Part shown: positions 1 through 64,000 of the stretch, piece after piece
How the letters are laid out: each line of letters starts with the position of its first letter
Position numbering within the stretch: the stretch's first letter is position 1
The notes under the pieces: model-generated
Databases searched by the model: none
Seen by the model: only the letters and a program-made list of their open reading frames with translations
Told to the model about the DNA's origin: nothing
Made by a program: the position numbers and the translations under genes
NCBI GenBank assembly: GCA_030295235.1
Contig: AP026146.1
Location: 496,001 to 560,000 of the forward strand
DNA length: 64,000 nt
Source: Fistulifera solaris
Lineage: Eukaryota; Bacillariophyta; Bacillariophyceae; Naviculales; Stauroneidaceae
Direction of reading: 5' to 3'

Positions 1-1180
1 TATATAACCACCGCAAGGCCGTTCTCGGAACTCATCTGATGGCGGAATTTTGGAAGCATTGACAGGATCCGGCGGTGTGAGCAAATATTCGTTGAAAACT
101 CTGCAGAGAGCGCGCTCTCCAAATTCCAAGAAGCGTGCGCGCTCGAAGGTCACACGTCACCTTTCGACAGATTTAGCCAGTGAAGTGTAGGAGGGAAGGA
201 CGCTGGAATCCCGGAAGGTTTAAGTAAAAATTTGGCTATAATGTATTTTGTGTTTGTTGAATGGTTCCACTATGGACCCCGAGAAGTACGACTTGACACT
301 CCGCTGAATAGTCTCAACTCTCAACGAGCTCTGACGCGAGTTGTACAATCACGGATGCAAGTCACGATCGATGTCACGGTTTTGTTACGTTTTTTCGAAA
401 GAGCAATTTCTGCACACAAGCTGGGTACTCCGATCACTGTTGGCTCTTGCTTCTTGCAAAGCAAGTAATACCATTAAAACCAAGCATGAGTGATCCTTGG
501 ATACTGAATTGTCCTTGTCTTGCTTAGGCTATAAAAGGATAGGTTGTCCCACCGCTTGCAATGATGATCTTTTTTTTACCTTAGGTTCTCGATGTGCCAA
601 GGATCCAGAAACATGAAGGCTGCTGCTGCAGAAGAAAGTAAATACTTTGTGACAATTTGCCTGGAGAAGAATTATTTGTTTGGCGTAGAGAATTTACACA
701 TAGCTACCTCTAGAACTGTTTCGTGAAACTAAACTTGCAATTGCTTGCGTTGCCTACCTTTTACATTGAAAGGAAATTCAACTTGTTTATGACTTGACTG
801 AGAAACTTAAACGATTATTGGATTGGCAATATTCGTCCCCGCTAACTAGAAAAGAGACGACCTGAAAGTCGCGTTCTAACAAATTTCAATGTATTAGTCA
901 TCCCTTAGGTCTCTATGAGATGTGTATTGAGTAACTATTATTGTTTCAATGCATCTTGAACGGACGCCAGCACGGCTCAAAAGAATAGATCTAGGGGTTT
1001 TATGGGTTAGCTCCAAGTTAACCTGGTCCTTAGTTTGTTACCTACCTGGTTTTGCAACAAATAGCAGAAAACGAAAAATGATGCGATGTGATCGACAAGA
1101 ATCCTTTTAAGAGACACCTTGCAACAAGCTAATTGATCACAATACATTTACTTTCCTAATCCGTACTCATCAAGGCGCAC
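1..1180. other. Left-edge intergenic region, no gene seen
   Basis: No reading frame here has a recognisable protein. The longest (232-468) encodes 78 residues with no motif and no similarity I can name. The region presumably holds the promoter of the REV7 gene at 1181. The gene to the left, if one is close, cannot be seen. Confidence 0.5.
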
Positions 1181-1942
1181 ATGTCGAGTGGATATGAGCG
1201 AGACAAATCAAATCCGAGGACCGCAACAGGAAAAAATAACATTGAATACTTACTGGCAGCTGGTCTCGAAACATGGACCCATCAGGTTCTTTATTCACGC
1301 CGTGTGTATCCTAAAGCGACCTTTGGTAACGTGAGATTTGCAGGAATTCAATGTCACGTAAATCGACATCCGGACGTCGTTCAATACATTCAAGAAACCG
1401 TGAGCCTGGCTGCTCCAGCTATCATTCAGGGATCGGTCGATCAGGTATCTCTCATCATTACTTGTTATGAGAATTGGAGTCAAGAAGGCTTGGATGAGAC
1501 AGTGGAAGAATGCAAAAAGCTTGAAGAATGTCAGATTCGGTTTGGGAATATTCAGAAGGACCGTATTGAAAATTCTGCAGATAACGGTGATGCGGAATTG
1601 AAGCAGTGTTTTCGCGAACTAATCCTTCGTCTTGGGAGTCTTGAGAGCGTACCCTCAAAATTCCAGAATTCTCGAGGTCTGAGTTTTCGACTCGAACTAG
1701 GAATGTCGACCCAATTACCTGATTCTGTACCATCATCGCTGCTCACAGCCCTCTCCGAAGGGCGGTGCCTGGAAAGTTCCAACGATTGGGAAACAAGAGG
1801 CACTAGCAAGGCGGTGGTCGTCCGACCTCTTTGTCAAAGCAACATGTCCTTTGGCAAGGTTAACTTATTTCATCGGAGAATCCAACAAGGTCAAGCGACG
1901 CACGACCGACAAGCATTGTTGGGGAAGAACGCTTCAACATAG
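1181..1942 (+). CDS. REV7: REV7/MAD2L2 HORMA-domain protein
   Basis: Intact single-exon frame of 253 residues. REV7 is the accessory subunit of translesion polymerase zeta and an adaptor in chromatin and checkpoint complexes in the nucleus. Residues about 20-100 match the HORMA N-terminal half: a YLLAAGLETWTHQVLY helix, the RRVYP turn, CHVNRHPDVVQYIQ, and the strand after the VDQV segment. Residues about 135-170 (ELKQCFRELILRL) fit the next helix and strand. The end (about 220-240, VNLFHRRIQ) fits the safety-belt strand. Human REV7 has 211 residues; the extra length is a divergent middle linker and a polar tail. It converges with the capping-protein gene 206 bp away. Family assignment rests on motif recognition; a MAD2 paralogue is less likely because of the VYP and HPDVVQYI features. 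Confidence 0.85.
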   Translation: MSSGYERDKSNPRTATGKNNIEYLLAAGLETWTHQVLYSRRVYPKATFGNVRFAGIQCHVNRHPDVVQYIQETVSLAAPAIIQGSVDQVSLIITCYENWSQEGLDETVEECKKLEECQIRFGNIQKDRIENSADNGDAELKQCFRELILRLGSLESVPSKFQNSRGLSFRLELGMSTQLPDSVPSSLLTALSEGRCLESSNDWETRGTSKAVVVRPLCQSNMSFGKVNLFHRRIQQGQATHDRQALLGKNAST

Positions 1943-2148
1943 TAAGAATTTTTCATATCGGAGAAATAGGTTTACGTCCTGGCGATAGCTGTTTTTCGTT
2001 ACCGTTTCTGATTGCTGTGGCACGTATGAAAGAAGAGTACTAGCTCATATATGCTTTCAGCACCTAGCTTACTATTCCAGACAAGTTACTTCAGCAAGAC
2101 CGGCTACAACAGATCAAAGCGTACAATTCTACTACGTTTACCACAACA

Positions 2149-2909
2149 TTAAGATACTTTTCGATCATTCAATAAACGCACTTGTTTCTGCGCCGCACTA
2201 TTCCATTGAAAGCGAGTTTTCGTTATGGGAAGAATTCTTCGCATTTTCTTCAAACTCTCTTCCGCGTCCTCACAAGCGCCTTTCATTTGTTCATAGAAAT
2301 CCTTTTCACGTGCGGCAATCTCTTTCGCTGTCGCCTGGGCAATCTTTTCGTCGTACGACATGTTGCGCGCTTCTAATTTGGCAACAATAGCATTCACCGC
2401 CTCTTTTCGGTTCCCACCGGACGCTCCGGGTATTGTCGCGTGGCACGTAGTTGAATGTTGGATCCGCCTTCGTAATAGTGGAGATGCACATGTGTAGTGC
2501 CTCCCATTTCGACTTGTGTTTCGGTTTTCGGTGTTATATTCCATGTAGTCGACCATCCCCCAGCACGGCAATTTGGTGTTTCCAACTTTTCGACGTACGT
2601 CTTTGCGGTGATCTGCCCTTCCTTTTCGGCGTTGGGTGTAGCTTGCATTGTCAAGCGTGGCGTCAAATCCTTGGCCGCGAAACGACCTTGATATTCTTCT
2701 ACTGTTCCTTGAATAGCTGTCATTAACGGTGTTGTTGCATTCTCGTTCGAATCTATCCTTAACGAACAAGTCTTGTCATTCAATTCATTCATGAAGTCAT
2801 CATTAAACGCACTCAACTTCGTCAATTGACCTTTGAGGGCCGCCATATCTTTCGTCTCCATGGGTGGCAAAGACAGTATCACATCGCGCCCAAAGTCTGT
2901 GTCGGACAT
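2149..2909 (-). CDS. F-actin-capping protein subunit alpha (apparent frameshift)
   Basis: CapZ alpha forms a heterodimer with the beta subunit and caps barbed ends of actin filaments in the cytoplasm. About 253 residues, matching the usual 260-285. The first frame (start MSDTDFGRD at 2909) carries the core: ITAKTYVEKL, GGWSTTW, then THVHLHYYEGG and NIQL, the signature of the alpha-subunit sheet. The second frame continues with EAVNAIV, a long amphipathic helix and the C-terminal LPITKTRFQWN, equivalent to the LPVTRTKIDWN tail of animal CapZ alpha. The frames join at about 2410-2440 if one base is missing from the assembly. I place the start at MSDTD rather than 12 codons upstream because it looks like the natural N-terminus. 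The N-terminal third is divergent. Confidence 0.8.
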
Positions 2910-3889
2910 TTTCGCAGCGGTTGAATAGAATGACCGGTTCTTCAATAACAGTCGAAGCGAAAAGGAAGAGACAATATTGACAGAATAATGCGAAAGGTGT
3001 GAAATGACTCGCCGCCATGGTCATGGCGGCAGTGAAATCGCAAGGCAACTATTTATCGTATGATAGGACAGCGTTACTCTTGCAGTTATAGTGGAGGAGT
3101 CTTGAGTGCCAACATTATTCGGGATCGAATTGAATTGAGTCACAACGCAATTATTTAACGTTTGCTAAGATAGTAAACAATACGCAATGAGCGGATGCGA
3201 TCATTTCAGCAAAATTGTTTAAAGTAAGCGTCAACCTGGCCAAAACGTCTGCCCTTTTTCTAAGGCAAGTAGTTTTTTAGGAGTCGGAGTACGGAGCAGC
3301 CCATACAAAAATGATGATACGTCTCCGCTTTCGGGACTGGTTCGGACCGACTCCCGCCAGTGTCAAGTCTATATTTATTTGATACCATAGTCTCTAGTAA
3401 ATACTAGATCGACATCAGATGCGGATACGAAAATTTCAAAAAAATGGACTTGACTGGGCACAGCATTGACTTATGCATTTGAATGGATGTCAAGTGCTCT
3501 CAAAGGCAGCGTCAACACTGTCCTTACTCGTTACTAAAATGGAGTCGTGGCGAAAAACGAACAACACTTAGTGAAGATAGCAAAAACTTTGACCTTAACG
3601 ATGCCTTGACCCTTGACCCGTGACCGACCCTCTGTGTACAGGTAGTGTGTAGTTGAAGACGACAAAGAATAAGCGCCGATGACAATTATGATGAATGGCA
3701 ACACTTCAGCCAAACATTTTACAATCACACCTTCATTTCCAATCATCTATCAATCATATTCACAGAAACAGTGGGCCTCATCAGTAGCACGCATTGTGAC
3801 GACGACTCCTCTCCTCTATTGGTCTAGTGTTGATCGCAAAATTGATATAGACTTAGCAAAATACAGACAAACGTAGAACAGTTGACAAT
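2910..3889. other. Divergent intergenic region
   Basis: This 980-bp stretch between the divergently transcribed capping-protein and PsbQ-like genes contains only short frames without motifs (longest 81 codons). It should hold both promoters; I see no specific element I can name. Confidence 0.5.
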
Positions 3890-4507
3890 ATGCTGCTGCT
3901 ACGAAATCTATGCATTGCCACTTATCTTTGCGGATTAGTGAACGCATTTGTGACATCAAACACGGCACGAAGATGCACTTGTACGCAGCCTTTCGATACT
4001 ACATTGAATGCTGCATCACGCCGACATGTCCTTGAGCAGTCCTCGGCTTGCTTGCTGGGTGTCACGGGTTTGCTTCCACAAGCAAGTTGGGCGTCATCCT
4101 TATCCGAATCACTGCAAGCGATTCAGCAAGCCCGAAAGCAGATGGAGAATGTCCCCAACTTGATTCAAGAGGAAAAATGGGATTCGGTGCGCGCCATTTT
4201 GATTACACCGCCCCTAGCAGATTGCTGGGCGAAAACCAGTCGGCCATTGTTGAAGAACTATGCCGATCAGGTGGGAGATAATGGAGGAGATGAATTGGCC
4301 GCTATCGAGCTAAGGGAGGATCTCATTTCCCATTTGCGATACCTCGATATGGCCGTGTACAACAATGTATTCAATCCAATCAACACGATGGGTGAGAACG
4401 GGGCTACAAAAGCTCTTATAAAGTCTTACTACGAAGACCCGATCAACGAGTACAAGGCATCTATTGAAGCACTGGACAGTCTCATTACATTGGCGGATCA
4501 ATCATGA
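3890..4507 (+). CDS. Thylakoid-lumen PsbQ/Psb31-like protein
   Basis: 205 residues with three-part targeting. Residues 1-19 form an ER-type signal peptide ending NA|F, the diatom plastid motif. Residues 20-43 are a Ser/Thr/Arg-rich transit peptide. Residues 44-67 are a twin-arginine lumen signal (RRH, hydrophobic stretch, then ASWA). The mature part (about 138 residues) is all-helical and polar: RKQMENVPNLIQEEKWDSVR, LLKNYADQV, LISHLRYLDMAVYNNVF and a final helix. This fits the four-helix bundle of PsbQ and Psb31, extrinsic subunits that stabilise the oxygen-evolving side of photosystem II. Which of these families it belongs to cannot be decided by eye. Intact, one exon, no shift. Confidence 0.75.
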   Translation: MLLLRNLCIATYLCGLVNAFVTSNTARRCTCTQPFDTTLNAASRRHVLEQSSACLLGVTGLLPQASWASSLSESLQAIQQARKQMENVPNLIQEEKWDSVRAILITPPLADCWAKTSRPLLKNYADQVGDNGGDELAAIELREDLISHLRYLDMAVYNNVFNPINTMGENGATKALIKSYYEDPINEYKASIEALDSLITLADQS

Positions 4508-4747
4508 TGACCGTCCCATCTGAGAGACCTACATCATAGCAAGAAATGAACATGAGCAACTCAGGACTAAACAGGAAGTAGATAATTCAAGAATGTAAGA
4601 TTCTAATAGCTTATGATAGGAACTTGGTGGGCTTAAGGAGCAATTCAGCTGCATTCCTCCTGAAGGCCACTATTCGGAACAATGCTATTCCTTCAACCAG
4701 TCTTGGTCAACAAGATATGCTCTTAAATCATATTTCGCTGCGCAAGA

Positions 4748-6600
4748 TTAGTCGCACTCCCGTGGGAAAGTAAGTTTACTGTCCACTCGTAAAGTCAAGG
4801 TAGAAGGGCCGTCACTCATTCCGAAACCGAACTGATCGCCGTCCATTTGGGGAGCAATATTGGCAATCTCGCCTTCCTCTTCGATATCAAAGTAAGTTTC
4901 CAAAATCTTAATAGACTTTTCGTAAATGTCATTGTTCGAGTGTTGCTGGAGCTCTTCAATCTTGGTGAGGCCTTCGGCTTCTGAAATGAGCGCGACCATC
5001 ATGTTGGGACTTCCCGTTTGTCGCGATTCTTCTTCGCCAGTTTTTAGGATATTTTCTAGTCCCTCTAGAGCGATAGTGACGATCTTCGGATCGGAGACTG
5101 TCAACAGGTCGCAGAGAGGACGAATGCATCCTGTTGAACCAAAAATTTGATTTGCTGAGGACTACCGCCCGAAGTGGCGTTGGAGATCGCCCAAGCAGCT
5201 TCCTTGCGGATGTCAAACTCAGCGTTACTCAGAAGTTGAACGAGCGGTGGGATGATGTTGTTCTCAATTACCGACTGGATCTGTTCCTTGTTACCGGCGG
5301 TGATGTTCGAAATCGTCCAGCAGGCCTCCTTGCGAATACCTTTCTTGGGACTAGAAAGGAGCGCCAACAGACAAGGAAGTGCATTGTTGTTGATAACGTA
5401 TTGTGTCTGCAAGTCATTACCCGTCACAATGTTTCCAATCGTTCGTAGAGCAGGAGTCTGGACGGCAGGGCTACAAGAAAAAAGGGCAAAGTGAGACAGG
5501 GATATTCAGTGTCAGAGAGAAGAAACACCAATCAAATATTGACGTACCTCGGGTTCAGGAGCAGTTCAACCAAGCGGCGAATGATACCAGACTCAATGAC
5601 AGCCTGGATCTTCTCATTGGGGCCATCCGAGAGGTAGGAGAGGGCCCAACAAGCGTCCGTCAAAACCTCCTCATCCGGACTAAAAATGAGCTGCGCCAAG
5701 GTTGGCAATGCAGGTCGAACCATCTCAAAAATCCGGCTGAGGCTTTCCACGGCAAAAGTTCGATAACGTCCAAGTAGCATTACGAAGCATACTCAACTTG
5801 GAGTTCTGATGCAATTGCATGAGAAGTGGCTGCATGGCGCCTGCTTGCAACACCAAATCACGACAGGGAGGAGAGTCACCAGCAATGTTCCCGAGAGCCC
5901 AAACAGCCTGCTCGCGAACATCATCGTTAGGGCTCATCAAAAGGCGGACGAAAATGGGAACGGCTCCCACCTCCATGACAACTTTCGTATGCTCCGAAGT
6001 ACCACTGGCAATGTTCGTCAAAGCCCACGCAGCCTCAAACTGAAGTGCAGGATTATCGTCACGCTGCAGAAACTCAACAAATCGAGGGACTACCTGTGCA
6101 TCAATGACTTGTTGAATGGGCGGGTTTTTCTCAATCGACAAGAGACGACGGAATTGAGTAGTGCATTCGGTCTGCACCGCCGGATCGTTCCCCATGACAC
6201 CTTGTACCATCGCCGGGAGTTGTTCGAGCTTGGACGCATTCACAGCCGCACGGGCTGTGCTGGTGATCATGCCCTGGTCGAGATCCGCGTACGTGTTATC
6301 TCCCACATTCATCAACATGGAGGCCGCCGCCAAACCAGCCGGGGTTGTTGCGGACATTTCTCCCGACTGCATTTGACGACGCTTGGCCATGCGAGCATCC
6401 TTTTGTTTTTGCGCAATTGAATCGTCGTTTCCTCACGATCTCTGCGGCTTTCTTCCGCGTCAATAGTCTTTTTGAACTGTCGCTGTGAATGACAAGAAAA
6501 GGTAAGAAGTATAAGTGAGCAAAGCTGCATGCAATCCTTTCTGCGACAAAAATGTAAACAAGAGCAAACATACATCGGCTGGTTTCGCTGCGGCGCTCAT
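4748..6600 (-). CDS. Importin subunit alpha (three single-base shifts)
   Basis: Adaptor that binds classical nuclear localisation signals and recruits importin beta; about 561 residues after correction, normal for the family. Exons: 6600-6574, 6482-5548 and 5470-4748 (introns 91 and 77 bp, GT..AG). Residues about 10-50 are the IBB domain ([16 protein letters not shown], then MAKRRQ). Ten or so ARM repeats follow with [45 protein letters not shown] and WAISNATSG, the Trp/Asn arrays that grip the NLS. Reading needs one base added near 6398, one T removed from a T5 run near 5732, and one G added near 5129; each restores the consensus exactly. Divergent from the transporter at 7133. Confidence 0.93.
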
Positions 6601-7132
6601 AGTTCTGGTTTTGAAGAAGTGAATTCAGTGACTGTTTCTCTCGAATGTAAATCGCTTGTGGCGATCAATTAACTCCTCAAAGGATGGTGAATGTTGTTTG
6701 TGTCATAGTTCGCTTGGTGCTTCACCTTCGATGGCTGCGCTTTAGCTGTTTGCTAGAACGAAATGGAGCCGTTTCTGATTTAACGCCTACGATCACTTCC
6801 ACTAAACAGACATTTACTAGTGCGACATATTACTTAGGAATACAAACGAATTGATAAAAATTTAGGAGGTCGCGCCAGCCGGCCAGGTTCTCTGCCGCTC
6901 CACACTGTACGCCACACAACGCACAACAATCTCGGTAGGAATTTGGAATTCATTCCCGTCGCGTTTCGATGAAAGGGTTTAGACTAAAAAGTTGAGCACA
7001 GGACAGACGAAGCATGCAACTGGCATTCGTCCATTTCTCCTCTTGTAATGCTTTTATAGATTGCAACAATGTGTTTATGACGACCAATACCATGAGAAGA
7101 TAAATTTTCGCATTCAAGGAACACGTTTAAAA
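6601..7132. other. Divergent promoter region, importin alpha / transporter
   Basis: 532 bp without a supported gene. It must contain the promoters of importin alpha (minus) and the SLC44-like transporter (plus). No repeat or defined motif noticed. Confidence 0.5.
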
Positions 7133-9199
7133 ATGTCAGAAACTCCTTCCTTTGCAAGATCCCCATCGTTTGAGGAGGAAACGCCGCGTAATGACAATCC
7201 AAATACCGACAAATCTGGCACCCCGTTTTTTGCCGATTACATTATGGATCTTAGTGAAGCGCACGATCTTGCGGAGACTCCTGATCCAACAAAACCCCCG
7301 TTAGATGTTTCGAATTTGAATTCGAGTCGAATTCAAAGTATCCAAGTTCCTTCCCTTGGTGTTGCGTTAAAAGAACTGCAGAAGAATCGGACGCTGTTTC
7401 CTCGGAAGCTGATTCTACTTCTGGCAACGAGCCGCGATCGTTTAATCGCATCTCCAATGTGGAAATGAGTCTTCGTCATGCTTCTCCTCCCCCGTCTTTA
7501 CCTAGGTGGCCTCGAGATATTCCATGGGCATTTGCCTTTCTCGTATTTGTGCCATTATCAGCCATTGTGCCGATTCTCGATTGGCGACGGAACAACGTGG
7601 CATCACCGTTGGAAGTCCATCCGCTGTCGACAGCATCTTTGCATGCTCTTTTCTGGGCAGGAATCGCTGCACTGATATTAAGTAGAGCTCTGTATCGCAC
7701 CCCAGGAGGAGGAGATGGTGATGACGCCCGCTACTTGCTGGGCGCTGCCTTAACGACTGCGGCACCCATTTCGGTGGCAATAAATATTGCGCTCGTTTTG
7801 ATGATTCTTTACGCATGTCCTCATGCTCGATTAGGCGCACTGGTCCCTTTGTGGTACACGGTACGAGATCTTTACTTATTTCGTCGATGGCGAAGGAGAA
7901 ATCACCAATCGGGTGCAGGGAGTCGTCAAGCCTTTTTCCAGGCTTTGACATCCATGGTCTTGGATATACTCAGTCGTTCTTTACGGCGCGCCAGCTTCTT
8001 TCGTGTCTTAACTTTGACACTGGCAATACAGTTCGGGGTGTTGATTGTATGGCGTTGGGCTCTACTAGCATCGCTTCATCAGCCCCTCCATGTGATCCTG
8101 ATTGCGCTAATTGGCTTTAAATGGGTGACAGGAACAGTTGCACGTATGCTTAGCTTGCTTGCCTCGGGTGGCATTATGTCTTGGTTTGCGCAACAAGCAA
8201 GGCTAGCTCACGAGCTCCCCCTCCCCGTCCTTAGACCGCGAGAGCTCTGACGGTACCTCGGAAGACATCGAAAATGATGCTATGATAACCGAGGCATACA
8301 GGACGGTTGATGCATCTGTATACCAGTCCGTTGCTGACATGGACGATGTTTTGGATGATGACTATGAAGTGGATGACGAAGAGTTCCTCGAAGCTCCAAG
8401 CCCAAGAGTAGATGGACGGCGAGAATCGGTGCAGAGAGCCGGCGTTATGAACCACTCTACTGTGAAATCGATTTTGCATGGCGGCATGACCGTCTCTTTT
8501 GGGTCAGTTTGTCAGTGTGGTTTATTTGGGGGGATAGCGCAATTTTTGTGGAGCCAGATAAGAAAGATTGAATTTTCCCGGTCGTTGATACTGAGACACC
8601 GCAACAATATCGGACAAAATGGCTTTCGTGGGATGGAGGTAAACGGTTCAGATCAATCTTGCTGCACTCGGATGTACGAAAGCGCTCTTTATTTAGCAAG
8701 AAGCTTTGTGAGGAGGTTCTCGGATTTGGCCATGTGTCACGTTGCACTTTTTTACAAGAGTTATCAAAGGGCAGCCCTAGACGTTGCGACTCTGGTCGAA
8801 GAATCTGGTAAGTCCTCTCGCAGTCGCTAGACCGCTTTTCAAAGCTTTTCCACTCACAACCTTGGTACAGGAGTTGAGCCAATCCTTCACGACGACATCT
8901 CGACTCATATGTGCGCATGCGTTGGCGGGGCTATTTCGGGCATCATTGTGATTATAAGCGGCATACTGTTACTCCATCAGCGGAAGGACTTTAACCCTCC
9001 CATTTCCGATGCTCAAGTTGTCACAAACATGATTGCAGCTTTCATTTTTTCTTACACAATGATATTTACAGTCATGGAGCCCCTGCGAGCTTCTATCAAG
9101 GCTGTCTACGTTTCTTTCGCGCAACATCCAGAAAGCCTCAGTCGAGCCTTCCCTATCATTTACCACAGATTGCACAGGCTATCATCGGAGCACAGGTAA
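7133..9199 (+). CDS. Choline transporter-like (CTL/SLC44) membrane protein
   Basis: Polytopic protein of the Choline_transpo (PF04515) type, about 667 residues. Exons 7133-8807 and 8871-9199 with a 63-bp intron. The N-terminus (about 110 residues from MSETPSF) is acidic and Ser-rich, presumably cytoplasmic. About nine to ten membrane segments follow, the first at WAFAFLVFVPLSAIVPIL. The family signature is in the last third: HGGMTVSFGSVCQCGLFGG, then VVTNMIAAFIFSYTMIF, the TVMEPLRASIKAVYV helix, and FAQHPESL. Members export or import choline or related compounds; the substrate here is not established. One A appears missing in an A4 run near 7373 and one C is extra near 8225 (read as SPSLDRESSDG). 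An acidic loop lies at about 375-410. Converges with ornithine decarboxylase. Confidence 0.8.
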
Positions 9200-9301
9200 T
9201 ATTAGGACCTAATGAGTATAACTAAAGCTAGTTACTACGAATGCGGCTATTAGATCAGAATATTCGTTATAAGAATGTTTTATCGTTGCTCGTCGACTCG
9301 C

Positions 9302-11459
9302 TCAAGCGGAGTCCTTTTTCTCTTCTTCGTTATCTTCTGCGTCAGGTCCAGCAATGAGCGCCTCGAAATATTCAGGCTGTACAGAGCAGACGTAGAACTT
9401 CTCGCTGGGTTGGAACCCGTTGAAGTTCGAAGACGCGGCCATGGTGTATGCACCCATGTTCTGGAAGTACATCCAATCTCCAACCTCCAACTTGGGAAGC
9501 AAGACGGAGCGAGCTACAACGTCAATCGAGTCGCAGGTGTTTCCAAAGACGGTGGACGTGTAAAGCTGCTGGTTGACTTGGAATGCATCAGGCATGGTGT
9601 CTGCATCGAATTCGAGGATACCGTCGACAGTTTTGGACGCGAATACCTTTCCGTTACGCTCACGTAACACACGTGGTCGAACAGTGGCATGGTCAAACAT
9701 GATGTTGTTGAAAGCAGAGTACACGCTGTTGTTGATCGTGTAAGCGATATCGTCTTGCAACGGCCCACTATCCGCAACGGCTTGCATCACGATACCATTG
9801 ATGGCCGCCTCTCCGGCCGCTGCAAGAGTGATCAAGGCGTCGGTCTCTTCACCATCTTTGTCCATCGCAACAAGAGGATAAGTCATTCCTTCCACAGTGT
9901 GCTTCATGTTCTTGGTCTGAGCTTCCGTAGGTGCTCCCAAAATATCAGCAGCCGTTTCGAAATCTTCATCATAAATATCGATGACATCATTGTAGGCGTC
10001 TGCTTCCTGCTGAGATAGATTCTGTCGGGCGTAGAGTCGAGAGTAACTCTGCAATTCTTCCACCATGGTTTCAAGAACAGTTTCGGTTTCGGTACCACCC
10101 AATGACAAGTTGCGAATGGTTCGATCCATGCGATTCTTCGGTCCGTTGACAAGCTCCAATTCCTCTTCTCGAGTCATCTCGCTGAGTCGTTGTGCATGCT
10201 CTTGATCATCGTGCGGCTCGAGCTCGAAGGTGCCGTCGCATTCGTTGGTACGCATCGCAATGACATTGCAGCAGAGAGTCGAGCATGCGGCGACAAAGAA
10301 ACGTCCCGGCTCTCCGATCACTCGTACGCCTGAATCTTCGGGGAAAAGGTCGTCGATGATGGGCGCAACATACTCCGCAATTTCTTTGAAAAACATGAAT
10401 CTGTCGGATTCTTCCGACACGCCATCATCCGAACCTTGTTCGGTTCCTTCTTTCTTCAACGATTCCGGCTCTTCGTCAATTTCTTCCTGAGGATTCCAGA
10501 GACTGTGGGTTTCACCAGGGAAACCACCACCAATGTCGAGAACCGACATGTTGAATCCGTACTCCTTCTTGGCCAAGTCAAAAATCTCGCGAGCATCCTT
10601 GAGCGCCAGTTCGTAGCGCGTTCCATCACGACATCCCGATCCCACGTGAAAACTGACACCAATGACCTCCAAGCCGCATTTCTTAGCCGTAGCCAAGAGC
10701 GGTCGCCACTTGGCTCGAGGAGCACCGAACTTGCTCGAGAGGCGGCATTGCGACCCGCGGTCATCGGTCACGATACGGAGGATCAGCTGAATCTTCTTGG
10801 AGATTCCCGCGCATTTTTGATCTCTTCCGCATTGTCGAAGGTGACCATGCGAATGCCTTTGCAAACGGCTTCCAATAGATGAGCACGAGCCTTTGAAGGA
10901 TTAGCGTAGATGATATCGGGCTGACGGGGTAGATCTTTCGCAATGTCTTGCACAAGACGAATTTCCTCACGGGAAGCGCAATCAAAGTTGCATCCGAGGA
11001 CGGCCAAAGTGCGCACAATGACTGGATCGGGGTTGCACTTGACAGCTGATGATAGGAAGGAGCATAATCAGTGACGTTAAGTGCAAACCCGTCATCAATG
11101 CTGTAGAGGGAAGAAGGAGTCTTACCATAAAAGGGTTCGATGCGGGGGAAGTACTTTCGCCATTGATAGACTTGCGAAACAACAATGCCGAGATCAATTA
11201 CGTAGAAAGAGTCTTCAACAGGCGTCAAGTCAACACCGTTGTTAATCACCCCCTCTTCAATGTTTTGAAAATGCTCAGGAATAGAAGCTTTCGAAACCCG
11301 TTCAGAGAGGTAATAGCGGGTGGCGCGATTGAGACCGGTGCCTATCGCGCTGCCTCCGAGATAGACTCCATTGTCAATCAAGACCTTCGAAAGAATACCT
11401 TTGGATTCCACTTCATCGATTCCGGAGAACGAAATGCTGCGACCGTGGCGTACCATCAA
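9302..11459 (-). CDS. ODC: Ornithine decarboxylase with long internal insertion
   Basis: PLP enzyme making putrescine from ornithine, first step of polyamine synthesis. Exons 11459-11126 and 11045-9302 (intron 80 bp). About 692 residues against about 460 usual. Catalytic features are all present: PFYAVKCN with the PLP lysine, spliced exactly across the intron; SFHVGSG; DIGGGFPG; GEPGRFF; VYSAFNNIMFDHA with the Tyr and Asp equivalent to trypanosome Y323 and D332; NTCDSID with the catalytic Cys-Asp; and MGAYTMAASSNFNGFQP. The extra length is mostly an acidic block of about 150 residues between CNVIA and the VYSAFNN strand. One A is missing from an A5 run near 10816; adding it gives EEIKKCAGISKK. 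Decarboxylases for arginine or diaminopimelate are less likely because the motif set is the eukaryotic ODC one. Confidence 0.9.
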
Positions 11460-12759
11460 GCTTACTCTTTGGAAATAGCTCCCGCTCGTAAAATCGGTAA
11501 CAACAACAACCGATTTTTTTTGTGGCGATGATGATGGAGGTGCGAACCGATCAAATTTTACCGCCGACGAGGAACTTGGGGCTGTGGGCTGTCAGCCATA
11601 GCTGGTCTTTTCGTGGTCGGAGTGTGTCGATGTTCGAAGAGCCGGCATTCCCCAGCAAGAATCGGGAACGCATACTGCTTTTTACGTGCCGTCTACGGCA
11701 AGAATCGATTTCTTGTCGAAAAATGTACTGGGTGTTTGGCCAAGATTTACTGCAACTATCGATAGTCAACTCGACTCTACTTTTTGACACAGAGTCTGGG
11801 ATCCGACACAGAACAGACACTTTCGTTTTTGCACAAAGCCAACGTCTTGTTCTCTCAACGTTCCTCTCTCCTCCGCAAGGCGTTGAGTTCAGCATGCGTG
11901 CAAGATTTACTAGATAAGACCGCCTTTGCCATCTGTGATCCGTGTCGTGTACCGTGTGACTAAAAACGTGTTCCAAGGAGATTTTTTCCTTGTTTTCTGC
12001 TTTCCAGCTCTTGGATTCTGAATTCTAGATGACACGAAGCCTATTTCCAATTGGAATACATTGTTCCACACTCTCTTCTACAGTACATTTTAGGCCTCCT
12101 GTCGTTGCTCGCGTTTTGGAATCCTAGCTTCCGATCCCGAACAATGTTCTGAAACCTTAGCCTTGAACGACGAATTTATGTCGACACATTCGTGCGGTCA
12201 TAGTTTTTGTCAGGGAAGGACGTTTAAACTTCTGCCTCCCAGTACAAAATTCTACCTAGCGACCACGACGAGGCAGAATTTTAACGCCGTTTCTCCCGGC
12301 CGGCCTTTCGGTTGCGGCCTACAAGAGTGAACGGAGGATGGACGCATTGTACATAATAGAGTATACACAGCCAGGCGGTGTTTTGTTATCTACGAGGAAA
12401 AGCGAAACGTCTAACAACCAACAAAAATGTTACTCCGTATTTAGAATTTAGAGCCAAGTACTGTCTACTTTAACACATATATATTTTATTCCTAATTTTT
12501 TAATCGTCAGAATCTAATCTTGACATTCGACTGAATTTTCCACTTTTCATTCACATATATTTCAGTCATTATGCAACGCTAAAATGATTTTCCCCATTTA
12601 ACGCAACCAGTCACCCCAACGGACCTCAGTTTCCATGCTGTTTGCGTTTGCGGAGGAGGTTTGGGTTTGGGGGCAGACAACCAGCCAAATGCACGATACA
12701 TTTCGACTTTTCCATCGCAAACTCTATCTTTCCGCTAATCAAGCTATTAATATTCGAAT
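11460..12759. other. Divergent intergenic region, ODC / coiled-coil gene
   Basis: 1.3 kb with no supported gene. Frames at 11522-11917 and 11551-11976 overlap on opposite strands and look like chance. It should include the ODC and coiled-coil promoters. Confidence 0.5.
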
Positions 12760-15700
12760 ATGTCGTCTACCGAACAAGGGAAACGATGGTACGATGGTGC
12801 AATGCAGACGGTCACGAGAAGTCTTTCGCAGCGTTCCTTGACGGGCATGGACAGCCCTTCCGAAGGAACGCAGCGACCGCCCATACCGATGTCTGCGTCC
12901 TTTGGGTCCATTGATATTCCCTTTTAAATAGATCTTCTCACGGTAAAAAGGAGTCGTTAGCCGATACTGTCAAAACCTTGTCGGAAGAAAATCAGAGACT
13001 GACGGAAACAGCTGCGAAACTGGAAGATGAGTATCTGTCCCAAATCGACAATTCCACACAAAGTTTTCGCGAGCAAAAAAATTTACTGAATGAACAGCTC
13101 GATATCAAAGAGAAACAAATCGTAGAACTTCAAGAAAGATGCAATAGTATGGAAGCGTTATTGCGGGAGAGAGATGCTGGATTTCAGGAATTAAAAACAG
13201 AAGCTGAGTCGTACCGACGCACATTAATGGAACTTGAGCAGAAAAGTAGGCATCTTGACACTGGTCTCAGAGAAGAAAAGAAGGAAAGCGGCGGGAGTAA
13301 CGATCAGATTCAAGAAGAAAAGGAAGAGCTTCTTGCCTTGCGCGAGCAGTGCCATCATTATTCTGCGCAACTGACAGAACTGAACAGTCAACTGGCCGTA
13401 CTCCAGGCGGACGCTGAAAGCAAGGATCAGTCAAAAACGTTGAGGTTAGAGATTTGCGCGTCATGAACGAATCTCAACAAGAAGAGATCGATTCGCTTCG
13501 ACAGCATCTGGAGCAGCTGCAGAACAATCTTTCGTCGCAAAAGGAAAAATATGAAAATTCACTTAAATCACTGAAAGAAGATCTTGAAACTACTAAGGTC
13601 GAATCGTCCAAGCAAGTGACTGAGCTTTCGAAAGACGTTGAACGACTGGAGAAGGAAAATCAGGCGCTGAAAAAGCCGAAGTCGGCATTTGAAGAAGACG
13701 ACAATGAGGACTTGATGGCCAGAGTAGAAAGCTTAGAAAGAGAGAGACGTATGGTGGATGACGACTACCAGCGAAGAATTTCCAAACTGCAACACAGTCA
13801 CAAGCTAGCATTACAGGAGTTACAAGAAGAGCTCGATGCGAGAGAAAATGAATTGCGAAAGTTAAGGAGAGAACGTAGCACTGCCGAAGTGACGGAGGAC
13901 TCCCGCATCAGTGAGATGAAAGCGGAGATACAGAAATTAAAAATCGATTTGCTACAGGCATCACGTGTACGTGATGAAGAAGAAGAATTCTTATCGGACC
14001 GCAAATCCATGGAAAAGAGATTTCGGCGTTAAGAGTAAAACTGGAGGAGCGTGACGCGACAATCGCCTCTTTCACCAGCACTTCAAACACTCTGAATGAA
14101 CAAGTCGTGTCTCAGAAAAACGAGCTTTGCTCGCTTCGTTCAGTAAATTCTGCAGTAGAAGTAGCTAGACTAAAAAGAGAGCTTGAGGCTAAAGCAAAAG
14201 TCGAAGAAACACTGATGGGTCAGTTTCAACAATTGCGAAAACAAGCTCATTCAACGCATGAAGAGCTTGCCCATCTTCATACCATGCTTGAGCAAATCAC
14301 CGCCGAAAAGAATAGACTCGAACGGAGTTTGGACGAAGCTTGCGTCAGCCCCGATAAAGTTGCCGCGGAGCACACGCGTAGACAGTTGCAGGAGAGAGAT
14401 GATGCTATTGCAAACCTTGTTAAACAGTCAATCGCACTCGAAAAGACAATCCGTGAGTTGCAAGACGAACTGTCTTTTACGAAGAAACAACAGGCCTTGA
14501 TGCAGGAAAATGGACCGAGTTCGGTATCATCACAAGAAGTCAGTCAATTGAGGCGTGAGGCGGAAGTTTTTGCTGGCCAGGTCATCGAACTTGACGAAGA
14601 AATTGACTCCTTGAGGAAGTCTCTTGAAAGCAAAGATGGAGAAATTGCAGACCTAAAGAGAGTTATTCATAAGCTTGAGTCCAGTTCGGGTAGGCGAAGT
14701 GCTGCTTTGTCTTCGAGGGACGCCATGGACCTAAAGGCTGAATTGGACGAGTTAAAAGAAGCCAACGAAGTTCAACTAGAGGAGATTCGTCTTCTCCGTC
14801 GGAGAGCACGAGAATTGGAGGCTCAAGCTGACCAAGTTTCAAGAGCACAGCATGAAGCTTCGACAATTCGGTTCGAGGCCGAGCAACTCAAGGACTCTGT
14901 TGCGACTTTATCAAAAGAGAAAGACGATGTCTTAAACGAGCTGAACACCTTGAAGAAAAGGTATGAGCAGGATATTGCTACCATGAAAAGAGAACTCCAT
15001 GCAGCAAAGACTCAGCAGAGTAGGTCGATCGTAGAGCTTGAGGATGAATTAATGATAAGAGACAACGCTCTTGCTCAGCAAAAGACCGGAAATATTGACG
15101 AGATGGAGCTGCAAGGGCTGCACGATGAACTAAGTACACTTCGTCAAAATTTTGCAAGCCAGTCGGCTTCTCTGGAATCCGCAAACTCAACAATCAAGGA
15201 ACTCGAAAGTATGATTGCCAACAAAAGTTCTGTGGACACTGTGCGTTACGAAGAAGAGAAGGAGGAACTGCTTGCCGAGATAGAATCTCTCCATGAGCAG
15301 CTTGAAAGCGCTCAGCTCGAGCTCAAGAGAGTGGAAGAGCAAAGGTTCATCATTGATGACTTCAAAGCTAAGCTTGAGAGCGCAGACGAGGCCCGAGAAG
15401 CATCCGAAAAATCTATTGTTGACACCTATGAAAGGAAACTGTCTCTTTTGAAGCTCGACAAAGATCTTATTATTGACAAGTTGCGCAGCGAGCTAATGGT
15501 TGAAAAGGAAGGAAACACAGAGGAGTTGAATGAATTCGAGGATAGAATAAAGGAGTATGAGAATGAAATTAGCGAATTAAAAGAGGAACTCAAGACACAA
15601 GTTGAAGAGAGAGAATCAAGAATATTTTCATTAGAAAGTACTTTAGAGGCCCAGGAACAACTTTTGAAGAACATGCGCATCGAGATGGATCATCTCCAGT

Positions 15701-16320
15701 CCAGTATGGATATTACCGCAGAAACTCGAAGGAAACAAGCCGACGACATGCAGCAAGATCTGCTGGAAGTGACATCAAAAAATGCCAAACTGGAACGTGA
15801 GATAGATTCGTTGAAGGCGCAAAGTGAAGCCGATAGATTGAAGTATGAGAGTGAAGTCACGTCATTGCAAGACAAAATTGCTTCCTTGGAATCGGCATCT
15901 TTTGAAAGTCATCAAGATGATACGGATGCGAAAATGGAAGCTCGCCTTCAAGCTGTTAAGGAACGTCTCGAGAAACTGTCGTGGCGCAATACTTCTCTGA
16001 AAGAAGAAAACATGGAGCTTCGCGAAAAACTCCTAAAAGCAGAAGAGGTTGCGAACCAGTGCGCAGTACAGGATCAAGAAGAAATTTCAGCGCTGAAAGC
16101 CAGGATCGAAGAACAGACTTTGAGAATTCAAGAGCTCGAGACAATCAGCACCAAATCAAGGACACCTTCAAGACCAAGAGCAATCTTTTCACCTCCTCCA
16201 GCGCCTCCTCAATCAACTAACCGATCAGTAGAAAGACGACCGTCAAATCGATTAGGGGGGATTTTAAGTCTTGGTAAACGCTCTTCCTCTGTCCCACGAG
16301 GAACGACCGGCGAGATTTAG
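12760..16320 (+). CDS. Large coiled-coil protein, function unknown
   Basis: One gene in four frames, joined by three missing bases: T4 at 12922-12925 (read PFLNRSSHGKK), an A5 run near 13433, and an A4 run near 14014 (read MEKEISALRVKLEER). Corrected length about 1187 residues. The first 65 residues are Ser/Pro-rich. Almost everything from about 70 to 1120 is heptad-patterned, rich in Glu, Lys, Leu and Gln with no proline, so a long parallel coiled-coil rod is expected. The C-terminal about 60 residues are basic and proline-rich (FSPPPAPPQ) and could bind membrane, DNA or microtubules. No head domain, Zn finger or GRIP motif seen. A golgin, centrosomal or cytoskeletal tether are all possible; I do not recognise a family. 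Confidence 0.8.
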
Positions 16321-16391
16321 CATCAATACAGGTTTATGCGAACGCTTTATAAATCTTTGTAATGGTTTTGAATTTTTGAGGTCGTCAGGAG

Positions 16392-17679
16392 TTAGGGCGA
16401 ATCTTGCAACATCGTAACCATGCGTTTTTTCCCCTGGAAGTTAAATCTTAGAACCGCACATCTTGCTAGAGCATCAATACCAAGGATTCCTCCCACTCCC
16501 TGATTCTCCAGATTCTTTAGCAAGGGAATATCGCCAACATCCATGGACAAACGCTTGCTACCAGCTCCCAACAAAATTCCTGGATAGGAGCCGGGTTTGC
16601 CGATGTCAATCTTGCTGCTGATATTAATTCTATGGGAAAGTTGAATTGCTGTATTGTCAGATCCCATGGCGCCCATTCGTGTCGATAGTGCGTGGACAAA
16701 GTTCGAGTTTTTCGACAGCCCCAGATCAGCGATGCCCTTCCAAGACAAGAGCGAGGCCGATGCCCCGGTATCGAATATCATTTCTACAGGGCCTTTGCCT
16801 CCAAGGTAAACATGAACTGAGTAAATACCTAATCGGGGAATGAGTTTGATTTCACCCTCTGCCACAATTTGTAAATTGTCTAGAGTCGGCGTCGGCTTTT
16901 CGTGAAAGAACGTCACTTTTCCCTTCGAAAAGTCCATTTCCACACACCTCAAATCGACTCAAAAACGAAAGGCCTAGAATTCCATCGAGTTCTTTTGGTA
17001 ATGCTCCGATGTTTTGCACTGCCGCAGGAAGGGGACCGAACGACTGGTCTCCAACTTTGAATTTGTCCAATTGGGTGAGACCGGTCGATCCCGCTTGTCC
17101 ACCGGCTCCGGTCATGGTGACGGGTGTCGTGAAGGAAGGTAGATTGAATTTGGAGACAATCTCCGGTCGCAAGACCAATCCTGTGCATGCCGTATCGAGC
17201 AACAGGTTTAACTGGAAATCGCCCTGCTTCCCTTCCACCGTCAGTTGGATGGTGGCAAAGGGTTGGTTGCCGGCTTCCGCTATTATTCCTCCATCTACGA
17301 AGTTTTGTGCCGCAATTTTGATATTGTCATCCATGTAAGTAAAAAGGAGTGGAATTTGAATGGGATTACTACCGGATGACGACTCAGACGGGCGGGTGGT
17401 CGGTGTTGTGTCATCCGTTGTGGTTATTTGTGAAGCCCTCGCTTGGAAGAGACGTTGTACTAGTTGTTCCTTCTCAAAGACATCATCGGTAGATTGCTTC
17501 AGCTGAGAAAGTTCTGCTTTCAACTCGCGGACTGACATGGAACGAAGTTTTGTAATATCGTTTTCCTGTTCTATTGGAGACGAGAAAAGGAGAGTTTTCT
17601 CTCGGAACCTTCGCCGGCCAGAGCTGATTAATCCGAGCGTAAACGCTGGAAGAAAGAGAATCAAAAGCCATTTTCGCAT
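16392..17679 (-). CDS. Secreted protein with two retropepsin-like aspartic protease units
   Basis: About 429 residues. The N-terminus (MRKWLLILFLPAFTLGLIS) is a signal peptide. Residues about 40-105 are a short helical and Ser/Thr-rich linker. Unit 1 (about 145-255) has the active-site-like LLLDTACTGLVL and a closing LDGILGLSFL. Unit 2 (about 275-425) has MIFDTGASASLL and a closing VGGILGIDALA. Each unit resembles half of a clan-AA aspartic protease, with hydrophobic-Asp-Thr-x and Leu/Ile-Gly-hydrophobic motifs. Unit 1 has Ala where Gly is usual (DTA for DTG). Joining requires removal of one base near 16963. Either the two units pair as an internal dimer, or each pairs with another chain. Substrate unknown. 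Confidence 0.65.
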
Positions 17680-17822
17680 GGTCTTTCTTTCACTTCATAA
17701 ACACAGATAAAACTTATGGAGAAACAATCCAAAACAATTCGTACTTGAAACGTACAAAAGGAAAAATGCAAAGCTTCGGATGTCTGGACGGTGCGGAAAA
17801 TTGTGTACTTTCGCTACGTAGA

Positions 17823-18053
17823 TGGGCACCCGTAGGTTGTGCAAGTACACAGAAAATCTGGGAGTGTGGTGTATTTACGTCCCCCAAAAAGCTTGGGCTT
17901 GTGTGGTGTTTTTCATGTACCCAGAAAATCTGGTTCACGTGCGTGATATTACTAACGATAAACGGGTGTGACGTGTGATATACTTTGTAGAAAATCTGGG
18001 CGTGTGGCGGTGCCTTCACGTGCACGGAAATTCAGGCAGTGTGGGTGTGGTGT
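17823..18053. repeat. Degenerate minisatellite, about 35-bp unit
   Basis: Six or so diverged units on the plus strand share a GTGTGG block, a T-run or equivalent, CACGT or CATGT, and AGAAAATCTGGG. Clear cores start near 17849, 17920 and 17988. The best unit (about 17897-17931) is nearly the same as units of the array at 37.8-38.4 kb. It lies directly upstream of the protease start at 17679. Confidence 0.75.
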
Positions 18054-18867
18054 CTTATTCATTCGCGAAAATGACGAAAACACTTTGAAACAAAGCGGCA
18101 ACAACCAATTAGCGTATAGAAGGTAGATGGGTCTAGAGTACGACGAATTGCCGTCGAGGTGATGTAGTACGCGGTGACGACATTCGATAGCCGTGGCCGA
18201 ACGTTATCAATGATTTTATTCGGCAATGACAGCTCGAAATAATAGTTGTGTCGGGTTCGCGTGGATGGAAAAGGCATTTCAATTAGAGCGTCTGCAGAAC
18301 TACAAGCCCCTAAATTGATATATTTAAGTAGATCAGGTGGATGCAAAATTGAAACTTGGGAACAATCTGAAAGGGAGTTTAATCTCCTCAAAGGAAAGCC
18401 GAACCACCGAAAGGCTTGTTCCGCGGTTCCGGCTTTACAGTAGGCGGACGATTCCTCAACTGCGACGAACAAATCTGTATTTTCTTTTATCTGGTAACAA
18501 CCAGAAGAGCAAAATGCACGAATATTGTTTCGGCAAAACGACTACGGGTTTTTGTGCGCTTGCAGGGCAAGGAGAAAATTGAGAGAATACTTGTCCATCG
18601 GTACAGGGAAAGAGCAAGATTCAAGCGTGACCATCAACATCAAGCGGTAACAGGAGCTGGTACACTATATCAGCGGCCAATCAGAGTTCGCTTAGCGAAA
18701 GGTAAAGGTTCAAATTTACAGCGACCAATGAAAGTGATTGAGTTGAGAACACCACGGAGAAGATATCAATTTTCGACTGAAAAGTTGTCACAAAATTCAC
18801 AGTTGACCAGGAATGATCAGAGCACGAAGTAGGATCCATACCAGGTAGTATATTTCCAATTTTCACC
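18054..18867. other. Intergenic region upstream of family copy A
   Basis: Frames of 137 codons (minus) and 138 codons (plus) overlap here without motifs, and I do not support them as genes. The region probably holds the promoter for the gene at 18868. Confidence 0.4.
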
Positions 18868-19926
18868 ATGAGCTCCACCGATGCGATCGACGAATTGACT
18901 GCGTCATTGAAGAAACAAACTTTGGAAGATACCGTAGAGAAGTCGTCTCACCTACCGCCTCCCGGAAAACGATTCACAGAAGAACTTGACAAGACGGGCT
19001 TCACGATTTTCAGGCCTATATCTGACCTGGGCTTTTTCGAATGGAAGCCTGATCTCAAAGTTCATAGTCCGTTCAACAAGGTTTCGGTCGATGAACTTAA
19101 GCGGCAGCTCGACGTTAAGGGTGCACCCGCGCTTCTTGTGGAAACTCGATCCATCCGATTTCCGGTTGCACTCTCTTACCTTTCACCGCAAATCTATAAG
19201 AAGCAGTATCCTTTGTCGAACTACGAGATTGTGGGTGTCTACGTTGCCACGAAGATTCGAGGTCTCCAGTTAGATGAAATTGATTTTGTGTTTGGTGGCT
19301 CGACCTTATCGATGTTGGCAAATGAAAATGAAAATGGGAAAAAGTATCTTGTTACAAAGATCCCAGGTACTTCAGTAGGTCTTATTGCCAAGGATGATGA
19401 ATATGATTTAAATCTGGCCGACTCTGGCTTTCAGTTCGAGCGCGTTGTTACCGGAAAGCGGATTGATGCACGCGAAGAACCAACATTTACTGAACACCTG
19501 CAGTTGATGCAAGTTGGACCGTTTAAAGTTCTCTTTATTGCGGAGGCAGATGCCTTGAAAGATGGTGAGCCAGTCGAAGTAGCCTGCTCAAGTCCCTACT
19601 ATTGGGGCATCAAGAAGTGTTTGCAGTGCGTCAGCAGTGGTAGCCCAGTTTTGTGTCATGGAACCAAATATCGTGGATCTACAATTACTTCCATTACGAT
19701 GAAAGCTCTTTCTGCGATGTATGAAAGCAACTCGGTGCAGTTGCGGAAAGCACAGAAACACATTATCAATGCTCTTGTGGATTTGAAGGAGCAACTTGAA
19801 AACTCAACTCACTCGGGAGATTCTGAAATTTCGTTCTCGTATACGGGCAAAATCAATTTACGTGACCAACGGGGACCATCCAAGCTCTTGCCTTCCTTTG
19901 ATCTTGTCAAAGAACTGCTTGCGTAG
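18868..19926 (+). CDS. Unrecognised paralogous family, copy A
   Basis: Intact single-exon protein of 352 residues, soluble, with no signal peptide or membrane helix. I do not recognise the family. It shares strong blocks with copy B at 53919: LPPP near residue 30, DKTGFTIF and ISDLGF, DELKRQL or NEIKRQL, LSPQIY, the GGSTLSMLA block, YLVTKIPGTSVG, GFQFERLVTG or its variant, DALKDGEPVEV, and KCLQCVS. The most conserved stretch (about 145-200) looks like a globular mixed alpha/beta core. A helical segment precedes the C-terminus (about 275-315). A decayed third copy is at 55434. Expression and function cannot be judged from sequence; conservation of both full copies argues they are translated. 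Confidence 0.8.
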   Translation: MSSTDAIDELTASLKKQTLEDTVEKSSHLPPPGKRFTEELDKTGFTIFRPISDLGFFEWKPDLKVHSPFNKVSVDELKRQLDVKGAPALLVETRSIRFPVALSYLSPQIYKKQYPLSNYEIVGVYVATKIRGLQLDEIDFVFGGSTLSMLANENENGKKYLVTKIPGTSVGLIAKDDEYDLNLADSGFQFERVVTGKRIDAREEPTFTEHLQLMQVGPFKVLFIAEADALKDGEPVEVACSSPYYWGIKKCLQCVSSGSPVLCHGTKYRGSTITSITMKALSAMYESNSVQLRKAQKHIINALVDLKEQLENSTHSGDSEISFSYTGKINLRDQRGPSKLLPSFDLVKELLA

Positions 19927-20539
19927 ACGTGTGCTGAGCTGCTTTCTTCACCAGCAGAAGAGATCCTTACTCTCTAGGAAGACATCCGAGATAATCGAGT
20001 GAAAGAGATTCTCCATAAAAATATATACATTACTTCTTAAAGTACGTAATTTTGAACACTAATATATTCTTATTTTGAATTGAGTGAGTTTTATCGTTGC
20101 TAGGAAATTGAAGTTTTTTTCGGATCGTTGCACGTGAAAAATCTGTTTGAATTTAGATTCACGCGTTTCCTTCAAATTTACTATAGTCCAGAGTGTTGTC
20201 TGTTTTCGCCAAGACTGGATTTTCAGTCATGAACACTTTTGCAAATGAATATGTAATTCCAAAACTACGCGATAGCAAGTCTTTCTCAAGTGATTTTTCG
20301 CATATCAAGCAGCTGCCAAGAATTATTGTAATCCTGAATATACGATTCATTGCTTTATAACTAAATTTTCAAACAAACGTTTGAGCACTATAATACTAAA
20401 GTGTAGAAGAACTGTTGGTGTGACTGGACAGTCATGAGTCAACGAAAATCATTCGTCCATATTTGGCTCTGCCACAAGGATAAACATAATTTTAGACCTG
20501 GTAAGGTTTCGTTGCGCCTTTGTCTATAAACGATCTCCC
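19927..20539. other. Intergenic region
   Basis: 613 bp, AT-rich, no supported gene. It lies between copy A (ending 19926) and the membrane protein at 20540 and likely carries the 3' end of one and the promoter of the other. Confidence 0.5.
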
Positions 20540-21811
20540 ATGACTTCTTCAGAAAGAGCGGGAAACACGGGCGGCATACGACACCGCAAGGACGGAGCTT
20601 CGACGAAGCAAGCGCAAATGCTCCGTCAAATGAACGAGCATCGTCGCGTGGAAGCACAGCAACGTAAAATTGTCAATGACTGCCAAAATAGTGCACTCGT
20701 GGGTTTGGCCATCCGATATACTCAATTTCTACTGCTTCTGATGCTGGTGGGTATCGGCTTGATTCTTTACATTTCGCCTTCCTACTTTCTTCGCTTCTAC
20801 GACGCCCGAACGAAATTGCCTTTGCGAAACTTGATTCTCTTATTCCCCCGCGATATGAAAGTGAAAGCCAATACGCCCCGATTATTTCGTAATTATGCGT
20901 TAAAGACAGAAAGCAATACGGCGGTGGTGGATGCGTTGCAGCATGTTTCCAAAATCCGTGAGATAGCCACCGATAGCGGCATCTACCGTCAACCAGTGAA
21001 TCTGCATGCGTGGGAATTTGACGATTTCTTTTCGCAGCTACCCACATCCGAAAGTCAAGACAATGTCTGCGGCGCCGGTTTCGCTTCGGCTTATCGCAAT
21101 TTTGCGCACTTGGAACGAGCACAAACCGATATGATCTTGTTTTGTTTGTTAGCTTTGGGGACACATGACGGGATCTTACACTGGAATACAACCGTCGAAT
21201 ATAGTCTCACACGGGGTCTCAAAGGGTTAGCGGCACATTCAGAGGGTCGCGTTCATTCTTCCTTCCTTTTGTTGCCCATTCTGTCACAAGATCAGCTGGA
21301 CCGCCAACAGAAACGTCGACCGAATGATCCATCGGTGCCTCCGAGCACGCGACTTCCTGTTTTGACAATTTACTGGCTTAGTGAATTAGGAAATTCACTC
21401 GAGCGTATTCCTCAAGATGAGAATGCCTATCAAAATGCGCTAGGAACATTCCTATATCACATTATCCAAGCGGAGCAAAGGAATCGGGATCTTGGGTCCT
21501 CTTGGATGCGGCCTGTACAGCGCCTCTGCGAGAAGTCCAAGATGCACAGTTTCGCCGTGTGGCGACCGATTGTCCGGGAATCCAAAACTGCTGTTCTTAC
21601 TATGACACGTCGCTGCAGCCTTTCTCGATTCCTCGACATCGATCGGACGAAGAATCAATCTCGTCGTCGTAAAAAACTACGGACTCCAATTGTTTACAAG
21701 TCTTTCTTAAGTGTTTCTTGGTTTAACACATGGAAACCTGGTCGACGATTTGCTAGTATATTTCGGAGAAATTCAATAATAATTCCGTGTACTTTTTTGG
21801 TTTCCAGTTAG
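20540..21811 (+). CDS. Single-pass membrane protein, unknown function
   Basis: 423 residues as it stands. A basic, polar N-terminus of about 50 residues is followed by one strong membrane helix (about 53-78, TQFLLLLMLVGIGLILYI) and a large domain, so a type II topology is likely. No family recognised. After about residue 315 the frame becomes unusually basic. The frame one base earlier reads WVLLDAACTAPLREVQDA and ends EESISSS at a stop at 21670-21672, with codon use more like the rest of the gene. I therefore suspect one missing base near 21480 and a true length of about 377 residues. Both ends should be treated as possible. No intron seen. Confidence 0.6.
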   Translation: MTSSERAGNTGGIRHRKDGASTKQAQMLRQMNEHRRVEAQQRKIVNDCQNSALVGLAIRYTQFLLLLMLVGIGLILYISPSYFLRFYDARTKLPLRNLILLFPRDMKVKANTPRLFRNYALKTESNTAVVDALQHVSKIREIATDSGIYRQPVNLHAWEFDDFFSQLPTSESQDNVCGAGFASAYRNFAHLERAQTDMILFCLLALGTHDGILHWNTTVEYSLTRGLKGLAAHSEGRVHSSFLLLPILSQDQLDRQQKRRPNDPSVPPSTRLPVLTIYWLSELGNSLERIPQDENAYQNALGTFLYHIIQAEQRNRDLGSSWMRPVQRLCEKSKMHSFAVWRPIVRESKTAVLTMTRRCSLSRFLDIDRTKNQSRRRKKLRTPIVYKSFLSVSWFNTWKPGRRFASIFRRNSIIIPCTFLVSS

Positions 21812-22138
21812 CGGTTCGTCGCTAGAGACTATAGCTACTCCAGTTTTGCATGCAATCTGGCTTTAAAAGGAATTCTTCAAGCAGCTTAAGAAAGAATTGG
21901 TGTGTGTTAAAGCGGCGACATTATAGAAAAATATCCGTTTCACGACTTATCAGTCACGAAATTACCACAATATTTGCGGCCGATTGATGAGACCGCGATG
22001 ATCGATGATGACAGCTGTTTTCTGGCTCGGAAAAGCGAATTGATGTGTCATAAACATTTCATTCTAATTCATATGTTTCTCACACAAGAAATCTACATGC
22101 AACTGAATAGATAACGTAATATTAATTATCTTGTTACA
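21812..22138. other. Intergenic region
   Basis: 327 bp between two plus-strand genes; AT-rich, no supported gene or repeat seen. Confidence 0.5.
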
Positions 22139-23104
22139 ATGGTCTGCTGCAACAATTCACATTTTGTGATGGCGGCTGTTGTGATGTTATACGTATCTAC
22201 TGCCGATGCCTTCCTCGCTCTTTCGCCTTGGATCCAGACTCACAATCCAGCGAACGTGCTTATCAATAATGGACTTCACCTTTCGACTCCGTCCGATGAT
22301 GAAGCACTGGATACGAAACTGATGCAGATTGCGCAAAGTCTCAAATTAGAGATTTTTGATCTGGACGAAGGGCTCTTCGGATTCGATTCCCGGGACAATC
22401 GTTACGGATTGGAAGTCGTCAAGACGAAAGTATCCACTAATGGCGGCTTGGGACTTGTACTTACTGAAATGGCGGGGAATGTTGACGGCCGTGGGCTGGT
22501 CTTGATCAGTGAGGTCACTGGTAACGCTTCTAAAGCGTCGCCACCAATCCAAGTTGGTGATGTGTTGATTGGTGTCATCGCCCCTAGCACAAACTTTCGC
22601 GAGAGAACAACAGGTCTAAACTATGATCGCACGATCAAAGCAATAGGGCGAGCCAAGGAAGCTGCGAAGGATGAGATTTTGATGTTGGAGTTAAACCGAT
22701 TAGTGAAACGAGCTGAAATCGTGGTGGAGGTTGAAGACAGTGAAGGCAACATTCGAGAAATTTCAACGCTTGCTGGAGAGAATCTGAGGAGGCTCCTTTT
22801 ACGGAAAGGGATAAAACTATACGACACCAATACGAGACGTTTTGACATGCCTTTTGCGAAGGGTGACTGTGCCGGTGAGGGCTTGTGCGGAACTTGTTTA
22901 GTTGAGGTTCAGGAAGGAGAAGATCTACTTAGCCCCAAGGACACCCTTGAAGAATTGATTACAAAAGGGCGCCCCCTTAAATGGCGAGCTACGTGCCGAA
23001 CTATTGTTGGACCAGACAACAAACCGGGCCGTATACGATTGAGATCGAAACCTCAGACGCGATTCGCCGACGAGATCAACCCTGGGGTAAAGAGTGTCAA
23101 TTAG
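22139..23104 (+). CDS. Plastid-targeted PDZ-2Fe2S ferredoxin fusion
   Basis: Intact, 321 residues. Residues 1-24 are a signal peptide ending ADA|F, the diatom plastid entry motif, followed by a short transit peptide. Residues about 88-185 look like a PDZ domain: GLGLVLTEM, LVLISEVTGNA, then IQVGDVLIGV, the usual carboxylate loop and ligand-groove pattern. Residues 192-305 are a 2Fe-2S ferredoxin domain with C244, C250, C253 and C286. The CX5CX2C spacing is that of adrenodoxin-like proteins; plant photosynthetic ferredoxins have CX4CX2C. It should pass single electrons in the plastid while tethered by the PDZ unit to a partner tail or membrane complex; the partner is unknown. Converges with FANCM 37 bp away. 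Confidence 0.8.
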   Translation: MVCCNNSHFVMAAVVMLYVSTADAFLALSPWIQTHNPANVLINNGLHLSTPSDDEALDTKLMQIAQSLKLEIFDLDEGLFGFDSRDNRYGLEVVKTKVSTNGGLGLVLTEMAGNVDGRGLVLISEVTGNASKASPPIQVGDVLIGVIAPSTNFRERTTGLNYDRTIKAIGRAKEAAKDEILMLELNRLVKRAEIVVEVEDSEGNIREISTLAGENLRRLLLRKGIKLYDTNTRRFDMPFAKGDCAGEGLCGTCLVEVQEGEDLLSPKDTLEELITKGRPLKWRATCRTIVGPDNKPGRIRLRSKPQTRFADEINPGVKSVN

Positions 23105-23141
23105 ATGAACTAACTTTCATTTAACTTTAAGAAGACTGCGT

Positions 23142-26100
23142 TTACTTTGTAGCTGTACTCTGTTCTTCGTCTGCGTCACTGGACTCGTAGTAAATAACCT
23201 TCTTGGAAGAAGGCTCTAGAGCTGGGGAATCCTCGTCATCAGGACTCGCGTCTGCCATCATCTGGTTGTATTCATCCTCAATTTCGTCGGCGTTCCCACC
23301 CTGTCGATGATGCTCCAATACACTACGAATAAAGTGCATATTTCCGAGACCCTTCGCTGAGTCAGGTGACCCTAATGATTCCCTCCCTTTCGCATCACGC
23401 ATTCTTCTGTTTAAGATGGGGGTCATGAATTGTTGAGCTCGAGTTCGCATATTATCTAACTCTTGATGAACACGTGTCACATAAGCGTCGACGCCTAACC
23501 TATCTAGCTCGTCTTGGGTGTAGCCGAGTTGAGAGGTATCGTTAATAAAACCACTAATATCAGCCTCTTCGTCCTCGATAGCTTCAATTTGCTCCTCTTC
23601 GCTCAAATCTCCATCCATATCTTCATCTGAGTCGATGCCGGCTTCTTCGTCAAAAAACTTTCTAACAGCTCGTCTTCGGTCCATGTTGCTTCGACGATGC
23701 GCGTCATCATGATCCTCCTGTTTTTCTTTGCGACGCACGCCATTCGTAGGTGCGGTTGGCTCAGGTGCACAACGCAAATGATGAAATATGTTTCCGTCCA
23801 CGCGCTTGAGGGCCCCATCGCCCTTCCCACATGTGAGACAGAAGATAGCTTGATTGCGACGTCCTTTATGTCGGAAGTCACAGGGATCACATCTCCACTC
23901 GTCTTCGTCTCGAAAAGATGCTGGGATCGAATAGCAAGTTGTATGAACAGAAACATTACAAGCTTTGTTATGGCAGTAGCCGTCGCACAAAACGATTGGA
24001 TCCTCGTCAGGGGAATCACCAGACAAGCAAATTACGCAGACGATTTCATCTGTTGGCAACTTCGTACCAGAGACTTGGGGTTCCTGGGTGTTGGTGAGAT
24101 CGCGCAATGGTGGAGTATCTATCAGAGGATCTTGCGGGGATTGCATCTTGATTGAAGCATCATCAGCGCATTGAGTAGCATCAAAGATAGCTCGTCTTTT
24201 CCGATATTTATTTGCTTTCGCAAAAACTATTTCCTCGTCAGGTGTACCTAAATATTGTGCAATATCTTCGACGACTGATTTATCTTGTGCCTTCGATTCT
24301 TCACTAGGGGGGATCTTCGGGAGAGTGTTTCTCGACTGACTCATCTCCTTCACTTTGTGTAGCATCGAAAGTAGCCCGTCGTTTCCTGTATTTATTTTCT
24401 CTTGTAAAAATCAATAGCTCTTCAGGCGTAAGCGATCCATGCGCAGCATTCTCTACAACGGGTTGTTCTCTTACGTTCGGAGTTGGAACGGAGTGTTGCA
24501 ATGTCTTACTGGTTGGATTTCCCGATCGCTTACTTGTTCCAACAATTTGATCTGTAGAGGAAGCCGAGCAAGATGAAGCAGGTGATGGTAGACTAAATTC
24601 GGACTTTCTTGTAAAACGCTCAGGTGTAGAAGTTATAGTTTTCTTCGCCAAGTCACTGTTCATATCCCGATGTTCAGTGTCTTCGTTGCTACTCGATGAG
24701 CAATCAGACTGGCTGGGCAGAACAAACTCGTCCTCAGGCAGATTGAAGCCATCGTTGAGCTCCGCGATGTCGCTGGCCGAAGTTTGGTATTTGATCTGAA
24801 CAGTTGCTTGTTCGATCGGACTTCTTGGATCCCGATTTGAGGTATATTCTACGAATGTCCGTAAAGACGAACGCGCTGTCTCTTGATTTTCTCTTTGATT
24901 GTTCTCCTTTGCTGCCAAGTTCAGACCCCTTGTCACGATGTCATCACTCCCTTTTTGCAAAGGGCTGCGTTTTTTTGTCGCTGTCTCCAATGGCCTACAA
25001 AAATCCACATTTTGAGAGTGACCTTCTTCGAATTTTCCGCTTGTTGTAGTTGCCGGCACCATGATGTACTTGGTTGCTGTTGGGACAGACACATCCAAGG
25101 AGCCAACTCGTTTTACCGGATTGTTAGCAAAGCAAGGGTTCGACTCGAAAGTTTTCTGGGTTACGTGACCAGTAGGATCAGTAGCATGCACCGTATAGTT
25201 GGAGTTTTGCAGGGCGGTTCTCATAACACTTGCGTATGGGTTTCGTTTGATGTGATGTTGTGTTTTTGGGACGGTTGATATCGGAGGGTCAGGGCTGTTC
25301 TTCGGGTCTTGGAGTATTTTATTTTGACAACCAGATCCAGATATTTCAATATTTTCGAAAGCCCCTTGGTAAAGATTGTGTGAACTGAGCTTAGATCTTT
25401 CGGGACAACGCGATGGTGGCTTAAAATCATCTCGTTCGTGGTCTGAAGCCCAAGTATGCATTTTCGATTCATAAACATTGTCAAAATCCACGTGCGCATC
25501 CTCTTCAAGTATCTTCAGAGGAAAGGTCTTGTATTTAAAGTCAGATGTCAGCTTACTCGGCAGGGATCTACTCTTCTGTCCGCCGAAGTCGTCGGTACCG
25601 TGTATGCTCTCAAATCGATTCAGCATGAAAGTAGTTCTCCCCCTCGTATTATTTCGTTTGTCGTTGCGTGAAAATGACAATCTCCTTCCTGTAACAAACC
25701 TTCTTGACAGATCTCGGGGTATCCTTTCACATGTGGGACAATCTGGTACACTGGTTGCCAGCGTAAGCCCCGACACATATTCTTGTTGTGATGCTGAAAG
25801 CTTCCATTCTGAAGACATAACATTCTCCGTTTTGTCATCCAAGCTGGCGTCACGCCCTCTTTTCTTGGCTCCCTCGTGCCCTTCCACCTGCGAACTACGA
25901 AAAGAATTAGCCACGGCCATCTTCTTTTCGCAAACGACCGGCCTCATTGGAAAGAGGAGCTCGCCGACGTTGACCTTAAACTTGTTGCTTTTTTAGCGCG
26001 CGGGCCAGCGTCCCTACCGAGTGCTTCGAACTATCGTAAGATTTCTTTTCCTGACCTTCCGATACTAATACTACGACGCGTCCATCACGTTTTCTACCTG

Positions 26101-28118
26101 TTCTTCCTATACGCTGAATTGAACGTATAGCTGATCGAACGACATCGTAGTTAACTATCAAGTCAACTTCACCAATATCCAAACCTTGACGAAACAGTGA
26201 AAACAAGTTTTAGAACCGAAAGATAGATAAATGAATGAAAGAAAGGCTTCACCACATACCTTCTTCACCAATTGAGGTGCATACCAGTACGTTGAACACA
26301 TCGCTGCGAAACTGGCGAATGACTTCTTGCTGTTCCGCTTGGTTCATGCCCTGGAGCTGCCCTTCTGTTCCTTTCGTACGGTTACCTTGTCCAATAAAGT
26401 GCCTCGGTCGTATCAATGGCGAACATGTTTGCAGGGTAGAAACGATTTCCGATACCGAGTCACGAAATTGCGAAAAGACAATCGACCGAGATGACCTGCC
26501 AATCGCTCGGTCCCTTTCAAAGTGCTCTGTCAGGATTTCTCGCAATTTCATAAGCTTGGGATTGTTGGCAACTGCATCCTTTCCATTTTCGACAACATTC
26601 CATACTTTGAGAAACTCTTCGGACCGCAAAAGGGTGACATGGGACCCGTGTGCCGAGTACTGAGAAGCCGTTTCATAACGGAATGCACACACGCCAGTCC
26701 GTTGACATGAACCTTGGTGCGCAAGTCGCATAAGGTCGTCGCGATATGAAAGATACCGGAAAGGCTGGTATCCGGAAGACATTCCTGAATCTTTCTCAGC
26801 TGATGCGACGTGATGTACTGATAATCTAAATTTCCACTCAAGGCACCCCTAGCCCGCAGCCTATCTAACTGTAGCAACAACAGATCATTCAGCATCTTTT
26901 CGACATCTTTCGCGACGCTCACGTTTGGCACCAGGACTTCTTCAACAGCACGGTCATGAATGTATTTCGCAATGCTCGCATCATCTTCGGTCCGCGCCTC
27001 AATTTTACTGATTCGCAATACATCAATGACCGCTTGTATGTCTTTGATGGTTTTGCCAGGTGTGGCACTCAATCCGAGCAGCCGAAATTTGGCATTTGAT
27101 TCAAATAGACGATTGACAATGGTGACATAGGAGTGATTGCCCGTCGCTCGGTGTGCTTCGTCCAGCACAACGCACACAAAGTAGTCGGGGTTGCACCGCG
27201 ATGCTTCCAAATCAAATTGAATGGTTTGAGGAGTACAATAGAAAACTCGTTTTTCGTTCCACAATTCGGCCCTGCGACTAGCATTGATCTTCCCAGTGAG
27301 TACAGCGGTATCTGTTTCGGGGATTCCCATAATACTGAAACAGGCTTGGACTTGTTGGTTGACCAACGGCAAGGTGGGAGCCAGAAACAATATTTTTCCT
27401 CGGGGGAAGAAGCGATAATAGTTGTACATGACAACCGCCGCGATCAACGTTTTACCCAACCCCGTGGGAAGTGATACCAGTGTATTTTCATGAATGGCAG
27501 CGTCCGAGATCTCCAACTGATAATCTCGTTTCGGGAAGTCGTCGTCGACCGGGAAAATCCATTCTTTCGAAGATGACAGGTCCAAGGGAACGGGGCCCGG
27601 TGTAAAAGGAATGGGTTGCCGTTGCTGATTCGTTGGACGAGACAAATTGGTACGGGGCAGAAAAATTTGACAAATAGTGTTGTTATTCGGCGGCAGCTGC
27701 CTTGGCTCTCCCTCCGACAGAGTTTGCGTATCTGATACTTGCACTGAACGAGTACGATGACCGCTTGTTGCTGTTGCTTGAAGTACATTCTGTGTTCGAG
27801 AGTGCTGTTCAGGCTTTGACTGCTGTTTTGAATTCATGACTTGATTTGGTGCCTTTATTTTGGTAAAATAGGGATTGGAGATCACTTTATTGTTTTTCTG
27901 TGAAGCTGTCGGCGGGCGATTTTCAACATCATTCAAAACCGGAGCTCGAGCAAAAGAGGATTTGTTTGACATTCCTTGGGAATGGGAATCCCGTTTACGA
28001 AATCATGCATGTGCTTGGATGTAACCCTCAGCTGATGGCACATGGAACATCGTTCCCCGGGAGCATGATGCTGAAACGTGCAGTGAGCGCAAGTCCATCC
28101 AAGTGATCTCGACGACAT
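23142..28118 (-). CDS. FANCM: FANCM/Mph1-family DNA helicase with RanBP2 and PHD zinc fingers
   Basis: Superfamily 2 helicase/translocase that remodels forks and branched DNA. Exons 28118-26260 and 26184-23142 (intron 75 bp); about 1633 residues. A RanBP2-type finger lies at about 8-30 (WTCAHC..CSMC). Helicase motifs: LPTGLGKT (about 216-224), VVLDEAH (about 317-323), LSATPG, then the second RecA lobe with SIGEEGLDIGEVDLIV spliced across the intron, and QRIGRTGRKRDGRV. A long disordered region follows, then an extended PHD finger (about 1335-1430) with CVICLSGDSPDEDP, CDG, WRCDPC and further Cys/His pairs. Four shifts need correction: near 27980 (+1), 26650 (+1), 25990 (-1, A6 run) and 24310 (-1, C6 run). 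Each gives consensus or a plausible join. A separate PHD gene is unlikely, as the join is by one base within a continuous frame. Confidence 0.88.
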
Positions 28119-29087
28119 TCTTTCACCCTTCAAAGTCGAGTCGAAGGAGCAGGCGAGTTATGTAGCATCAATGAAATGCGATTTATGAGGACTACGCTTG
28201 TTAGATTATGAATGAATAAGACCTCCTCTTGTCGTCTCTGCAAAGCCTCTCGCATTTCACATTATCATGCTGCACAACAACTGTTTTGCCTCCACATCAT
28301 TTTTCTGGGTCCGTACAAAATATCGTTGCATCGCGCTCTAATCCATAAACGTGAAAACGTAGACCTCGGATCGTACCGGTACTACTTTTGTTTTGGAACG
28401 AAATTTAACTCGTAACTCTAAAAGAATCGTTGGTGGTGTGAAAGTTGGGCCAAACTCCTTTGGTTGGGCGTTGGTCGTTGAGCTCGCTACTTGGTACTTG
28501 GTACTGTGTACAAAGTACTGTGCACGGAGAATAATTCCTAATTATAATGCTCAATAAAATGAACCACTCTCTTCGAAGTTTTATTGTGATTTCCTACTAC
28601 GTAGTTTGGTATTTGATATTTGAAGATCTTGCATCTTGCATATAACTTTATTGCATCAATGCGGTTAGATATCTTATAAGGCAATTTGTAGTCTTGGCCA
28701 GTAATGTTTAATAATGTTTCGATCGACTATCGGAAAGCGAAGGAGCTTCTCTACATTGATCTTATAGTAAATTTCTTGTATCTTGTATAGAGAAAGAAGA
28801 ACTTAGAACTCTTGCGCCACAGTCCACAGTTAGAGTTGCACGCGGTGGATGACGCCGCACGTCGCTCAGCACAGCGGGCAACAAGCAAACCGCCTTGCAA
28901 AAATTGCACCTTCTTGCCTTCTTGCGGTTTCTTGGGGGCAAGATGCAAGATTATCGACGACCTCCATTTCTTGTGCTTGTACTTCCAGTGTGTTCACCCT
29001 AATCTTCTTCTTCTCTCTGTTCTCCAATCAATTTCACTATTTGTAATTTTTGTTTGCTTTAGCTTATATCAATCGCAAATTCTCAAT
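28119..29087. other. Divergent region between FANCM and PMS2
   Basis: 969 bp with no supported gene. Near 28490-28525 there is a cluster of GTAC-containing words (TTGGTAC, TGTACA, AGTACT). It should contain promoters for both repair genes. Confidence 0.5.
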
Positions 29088-32000
29088 ATGGAGAATCAGG
29101 GAGCTGGAATGATACGCCCCATCGCATCTGATGCTGTTCATAGAATAGTAGCTGGCCAAGCTGTTACGGATCTTGCTAGCTGTGTGAAGGAACTGGTCGA
29201 CAATGCATTAGATGCGGGAAGCAAAACCATCAACGGTGAGTGTTGCGAAAGAATTCGGAGCATTTATGTCTCAGAGTGGGTAATGAATTTTTCTCACTTG
29301 AAACATTGACTCAATCTCCATTATCCTTCTTATTCTTCGCTTTAGTGCGATTATTCAATCAAGGCATAGATATCGTTGAAGTCAGCGACGATGGTTGTGG
29401 AGTTCCTAGGTGTTCGAGGCCTCTTTTAGCGCTACCGCACGCGACCCATAAAATTCAGTCCATCGACGACTTGTACCATCGCGCCACACCGCTCACTCTG
29501 GGCTTTCGAGGAGAAGCCTTGTTTTGTCTCGCCAACTTGAGTGCTCGTTTGGTCATCGCCACACGAACAGCCGACGAAGAACTGGCACAAAAGATGGAGT
29601 TTGGTCGTGACGGAAGCTTGATTGTGGATTCGGTCGTGGAGATGCCCCGCAAAGTGGGGACCACGGTTGCCGTAGTCAAACTCTTTGAGACGGTACCCGT
29701 ACGGCAAGCCGATATGAAACGTCAAATACAGAACCAGAGAAGTCGGATGATGAGAATGATGGAAGCGTATGCTATTTTTTCGGTTGGAGTCTGTTTCAAC
29801 GTCATGGATATTGCTACAGACGGAAATGGGAGAGAAAGCCGTTTGTTGGCGACCACAATCAACAGCACTAGAATGGAAGAAACCATCACGGCAGTTCTGG
29901 GAATTCGTTTCATGACGAAACTGAGTCCCATTGATATTGATATGAATTCAGCTTTCGTGTCAGAGGAACCAACATTACATTCGGAAGCGCCACAGCCCAA
30001 ATGGGGTGTTAAAGGATTTGTTTCAACGGCATCTCCAGCTGGAAGCAGTGATAGTAACCGCAGCGACCGCTGTGTCCAGTATTATTGTATCAATGGACGG
30101 CCGGTCGAGTTACCGCAGATTTCGCGACTGATCAACGACATCTGGCGAAACACCTTTGGTCAGAACAAACGACCGTCTTGTATTTTGACGTTTACGCTAC
30201 CTTGCCACTCCTTTGATGTGAATGTTTCACCCGACAAACGTGAAGTTATATTTCCGGCGGAACAAAAACTTTGTGAACTAGTTCAAAAAAAAGTATCCAA
30301 GCTATGGGCGTCACAGACACACGGAAAATTTACACAGCAAATTATCGATTCGTCATGTTCTATTCATGACGCGAAGGAACAGATAGAGAAAAGACCCGAT
30401 GAGATACTAGGATCACCAGGAAGATTCAAAAGACGGCACGCATTTTCGCACGATTTCACAAAGGCCAAATTGCAACATGAATCGGAAGACCGTCGCCTGA
30501 GCCAAGAACTACATGCAAAGAGCCACGAGGTGGCCAGCCCGAATGACAATGTGGTCGATGATCAGGCGAACGCTGTTTCAGAATCTGCAGGCGAATCTGA
30601 ATCGGAACAAAGTCATTACAGGCATCATAAACGTCAACGAGCTGCCGGTAATTTGTTGGACGATACCACGCCATTACAAAATACCAAGTTGACCACTTCA
30701 CTTACGAACTCTGCCGTGACTCCATCACCGGCGAGTCAAAGTTTACCTAGTGATAACGACGAGGACCACTCGGATCCAGTAAATGATGGGAGTAAGCGGA
30801 CCTCGGCGGAACAGGCTGGCTGGAGGCGAATACAAAAATCGTTCAATTCTCAATCAGGTGGTGATATGGAAGTCGATATAGCGACTGCGACGAAGCGTCC
30901 TCGCCAATCTGTAGTAGTCGACCCCGATGAGAAACAAGGCAGATTGACAGAATTTGGTTTTGAGAATCTTGGATACAAAGCAGTCAAACGGGTTAGCTTT
31001 GACCAGTTGCGGAGGTCCCATGATGATGATGCAGCTACCGTTCAACAAGCAAGCACTTCTGTGGAAGCTACTTCACTTTACGGTACTCGCCGCGTGAGTG
31101 GCGAATCGACAGGATCGGTACCTCAATCGACTCGAGATAATGAGCACCACGATAATTTTACTTTGTCAGGTTCAAAATGGACTTCGCGTGTTATTAAATC
31201 GGAATCATCCAGCGCTGTCACTGGGTCTCAAAGCACTCTGGAACAGTCCTTTGACTGTGATTCGCAGGATGAGTCTAAATCAAACTCACCCGAAGTGATA
31301 TGGAAATCGTTTCCAAGTACGGAATCTGTCATTGCTTCCTTCCAGCAATATAACACGGTGGTAGAGGAACGAAGTAAGAGACTGCGAGATACGATTCGCG
31401 GCGTTGCACCAACAAGCACCGACAACGACAACCCCAAGCGTCCCTCTGATGCGACAACCATTGGTCTTTCCAAGGAAGATCTTGGGAAGAATATGACGAT
31501 TATTGGGCAATACAATATGGGCTTCATCCTCGCGCACACGCCCGATTATCATTTGTGGATCCTCGATCAGCATGCTTGTGACGAGAAATACAATTTCGAG
31601 AGACTTTGCGTCGAAACCAAAATACACGAACAGCGTCTCATGGCACCATTACCGATTGAACTGTCACCGACAGAAGAGACATGTGTGATGGACAACATGG
31701 AAATATTTGAGAAGAACGGATTCCGTTTTCAAATAGATGAGACAAAACCTCCCCGCCATCGCCTGGCTTTAACAGCCTTACCGCACAGTGGCGCCGCTGA
31801 TGGCAGAAAGGCGGTCCAATTTGGAAAAGAAGATGTTGTTGCCTTGTGCGAGGTATTGGGAGTAGACGATTCCTTGTCGTCGTATGATGCTCCGTCTGGC
31901 TGCGGAACCGGTGCCGACGGTTCGGGTATGTACGGTAACAACGCTGTCCGACGTTACACTCGTTTTGAGAGGAACGACTCGACATCCCGAATAATTGCAC

Positions 32001-32251
32001 GTCTTCCCAAAGCCATAGCCATGTTCGCTAGCCGAGCTTGCCGTGGAAGCATAATGATTGGGCAAGCTCTCAATGAAACCGAAATGAAGCGCATCACGAC
32101 ACGACTCGGTGACTTGGAGCACCCCTGGCAGTGCCCCCACGGGCGATCTACAATTCATCATATTGGGAATCTGGCACAAACTTTGCTCGACGATGAGCAA
32201 AGGATCCACGAGTATAGATCAGCAACTGGTCTTGGTTCCGGCCGAACTTGA
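29088..32251 (+). CDS. PMS2: PMS2-type MutL mismatch-repair endonuclease
   Basis: Partner of MLH1 in MutL-alpha; nicks the new strand during mismatch repair. Exons 29088-29235 and 29346-32251 (intron 110 bp, joined AAC G|TG), 1017 residues, no shift. The GHKL ATPase is N-terminal: VKELVDNALDAGS, VSDDGCGVP, FRGEAL, and GTTVAVVKLFETVPVR. A low-complexity linker spans about 365-750. The C-terminal endonuclease domain has DQHACDEKYNFE (the DQHA(X)2E(X)4E metal motif, about 788-799), SRACRGSIMIG and PWQCPHGR, the latter pair typical of PMS2 rather than PMS1 or MLH3. The linker is longer than in animals, and the endonuclease has an extra loop (about 895-925). Divergent with FANCM and convergent with a START gene. 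Confidence 0.93.
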
Positions 32252-32335
32252 AGCACTCCCAAGGAATGAATCACTGGGAAGTACACGCCTCGAAGAAAAC
32301 CTAGAAATTCACTTTATGCTATAAAAAGTATATTA

Positions 32336-32698
32336 GACTCGCCTTTTTGGTATCTTAGCTCTCTCTCGAAAACAATTTGCAGGAAGGTTTCTTGAGTTCA
32401 GTTGAGTGCTATGTGCTCCTATGCTTATTCTCTCGATTTCGTTTTTCTTGAAGAAGCGACTCGCCTTTTTGGTATCTTAGCTCTCTCGAAAACAATTTGC
32501 AGGAAGATTTCTTGAGTTCAGTTGAGTGCTATGTGCTCCTATGCTTATTCTCTCGATTTCGTTTTTCTTGAAGAAGCGACTCGCCTTTTTGGTATCTTAG
32601 CTCTCTCGAAAACAATTTGCAGGAAGATTTCTTGAGTTCAGTTGAGTGCTATGTGCTCCTATGCTTATTCTCTCGATTTCGTTTTTGTTGAAGAAGCG
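32336..32698. repeat. Triplicated 120-bp direct repeat at convergent gene ends
   Basis: Three head-to-tail copies begin at 32336, 32458 and 32578 (period 122, then 120 bp). Copy 1 differs by an extra CT and one A/G change; the last copy has a G for C near its end. The third copy overlaps the last codons and stop of the minus-strand START gene (ends 32649), so copies 1 and 2 are duplicates of that gene's tail and 3' flank. Confidence 0.95.
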
Positions 32699-33478
32699 CA
32701 TTCCTCATCCGAATCACACTTTGCGCACCCGTCTTTCCAATCGTTTTGACGTACAACCACATGGGAATAAATCCACCGGTCCCATCTTCCGCAGAATCAT
32801 TCAAATCAATCCGACACATGATAGTCAACTCCGTATGGGTGTTCTCTTGTAAAGGCTTGTAAAACGCAATGGAATCTTGGAAAGCACGTGTATATCCCGG
32901 TTGTCGTGGCACCAGATCCGTCTCGACCGAAACTGTCCCCGATACCCATGTTCCATCCGACAACGGTTCATCTTGCACGGACAAGAAGACCAGATCACGT
33001 TTTCCAAACGCCAAAAGTCGTTTGGTTCGTTTCCGACACAGAATCATCCGGACTTGGTCGTGTTGGTAGGCACCGTGCAGACTCACACCTTCATAAAACG
33101 GATCCATTTGGGGCATGGATGTATCCCAATTCGATATTGACAGAAAATTCCAGCATTCTTCGACCGGAACCGGAAAGATCCCTTTCATGCGAACGTAGGG
33201 ACAGGTGGGATCTTCGGGATGTTGCAGTAAACAAACTTCGACTCCTTCTTTTCGTGTAACAGTTTCCAGTCTCCTCTGAGAGCTTTCTTCTGATATTCGG
33301 ATTGAAGGTCGCGATACGCTTGATAGAGATCATGTGCGAGAATGGGAGACAACAATTCTTTGCCGCGTTGCGGTTTCACCGCAGCAGGATGATGATGATG
33401 ATGATTCGTTCGACACGATACGGCTCGGAAATGAACGAACGATATGCCGATAAGGAATAAGAAACGAAAGACTTTCAT
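32649..33478 (-). CDS. START-domain lipid-binding protein with signal peptide
   Basis: About 276 residues after adding one A in an A4 run near 33244. Residues 1-20 (MKVFRFLFLIGISF) are a signal peptide, followed by a His-run linker. The START domain (about 50-265) starts with a helix ending GDWKLLHEKEGVEV and continues with VRMKGIFPVPVEECWNFLS, the NWDTSMPQMD turn, and ends GGFIPMWLYVKTIGKTGAQSV, the START C-terminal helix pattern. Such domains bind a single lipid or sterol in a tunnel and often move it between membranes. The signal peptide suggests the secretory route or, with no clear -AF- motif, the ER rather than the plastid. The stop lies inside copy 3 of a tandem repeat. Confidence 0.8.
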
Positions 33479-34439
33479 GACAGTAATGAATTTATTGCTT
33501 ACTCGTCTGTACCTGCTATTTATTACGGAGTATTTGACAATTGACAGCTACGGTACCTGGTATGCTTTTTGTGGAAACAAATGCGATGAGCCCGCGCCCT
33601 CACTTCAAAAAAGCACTACAAGTATAATCTCGAAGTGTGGGACGAATGCCACCACGTCTGAACTTCAGTCACGTTCAAATTACGGAAAACGGAAAACGAT
33701 TGAGATGGCAGAGCACATAGGTCCGCAAGTGAAAGTAAGAATTGATAAATGAAGTATGAAGATGTTCAAGGTACCAGTAGTCGTTGCTAATAATATATAA
33801 AAACAATTTTTGCAAAGTACAACCATCTCGATTGTTTGGCTTCGAAAAGCTCGCGATCGTTGATTGCTCACTCACTATATTCGCTAAGTGTTGGCGACTT
33901 TTTCACCACGACTGGATTTGCAGTCACGGGTACTTGTATAAACAAAAAAGACGCAATAAATCACGTGCTCCTCCAACTTGGGAAGACGGACGTGGCTTGG
34001 TTCTTTACTAGGCTTCACCCAACAACAGGAAGTCGACAAACTACTCCAAAGGAGAATACTTTCACTCAACAACTATCATCATCATTCATTATATGTTCTG
34101 AAAAAAAAGCTCCCGATGACACAACAACATGAAATTCCTACACGGAGTTTAAATTGACTCATGACCATCCTAGCTCGTCTCTCACTCATGCGCATCGGTA
34201 CCCAGTCTTTAAGTAAAATTAATCGTTACATAGTCACACCCGTTCTCGACCGCGCACCTACCAGGTACAGAGTACTAGAGTACCGGTACCCGGTACTCTC
34301 TCGCCTCATCTTCTTCCAAGCGAATGAAACACAAACAAGCTTCAAATGACTACTTCGATCTCTTCTTATTAAAAGTAGAATAACTAAATATCTTTCAAGC
34401 AGCCGCAAGTTTAGAGACGAAAGGCGCTCGCTACACACG
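33479..34439. other. Divergent intergenic region with one hairpin
   Basis: 961 bp without a supported gene between the START gene and the LRR kinase. It contains a member of a hairpin family (listed separately at 33907) and GTAC-rich words near 34260-34300. Confidence 0.5.
33907..33928. repeat. Short hairpin element, degenerate copy
   Basis: Arms CACGACTG and CAGTCACG around GATTTG; only the inner five pairs are perfect. On the minus strand it reads CGTGACTG..CAGTCGTGGTG, close to the copies at 45977 and 63878. Confidence 0.55.
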
Positions 34440-35810
34440 ATGACTTCTTGTTCTTCCGAGATTCCGATCGACTCGCTCCCAGAATTAGAGCGTCTCGTCA
34501 TCCTCGCCAAACTTGTTGTGCCTTTATCGATTACTTTTCCCTGGAACAATGTGCACACACTCAATTTAACCAACTGTGGTCTCAATACACTTCCGATTGG
34601 CTTTGAAAAGGCATTTCCTAAATTGTCCACCTTGTTTCTTTCCAATAATCAATTTCAACAAGTACCCGAAGTCATCGGAAAGTGCCCTCATTTGCAAATG
34701 GTCGCTTTCAAATCCAACCAACTCACATCCATTCATCCCGAAGCACTTCAAGCACAATTACGGTGGCTCATATTGACCGACAATCAAATCACCACCATCC
34801 CCCATACCATCGGACGTTGTACTCGATTGCAAAAATGCATGTTGAGTGGCAATCAAATACGCACTCTGCCGGACGCCATGGCACAATGTATCAATTTGGA
34901 ATTGATTCGTTTGGCGTCCAATCAATTGAAGGAACCGCCCATAATACTCTTTCGTCTTCCCAAACTCGCGTGGATCGCGCTCTCCGACAATCCGTTTTTG
35001 CATTCCGTATTCGCAGCTCGTTCGACGGTATTGAAAGTACTGGAAGATTTGGAGGAATCCAAGGACGCCGAGATTTTAGGTCAAGGTGCCAGTGGTATTA
35101 CTCGCCAATATGAGTATCAAGGACAAAAAGTCGCTGTCAAAACATACAATACCGAAATCAACATTACATCGGATGGGTTACCGGAAGAAGAACGCCGCAT
35201 CCATTGTGCCGCCGCTGCTTTACATTGTTCCGCATTGATTCAAGTGTTGGGACAAACGGTCCGTGGTTCCTTGGTCATGGAATTGTTGCAAGATTTTCGG
35301 GCCATCGGGGATCCTCCTAGTTTTGATTCCTGTTCACGTGATGTTTATTCCAACGATTCACTGGTGCACGCATTGACGATTCAACAAGCCATTACGATCG
35401 TTTCAGCCTTACTGCAAGCACTCGTGAAATTGCACGAACAAGGCATTTGTCATGGTGACTTCTATGGTCACAATATACTTGTCTGTGCCACCGACCTTCA
35501 TCAGGTTCGATTGAGTGACTTTGGTGCGGCATTCTTTTACGAAAAAGGGTCGTTGTACGGAACTCTCTTGGAACGCATCGAATTGCGTGCCTTTGCTATA
35601 TTTGTCGAAGAAGTCAATACTGGTTTGAAAGACGGTGCATCGCAGCTACTCCGCGAACTCGTGGCGCGGTGTCGTAAGGAAGAACCCAGTTCCGAGAACA
35701 CTTTCGATTGTGTGTATATTTGGTGGAAGCAAACGCAGTTGACGGATATTGCTAAAGAATTTGGGTTGGGAATTGATGAAACTGTTGTAGAAGAAAAAGA
35801 ACCTAATTAA
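34440..35810 (+). CDS. LRR protein kinase of bacterial type
   Basis: Intact, one exon, 456 residues. Residues 37-190 are about six or seven leucine-rich repeats of the LxxLxLxxNxLxxLPxxIG kind (FLSNNQFQQVPEVIG, LTDNQITTIPHTIG, LSGNQIRTLPDAM). Residues 205-450 are a short protein kinase: GQGASG (214-219), VAVKTY with K234, HGDFYGHNILV (338-348) and SDFGAA (359-364). The catalytic loop is HGD in place of HRD and is followed by N344, so the catalytic Asp and Asn are kept. This small LRR-kinase with HGDxYxHN resembles proteins I know from proteobacteria more than eukaryotic receptor kinases. There is no signal peptide or membrane helix. Bacterial transfer is inference. Confidence 0.8.
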   Translation: MTSCSSEIPIDSLPELERLVILAKLVVPLSITFPWNNVHTLNLTNCGLNTLPIGFEKAFPKLSTLFLSNNQFQQVPEVIGKCPHLQMVAFKSNQLTSIHPEALQAQLRWLILTDNQITTIPHTIGRCTRLQKCMLSGNQIRTLPDAMAQCINLELIRLASNQLKEPPIILFRLPKLAWIALSDNPFLHSVFAARSTVLKVLEDLEESKDAEILGQGASGITRQYEYQGQKVAVKTYNTEINITSDGLPEEERRIHCAAAALHCSALIQVLGQTVRGSLVMELLQDFRAIGDPPSFDSCSRDVYSNDSLVHALTIQQAITIVSALLQALVKLHEQGICHGDFYGHNILVCATDLHQVRLSDFGAAFFYEKGSLYGTLLERIELRAFAIFVEEVNTGLKDGASQLLRELVARCRKEEPSSENTFDCVYIWWKQTQLTDIAKEFGLGIDETVVEEKEPN

Positions 35811-36286
35811 ATCTTCTCTGCGTTAAACTACGCATGAATAAAATTAGAAAGTTTTGATATATCTATTGACAAATATAACTCATCACTCAAAGCAAAATGA
35901 TCCAAGTCTCTAGAGTAGCCGATCCTTCACAACAAACACTAGAGAGAATTGATGGTGTTGGGCCGGACGACACCAAAAAAACAAACGACCTTCAGCATTT
36001 TGCTGACGCGTCAAGGCGCAAACCTTCCACACCAACCAGAAACCCCGGACTCGGGCAAAGGACCGATGTCCGCGGCGTACATTTCAGATTATAGTCGAAG
36101 CATTTCCCAATAAATGACGTCATAGTTGACTATGGTCTATTATGTCAACTCCTTCCCAACGGAAACGAAACACTTCACTGCTTCCTATCCTCCGCCAACG
36201 AAAAGCAAGAGGAACACCTCTCGCAAACATGCCAAAAACATTCCTCTTATTGGGTCGGAAAGCAATACCAGTAATACAATCTTACG
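35811..36286. other. Intergenic region
   Basis: 476 bp between two plus-strand genes; a 65-codon frame at 35897 has no motif. No repeat noticed. Confidence 0.45.
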
Positions 36287-37234
36287 ATGCTCACCGACAA
36301 TGAAAACAGCGAAATAGACGCCTTCGATGTCTACATGCGCAAGGGCGAGTTTTTGCGCCGCTTGAGGGAACTGGAGTTGCAAGACGAAGCGGAACGAGCG
36401 GCGCAAGAAGATTCTTCTTCTCCAGAAAATAGTGATGCCGTGGTGAAAACATCGGCAGGTCAACAAATATTCATCTACGAAACATTTTTAGCCGATCAAC
36501 GCTATTATGATGACTCCAAACACGTTAATTACAAATACATTGACTACGGAACGCTCGGCACATCCAGCCCTTTGGTGATGGAACAGGATCATCGTCTCGG
36601 CAAGGGCGGACTATGCTGGGATGCCGCCTTTATTTTAGGAGAATACGTCGAGAGTGTTTGGAAGGATCACCCTTTGCTTCCCAATAAAAGTTTTATTGAA
36701 CTCGGATCAGGGACTGGTTTGGCTGGATTAATGGTGGCAAAAGCATTAAATGTACACGTGACAATGACCGATCTGCCGGAATTGATGCCACTGCTGCAGC
36801 GAAATATAGCTCGTAATCTACCTCAGATGGAGTTGGATACAAAGAACCTTGATGAAGTGTACTGGGAATATATGGGCGGAGAAGCATCGTCATCATCTGG
36901 CTGTCACGATAGCCGGGGGAGCGCCACGGCATCAGTTCTTTGCTGGGGAAACAAAGAGCAAGAGAAAAGTCACGGGACATTCGATGTCATAATAGGAGCA
37001 GATCTGGTCGCTTCTTTGTACGACCCGTATGCGCTCGCCGATACAGTGTTCCATCTTTGTCATAATCAAAGCAAAGTATATATTAGCTTCAAGGAACGCC
37101 AGACAGAATACCATGTCATGTTTGAAACAGCCATGCGACAGCAATTTTCCAAACTAGAAATTCTTCTTCCGAACAGCAGGAATGCCAATCCCGAGGTAAA
37201 GATTCTGGTTGCCGAAAGCAAAAATTTGTCGTGA
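36287..37234 (+). CDS. METTL21-like (Methyltransf_16) SAM-dependent methyltransferase
   Basis: Intact, 315 residues, one exon. A charged N-terminal helix (about 10-45) precedes the domain. KGGLCWDAAFILGEYVE (106-122) is the lead-in of METTL21-type lysine methyltransferases, followed by FIELGSGTGLAGL (137-149, motif I, SAM binding), VTMTDLPE (158-165, motif II) and FDVIIGADLVASLYD, the region that normally carries the catalytic D-x-x-Y-type signature. FKERQTEYHVMFE near the end also fits the family. Members methylate lysines of chaperones, VCP or eEF1A; the target here cannot be told. No signal peptide, so cytosol or nucleus is expected. Confidence 0.8.
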   Translation: MLTDNENSEIDAFDVYMRKGEFLRRLRELELQDEAERAAQEDSSSPENSDAVVKTSAGQQIFIYETFLADQRYYDDSKHVNYKYIDYGTLGTSSPLVMEQDHRLGKGGLCWDAAFILGEYVESVWKDHPLLPNKSFIELGSGTGLAGLMVAKALNVHVTMTDLPELMPLLQRNIARNLPQMELDTKNLDEVYWEYMGGEASSSSGCHDSRGSATASVLCWGNKEQEKSHGTFDVIIGADLVASLYDPYALADTVFHLCHNQSKVYISFKERQTEYHVMFETAMRQQFSKLEILLPNSRNANPEVKILVAESKNLS

Positions 37235-37788
37235 CGATAGTTTTTTTAAACCGAAGCGAGACGCCAAAGCATAAAGCATCTCCCCCTCATGAGAGGACAC
37301 AATAATTTTTGTAAAGAGCATCTCAATCGCCGACTGAAGGTTTAATCCTGCTAGCTTGCTGTGGCTTTTTGTGAAAAGGTTCATGATTGTTATTTCATAG
37401 GGTTCTATTGTTCGAACTGGGTGCTTGTCGGAAGTCTCTCATTGTCTCCGTGACAGAATAAAACCACAACGTTAACCTCCTACAGAACTGTATCAACAGA
37501 AATCCGGTATTTATTCACGTTTTAACCCCTATCCCCTATGTAATTATCCTTGTTGCCGTAAAGAGAAAATTCTCAATAGCTAGAGACTCGAGCGCATTTT
37601 CTCCCTATAAAGAGAAAAATCTCTCTAGCTCTATTGAGTAAATGACGAAACTCAACCACGAATAACAGGCTTTTTAGTTAAGGTTTTGCGGTTGCAACGG
37701 AATCCGACGCAAATTCCTCATCGCATACACAATTCACGACACTTGCAACTCACTCGTTCATTATTATTTTAGAATTGTTCTCCTTGAC
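37235..37788. other. Intergenic region before minisatellite
   Basis: 554 bp without a supported gene. Near 37557-37640 two related segments each start TAAAGAGAAAA and continue to a CTAGAG or CTAGCTC block, a local imperfect duplication. Confidence 0.45.
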
Positions 37789-38397
37789 AAGTCCATCTAA
37801 AAAGAGAAAAAATGGGGGCATGTGCAAGTCCATCTACAAAGAGAAAAAATGAAGGCATGTGCTTTTTTCACGTGACCAGAAAAAAGCGGGCATGTGCTTT
37901 TTTCACGTGACCAGAAAAAAGCGGGCGAGTGCTTTTTTCTCGTGTCCAGAAAAAAGCGGGCATGTGGTTTTCTCACGTATCCAGAAAAAGCGGGCATGTG
38001 GTTTTTCACGTATCCAGAAAAAAGCGGGCATGTGCTTTTTTTTCTCGTGTCCAGAAAAAGCGGGCATGTGGTTTTTCACGTATCCAGAAAATGCGGGCAT
38101 GTGCTTTTTTTTCTCGTGTCCAGAAAAAGCGGGCATGTGGTTTTTTCACGTATCCAGAAAAAGCGGGCATGTGGTTTTTTCACGTATCCAGAAAATGCGG
38201 GCATGTGCTTTTTCACGTATCCAGAAAAAGCGGGCATGTGGTTTTTTCACGTATCCAGAAAATGCGGGCATGTGCTTTTTTCACATGACCAGAAAAAAGC
38301 GGGCATGTGCTTTTTTCTCGTGTCCAGAAAAAGCGCATGTGCTTTTTTTCATTTGTCCAAAAACTGTGGGCATGTGCTTTTTTTACGTGTCCAGAAA
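37789..38397. repeat. Minisatellite, about 17 units of about 35 bp, upstream of cyclin L
   Basis: Each unit reads GGGCATGTG, a C or G and T4-T9, then CACGTGA, CACGTAT or CTCGTGT, and CCAGAAAA with a short tail. I count about 17 GGGCATGTG-type cores from 37813 to 38368. The first two units are a variant (CAAGTCCATCTA..AAAGAG). The array ends about 110 bp before the cyclin L start. Several units include the palindrome CACGTG, a bHLH/bZIP-type core. No stop codon occurs for long stretches in several frames, an outcome of unit sequence and length. Confidence 0.95.
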
Positions 38398-38506
38398 ATT
38401 TCAAACACACTGGGAAAACGAACACCCTTCATTGCTTGCTCAATGCGAAATTCTATACCCAACAATCGAAAGGTATATCTCATAAATCATATTTACAGGG
38501 AAGTAA

Positions 38507-39496
38507 ATGTCAAAACGAACTACTCTGGATCGACGAATCGTTCCGGTGTTGCCAAAGCCAGAGGATACAGCGTCTCGTCGAGACGGAATATCGGCCGCCA
38601 CGGAACGTTATCATCGCCTCCACGGAACCTCGCTCCTCTTGGATGCTGCGGTTGCATTACATGTTTCCTCCGCATCTTGCTATGCGACATCTTGTGTTTT
38701 GTTTCATCGCTTCTATTATCAGGTTTCTCTCCAAGAAGTAGATGTTTGGAGTGCGGCCATGGGTTCGTTTCTGCTCGCCGTCAAAATAGAAGAATTGACC
38801 ATTTCACTGAAACAAGTCATTGCGACGTTTATACATATCTATCGTCAACGCAAAACAATACTATGGGATGACGACAAAGTTGTTCAGTGGATCATGAAGC
38901 AGCCTTCGATTGCGTACGACTCATCCGCTGCATTGCCCTACGCGCAAAAGGATACAATGATCAGAGAGAACGATAGCCACTCAACATCCATCAATCCCTT
39001 TGGTCCTTTATGGAAAGAATGGCATGAAGTGGTGATTGAGACCGAGAACAAAATTTTGCGAGCACTCGGTTTTACCATTTACTGGATACCCGACCGTCAT
39101 CCTCATAAATTCATTCTTTATGTGCTACGAGTTCTCGAAGTGGACTCCAACAAAGGACTGGCACAATCCGCCTGGAATTTTTGCAACGACTCGTGTCGTC
39201 TGGATCTGTGCGTGCGATTTGAGGCACATCTCGTTGCCTGTGCTGCTATTCGTCTCGCCGCGTCCGAACAAGGCGTAATGTTGCCGGACAGTTCATTGCC
39301 CACCGCAATGAAGTGGTGGGAAGTGTTATGTGGACCCGGTCATGAGACGGAATTAGATGTAATCCAGAAGGAACTTCTTGCACTAAAGGACAAGGAATCG
39401 GATGTCGTCATGGCGTCGGTAGCCTTTGTGAAATCGTTGGTCAAGAACGAAAGCTTCAACGGTCCTCAAAGTTTTTCGTGGGAATCTATCAAATGA
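38507..39496 (+). CDS. Cyclin L-type cyclin
   Basis: Intact, 329 residues, one exon. Two cyclin folds: the first (about 40-185) with ATSCVLFHRFYY (60-71) and SAAMGSFLLAVKIEE (82-96), the second with ALGFTIYW, HPHKFILYVLRVL and AWNFCNDSCRLDLCVRFEAHLVACAAIRLAA. The LLLDAAVALHV start and SCRLDLCVRF helix are those of transcription/splicing cyclins (L, K, T), with L the best match. These bind CDK11- or CDK9/12-type kinases in the nucleus to control transcription and splicing. The Arg-Ser tail of animal cyclin L is absent. A loop of about 45 residues (about 110-155) interrupts the first fold. A minisatellite sits immediately upstream. Confidence 0.82.
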   Translation: MSKRTTLDRRIVPVLPKPEDTASRRDGISAATERYHRLHGTSLLLDAAVALHVSSASCYATSCVLFHRFYYQVSLQEVDVWSAAMGSFLLAVKIEELTISLKQVIATFIHIYRQRKTILWDDDKVVQWIMKQPSIAYDSSAALPYAQKDTMIRENDSHSTSINPFGPLWKEWHEVVIETENKILRALGFTIYWIPDRHPHKFILYVLRVLEVDSNKGLAQSAWNFCNDSCRLDLCVRFEAHLVACAAIRLAASEQGVMLPDSSLPTAMKWWEVLCGPGHETELDVIQKELLALKDKESDVVMASVAFVKSLVKNESFNGPQSFSWESIK

Positions 39497-39627
39497 AATG
39501 AAATGAAATTAACGACAAAAGGCGCGTTTGTTTGTGCAAAGCTATGTACCAATTATTCAAGCGCTACTGTTCAAATATGTGTCACTGCATACAAGATAAG
39601 CATTCCCATCCGGCAATGGGAATGAAT

Positions 39628-42600
39628 TTAGCGCAACATGATATCCATGCAGTTGGCATAGAATGTGGTCACCGCCGGCCAGTCGTCAAACATACCCTTG
39701 ATGCCAACCTCTTTGTAAAGGACGTCGAGCAAGTCAAAGCGACTACCGGCCGTCAAATTGAGGCCCTGTCCTTGGAGCGTTTGCCAGTAGTAATCGGCTG
39801 ACTCGGCGGGTTTCTCCAAGGGACCAGCGGTGCGACCAAGGGTCCATGTAATGACGTGGAACTCTTGCTCCTTGAGAAGATCGGCGAATTCGGATGCCAC
39901 AATCATACCATCTTCTCCCGGAGCCACAAGCTTCCACATGGGAGGGGCAACGTATTTCGCGCCGGTGCGTTCGACTTCTCGGAGGAAGGCTACATCATCC
40001 GCGCGAACACCGAAGCGGTCGTCGTCAAAGTCCAAAACAACCGCCTGCGCTCCGTATTCGGTTTCGGAAACCACATACTCAATGTCTTCCAAAGTGGCAC
40101 TCTGCAGCCAGACATGTTGAGGGCTGATGCTGTATTCCTCGTATTCGGAAATCACCTTGGCCGCGTAGTCACGCTGAGTAAAGTTACCGAACGGCATTTC
40201 GACTTCTGGCGCCTTGATTTCGGGCGTGAAGCGAGCGCCCAACGAACGAATTAACTCTGTAAGCGGTGGACAAGAGGTTTAGGAAACAACGAAAAGCTAG
40301 TTGAACGCAGCCGACCAGGCAACGTACCAATACTTTCTTTGTGAGTCAAGACAGGTTCGCACTCTTCTTGGTACAAGTCCGTGCGGAAGGCAGCAGTGCC
40401 TCCATACGCGTATCCTGTCGATATTATGGGTTAGAACAGTCTCTTAAAGCTACTTGACGAAAAGGTTCTTACCTTCAGCTGTTTCGGCGTCAACGTCATT
40501 GCTCGAGTCCATTTTGGCACAGAGAGTTTTGATTTCTTCGAGCGTGAAATCGGATGTGCAACACATGGGGGCGACACCAGGCGACCATGGAGTTGTGCAC
40601 TTGGCATTTAAGTCGGGGCGAGTGACAACGTCGGTTGTGGTGTGGAGATCACATTGCGCGTGACGGCACACCAATTCCAGATCTTTCGTAAAGGTTACAT
40701 CACACTCCAAGATACCGGCACCCATACTCGCTGCCGCCCGGTACGAAATGGCGGTATGCTCGGGGAACTGGAGACATGCACCGCGGTGTCCAATCGAGAA
40801 GTCAGACGTACGGAAACCGCCTTCGGGTGCACATGCCACTGCGAAAGAAGGCGCAAACCACAATTAGTTGCATTGAAAGCTCACCGTGATGATTTGATAA
40901 TTGCACTTACTGAGTTCTTCCTTCAAAGGAGAGTCTTTCATTTTCTCAACCAGGTAGTGCGGGCGAGGACCCAACTGAATTTGAGGAGGGAAGACTTGTG
41001 CTTTGCCCAAACCGAACAAAGATCGAAGCAGACATGCGTGGACATGCATCTGATCAACTTTGCCTTCCGCTCCTTGCACTTCTCGTCCCAATACTCTGAA
41101 ACCTTTTCCTGTGAGTTTTTCGAGACAGCCGTCATCGCCTCCGTAGAAGATCGGTACAGGGCGAGTGGAATGAGAACCCCACGCATTTCCTCCTGCTCCA
41201 CGAGGACCCCAGAAATGAGCTACCTCAGTGATGTCGTCCTCGGTCCAAGTGGTAAAGTCCTTGATGTGCTCTGCCTGGGTCTTGCTGTCATCTTCGTGGC
41301 GACCTCGGGAAATCGCTTCATCCCAAGGGTTTCTGTTGCTGTTGTTCTCTGGCGTGATCTTGTGCGATTCCCCAGCAATGATAAAGTTAGCCAACGCTTC
41401 GGGAAAGTCGTTATTCAAAGTCAAGTAATGGTCGTGATCTGCGGTAACATACAACGCATTCTTCTCCCAACCGCCGTTCTCCATAATCCAATCGTAAATT
41501 ACTCTGACACTGTCATCAATGTCGAGCATAGCACCCAACATGTCATCCATGTGATTCGCGTGTGCAGCCCAGTCAATCTGATTGGAGGATATAGATTTGT
41601 CAGCACACATTTCTCTTTCGTGTGTAATGATCACTTTGTGATACTTACATCACCCTGCTCATACATGAGGAAGAAACCGTCGTCATCCTTACTCAAAAAG
41701 TCCAGTGCAGCCTTGACGTTGTCCTTCATTTTTGGGATCTGGGCAACATCGTCTTCCTCGTAGTGGTTGCAAAGCACTGACGAAACGTTGATGTACTGAA
41801 AGTTTCCATCTTCATCATCGACGACGTTGTTACTTTGGCACCAACGCTGGGTGTAGCTGCTGTCAATTCCACGGAAAGGAAGATTTTCTTCACCAGCTTC
41901 TGAAAAGTCACCCCCAAAGCAAACAAGCAAGTGGTCGCCGTTGTCGGGATCGAGTTCACCAATAGTGCTGTAGAAGTCCTGTTGAAGTGAAGTTTGAGTG
42001 ACTTGTTAGTCTCACCGACGTTTTTGAATCTCCAAGAAAGACTTACCTCGGCCATCACATCAGGGCTTTGCGTGAGAACGGTCCACTCCGACGACATTGC
42101 ACCTGAAAGCATGCTTTCGTAAGAACTCTTTGGCCAATCTTCTCCGGCACAAGCACCGCTTGCAAAGGTTGGGTTCACCTCTTGGAACGATTTCTGGAGG
42201 GTTTCAGTATCGCGACGACTTGCAGCATGAGAAATAAAGGCACCTGGAGTGGCGTGAAGAATCGTGACAGAAGACATAGATCCTCCCGCCTTTCCACAGA
42301 ACTGCGCATCTTCGACAGAGTGCTGACCTTTTCTTCGTAAAGGTCTAGACTCATCATACCGACGGCAGCCTTGTGACCGGTAGCCAAGCATCCGGCCGTT
42401 GAGGCGGAATCAGTTGCATGCTGCATGATGTAGGTCGGGTCAAAACCATCGGAAGTATCCGGATTTTCTTCGTAATAGCGCGAGTCCCAGGGGTAATACC
42501 CACCCTTGACGTTGTCCCAGAGAACCATGTTTCCACCGTCCGCAGCGTAATCCAAAGGGCTAAAGTCAATCGGATTTCCGCACTCGTTAAGAAGGAGTGG

Positions 42601-43395
42601 CGCCATGCCCGGCTTGTGGCTATCGACGTTTCCCAATAGACTCGTTTCAGGAGCGTAATGATTACCATCCTCGGGGTCGGCGATAACGGTCGTAGTAGTT
42701 GTGACAAGACCGAAACCAGGAAGTTCTTGAAACGAAAGACCCGATCCTTTGCCTGATTCACGCAAAGAGAACAACGAATGAGTTGGTTTTCGACGTGCAA
42801 TAATAAGTAATAGCAATGACAACGCTCACCTTCCGTGTAATAATCCCGGAGAGTGCGTCCGGAAAAGGCTCGCACAGCGTCTCTCATGTCAGGGCAACCT
42901 TTCTTCGTGTCACAGCCCATCTCTTCTAGCTCGTCCACCACACGCCTGCCAATAGCCCCCGCACGAACCATTTCTGCGACGAATTCGAAAAAAAAGACAT
43001 TTAGTATGTGATATGGCAGTGCGATACGATTTCACTCATGCACTTACCCCAACCCATTCCATCTCCAATCACCAAGATTACGTTTTTTCCCTGGTTGTTG
43101 CCACAAAGAGTCGGAGGGATTTCGTCGATGACACCTTCACGCAACAAAAGGCGTTCCGAGTTGTCATTTCCATAAACAGGGAACTTGGGAATCGCACTGC
43201 ATTCTCCATTCTCTTCTGCTCCTGCAGCAGTCTCGTTCTCCTTTCATTAGGAAAAGCCACAACGTTAGGATTATCGGAAAGCCCATCAAAGCAAACGAAT
43301 CATTAGCTTGGTGAACTTACATTGTGACCATTCAGCCGACGGCCATAGGCCATTGCCACCAAGGCAGCAACAGTGAGGGATGTAAACTTGACCAT
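39628..43395 (-). CDS. Secreted alkaline phosphatase-glycerophosphodiesterase fusion
   Basis: Nine exons (43395-43321, 43240-43048, 42973-42830, 42752-42047, 41978-41649, 41577-40911, 40838-40473, 40414-40328, 40256-39628), introns 58-80 bp; all phases agree. About 1065 residues; one A is missing from an A4 run near 42330. Residues 1-18 ([18 protein letters not shown]) are a signal peptide. The PhoA-type domain (about 75-700) has [27 protein letters not shown] with the Ser nucleophile, [19 protein letters not shown] and [10 protein letters not shown], together the metal and phosphate ligands. The GDPD domain (about 710-1065) has [16 protein letters not shown] and [10 protein letters not shown]. 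It can therefore release glycerol-3-phosphate from glycerophosphodiesters and then phosphate. An outside or cell-surface location is inferred from the signal peptide. Confidence 0.9.
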
Positions 43396-44484
43396 TGTTT
43401 GTCAATGGAAGATAACGCTTGTAAATTTCTTGCTACCAATTTGTTAAGAGAGCGACCAAATCTCCCCCCTCGCATGAAAAATGAGGGTCGGATTTTTGGC
43501 GCAAACGAAAACTGCTCCAAAGATCTCACGAAGATTCATTCCAAGATCTTACTTTTGAATTTCTTCGAAACGGTGATCGGCATCCCCTCTCAACACGTTG
43601 AATGAGGTACCGGTACCGTACTCCCTCTCATCCTTCGTCATTCGTCATTCTTGATAATTATCCATAGATAAAAACTCTTTCTTGATCGAATCTCTTATGA
43701 ATCTGGTTCCATTTGTATTACCAAAATGGTTTGACGACTGTTGCAGTGTCTCAGGTTCGCCGAAAGTTCGGCGGCGATGTGCGCTGCCTCAGAAAGTGTC
43801 TATAGGAAAAGTGTCAAACGTCAAGATGCAGTGGATCCATTTTCTTATTCACTTTTAATGCAGTTTTGCACACTTTCGCGAATCACCATGTACGCCTTGT
43901 GTCTGGATGACGTCCAAGTGGAGTAGCGAAGGTGATTCAGCGAACATGAAGAAGTAGGCATGAGACATGAGTGATGAAGGAAGAAACAAAAAAAACGAAT
44001 CTTTCTTCACTCTCACAGCGAACGATTTGAATCTTCGCAAGTTGGCGTGTCGATTGTGGCCAGGAAATTCGTCGATCTATTATTTATTACTACGTATTAT
44101 TTTGTGTCGGCATTCGGCATGTCGGCATCGACATTATTTTTTTGACATCTGAAGGCGCAGGTATAAGTACAACATTATCGATGGGGTTATACATTTTTGG
44201 CGTGACTGTCAACACCCGTACTATGTTATGCTCATTCTTTACTATGAACCTCCACTCAATACACCATTCAAATGACTACCAGGTATAGGTAGGACAAGCA
44301 CATCGATAGTCTCTTAACTTTAAACAGAATTTGCTTTCACGAGGTCCTTGTCAAACTGCAGTTCGAACATGCGAGTTTCATGATGACAGTCGAAATCCGG
44401 TGACTTTTCGTGAAACGAACATGTAGTCGCAAACATCCGAACCCTCCGTGTAATCATTTGCAACCCAGAGTACGCGTCGCGAAT
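43396..44484. other. Intergenic region, phosphatase promoter side
   Basis: 1.09 kb without a supported gene. GGTACCGGTACCGTAC-type palindromic words occur near 43605. I looked for the GNATATNC phosphate-response motif just upstream of 43395 and did not see a clear one. Confidence 0.45.
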
Positions 44485-45642
44485 CTATTCCTCATTGATT
44501 TCCTTCCAAAATTGCCAAGTCTCTTCTTTGTTCTCGTCGTCCCAAGGTGCTTCGTACAGGACTCCCTGAGCGGCCAGCTGACGAGCCTTATCAATGTTCC
44601 CTGCTGCCTTGTGTGTCAGAGCCAACGCCTTGTGTACACCGGGAAACGCGCGATTCGTTTGTAACGCGGCTTCTCCTAGGTCGATCGCTATCTCGTAATT
44701 TTTAAGATGGTACGCGCACACAGATGAACCAAAGAACACTTTGCGTTGTTGCGGTGGGGTAAAATCGTCCACATCGTTAAATTCCATCATTATCTTCTGA
44801 TAGGTTTTCTTCGCGGCAACCCAGTCCTCGAGTCTCTCTTGATACTCCGCAATTTGTAAGTAAGCCTCAATCAAATCCGTGTTGCGAAGAGTTATTCGAC
44901 CTTCGGGAAGGCTTTCCATCTGCGTCAAACCAAATAAATTCTCTCTCAATGAGTTTCCTTCCTCCACCATCTTAATCCATTCGGGAAGAGCTTCTTGCAT
45001 TACATCGATTGCCGCACGGTGGTCACCACGCAAACTGAGTAGTCTCGCTCGCATAGGTATGAGAAAGAACATCAGATCGGTATCTCCAGCGTTGTATAGT
45101 TTCTCAATTTCTTCCATGGCCATTGCCACGCAGGCTTCACGCTCTTCTTCGGGTAGATCGCGTCGACCCGCCCGGGCGGCCATGACCGATATACGCGACG
45201 TGGACGACTTCACCAAGTCGGGTATCTCCGATCGGCAGTAGGGGCACTTGGTCCCATTCACAGTGCTGTGTGGACCTCGGCCGAGACTTTGTAAGCGAAC
45301 CAAGCACGCGAAACAGAATGCGTGCTGGCATTTGGTAAAAATCATGGGATTGACCATCTTTTCTTCCAAACAAATTCCACACGTCTCGGCCGTGTTCGAT
45401 TCACCCGGCATGATTCCGGTAATTTCTTGAATTTCGCTCAAATCTCCAATTCCCGTACACCGTTTTCTCATATCGTCTACACCATGACAATCGGGCTTGT
45501 GTCGCTTCCAATCCTTTCGTTGACACGTTCGATTGCAGTAATACACCATTTTGCAATTCGAGCATCGACTCGCTGGATGTGTCTCGCCGCAGCCTTCCGC
45601 GTCACACGTAATGTACTGTCGTAGTGCGTCCGTGTCTTCCAT
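44485..45642 (-). CDS. MYND-RING-TPR protein
   Basis: Intact, 385 residues. A MYND zinc finger lies at 13-52 (CDAEGCG, CSNCKMVYYCNRTCQ, DWKRHKPDC). A RING finger follows at 88-138 (CGICLEE, CQHAFCFACL, CPYCR). The rest (about 165-375) is helical with TPR-like repeats, for example FGSSVCAYHLKNYEIAIDLGEAAL and ALALTHKAAGNIDKARQLA. RING domains act in ubiquitin transfer, MYND fingers bind proline-rich peptides, and TPRs bind partners, so a ubiquitin-ligase scaffold is a reasonable inference. The combination is common in diatom genomes to my knowledge, but I cannot name a characterised orthologue. Divergent from the SKI3-like gene. Confidence 0.8.
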   Translation of the reverse strand: MEDTDALRQYITCDAEGCGETHPASRCSNCKMVYYCNRTCQRKDWKRHKPDCHGVDDMRKRCTGIGDLSEIQEITGIMPGESNTAETCGICLEEKMVNPMIFTKCQHAFCFACLVRLQSLGRGPHSTVNGTKCPYCRSEIPDLVKSSTSRISVMAARAGRRDLPEEEREACVAMAMEEIEKLYNAGDTDLMFFLIPMRARLLSLRGDHRAAIDVMQEALPEWIKMVEEGNSLRENLFGLTQMESLPEGRITLRNTDLIEAYLQIAEYQERLEDWVAAKKTYQKIMMEFNDVDDFTPPQQRKVFFGSSVCAYHLKNYEIAIDLGEAALQTNRAFPGVHKALALTHKAAGNIDKARQLAAQGVLYEAPWDDENKEETWQFWKEINEE

Positions 45643-45760
45643 GGCTTACTCGGTGCTGTGGTTATAAGAATGAGAAAGAATAACAGACGAGCGATTGGTA
45701 ATCTTATGCTATCGTCGTCGTCGTTGCACCGTTTACTGCAGAAGTTTTACAAATGCAACT

Positions 45761-45781
45761 CACGACTGAAATGCAGTCGTG
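45761..45781. repeat. Short hairpin element, perfect 8-bp arms
   Basis: CACGACTG, loop AAATG, CAGTCGTG: a perfect inverted repeat in the divergent promoter. Member of the family also found at 33907, 45977 and 63878. Confidence 0.8.
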
Positions 45782-45976
45782 ATGAAAAGCCGCTCACACT
45801 TTGGGTCTATAGCAATCAAAAACTACGTTCCGGGTGAATACCAGGTACCACGTACTCGACAAAAATAATGAGAATGGCATTGCAAATGCTTCTGAAGGTA
45901 AGTTCGGGTTTACTAGGCTAGTAAAACTAGCAGCGGTTAACCAACAGTCAGGCTTCGAATACCGAAAACTCTGGTT

Positions 45977-45997
45977 CATGACTGAAATGCAGTCGTG
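45977..45997. repeat. Short hairpin element, second copy
   Basis: CATGACTG, loop AAATG, CAGTCGTG, followed by GTAA. One T:G wobble in the arms compared with the copy 216 bp to the left; loop identical. Confidence 0.8.
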
Positions 45998-46141
45998 GTA
46001 ACGTTCTTCTCACAGGTTGAGTTCATAGTGCACAAAGTAGTAAAGTGAGACGGACTCTCGCGGAGCAGATTGATTGATGAAACCATCACAATCTCTTCAT
46101 CACTCATAAGGATCATTGAGCATTGTACAAGTACTTGCACC

Positions 46142-49100
46142 ATGGCAGCATCTGTTCCTTCGATGAAAGCTTATTTAGAAGAGATCAAAAGGAATTTTTG
46201 GATCATGAGGGCAAGCAGTTTACGGATTACATTTTGTGTCTCATCTGTCTCGAGGTATTGCAACGGGGCGTGATCGTTCCTATTACTAGCCATGATCCTT
46301 CCAAAATCGTGGCCGCGGCTCGTGATGCGGCAGGGAAAACCTTACTCGACCAACACTCATCTATTCCCAAGCCGGTATTAGCGGGGTCGGCGGTGATTGC
46401 GGGGAGACTTGCGGAAGCTGCCTGCCAATTCTATCAAGCAAATTTTCTCAAGGACATGGGTGCCTTCAAAAGGATGTGCAATCCGCCATTACGCGCTGCG
46501 GGGAGGTCAACGAGAAGCGACTGGCAGCCATTCTCCAGATTGTGCTTTATCAACCCGTCTCCGAGAATGACGCGAAAGTTATGCAATTTCTGTCGGTCCT
46601 TGCCGAGGGATATTACTATCGCGCCGCCAGTTTTCAGCCGGACGCGCCTCCCATGTGGAAAAGAGCGTGGGACGTGGCTGTGGAACGGCACAAAACGGAG
46701 CGACGTAGCGATATTTGGCAAAATCCGGAAACACCTTGGGAAATTGTGGTCCCTTTGGAACAGTTGTGTCGCATTGCCAGCAGCAAGGGAAACGAAGCTC
46801 GTGTTACCGAACTCAGCCTCACCTTGGCCGAAAGTGCCTTGGATGTCTCACATGCTCCCGAAAGCAATGATTCTCTTGGTAAATTGTTACGAGAACAATT
46901 CATTGCACCCTATCGCTCCATAGTGCCTGGCGATAGGTCAGAGGCACTCCAACTCGCGAGCGATGCGTTGCAGAAGGCTGCGAATGCATCGGCCGTAGAA
47001 CAATTTGCGTGGTCTGTTCTGGATGTACGGCTGCAATTGGAGCGGGAAGAAAACGAAATAGCGGAAACGGCCAAAATTATGCATACGAAAGCTGTTCATC
47101 GAGGAGAAAAACCCCTTACGCTGGAAAAATACCACATGATAGCTCAACAACAAGTCCTCGGATCCACTGCTTCCGATGACTCGATACTCAAGAAAGCAGC
47201 CCATATCAGAGACAAGATCTTTGTGGCGCTACTACAGACAGATAAAGATGAAGCTAGTATTTTGCGCTTTCGACAAGCGTGTTCATTCATTGGAGAAAAC
47301 TTCTGCGATCGCCTGACGATGCGCGCAAAATCGATATCTATATCGAAGAAAATGAGCAACGAGGTGATGTTGCAAGCGTGGCAGGATGTACTGGGCTTCA
47401 TTTTTCCTATTTTCGACTTTATACGATCTCAGTCCACTTGGAGTCACACTTCCAAAGAGATCGACCGTATTGCGGCTGTGAAGCTCTTCCTCGACTCAAC
47501 AATAGTGGAATTCAAAACGATGATTGAAAATATTGCGTATCTTTGTCCTTTGGCCGAATGGATGTCACAAGGGATGATTTCAGAAAATGAAGTCGAGTCG
47601 GATTACCATTTCGATCGAGTAATGCTCGTGTTGGTGCGAGACACCTTGGTGTTCTTGCATGCTGAAGCTACAGCCGATCACATTGAGAAGGGGGAGTCAG
47701 TTGTAGCGTCATCTGTGGGTATCAAACAAAGACGCTTGAAGAAGCTGGAAGTCAACATCGCTTGTTCTACTAACATGTTGGCTTTAAGTGGTATTTTTCT
47801 TGGCGAAACGCCTCGTTCGCTGGTAGATTCGGCAATCAATCGTATCAGTAGTCTGCCTGACGACGATACATGCATGGAGTTGGAAGGCTCTGGGATTTTG
47901 TGTCTTGATTTCTTCATCTGTTGGTGGGGACTCCAGCGCAGGCCATGGATGTTCTGTACATTACCCGAGTCTCGGACTATCACAAAGCGGGCACGACGGG
48001 CATTCAATGTTCTCCAAGAAAGTTGGGGCAGGCCATCTACTTTGCTTGAGCGCTGCTTGTTAGAACTAGGGGAAGCTGACGCAGAAGGAATACACTTCTC
48101 TGGTGGGCTTGCAGTGACCGCGGAAGCTGGCTATCAACGTGTTCAAAATGAGGCCAGGGGACTTTGTAACGACACTTTGAAGGAGCTACTCGTCGCAGTA
48201 AGTACAGCTGGACTAGCGGCTGTTCGGATCACGCAACTATCCATGGCAGTACTAGTCGCCGAAAGAGTTGCATCCTTTGTCCAGAATTTTCGAGAATCAT
48301 TACAACTTTGCATGAAATTGCTCAAGGATGGAGCCTCATGCAAAGTGCACATGTGGACCAATGAAAATGAGGTCCATAAATCTCTCGACTATCAAGTTGC
48401 TGCGTTACGACAGTTCTTGGCTAACGTTTTAATTGAAAGTGGAGATGAAGCTGCTGCTACAGAACTACTAGAAGCAGCAGTGCAAGATGCTCCAAACGAC
48501 GCAAGCGCTGCAACGGCTCTGGGAACGTTTAGGCTACGTATTATGCTTGTTTCCAAAGACTCTTCTGCCACAGAGACAAAAATCGCTCATGTCCAGCTGA
48601 TGAAGGCAGCAAGACTCGATAGTAGCAAATCAGATCCCTTTGCTTTGCTCGGATATTGGTATGAGACTCACGGGGATAAGCAACGAGCACTTCGGTGCTA
48701 CACCAAAGCGGCACTACTAGATCCATCACAGCCTGTAGCTGGGAGAGGTCTCCTACGTTTAGCCCAAGCTGACTCGTTGTTATCATCTATCGAAGAAGCC
48801 GTAAACACAGGATCCCCTTTGTCCGGATGGGCATGGCGTGTGATTGCGACCCGAAAGGCACAAGATGAAGGAAAGGACGACCTCGCCATCTTGTCATACC
48901 TCAACTGTCTGCGTTGCAGGGATGTCGACTGCCCCCAAAATGAGCCTCATGGGATGTTCTATTCCGATCCAACCAAGCCATGTTGCGCCCCTTCAATTGA
49001 AAAGTCTGTGATCTTAGGTGAGCTCGCGAATTGCTATAGACGACTCGGACGCTTCACAGCATCTATAAGAACGTTTCGTGTCGCTATCGAGGAAGGAGGC

Positions 49101-50845
49101 GAGCATGTCCTTCCGTCTATCTATTGCGGTTGTGGTCAAGGTAAGAAAAACGAGCATGCTGAAATTCAAAAAGCGGACCGCTCACGCCTTAATTTTAGTG
49201 GAATTGGAGCTGGGGTTATATGCAGACGCAAACAGCAATTTTCAGAAGGCAGCACAGGGGGCCGACTCAACGGAATTAGCATGGGCTATGTACGGTCAAG
49301 GAGTATCATTTCTTGCACTGGCTCAACGTGACTTTCATCAGGAAAAGTTCGGATCAGCTTTTACTATGCTGAAGCAGGGAATTGAATCGTGTGGTACGCC
49401 CTTCCAGCACCTCTCTATGTCATTCAGCAAACTCCTTGGCGATCTCTACACATTTGGAGCGTCGCTCCCGAGCGATGTTTTTGTTGGCTTTGAAGAGGAA
49501 AAGCACGACGAAACGGAATGTAAACTCGCTTTTGTAGCAAAAGGAGAAGCAGCGTTTTTACAAGCCATCGAAACGCACACTAACTGGGAAGGCGAAGATA
49601 AGGCACTTCTTGAGGCATCACTTTTGTCTGACCTTGCAACGAATAAATTACTCCGGGCTCAGATTTTGATAAGCACCAGCTACGACATAGAAAAAGGAAA
49701 ACAACTGTTCGAAGAGGCAGCTGAAGTGTTTCGCCAAGCAATCGGTATCTACCCTCAGAATCCAGCCGCCTGGTGTGGACTAGGGTCATCAGTCTTTAAC
49801 TCTGATCCTCTTTTAGCGCAGCATGCGTTTTGCCAAAGCATTGATCTTGAAAATCAATTTCAAGATGCGTATGCTAATCTGAGTTTCCTGTACACAGAGA
49901 ATGGCGCATTGTCGCAAAGTGCTAATGTATCGAATGCTCTGACTCAAGTAGCGGACACACCTATGATGTGGATTAACCGGGCATTGATTTTGGAACGCGA
50001 AGTGGCGACTGAATCAAGCGGCTCGGAACTCGAACGAAAGCTGAGTCAAGCGGCAGATGCGTACATGGCATCCTTGCAAGTGGAAAGAAATGCAAGGGCA
50101 ATTTGTGGCGCAGCAGTTACAAAGAGGGCAAGTTCGAACGGCAGTAGAGACAACAATAAAGTTGAAATACGCTACGATTCTTTCTGCTTGTCAGCAGAAT
50201 ATCACAAAGGCATTCGATCAGATGATACACGCGCCGCGCTTCTCCACCAGCTTCTGTCTTGGGAGATGGATGAGCAAAAACGCTGTGTGCAAGGAGAAAA
50301 TCCTTCTACAAGTCATTCAAACCAAATCGAAGCAAGTATTGACAAACTTGGAAATGAGGCCTTTTCTAGAGATTATATCAAATCAATTGAGTCATTCATT
50401 AAAGAGCGACCGACGGTAGAAGGCAACGTTGTAGCATGTCACCATCCTAATCACACCGAACTTTCATCGTCTCGAAAAATTATTCACAACCCTACAAAAG
50501 GGGGAGATGTGGTTGGCTCTCGCGGAAAAGCTAATTTCAGATAGTCATGGTGATAACAGACGAGACCATCTTGACGCTGCGCTGACCGCAACCGATCGTG
50601 CAGTTTATATGATGCGAAGTCAACTAGCGAGGTCCGTAGACAGCCCACTTTCCTCAACAAGAGTCAACGCCAAAGATCTTTCTGGCGCTCTTGCACTGAA
50701 ATATTGGCTTGAAAACATTTTCGACGGTTTCTCCGCTAGCAAATCCCCTCGATCAAATAACGAAGCGCTACAAATGTCATTGATGATGTATCCGAATAAC
50801 ATCACAGGGCGAGAAGCTTTTAAACTACAAAGTATTGAAACTTGA
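46142..50845 (+). CDS. Large TPR protein, SKI3/TTC37-like
   Basis: About 1548 residues from exons 46142-49140 and 49199-50845 (intron 58 bp). Three shifts are needed: one A added near 46190, one A added near 46468, one G removed from the G5 run near 50502. Most of the protein is helical with TPR pairs, clearest at about 770-1250: SGDEAAATELLEAAVQDAPNDA, ALLGYWYETHGDKQRALRCY, LGELANCYRRLGRF, AWCGLGSSVF and DAYANLSFLYTENGA. The order of these repeats and the size suggest SKI3 (TTC37), the scaffold of the SKI complex that feeds mRNA to the cytoplasmic exosome. The N-terminal about 500 residues are divergent, so another giant TPR scaffold remains possible. Confidence 0.6.
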
Positions 50846-51680
50846 TCCATTAGTCGAAAGTGAAAAGCACCGAGTAGCGTGTTACCACCCTAGAAAACAT
50901 CTCTTTTATAAAGAAACGACAAGGTTAGCTTTCATGCAAAATTCGTTTAAAAACATGTCGGTCAAGTACTGACAAGAAACTTGTGGGCAGAAACGAACAG
51001 CTACCCAGACGAATCCGGGCTGTTTCACAAAAACTGCGAAGCAAGCGCTGTTCGTAGCTTCACGTTGCATAATGCACCGCGCAGTTTTCTTGCTAATATC
51101 CTCTACCAATCATTCTAGCACCCGCATGAAGGACTCCACGTATGACGATAGTCAAAACGACCGACCGTGGATCCGAAAAAGGATGCATTTTTCTCCATAG
51201 GGCCAAAATCGGTTGTTTACTCACCTTCATCGCTTTTCAAACCTAATTCATAAAAAAGGCATCGAAAAGTGAGAGACAGAAAGACATCGCAATTCGACAG
51301 TGCTGCATTGTGTTGGAAAGATATTAGCGAACGAAAGGATTGCGAACCAGTCGACGCTAGCGATCTCGTCCTATATTGATTTTGCATCATTCATTGTCAA
51401 ACAAGTCGGCTCCATGGGAATTGACTTTCCCGGGAGTGTTGTAGAACAAATGCATTCACGCAGCTGGTCGACTCTGAAATTTAAGCATATAAAGATTGGG
51501 CTTTCATGGATGAAACTACGTGATCAAGAAAAAGTCTTTCGTCCTCGTCGCTTTGCTACTGCAGTCTTTGTTACTCTGGCAAAGAATAAAGAGCAGAAAC
51601 TCACCTTCGTCACTTTTGATTTCGAAGTGCCCGCACTTATGAAGTAACTGATTGCTTTAGTGGTCGCTCAAGAATACCTG
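50846..51680. other. Intergenic region with one weak open frame
   Basis: 835 bp. A plus-strand frame at 51300-51647 would encode 115 residues without a motif I recognise, a signal peptide or a visible upstream exon. I would treat it as hypothetical at best. Confidence 0.35.
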
Positions 51681-52231
51681 TTATCTGGGCTGACGCTCGA
51701 TGAGGGGAGCATATCCTAAAACGGCAGCTTCTCTCGGAAAGTAGAGCCTCAACCAAATACCCAGCATACCGCCGTATTCGCGATCAAGAATGATACCGGC
51801 TACTACACAGAGAGTAACATAGACCGCAAAGTTCATCTTTTGATAGGGTGTGAAGGCGTACTCTCCCTGGTCGCCATTATCATCGGGCAAAGAAGAAGAT
51901 GAGGGCATGGACTGAATCGTTTGAATTTTCTTACAATCACCCTTTGCATTATTGCTGCTGTTTTCGTTTTCAAACTTCACAAAACCGTCTTGATTGATGC
52001 CTTGTTTAACACAACAGAGATAAAATGAATGAGTCGGTGGTAAAATAAGTATTGCCTCCCTGCTTCCCAAGAACAATCCCTACCTGGAAACAGCAAGAGC
52101 GTCGTCAAAATGACAAAACCGATTCCTATACCACTGTTAAACCAAAGAATCAAGTCCGTATTGATCATAGTAACAATGTTGTTGTGCAAATGAACCACCG
52201 CAACAAAAACTATTGGTAATTTTGGGGCCAC
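51681..52231 (-). CDS. Small membrane protein, unknown
   Basis: 155 residues from exons 52231-52084 and 52000-51681; the 83-bp intron joins CCA G|GC in frame. The N-terminal half has a hydrophobic stretch (about 34-50, GIGIGFVILTTLLLF). A polar Ser/Asn/Asp linker follows, then a second membrane segment (about 108-125, FAVYVTLCVVAGIIL) and a C-terminal amphipathic piece (GGMLGIWLRLYFP). Both splice sites are GT..AG, though the donor (GTAGGG) is weak. No family recognised. The size and two-helix hairpin layout recall small organellar or ER membrane subunits, but this is speculation. Confidence 0.6.
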
Positions 52232-52730
52232 CCGAACGCTCGAAGACCAGACGACCAGACGCTACGCGAAACTAAGGCCAAGCGTCCTCAAGTTTATTAC
52301 TCCGTATAAAACCGCAGATAGTCGTCCTCGGCTAGCCTAAACTCAAGTTTTAGAGAGATATTAAATATCGTATGCTCTATAGTGTGGATTAGCAACACCC
52401 TCGCAACTTGCATTATCATTCCGAACCCTTCCACGGTGCGCAACGTGAAATTAATTTGCCGTGAAATTTACTTGAGATCAATGACAGACAAGAATGAAAG
52501 GTGTCTTTTGGGGTTCTTGTTTGAGAATAGTGGGAATTTGTCGATTGTGAATTGTTGGAAATCAGCGGATTTACGGGGGTCGATCAACAAATTCTTTTTC
52601 TTGGGATGATCCTCGTGCGGCACTCACAGCGCCCTATTCCAAAGACAAAAGCAAACCTAATCAAATCGGTACGGAAAGGGTGAAACCCAGCCTTTTCGAA
52701 AACGCCTTCCAGCGTATTCGGTGACAGAAA
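52232..52730. other. Intergenic region
   Basis: 499 bp with a motif-less 75-codon frame at 52382-52609. A TTACTCCGTA word is at 52297. No supported gene. Confidence 0.45.
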
Positions 52731-53127
52731 TCATTGTTTTTCGTTCCGTGTGCGCAGTGCCTCAATATAGCCTTCATTCTCTTTGTTGATGGCACTGATT
52801 GACGTCTCTAGAACCATCCGCTTTTCAGCAAGTGCGTGAAATTTCTCTTGTATACTTTTACTGGCAGTTTCGAGAGATTGTATTCGTTCGAGTAGTTCTC
52901 TTGTGTCGACAACTACGTCACTGTGAGGCAAGCAAAAGGTGAGAAACGGTTTTCTAATTCAAGAAACGTCTCCATTTTTAAAGACATCATAAATCTCACC
53001 TCAAGTCAGTATTTGTTTCGTCGGCGCGAATTTCCTTCGCCTTTATTGCTGACATTTGAGCCGACAATTGTTCGAGTGACTGACACCATATTCTGGTAAT
53101 CTCTTCGATGCTAGTTTCCCTTGTCAT
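52731..53127 (-). CDS. Small coiled-coil protein, two exons
   Basis: 105 residues from exons 53127-53000 and 52920-52731, with a 79-bp GT..AG intron in phase 2 (TTG AG|T GAC). The first exon encodes MTRETSIEEITRIWC and a helix rich in Ala, Lys and Glu. The second encodes DTRELLERIQSLETASKSIQ, a helix that continues to the basic end RTRNEKQ. Nearly the whole protein is predicted to be helical with heptad-like Leu/Ile spacing. Small helical subunits of this size occur in kinetochore, BLOC-type and tethering complexes; I cannot assign one. The two-exon structure with exact frame continuity is the main evidence for a real gene. Confidence 0.6.
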
Positions 53128-53918
53128 AACTTCAATTAGCAGTCAGCGAAAACAGATACCACAATTTCGAAAAGAAAAGGAAAGGTTCAATTTACTATGT
53201 TAGGATCGAAGAAATGCTTGCAATGCGTAGTTAGTGTTCTATCATCATTATTTATCATCATTGCCGCCAGAAAATAAACGGCGAAAAAATGATCTAAAAC
53301 CTGTCGTAGTCGCACAGTATGGTTACAGGTTATTGAAAGGACATTCAATCCATTCAAGCTCAAGCCTACTGTATTCGAGTATATTGCCTTATTCTTTTAT
53401 TGCGATGCGACAACGAAGCAGAAACCCAGCACCCAGCACCTCCTTTGGCGCACCTCCACGAGTACGCGGGACAGGATTTCAGTCGAGTCATTCATCCCCC
53501 CGATTGATTGATGATTATTGCATGTTTGATGTTTACCAGTATTTTCTCATTACCTGGTAACGTGTGAGTGAGATTGCTGTACCGTCGATTGTTACTTGGA
53601 ACATTTTATCAATGTTAATAGGGGAAAAATGAGGCGTTGAAGATTTTTTATGTTTTTGACTTAAAAAGTCAAGGAAGAGTGACCTCGGAATTTTCAGGAG
53701 CGAATCAGATTCTCTTTCGAGGTGGGTATCTTCGCACTTTCATGGACCAATGAAAAGGCAGCATCCTCATCAAAATGCTTCGCTGTCGAATACAGGAAAA
53801 TCGAAGCTTCATAAGTAAAGAAAAAAGTGCTGATGACATTCATCACAATCTACCCCAGGATCGAAACAGCGGGAGAGGAAGACCTATAGACCGAGCTGCG
53901 ACATACGTCATTGCTAGT
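53128..53918. other. Intergenic region upstream of copy B
   Basis: 791 bp. The copy B frame is open back to 53775, but comparison with copy A places its start at 53919. No other gene supported. Confidence 0.5.
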
Positions 53919-55001
53919 ATGAGATCGGTCGATCTAGTTGATGAGCTAAGTGCTTCATTGCATAGACAATGCTTGGGAGACGACCAAGGAAAGTTCTGCA
54001 AGCTCCCTCCTCCCACGAAACGATTCAAGGAGGAACTCGATAAGACTGGTTTTACCATATTCAAACCGATATCTGACTTGGGTTTCTACGAATGGGAACC
54101 TGATCTTGAAGATCACAGCCAGCTTGGCGATATTTCAGCGAACGAAATTAAACGGCAGCTTCATGTGAGAGGTAAACCGGCCCGTCTGATCAATCTGCGA
54201 ACCATTAGACTCCCCATTTCGTTTCCCGACCTTTCGCCGCAAATTTATGAGAACAAATACCCCTTGGCACGTTGTGAAGTTGCGGGAATCCATGTCGCGA
54301 CCAAGGTCAGAGGTCTCAAGCTGACAGACATTGACTTTGTGTTCTTCGGCGGGTCAACACTGTCAATGCTAGCGACTCAGAATGAAAGTCAGAAAACGTA
54401 TCTTGTCACCAAGATTCCTGGTACTTCCGTCGGTATCGTTGCCAAGGATGAAAATTACAGTTTTAATCTTGCTGACCCTGGTTTTCAGTTTGAGCGTCTT
54501 GTAACGGGTAGGCCGGTGGATGAAATGGAAGAACCGACCTTTGTGGAACACATGCAGGTAATGGAAGTCGGCGTGTACACGATTCTCTTCATCGCCAAGG
54601 TCGATGCATTGAAGGACGGTGAGCCAGTTGAGGTCACTTTCTCTAATCCATTTTACTGGGACATTAAGCAATGCTTGCAATGCGTCAGCACCGGGAGTGC
54701 AATTTTAATTCACGGTAGGAAGAATAGAGAAAATGATGGCGAGCACCGAGGCCGATTGGATTCTATTTCGATAAAGACTCTCAGACGACTTTACGAAGCT
54801 AAGTCAGACAAGTTGAAGGAAGCAGAAGGCGATATCGTCCGATCTCTTGATGATTTGAAGCAGCAACTTGACGTTTGTAAAGATTGCAAAGACTATGAAA
54901 TCATCTTCTCGATGGAGGGACATCTGGAGCTGCAAGCTAAATCTGGATCATCGAAATTGCTACCTTCGTCTAACGTTGTAGATGCACTAATTGTCGTATG
55001 A
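53919..55001 (+). CDS. Unrecognised paralogous family, copy B
   Basis: 360 residues from MRSVDLVDEL, which aligns with MSSTDAIDEL of copy A; an upstream ATG at 53775 adds 48 residues without a counterpart. Full-length similarity to copy A, including KRFKEELDKTGFTIF, SDLGFYEWEPDLEDHS, LSPQIY, GGSTLSMLA, TYLVTKIPGTSVGIVAKDE, GFQFERLVTGR, VDALKDGEPVEV and CLQCVS. By eye identity is well over half. Differences are spread along the length and frame is kept, as expected for two selected genes rather than a recent error. Function unknown. A truncated relative starts 433 bp downstream, so this is the local source of tandem duplication. Confidence 0.8.
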   Translation: MRSVDLVDELSASLHRQCLGDDQGKFCKLPPPTKRFKEELDKTGFTIFKPISDLGFYEWEPDLEDHSQLGDISANEIKRQLHVRGKPARLINLRTIRLPISFPDLSPQIYENKYPLARCEVAGIHVATKVRGLKLTDIDFVFFGGSTLSMLATQNESQKTYLVTKIPGTSVGIVAKDENYSFNLADPGFQFERLVTGRPVDEMEEPTFVEHMQVMEVGVYTILFIAKVDALKDGEPVEVTFSNPFYWDIKQCLQCVSTGSAILIHGRKNRENDGEHRGRLDSISIKTLRRLYEAKSDKLKEAEGDIVRSLDDLKQQLDVCKDCKDYEIIFSMEGHLELQAKSGSSKLLPSSNVVDALIVV

Positions 55002-55433
55002 TTCTGTCGATTTTCACCTCTACGTTCAATAAAAACATCCTACAACGGCTTATTTTTTATAGACATTAAATACGCCGGTTGTTGCCAAAGCAAAAGAAAC
55101 GGATCATAGTAGGTTACAGAACGAAGCCGATAGTTACCATGTTCCAGCAAGAGAAGTTCTAATTTATGCTTACCTGGGTACTAAAGGGTTCAAGTTGGTA
55201 TGGCGCGATAGCAGCATAAGAGGAAAAAGACGTGTATCGAAGTGCTCGCGAAACGGGTTGGGTTCGCACCGCAAATAAGGGGCACTGAGGTTTTCAAGAA
55301 CTAATCGTAAGCTGACGTTGCTGTCATTCATAAAGGGTAGTCAGGATCGCAACCGCCGGTGATAGGATGGTACAAGTTCCCCAGCGATCCGAGACGAAAC
55401 AAAGCATTATCTACTTTGTCAGAATCAGTCATC

Positions 55434-55597
55434 ATGAGCAACGTCGAAGCGATTGAAGAATGAAACGCATCCTTTCAGAAGCAATGCTTGAAAGAGATCT
55501 CTGAGAAACCATTGATACTCCCACCGCCTTCAACAAAATATCAGCGGATGAAATGAAGCGACAGCACTACGCTCTCAAGGAAAACCTGCTCGTCTGA
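55434..55597 (+). pseudogene. Decayed third copy of the unrecognised family
   Basis: Begins MSNVEAIEE, then a TGA at codon 10, and continues in the same frame with NASFQKQCLKEISEKP and LPPPS, matching residues 1-32 of copies A and B. About 40 codons are then missing, and the match resumes with FNKISADEMKRQ (copy A FNKVSVDELKRQ) to LLV and a stop at 55595. Nothing of the remaining about 270 codons is visible. It has both a premature stop and an internal deletion, so it is not explained by a single sequencing error. Confidence 0.85.
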
Positions 55598-56532
55598 AGG
55601 ATACGCGAAAGATTCTATAGTTCCGTTTGTTTTTTTGTCGGGTTCGTCGCTCGTGAGAGTTTAAGGTCAGGGAATATATTCATCGGCGCTGGGGGTCCAG
55701 ATTCCCGATCATCGATCATCCATTTATCGCGTCGCTTTACCACCATTATTTTCATTGTAACACTCATGAGGACTGACGTACATACCGAATAACATTATTC
55801 GACATCGATTTGAATTCAAAACGTCAAGAAGAGGAACGATTCAACGCTTCCAAAGTCTACGTAAAATTTACCGGCTTCGTAGGAATTTCAAAATAATCCA
55901 TCTATCGGGTCTGTTTGTCATCATTTTCAGTTGTTTAAAAATTATTATCGGCACAGACAAGACTCACTAAATTCAAGTCGTCAAAGAAATGAAATAATCA
56001 AAGAAAGGAAAGATGCAATTGTTGCGAATGTCGAATGTCTACAAGAATTTCTTGTGGGTCGATTAGGGTTAGGGAAATTTATCTAAAAAATGGGAAACCC
56101 GGATATTATGAAGTCGGAAAGTGCATCAGGGTTAAATAATGTTTGTTACATGGGTTGGTTATTAGCAACTTCATGCACCGTATCGGACACGTCACCAGAG
56201 TTGCTGACGTAGCAGTATCTTTCATTTATTTTATTCATTGCTATAGATTGTATTGAATGCGTTCTGGCATTATGGTACAGTTTAAGCGTTTCACAGGGCA
56301 TGGCGTTCACTGAAGTATATTGTGGTACTGGGTAGATGAGCGACGTCATCCGGTCCACTCGAAGCTCCTTCCTGATGAAATTGGCGCGCTCACCTGTTCA
56401 TCACGGTCGTCCTCAATGCCGACCTTTTTCGACGCAACAACCGGTGGTCCTTGTTGTTGCAGCAATAAAGGAAGAACTCTCCACAATCTACTACCAGTAC
56501 TCTCCTCTTGTACGAATCTTTTTGACACAATA
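55598..56532. other. Intergenic region after pseudogene
   Basis: 935 bp, AT-rich, no supported gene. It includes two tandem TTAGGG words near 56063, too few to be a telomere relic of note. Confidence 0.45.
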
Positions 56533-57314
56533 ATGAAGACCTTTGCTGTAGCCGCTGTGGCCCTTGCTGCTTCTCTCGGAGCCGAGGCCTTCTCGACTGG
56601 ATCCCTTTCAAGTCAGCGTCCGTCTTTGACGGTTGTCAACGGTGTGAGTGTTTCTTGTTGCATAGATCCGCAAATGCGTATATAGTAGTCTCACAAAAGT
56701 CAACTTATTACATGCAGTACGTTCCGGACGGTTTCACACCCGAGTCGTACAAAAAGTTCAAGGAGGAGGAGAGAAAAAAGAATGAAAAGAAAAATTTGGG
56801 TCGAGTGGGCCCCAAAGGATTCAAGTCGCGCAGGTAGGTTGGCGAGGCTTTCATTCTTGTTAGTTCTACTTCAATAAAATCTAAGTTCCCTGGCAGCTTT
56901 CAATCCTTCCAAGAAGCACTTGAGCGCGGAGAAGCCACTCACTTACTGCCCGTCATGAATGCGAAAGAGCGTGTCAAGAAGGGAGAATTGAAATGGGAAG
57001 ATATTCCGTACATGCAACGAGGAGGATCATGGGACAACAGTGACGTGAAAGGAGCCAAGAAAGTGCGCTGGTTGCAATCCGACAAGGAGTACGCGAACGG
57101 AGGATATTTGAAAGAGCAATCGGTGTCGATTTTCGGTTATGGGCAAGGTTTGGACTGGACCGGAACACGCTCTCGTTCGGGCCCCGCAGAATCCGTTCCC
57201 GGCGCGGCTCCCAAGTTTGCGAAAAACTACAAGGCCCCGAATGTCAACAGTATGAAAGGCGTCCAAGCGTCCAAGGAAGAAACGCCCAAAAAGAAGTTTT
57301 TTGGACTCTTTTAA
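56533..57314 (+). CDS. Plastid-targeted protein, unknown function
   Basis: 214 residues from exons 56533-56643, 56718-56833 and 56897-57314 (introns 74 and 63 bp; all phases fit). Residues 1-19 (MKTFAVAAVALAASLGAEA) are a signal peptide; cleavage before FSTG gives the diatom plastid motif, followed by a Ser-rich transit peptide. The mature part is hydrophilic and basic: a Lys/Glu-rich helix (PESYKKFKEEERKK), FQEALERGEATHLLPVMNA, then YMQRGGSWDNSDVKGAKK and a Gly-rich stretch with FGYGQGLDWTGTRS. There is no cofactor motif or membrane helix. I do not recognise the family; a small structural or ribosome- or photosystem-associated role is possible. Intact. Confidence 0.75.
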
Positions 57315-57700
57315 AAACGAAAGGGTTTTGGTTTTTTTATGGTGATTTTTGATCGACAATCTAACATTACTGGTTGTTAGTCAGGCATTTCTTTTCATTT
57401 AATATGAATGATTGGAGTTCTTTGGAGCTGCTTTTGTTTTGTTTACTATAGTACAAACTCATTCATGTTCATCATCGCCTTTTTTCATTCTTCTATTCGA
57501 TCCTCCTTGAACTATCTTACCGGTACCGTATCTTCAAGAGCAACCTCCGGGTACTTTTCTACAGAATACATCGACAGTCGACAGTGCATTCTCCAGGCAA
57601 CGAGCAGAGAAATCGCATTCGAAAACTTTTTCTGTTGCCTTGCACTAAAAGGATTCGAATAACTATTATTCAACCGAGCAACCTCTAATTGAGCAGGATC
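57315..57700. other. Intergenic region
   Basis: 386 bp; includes an ACCGGTACCGTA word near 57520. No gene supported. Confidence 0.45.
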
Positions 57701-60269
57701 ATGATTACAAAAGCTTCTTTACTTTGGTGCATCTTGTATTCTACGATGCGAATGCTTTCACAACAATTCGCACTCCGAAAACGAGCATCATCTTGTTCGA
57801 AGGACGAAATTCGTTCCTTCCCGATCTTTCCGATCTCGCTAAACCGTTAAATGGATTCTTTGGTCCCAGTCGCACCGATGATTCCACGGCTTCGTCACCA
57901 GTGACATTTACATCCACACCGGAAGGACTGGTACTGCAAGCCAAACGCGTTTTGAACTCGGATCTTGGTTTACTCGATCCATCGTTATTGGATGACGAAA
58001 AATTTCAATGGTGAGTCCTACCGTCGACAAGCCTCTCGATAAAACCGATTATCTGGCCGCCGGTCGTTTCTTTGATTTGCGTGCAGCATTTCCGGATCTC
58101 AATTACCGCGCGCATGATTTTCGCATTGATATTGATGATGATGCGACCGTTCGATGCACGTGCCGGATTACGGGGACAATGCGCGGTGCATTGCGGCTGC
58201 GGGACGTATCTTGTCTCCCACCGGAAAGACCATGATCTGTCCGCCGGAAGGATTCAGCATGACATTCGATTTGGAGTCCGGAAAGCTTGTTAAACTTTGC
58301 ACCGGCTTTGCGATGGATCGTTTGGTCGGTAATACGCAAGGGACGACGGGGTTGTTGCTGCCGCCATTACGGGAGGCCAACCAATCTCCGATTGGGATAT
58401 ATACCCACCTGCTACGGTATTGAAACGCTTTTTCGGTAGACCGGTCAAGCCACTTCCGGAAGTATCCAACTTTTTGGCTCCGTTCCCTGAAACTGTCATG
58501 ATACAGCTGGCGAAAGGTATTATCGGTTCGAATATGGCCTCCGTCGACCCTTCCTTGTTAGCACAAAGCTTCACTTACATGACACCTTCACTTGGGCCCA
58601 TTGGAAAGGAAGAATTTCTTGAAAACTTTGCAAAAGAAGAATTTCAAGATGTTGATCCTCGTATCAGTAACTATCGTGTCGATCCGTATGACCCAGAACG
58701 TGTCTGGGTAGATCTGAAACCCGTCGGCACCGGTTATCAGGGTACACCACAGGCCATGTCCTTCACGTTTGATGGGGATGGATTTTGTACGAGAATCACC
58801 GCCGGAGCCGTCTTGGATCCGACCATTGGAAATGGTGGTGGGCTGGGGGGACCGGAAGGTTTGAAATATGCTCGCGGCCAGGCCTCCAATCCGTTAACAA
58901 CTCGACCTCTTCCTCGACTTTTGGCCCGTATCAAAAGGATGCGCTCGCTCCCTTGTCGGGCGTTGCACAGAAAGCATCGACAGTCCAAACAGTAATCTCG
59001 ATACCGAATAGTGCCGAGCCGCCTCGAGCGAAACGTACACCCGCTGCCCCACAGGAGAAACAATTAACACCCTTGGAAAAGCTTTCGGCGTCGGTGGGTG
59101 GGTCGATTAATTTATCCAATCTGGTCAAAGAGGAAAAGGCACCTTCTCCAGCGGTAAAGAGTTCTTCTCCCCCAGTAAGCAAGTCGGTGAAGCAACAATC
59201 GCCTCCATCGAGCATCAAACCACCACCTCCAAAATCGCCGCCGCAAGCCGTACGTCCTACGCCACCTCCTCCACCCAAGAATACCACGCCATTTCCCACG
59301 AAATCTCTGACGTTGCCTCTGGGAAGTATCAACATTCGCACACCTCCAACTCCTTCCTCTCCTAGCAAAGGTGCTAGCTCAATCGCAAAAAACGCGGCCG
59401 ACAAAGCAGCTCAGGCAAAACAGGAACAAAAACGAAAAGAGGCCGCCGAAGCTGCCAAAAAACAGTCTTTGGCCAAGGCTGCGGAACAAGCAGCCCGAAA
59501 GAAAGAAGAGGCGCGAAAAGCAGAGGCAACCAGAATAGAAATGGAACAAAAGAAAGAAGCAACCAGAAGGGCGAGCGAAGCCAAAGCAAAGCAAGAACAA
59601 GCTAAACGAGATCAGGAAGCTGCTCGAGAGCGACTTGTGGCGGACGGCAAGGCCAAGGCAGAAGCGACCAAACGAGCTATGGAACAACAGAAGCAAGCAG
59701 AAGCGCTGCAGAAGAAAAAAGCGGCAGCAATAAAAGAAATGGAAGAAAAGCGTCGCAAAGTGGAGTCTCTGACATCTTTGAACAAAGCGACATCCAGAGC
59801 CACGATCAGCCTCTTCGGGCGTCAGGAAACTACTGCATTGACCTCACCGAAACGTGATTCACAACCAAGTAGGAGTGTCGAAGTCGATCAACAACGTCGT
59901 GATTCGGAAAAGGACCAGAAGGAACGGGAGGAAGCGGCTTTGGCAATGCTTGCGAAAGCCGCTTCGAGAGCCACAATCAACTTGCTTGGATTAAAGAATC
60001 TGGACAACGAACCGTCAAAGTCACCGCAGAAAAAAAGGAATTACCGGCTACACTACCAAAGAGACCGGCTTCCACGAGCAAGGCACCGCAGGGTGCCAAC
60101 GCTTTCGCGATGGCGTGAAAATGCTGATGGCTCCGTTACAGGTAATGTATCGGGGTCGAGAAACTTTACAGATGGAGAAAAGATTACAACCAGCAAAATT
60201 GTGAGAGGGACTTTCGCCTCGGGTGAGATTGTCGTGACTGGTAGTGGCTCCAAGTATTATTTAAATTAG
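57701..60269 (+). CDS. Plastid-targeted protein: two SnoaL-like domains, Pro-rich linker, coiled coil
   Basis: About 857 residues after adding five missing bases (near 57757, 58010, 58205, 58352 and 58890), with a further compensating pair (near 60032 and 60105). The start MITKASLLWCIL and NAF|T form a diatom plastid signal. Residues about 70-240 and 250-395 each look like a SnoaL/NTF2-like cone (DYLAAGRFFDLRAAFPDLNY; TPSLGPIGKEEFLENF). A Pro/Ser linker (about 470-545) and an Ala/Lys/Glu coiled coil (about 560-690) follow, with a duplicated motif LNKATSRATISLFG / LAKAASRATINLLG. The C-terminus is Gly-rich beta sequence, DGSVTGNVSGS and TGSGSKYYLN. Substrate and role unknown. Stops 17 bp before the synthase gene on the other strand. 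Confidence 0.65.
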
Positions 60270-60285
60270 ATTAGTTGATAGCGCA

Positions 60286-63137
60286 CTACGAGATTCGCTT
60301 AGGATTATCACGAATGGATTCGAGCTGTGCTCGAGGTAGAATTTCGTGTTTAGAGTTGACGGGCTGACTAACCCCGTCAAAAATGTCATCCCAATCCTGA
60401 GCGTCTTTGCCATAGCCCCAAGTCATCACTTCATCCCAGTTGTCTATTTGTTGACTTAGTGGCACTTGAGCCTGCTTCTTCAAAATAGTTTTCTCAATGA
60501 TTTGCTCAGCGAGATCATTTCCAACTACTCCAAGCCGCTCTTGAAGGCGTCCGACTGTCTTTATCTGCGCACCACGATTGCTAAGATCGCGTCCATACTC
60601 AAAAACATCGATATCAATACCATTTGCAGCCAAACCGTCTCGAATACTTTCGTAGTACCGCCTTTTCTCGCCTATAAAAAGCTCCAGCTCGAGTCTGTCT
60701 ACGCGAATAATATCTTTCTCGGTCGAATTTCCCAATAACCAAACATTCTTTTTAACAGCAATTTCGTAGGAAACAAAGGTTTCGATGATGCTACGTCTCC
60801 AGAGGACAATGGGGACGCACTTTACTTGTCCAAGACTCTGAAGAAACTGGATTGGGCTCATAGAGAGTTCGTTAAGATGTTCACGGAAAATTTTGAACGC
60901 CAGAATTGAATGTTCTGATGCTGATGGTATGCTACTTATGTAGTTGATCCAGTCAGCTTGTCTCTTGTAGCGACTGTTGAAAACGTCCATAAGCTTTTGG
61001 TATGTCAGTGACCAGGCTCTTCCACTTTCTTCTTTCAGGCGAGCGAAAAACCTCTTATTGGTGCTGTAAGCCCATGTCTCGTCTCCATCGTCGATGTGCA
61101 TTGGTAGGTTACATCCTTCATGCATTGCGTTTACACAGCGCCGAAGCAATCGTACCTGCTCGGCTTCATCATGAGTGTAAGGTTCGAGCATATTGCGAAT
61201 ATCTAGGACGTCTCCTGCACCATCGTGTAGCCCGTCGAGGATATTGAAAAACAGGTTCGATCCAGTACGTGGCTCTCCAAATACCACCAATGATTCACGT
61301 GGTTTAACGGTTGCGTATGTGTGAGCGGGGCATGCCCTAAGAGTCGAAGAATCCTGAAGGTCAACGAGGCTCAGATGACTCGAGTTTTGGAGCCCATCGC
61401 TCGTTTGCTGTGGGGAGAACAATTTACTTGAGCACACACTTAATTTTGGACAAGTCAAATCAAACTTACCGAATAGGTCAACACCATGAAGCAGTTCACG
61501 ACAACGATAAAAACAACACCAAAGCCACGTTGCTTTTGCTGGCTAAAAGACATGCAAAAGGTTTCGACATGGTTGCAGTATTTGGTGATCAAGAAAGAGA
61601 AGTTTACCCAGTATAATCCGATGCAAATTATCATGTTCATCGCTCTGATGAAAATGTCAAAGAGCCCGTAGCCATGCAGTCTTCCATCCAAAGCGAATAC
61701 GTAAATGGTTTGATGAAAAGCCAAGCACAAACCAGCAGAAGCAGTTAAGTCGTCGGTAGGACAAACTTTTATCTTTCGTGCGTTTGTTTTCTCGCAAACG
61801 TTGTTCTTTAGCCCCGCTTTCGGTGTCGTCAAGAATGTCGCATCATCAGAAAAGAAACCTTCCAAAACAGCCTTGACTTCGAATGCTGACATACCAAAAC
61901 GAAGTGCAAAGTACGGCAGAATGACGTTGAGGCGCAACAGACGTGACCACCAAAGGTTGTAATAGCCATTCTCGCTGGGGACCTTTTTCGTAAGAGCGTG
62001 GAGCGCCGAGGCAACAGGTTCAACGATAGCCGAAACGGAGACGGCCTTGACCATTAAAGAATCAATCTGATGGTAAACAAGATATGGATAGACCATGAAA
62101 ACCAATGCCGTCATAATCAATTGCAAAGGCCCACACAAATGCAAAAAGGCTTCCAATTTGACCTGAAAAGGAGTGTGCGGCGAGACCAAAACTTCCCCAT
62201 AAAATATGCGAAGTACTTGAATAAATCCTTTTGTCCACCGCTGTTTTTGTTGAACGTGTGCTAGAAAATTCCCAGGTACTTCGAGCTGCTGGGGCGCAGT
62301 GCGAACATAATGAAACTCATATCCAGCGAGGTATGCCTTGTAGGAAAGAAGTAAATCTTCGGTGACCGTGTCCGAGCTGAAAAGGCCAGCTGCTTGGATG
62401 GCATCTCTTCTCCAAACACCTCCAGTACCGTTGAAGCCAAATACGCCATGGACACGATGACGACCGACTTGCTCTACAACGTGATGAATATCCAACCCAA
62501 GAGCATCACACTCGGTCAAAAGGTTCTCGTGCGTATTGTAATAGCTCCAAGGGGTTTGAACGAGCCCAATATGATCTTTGCACTCGCCGTTTGCGTCATA
62601 GAAATGCGGAATTGTTTTTCGAAGAAAGTCGGTAGTAATTTGATGATCGGCATCAAGATAAGCCACGAATTCGCCTTCAATGAAAGGAAAGTTGTGATTG
62701 AGATTGCCAGCCTTGTAACCAACGCGATTCGGTCGAGCATGCCGCGAAACGTTAAAGCCCTTTTCTCTCCACTCGACGACGGAATTCTCAATAATGGCAA
62801 TACTTTCCTTTTCGGTCGAGTCATCACAGATTTGAATGCTGAGTTTATGTAGCGGCCAATCCAACTTACAGCAGCGTGTAATCGTTTCCTCCACCACATG
62901 TGCCTCGTTGTAGGTGCATATTTGAATAGTGACATGCGGTTCCTTACCCTGTAATAGATCAGGAGGACACGCGTCTTCTGCAGATGACTCGAAGTAGAAG
63001 CAGTAGATCGATACGAGCAAGTTCTTCCAACGGGAAAAGCTATAAAGCCATATTCCGGTTGATGCAGTGAAGAAGACGATCAGGAGAGGCAAATGCCAGG
63101 GGTCGTTCTCGTGAAAAGGATGCAGCGAGATGAGCAT
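60286..63137 (-). CDS. GT2 polysaccharide synthase fused to sulfotransferase
   Basis: 929 residues from exons 63137-61470 and 61407-60286; the 62-bp intron (TCG|GTAAGT..CACAG|CAA) is in phase 0. Residues 1-556: an N-terminal membrane helix, then a processive GT2 domain with ICDDST (103-108), YLDADHQ (160-166), FGFNGTGGVWR (233-243), VTED (258-261) and QQKQRW (296-301), then about five membrane helices. GFNGTxGVWR and the helix layout are closest to plant CSLA/CSLC mannan- and glucan-synthase types. Residues 557-929: a soluble sulfotransferase-like domain with P-loop GEPRTGSN (600-607), which should bind PAPS. The second part has no ATG before its P-loop, so it cannot be an independent intact gene. 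The likely product is a sulfated wall polysaccharide made in the Golgi. Confidence 0.85.
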
Positions 63138-64000
63138 CGTTCCGCCCTCTTTGATATTGTAATTTGATTAGAGCGATTGATTTCATTTGTCGCCAATGAA
63201 TCATTTGCATTTGTTGAATTTAGAAGTGATGTTGGCTAAACGGGTCGAAAAGTGACCATCCGATCATTCCGATTGTTTCAATGTTGTATGCATAAGATGG
63301 AAGTGATGCGTGACCTGTTAAGTGTGAACCATATTTCTATTGTGCAAGGGACCTTCTCTTAGTCGTAGTTCCTCTTTGCTACGGTGAAAGCAGGTCTGTC
63401 TTGACTAACTCTCGTCGATCTTAGCAGGATCAAAATACAGCAATTCAGCTTTTGGCATGTCTTACTTTTTATTTATGAAAAGCAAGAGCAGAAGATGACG
63501 ACAGCTCACTTCTCCCTCCTCGTGTGTGCACACAGGCTCCTCCTACTCCTCGTTTAAAACTGTGGAAAACAATCAAACGAGTACCAGTTTTGATCTAGCA
63601 TAAATACTTCGCAACAAAGTGGCTTCTGTTTTATCAGAGCATCATCGACATTCCTTAATGTTCTCAAAACTCCTTGTCACGAATGAAAGCTACGTACTTT
63701 CTGCTAATTTGGTAACTTGTTATTGGATTTAACGCACCCTGAAAATCTCTTGCAACATAGTTGGTAACCCATTGTTGATTTTATCACAATGCATTTTCTC
63801 TGCACCGTTTGCATAGCAATGGTCAAAATTTCGAAATCCTCGTCGACTATCGATCCAAAGTGTATAATCAACTTTACCACGACTGCTTTTCAGTCATGAT
63901 TCATGATCCTTCTGATCAGCCTGTTGTGAAACTTCGTTCGTTCTCCCAGTGGGCGAGACATTCTTCTAATTGCCTATTTGACAATACCTTTTACCTGCTT
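63138..64000. other. Right-edge region upstream of the synthase gene
   Basis: 863 bp, no supported gene. It contains the promoter side of the synthase-sulfotransferase gene and one hairpin (63878). Confidence 0.5.
63878..63898. repeat. Short hairpin element, fourth copy
   Basis: Arms CACGACTG and CAGTCATG around CTTTT. On the minus strand it reads CATGACTG, AAAAG, CAGTCGTGGTAA, differing from the copy at 45977 mainly in the loop. Confidence 0.75.

Follow-up and report, generated by a model that had tools for sequence, protein, structure and literature searches.

Does the locus studied here specify two neighbouring enzymes or a single polypeptide and, if the latter, does a polysaccharide synthase carry the sulfotransferase that modifies its own product? 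The window, the whole stretch of 64,000 nucleotides that was analysed, is part of contig C35 in an assembly of 51.7 Mb and 61 contigs, and near its end lies a gene with the following parts:

61470 to 63137, minus strand: exon 1, a processive GT2 synthase running for 556 codons, ATG at 63137, up to the donor
61408 to 61469, minus strand: phase-0 intron of 62 bp, GTAAGT...CACAG, at the same place and of the same length in the homeologous copy on contig C34
60286 to 61407, minus strand: exon 2, predicted PAPS-type sulfotransferase, 373 codons and a stop (TAG, 60288-60286)

The best explanation of the whole, to which we assign a probability of about 0.63, is that this gene encodes a BcsA-like GT2 synthase with a C-terminal PAPS-dependent sulfotransferase, which would be lumenal and would sulfate the chain emerging from its own synthase.

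Exon 1 matches the profile PF13632 at 6.5e-24 in a Pfam profile search, and its nearest relatives of solved structure are bacterial BcsA cellulose synthase chains (1e-21). The first four of the elements below were located by a motif scan; the fifth resembles the gating-loop signature of BcsA, FXVTXK, with T replacing V.

62817 to 62828, minus strand: GT2 motif CDDS, residues 104-107
62643 to 62657, minus strand: GT2 motif LDADH, residues 161-165
62355 to 62363, minus strand: GT2 motif TED, residues 259-261
62235 to 62252, minus strand: GT2 motif QQKQRW, residues 296-301, the QxxRW of processive synthases
61818 to 61835, minus strand: FLTTPK, residues 435-440, gating-loop-like

We take TED to provide the catalytic base. 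The window protein has the D, D, D and QxxRW of a processive BcsA-like GT2 domain, a set that it shares with BcsA, as it may a gating-loop-like motif followed by predicted membrane helices; both D,D,D,QxxRW as the GT2 motif set and FXVTXK as the BcsA signature are named in the excerpted text of PMC10374906. The scores of exon 1 fall well short of the cellulose-synthase cut-offs (121.6 of 699.1 bits for TIGR03030 and 96.2 of 992 bits for NF008558). In contrast to BcsA, which has several helices before the GT2 domain and two after the gating loop, the window protein has one predicted helix before GT2 and three after the gating-like motif, and its sequence gave no match to a PilZ domain in Pfam and NCBIfam profile searches. 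Plant CSLA mannan synthases, to which the first-pass annotation likened the GT2 motifs, are also processive GT2 enzymes with QxxRW; to our knowledge, no sulfotransferase occurs in CSLA. A structure model of the GT2 part, built on 10 alignment rows of which 8 are exon fragments, had a pLDDT of 40.6, too poor to use and to place FLTTPK and the five helices predicted after the GT2 domain.

At the end of its 556 codons the GT2 frame reaches the donor TCG/GTAAGT (the slash marks the exon boundary), the acceptor reads CACAG/CAA, and joining the two in phase 0 gives a frame of 929 residues (556 and 373 codons) on the minus strand. Left unspliced, the GT2 frame meets a stop four codons past the donor (VSLI, then the stop). 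On re-reading the sequence, the coordinates, donor, acceptor, 62-bp length and phase given for this intron by the first-pass annotation proved exact, and so did its claim that no ATG stands ahead of the sulfotransferase P-loop: in the stop-to-stop frame of exon 2 the P-loop is codon 91 and the first Met codon 118. Among the 65 ORFs of at least 150 aa in the window, GTAAGT falls within the last 24 nt of two, the present gene and 8207-8830. Conservation between copies, treated below, is the stronger argument against a coincidental donor.

Exon 2 carries two elements characteristic of the PAPS sulfotransferase superfamily:

61258 to 61272, minus strand: PRTGS, residues 602-606, predicted 5'-phosphosulfate-binding loop, with RTGS invariant
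60769 to 60801, minus strand: WRRSIIETFVS, residues 759-769, candidate 3'-phosphate-binding motif, R-x7-S

RTGS is unchanged in 13 of 13 rows of the sulfotransferase alignment, as are R204, R205, E209, V212 and S213 (alignment numbering), and we assume the two segments to act as the 5'-phosphosulfate loop and the 3'-phosphate motif, respectively. Profile searches gave mixed results. The Pfam profile Sulfotransfer_3 had no match in the window exon, two units on contig C36 scored below its cut-off (16.6 and 17.2 of 27 bits), and 7 of the 13 alignment members matched it at E values up to 0.5, the best being 1.1e-5. The NCBIfam cut-off was passed neither by the window exon nor by one C36 unit, and a profile of the alignment found two sequences in the PDB, both unrelated (E 0.097 and 0.24). 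Foldseek returned no close match to the structure model; a second look at the structure comparison, however, gave the PAPS sulfotransferase fold as the prediction for exon 2, with SULT, Stf0 and the heparan sulfate 3-O-sulfotransferases at 8-16% identity over the aligned parts. Our fold call is based on this second comparison, the family hits and the motifs; both the fold, as predicted, and the loop and motif expected of the superfamily are present. Fold prediction had been proposed as a check when the C-terminal part was first described as a PAPS-type sulfotransferase; together with the invariant motifs it supports, at the level of a model, that exon 2 is a PAPS-type sulfotransferase. The last 27 residues or so of the window protein are not kept in the C34 copy and have no confident model.

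Matches to the gene in the assembly come two by two, on contigs whose numbers adjoin. This pairing of homeologous genes would fit an allopolyploid diatom, for instance Fistulifera solaris, for which the excerpt of PMC5935921 describes homeologous gene pairs. The homeolog of the window gene, at C34:532674-535444, has an intact fused frame of 903 aa, 93% identical to the window copy in the GT2 part and 85% in the sulfotransferase, and its intron, again 62 bp (GTAAGT...CCACAG) and in phase 0, is found at the same codon. Aligned DNA identity between the two copies is 92.1% in the GT2 exon, 89.5% in the sulfotransferase exon and 82.0% (50/61) in the intron, and dN/dS, as point estimates without a test, is 0.117 for GT2 and 0.308 for the sulfotransferase. 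Immediately past the acceptor, identity is no higher than in the intron (82.0%, 91/111), which speaks against a simple reading; dN/dS over 37 codons there is 0.337, although the gap in this part, of three columns, spans one whole codon.

The GT2 part has four more close copies, two each on contigs C36 and C37. In GT2b, the second of the two copies on either contig, the last helix is followed by the donor GAG/GTAAGT and a phase-0 intron of 71 bp (C36) or 72 bp (C37), after which come frames of 1370 aa with four tandem sulfotransferase units on C36, the P-loops spaced 335 residues apart, and of 702 aa with two units on C37:

L042:1813-5922 (contig C36): four tandem sulfotransferase units
L044:2310-4415 (contig C37): two tandem sulfotransferase units

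Both of these frames contain a Met ahead of the first P-loop. Between C36 and C37, GT2b exon 2 has a dN/dS of 0.025 and sulfotransferase unit 1 one of 0.072. GT2a, the first of the two copies on either contig (L041:3737-5480 on C36 and L043:3085-4850 on C37), has a donor-like GAG/GTGAGT after the last helix, and no sulfotransferase was found downstream of it, the best tblastn match being E 0.17 on C36, with nothing on C37; GT2a has either lost the sulfotransferase or represents an older, unfused form. Four of the six close GT2 copies found in the genome are therefore fused. A chance fusion through a strong donor was rejected because the donor is retained in all four sulfotransferase-bearing copies, and misassembly was rejected as the source of the joined frame because the two homeologous pairs are concordant. 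Judged from the sequence, the fusion of GT2 and sulfotransferase is almost certainly real, and we infer that the junction is spliced in vivo. The first-pass annotation described a single bifunctional polypeptide, and one spliced polypeptide is supported; the fused frame is kept in the homeolog and the paralogs, and what the genome holds is a small family with one, two or four sulfotransferase units and not one protein.

The number of units appears to have changed recently. Over 900 nt, units 1-3 on C36 are 99.0-100% identical in DNA (units 2 and 3 are the same), unit 4 is 93.9-94.9% identical to the others, and the neighbouring units on C37 are 99.6% identical, whereas dS for unit 1 between C36 and C37 is 0.348. 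The units therefore seem to have been multiplied or homogenised separately in each subgenome, which suggests recent duplication or conversion of units within each, unless the assembly has misjudged the repeats; since C36 units 2 and 3 are identical, the count of four against two may itself be an assembly error. A tree of 17 sulfotransferase units gave no clear sister relationship for the two fused groups, and the case for a common origin of the fusion is accordingly made by the shared intron position. Clusters of sulfotransferase units without GT2 are also found, at C23:70026-87668 and C24:67512-81539 (L045-L050), the longest tandem run, at C23:75386-70029, counting about five; they have a hydrophobic N-terminal segment, and several units are frame-shifted, differently on each contig.

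On which side of the membrane the sulfotransferase would lie depends on the helices of the synthase, the last of which immediately precedes the intron:

61470 to 61526, minus strand: residues 538-556, the last of six predicted membrane helices, by which the C-terminus would cross to the opposite face

In all four fused proteins, a hydropathy scan placed a single helix ahead of the GT2 domain and another five behind it. One further weak segment was seen in the C34 protein (403-421, 1.34), presumably where BcsA would carry its interface helix. If, as in BcsA, the GT2 domain and the gating loop face the cytosol, the five helices that follow would put the C-terminus on the opposite side. The loop ahead of the last helix contains three K/R and one D/E in the window protein. 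An N-x-S/T site occurs within 16 residues after the last helix (4/4 fused proteins), and the P-loop is closely preceded by a Cys in the rows from the window, C34, C36 and C37 as well as in the six array units examined. Moreover, the N-termini of the C23 and C24 sulfotransferase genes without GT2 contain a hydrophobic segment scoring above 1.6 in four of five cases, with 1.45 in the fifth. The loop charges, the N-x-S/T sites, the Cys and the hydrophobic N-termini favour a lumenal sulfotransferase, none of them decisively, and we regard this location as likely on this topology model. That the fusion would target both activities to the same membrane face had been suggested at the outset; the predicted helix count, the same in the four fused proteins, supports a sulfotransferase on the side where the chain exits, and the identity of that face is what we infer.

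Assembled into one pathway, these features suggest that the cytosolic GT2 domain would add sugars from a nucleotide sugar and push the growing chain through the synthase's own membrane channel. The odd number of helices after GT2, five, would bring the sulfotransferase into the secretory lumen at the mouth of the channel or, alternatively, to the cell surface, if the protein arrives there and PAPS is present, and the sulfotransferase would then modify the chain as it emerges. That it acts on the chain of its own synthase is, in our estimation, fairly probable. Possibly, the two or four units of the sister genes set the density of sulfation along the chain. More tentatively, and at somewhat less than even odds, the family may represent a class of eukaryotic synthases that sulfate their own product at the membrane exit, with a density given by the number of tandem units (1, 2 or 4) that changes separately in the two subgenomes by duplication or conversion of units.

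Inverting GT2 enzymes are expected to form beta links from the D-sugar donors GDP-Man or UDP-Glc, and inversion from GDP-alpha-Man in particular would give beta-mannosyl links. This expectation does not support a scenario, put forward in the first-pass annotation, in which the product is the sulfated glucuronomannan found in the walls of diatoms: the sulfated mannan whose structure NMR has provided from diatoms carries its sulfate at C6 and is alpha-1,3-linked, according to the excerpt of PMC13063451. We consider that product improbable; a beta-linked glucan, mannan or glucuronan, or an alpha-L chain made from a beta-L donor, fits better.

Other readings concern the gene and its acceptor. The sulfotransferase could belong to a second gene, with a first exon of its own that we do not see and a promoter inside the GT2 gene. 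Chance can produce short intron-like stretches, and the Met ahead of the first P-loop on C36 and C37 would suit such a gene, but the window frame offers no comparable ATG and a phase-0 GTAAGT donor lies just past the last GT2 helix in each of the four copies that bear a sulfotransferase, which makes two genes hardly credible. A junction intron spliced only part of the time would yield two products, a synthase without sulfotransferase when the intron is retained and a sulfating form when it is removed, splicing then acting as a sulfation switch. Read-through past the donor stops after 4, 22, 28 and 23 codons (C35, C34, C36 and C37), so that in all four a retained intron would leave the synthase complete, with a short extension, and the GT2a paralogs keep a donor-like sequence with the sulfotransferase absent. 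However, a stop within 30 codons is common in any unselected frame, and it falls inside the intron in only two of the four (C35 and C37); we find such a switch unlikely. Somewhat less unlikely is a sulfotransferase that is merely anchored by the fusion and acts on another acceptor, a glycoprotein or a nearby polysaccharide. The acceptor is not readable from a sulfotransferase fold, and because the same units form arrays without GT2, they do not need the synthase. Conversely, tethering would take just a simple anchor, and what has been kept, at low dN/dS, is the linkage to one and the same GT2 group, at two paralogous loci and in four copies. Sulfation of the synthase's own chain remains the preferred reading.

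How does such an enzyme compare with known systems? Sulfotransferase domains occur in polyketide synthases (4gox, olefin synthase; 4gbm, curacin pathway), where sulfation serves to end the polyketide chain, whereas the chain-builder here is a membrane sugar polymerase. Unlike SULT, Stf0 and the heparan sulfate 3-O-sulfotransferases, the present units are arranged in tandem and attached to a GT2 synthase. In E. coli, one BcsA carries three BcsG transferases, which act on the growing chain on the periplasmic side (PMC11470070, excerpt), a precedent for a chain-modifying transferase on the exit side of a synthase; the modifier in our case differs from BcsG in being a sulfotransferase, covalently joined and present in one to four units. 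In Dictyostelium and brown algae, a GT2 domain carries an additional GT74 module (PMC11468063, excerpt), and in the excerpted accounts of such cases the added enzyme domain is not named as a sulfotransferase, nor are tandem copies mentioned. Searches with two short peptide patterns for relatives of the sulfotransferase alignment gave 16 matches in bacterial and archaeal contigs and 4 in viral contigs, none confirmed, with no bearing on other algae; for the GT2 alignment the corresponding 87 and 103 matches were likewise not confirmed. Among the open-licence literature matches listed, as titles and abstract beginnings, none describes a GT2-sulfotransferase fusion, and an earlier description is possible. 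Both halves are of known kinds and GT2 joined to other enzyme domains is on record; it is the combination of GT2 with a variable number of sulfotransferase units that did not appear in those matches.

Sulfated algal polysaccharides are important for carbon export, gels and the recruitment of bacteria, and the enzymes of their synthesis are mostly unknown. For brown algae, a 2024 survey favours the synthesis of a neutral chain, with sulfation following later, as the likely course (PMC11468063, excerpt). A synthase with built-in sulfotransferases would, if true, be a direct molecular alternative to sulfation afterwards, and would offer a single testable gene as well as an engineering part for sulfated polymers of chosen sulfate density. 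A different GT2 frame of 962 aa, on contig C5 (L053 559-3447) with a partner on C6, has several hydrophobic stretches and no sulfotransferase P-loop by eye, and is a ready unfused comparison. Next to the fused gene, a long plus-strand frame (58773-60269 of the window), proline-rich and then charged, is oriented tail to tail with it, 16 bp separating the end of this frame from the fused gene's stop codon, and the messages of the two probably overlap at their 3' ends.
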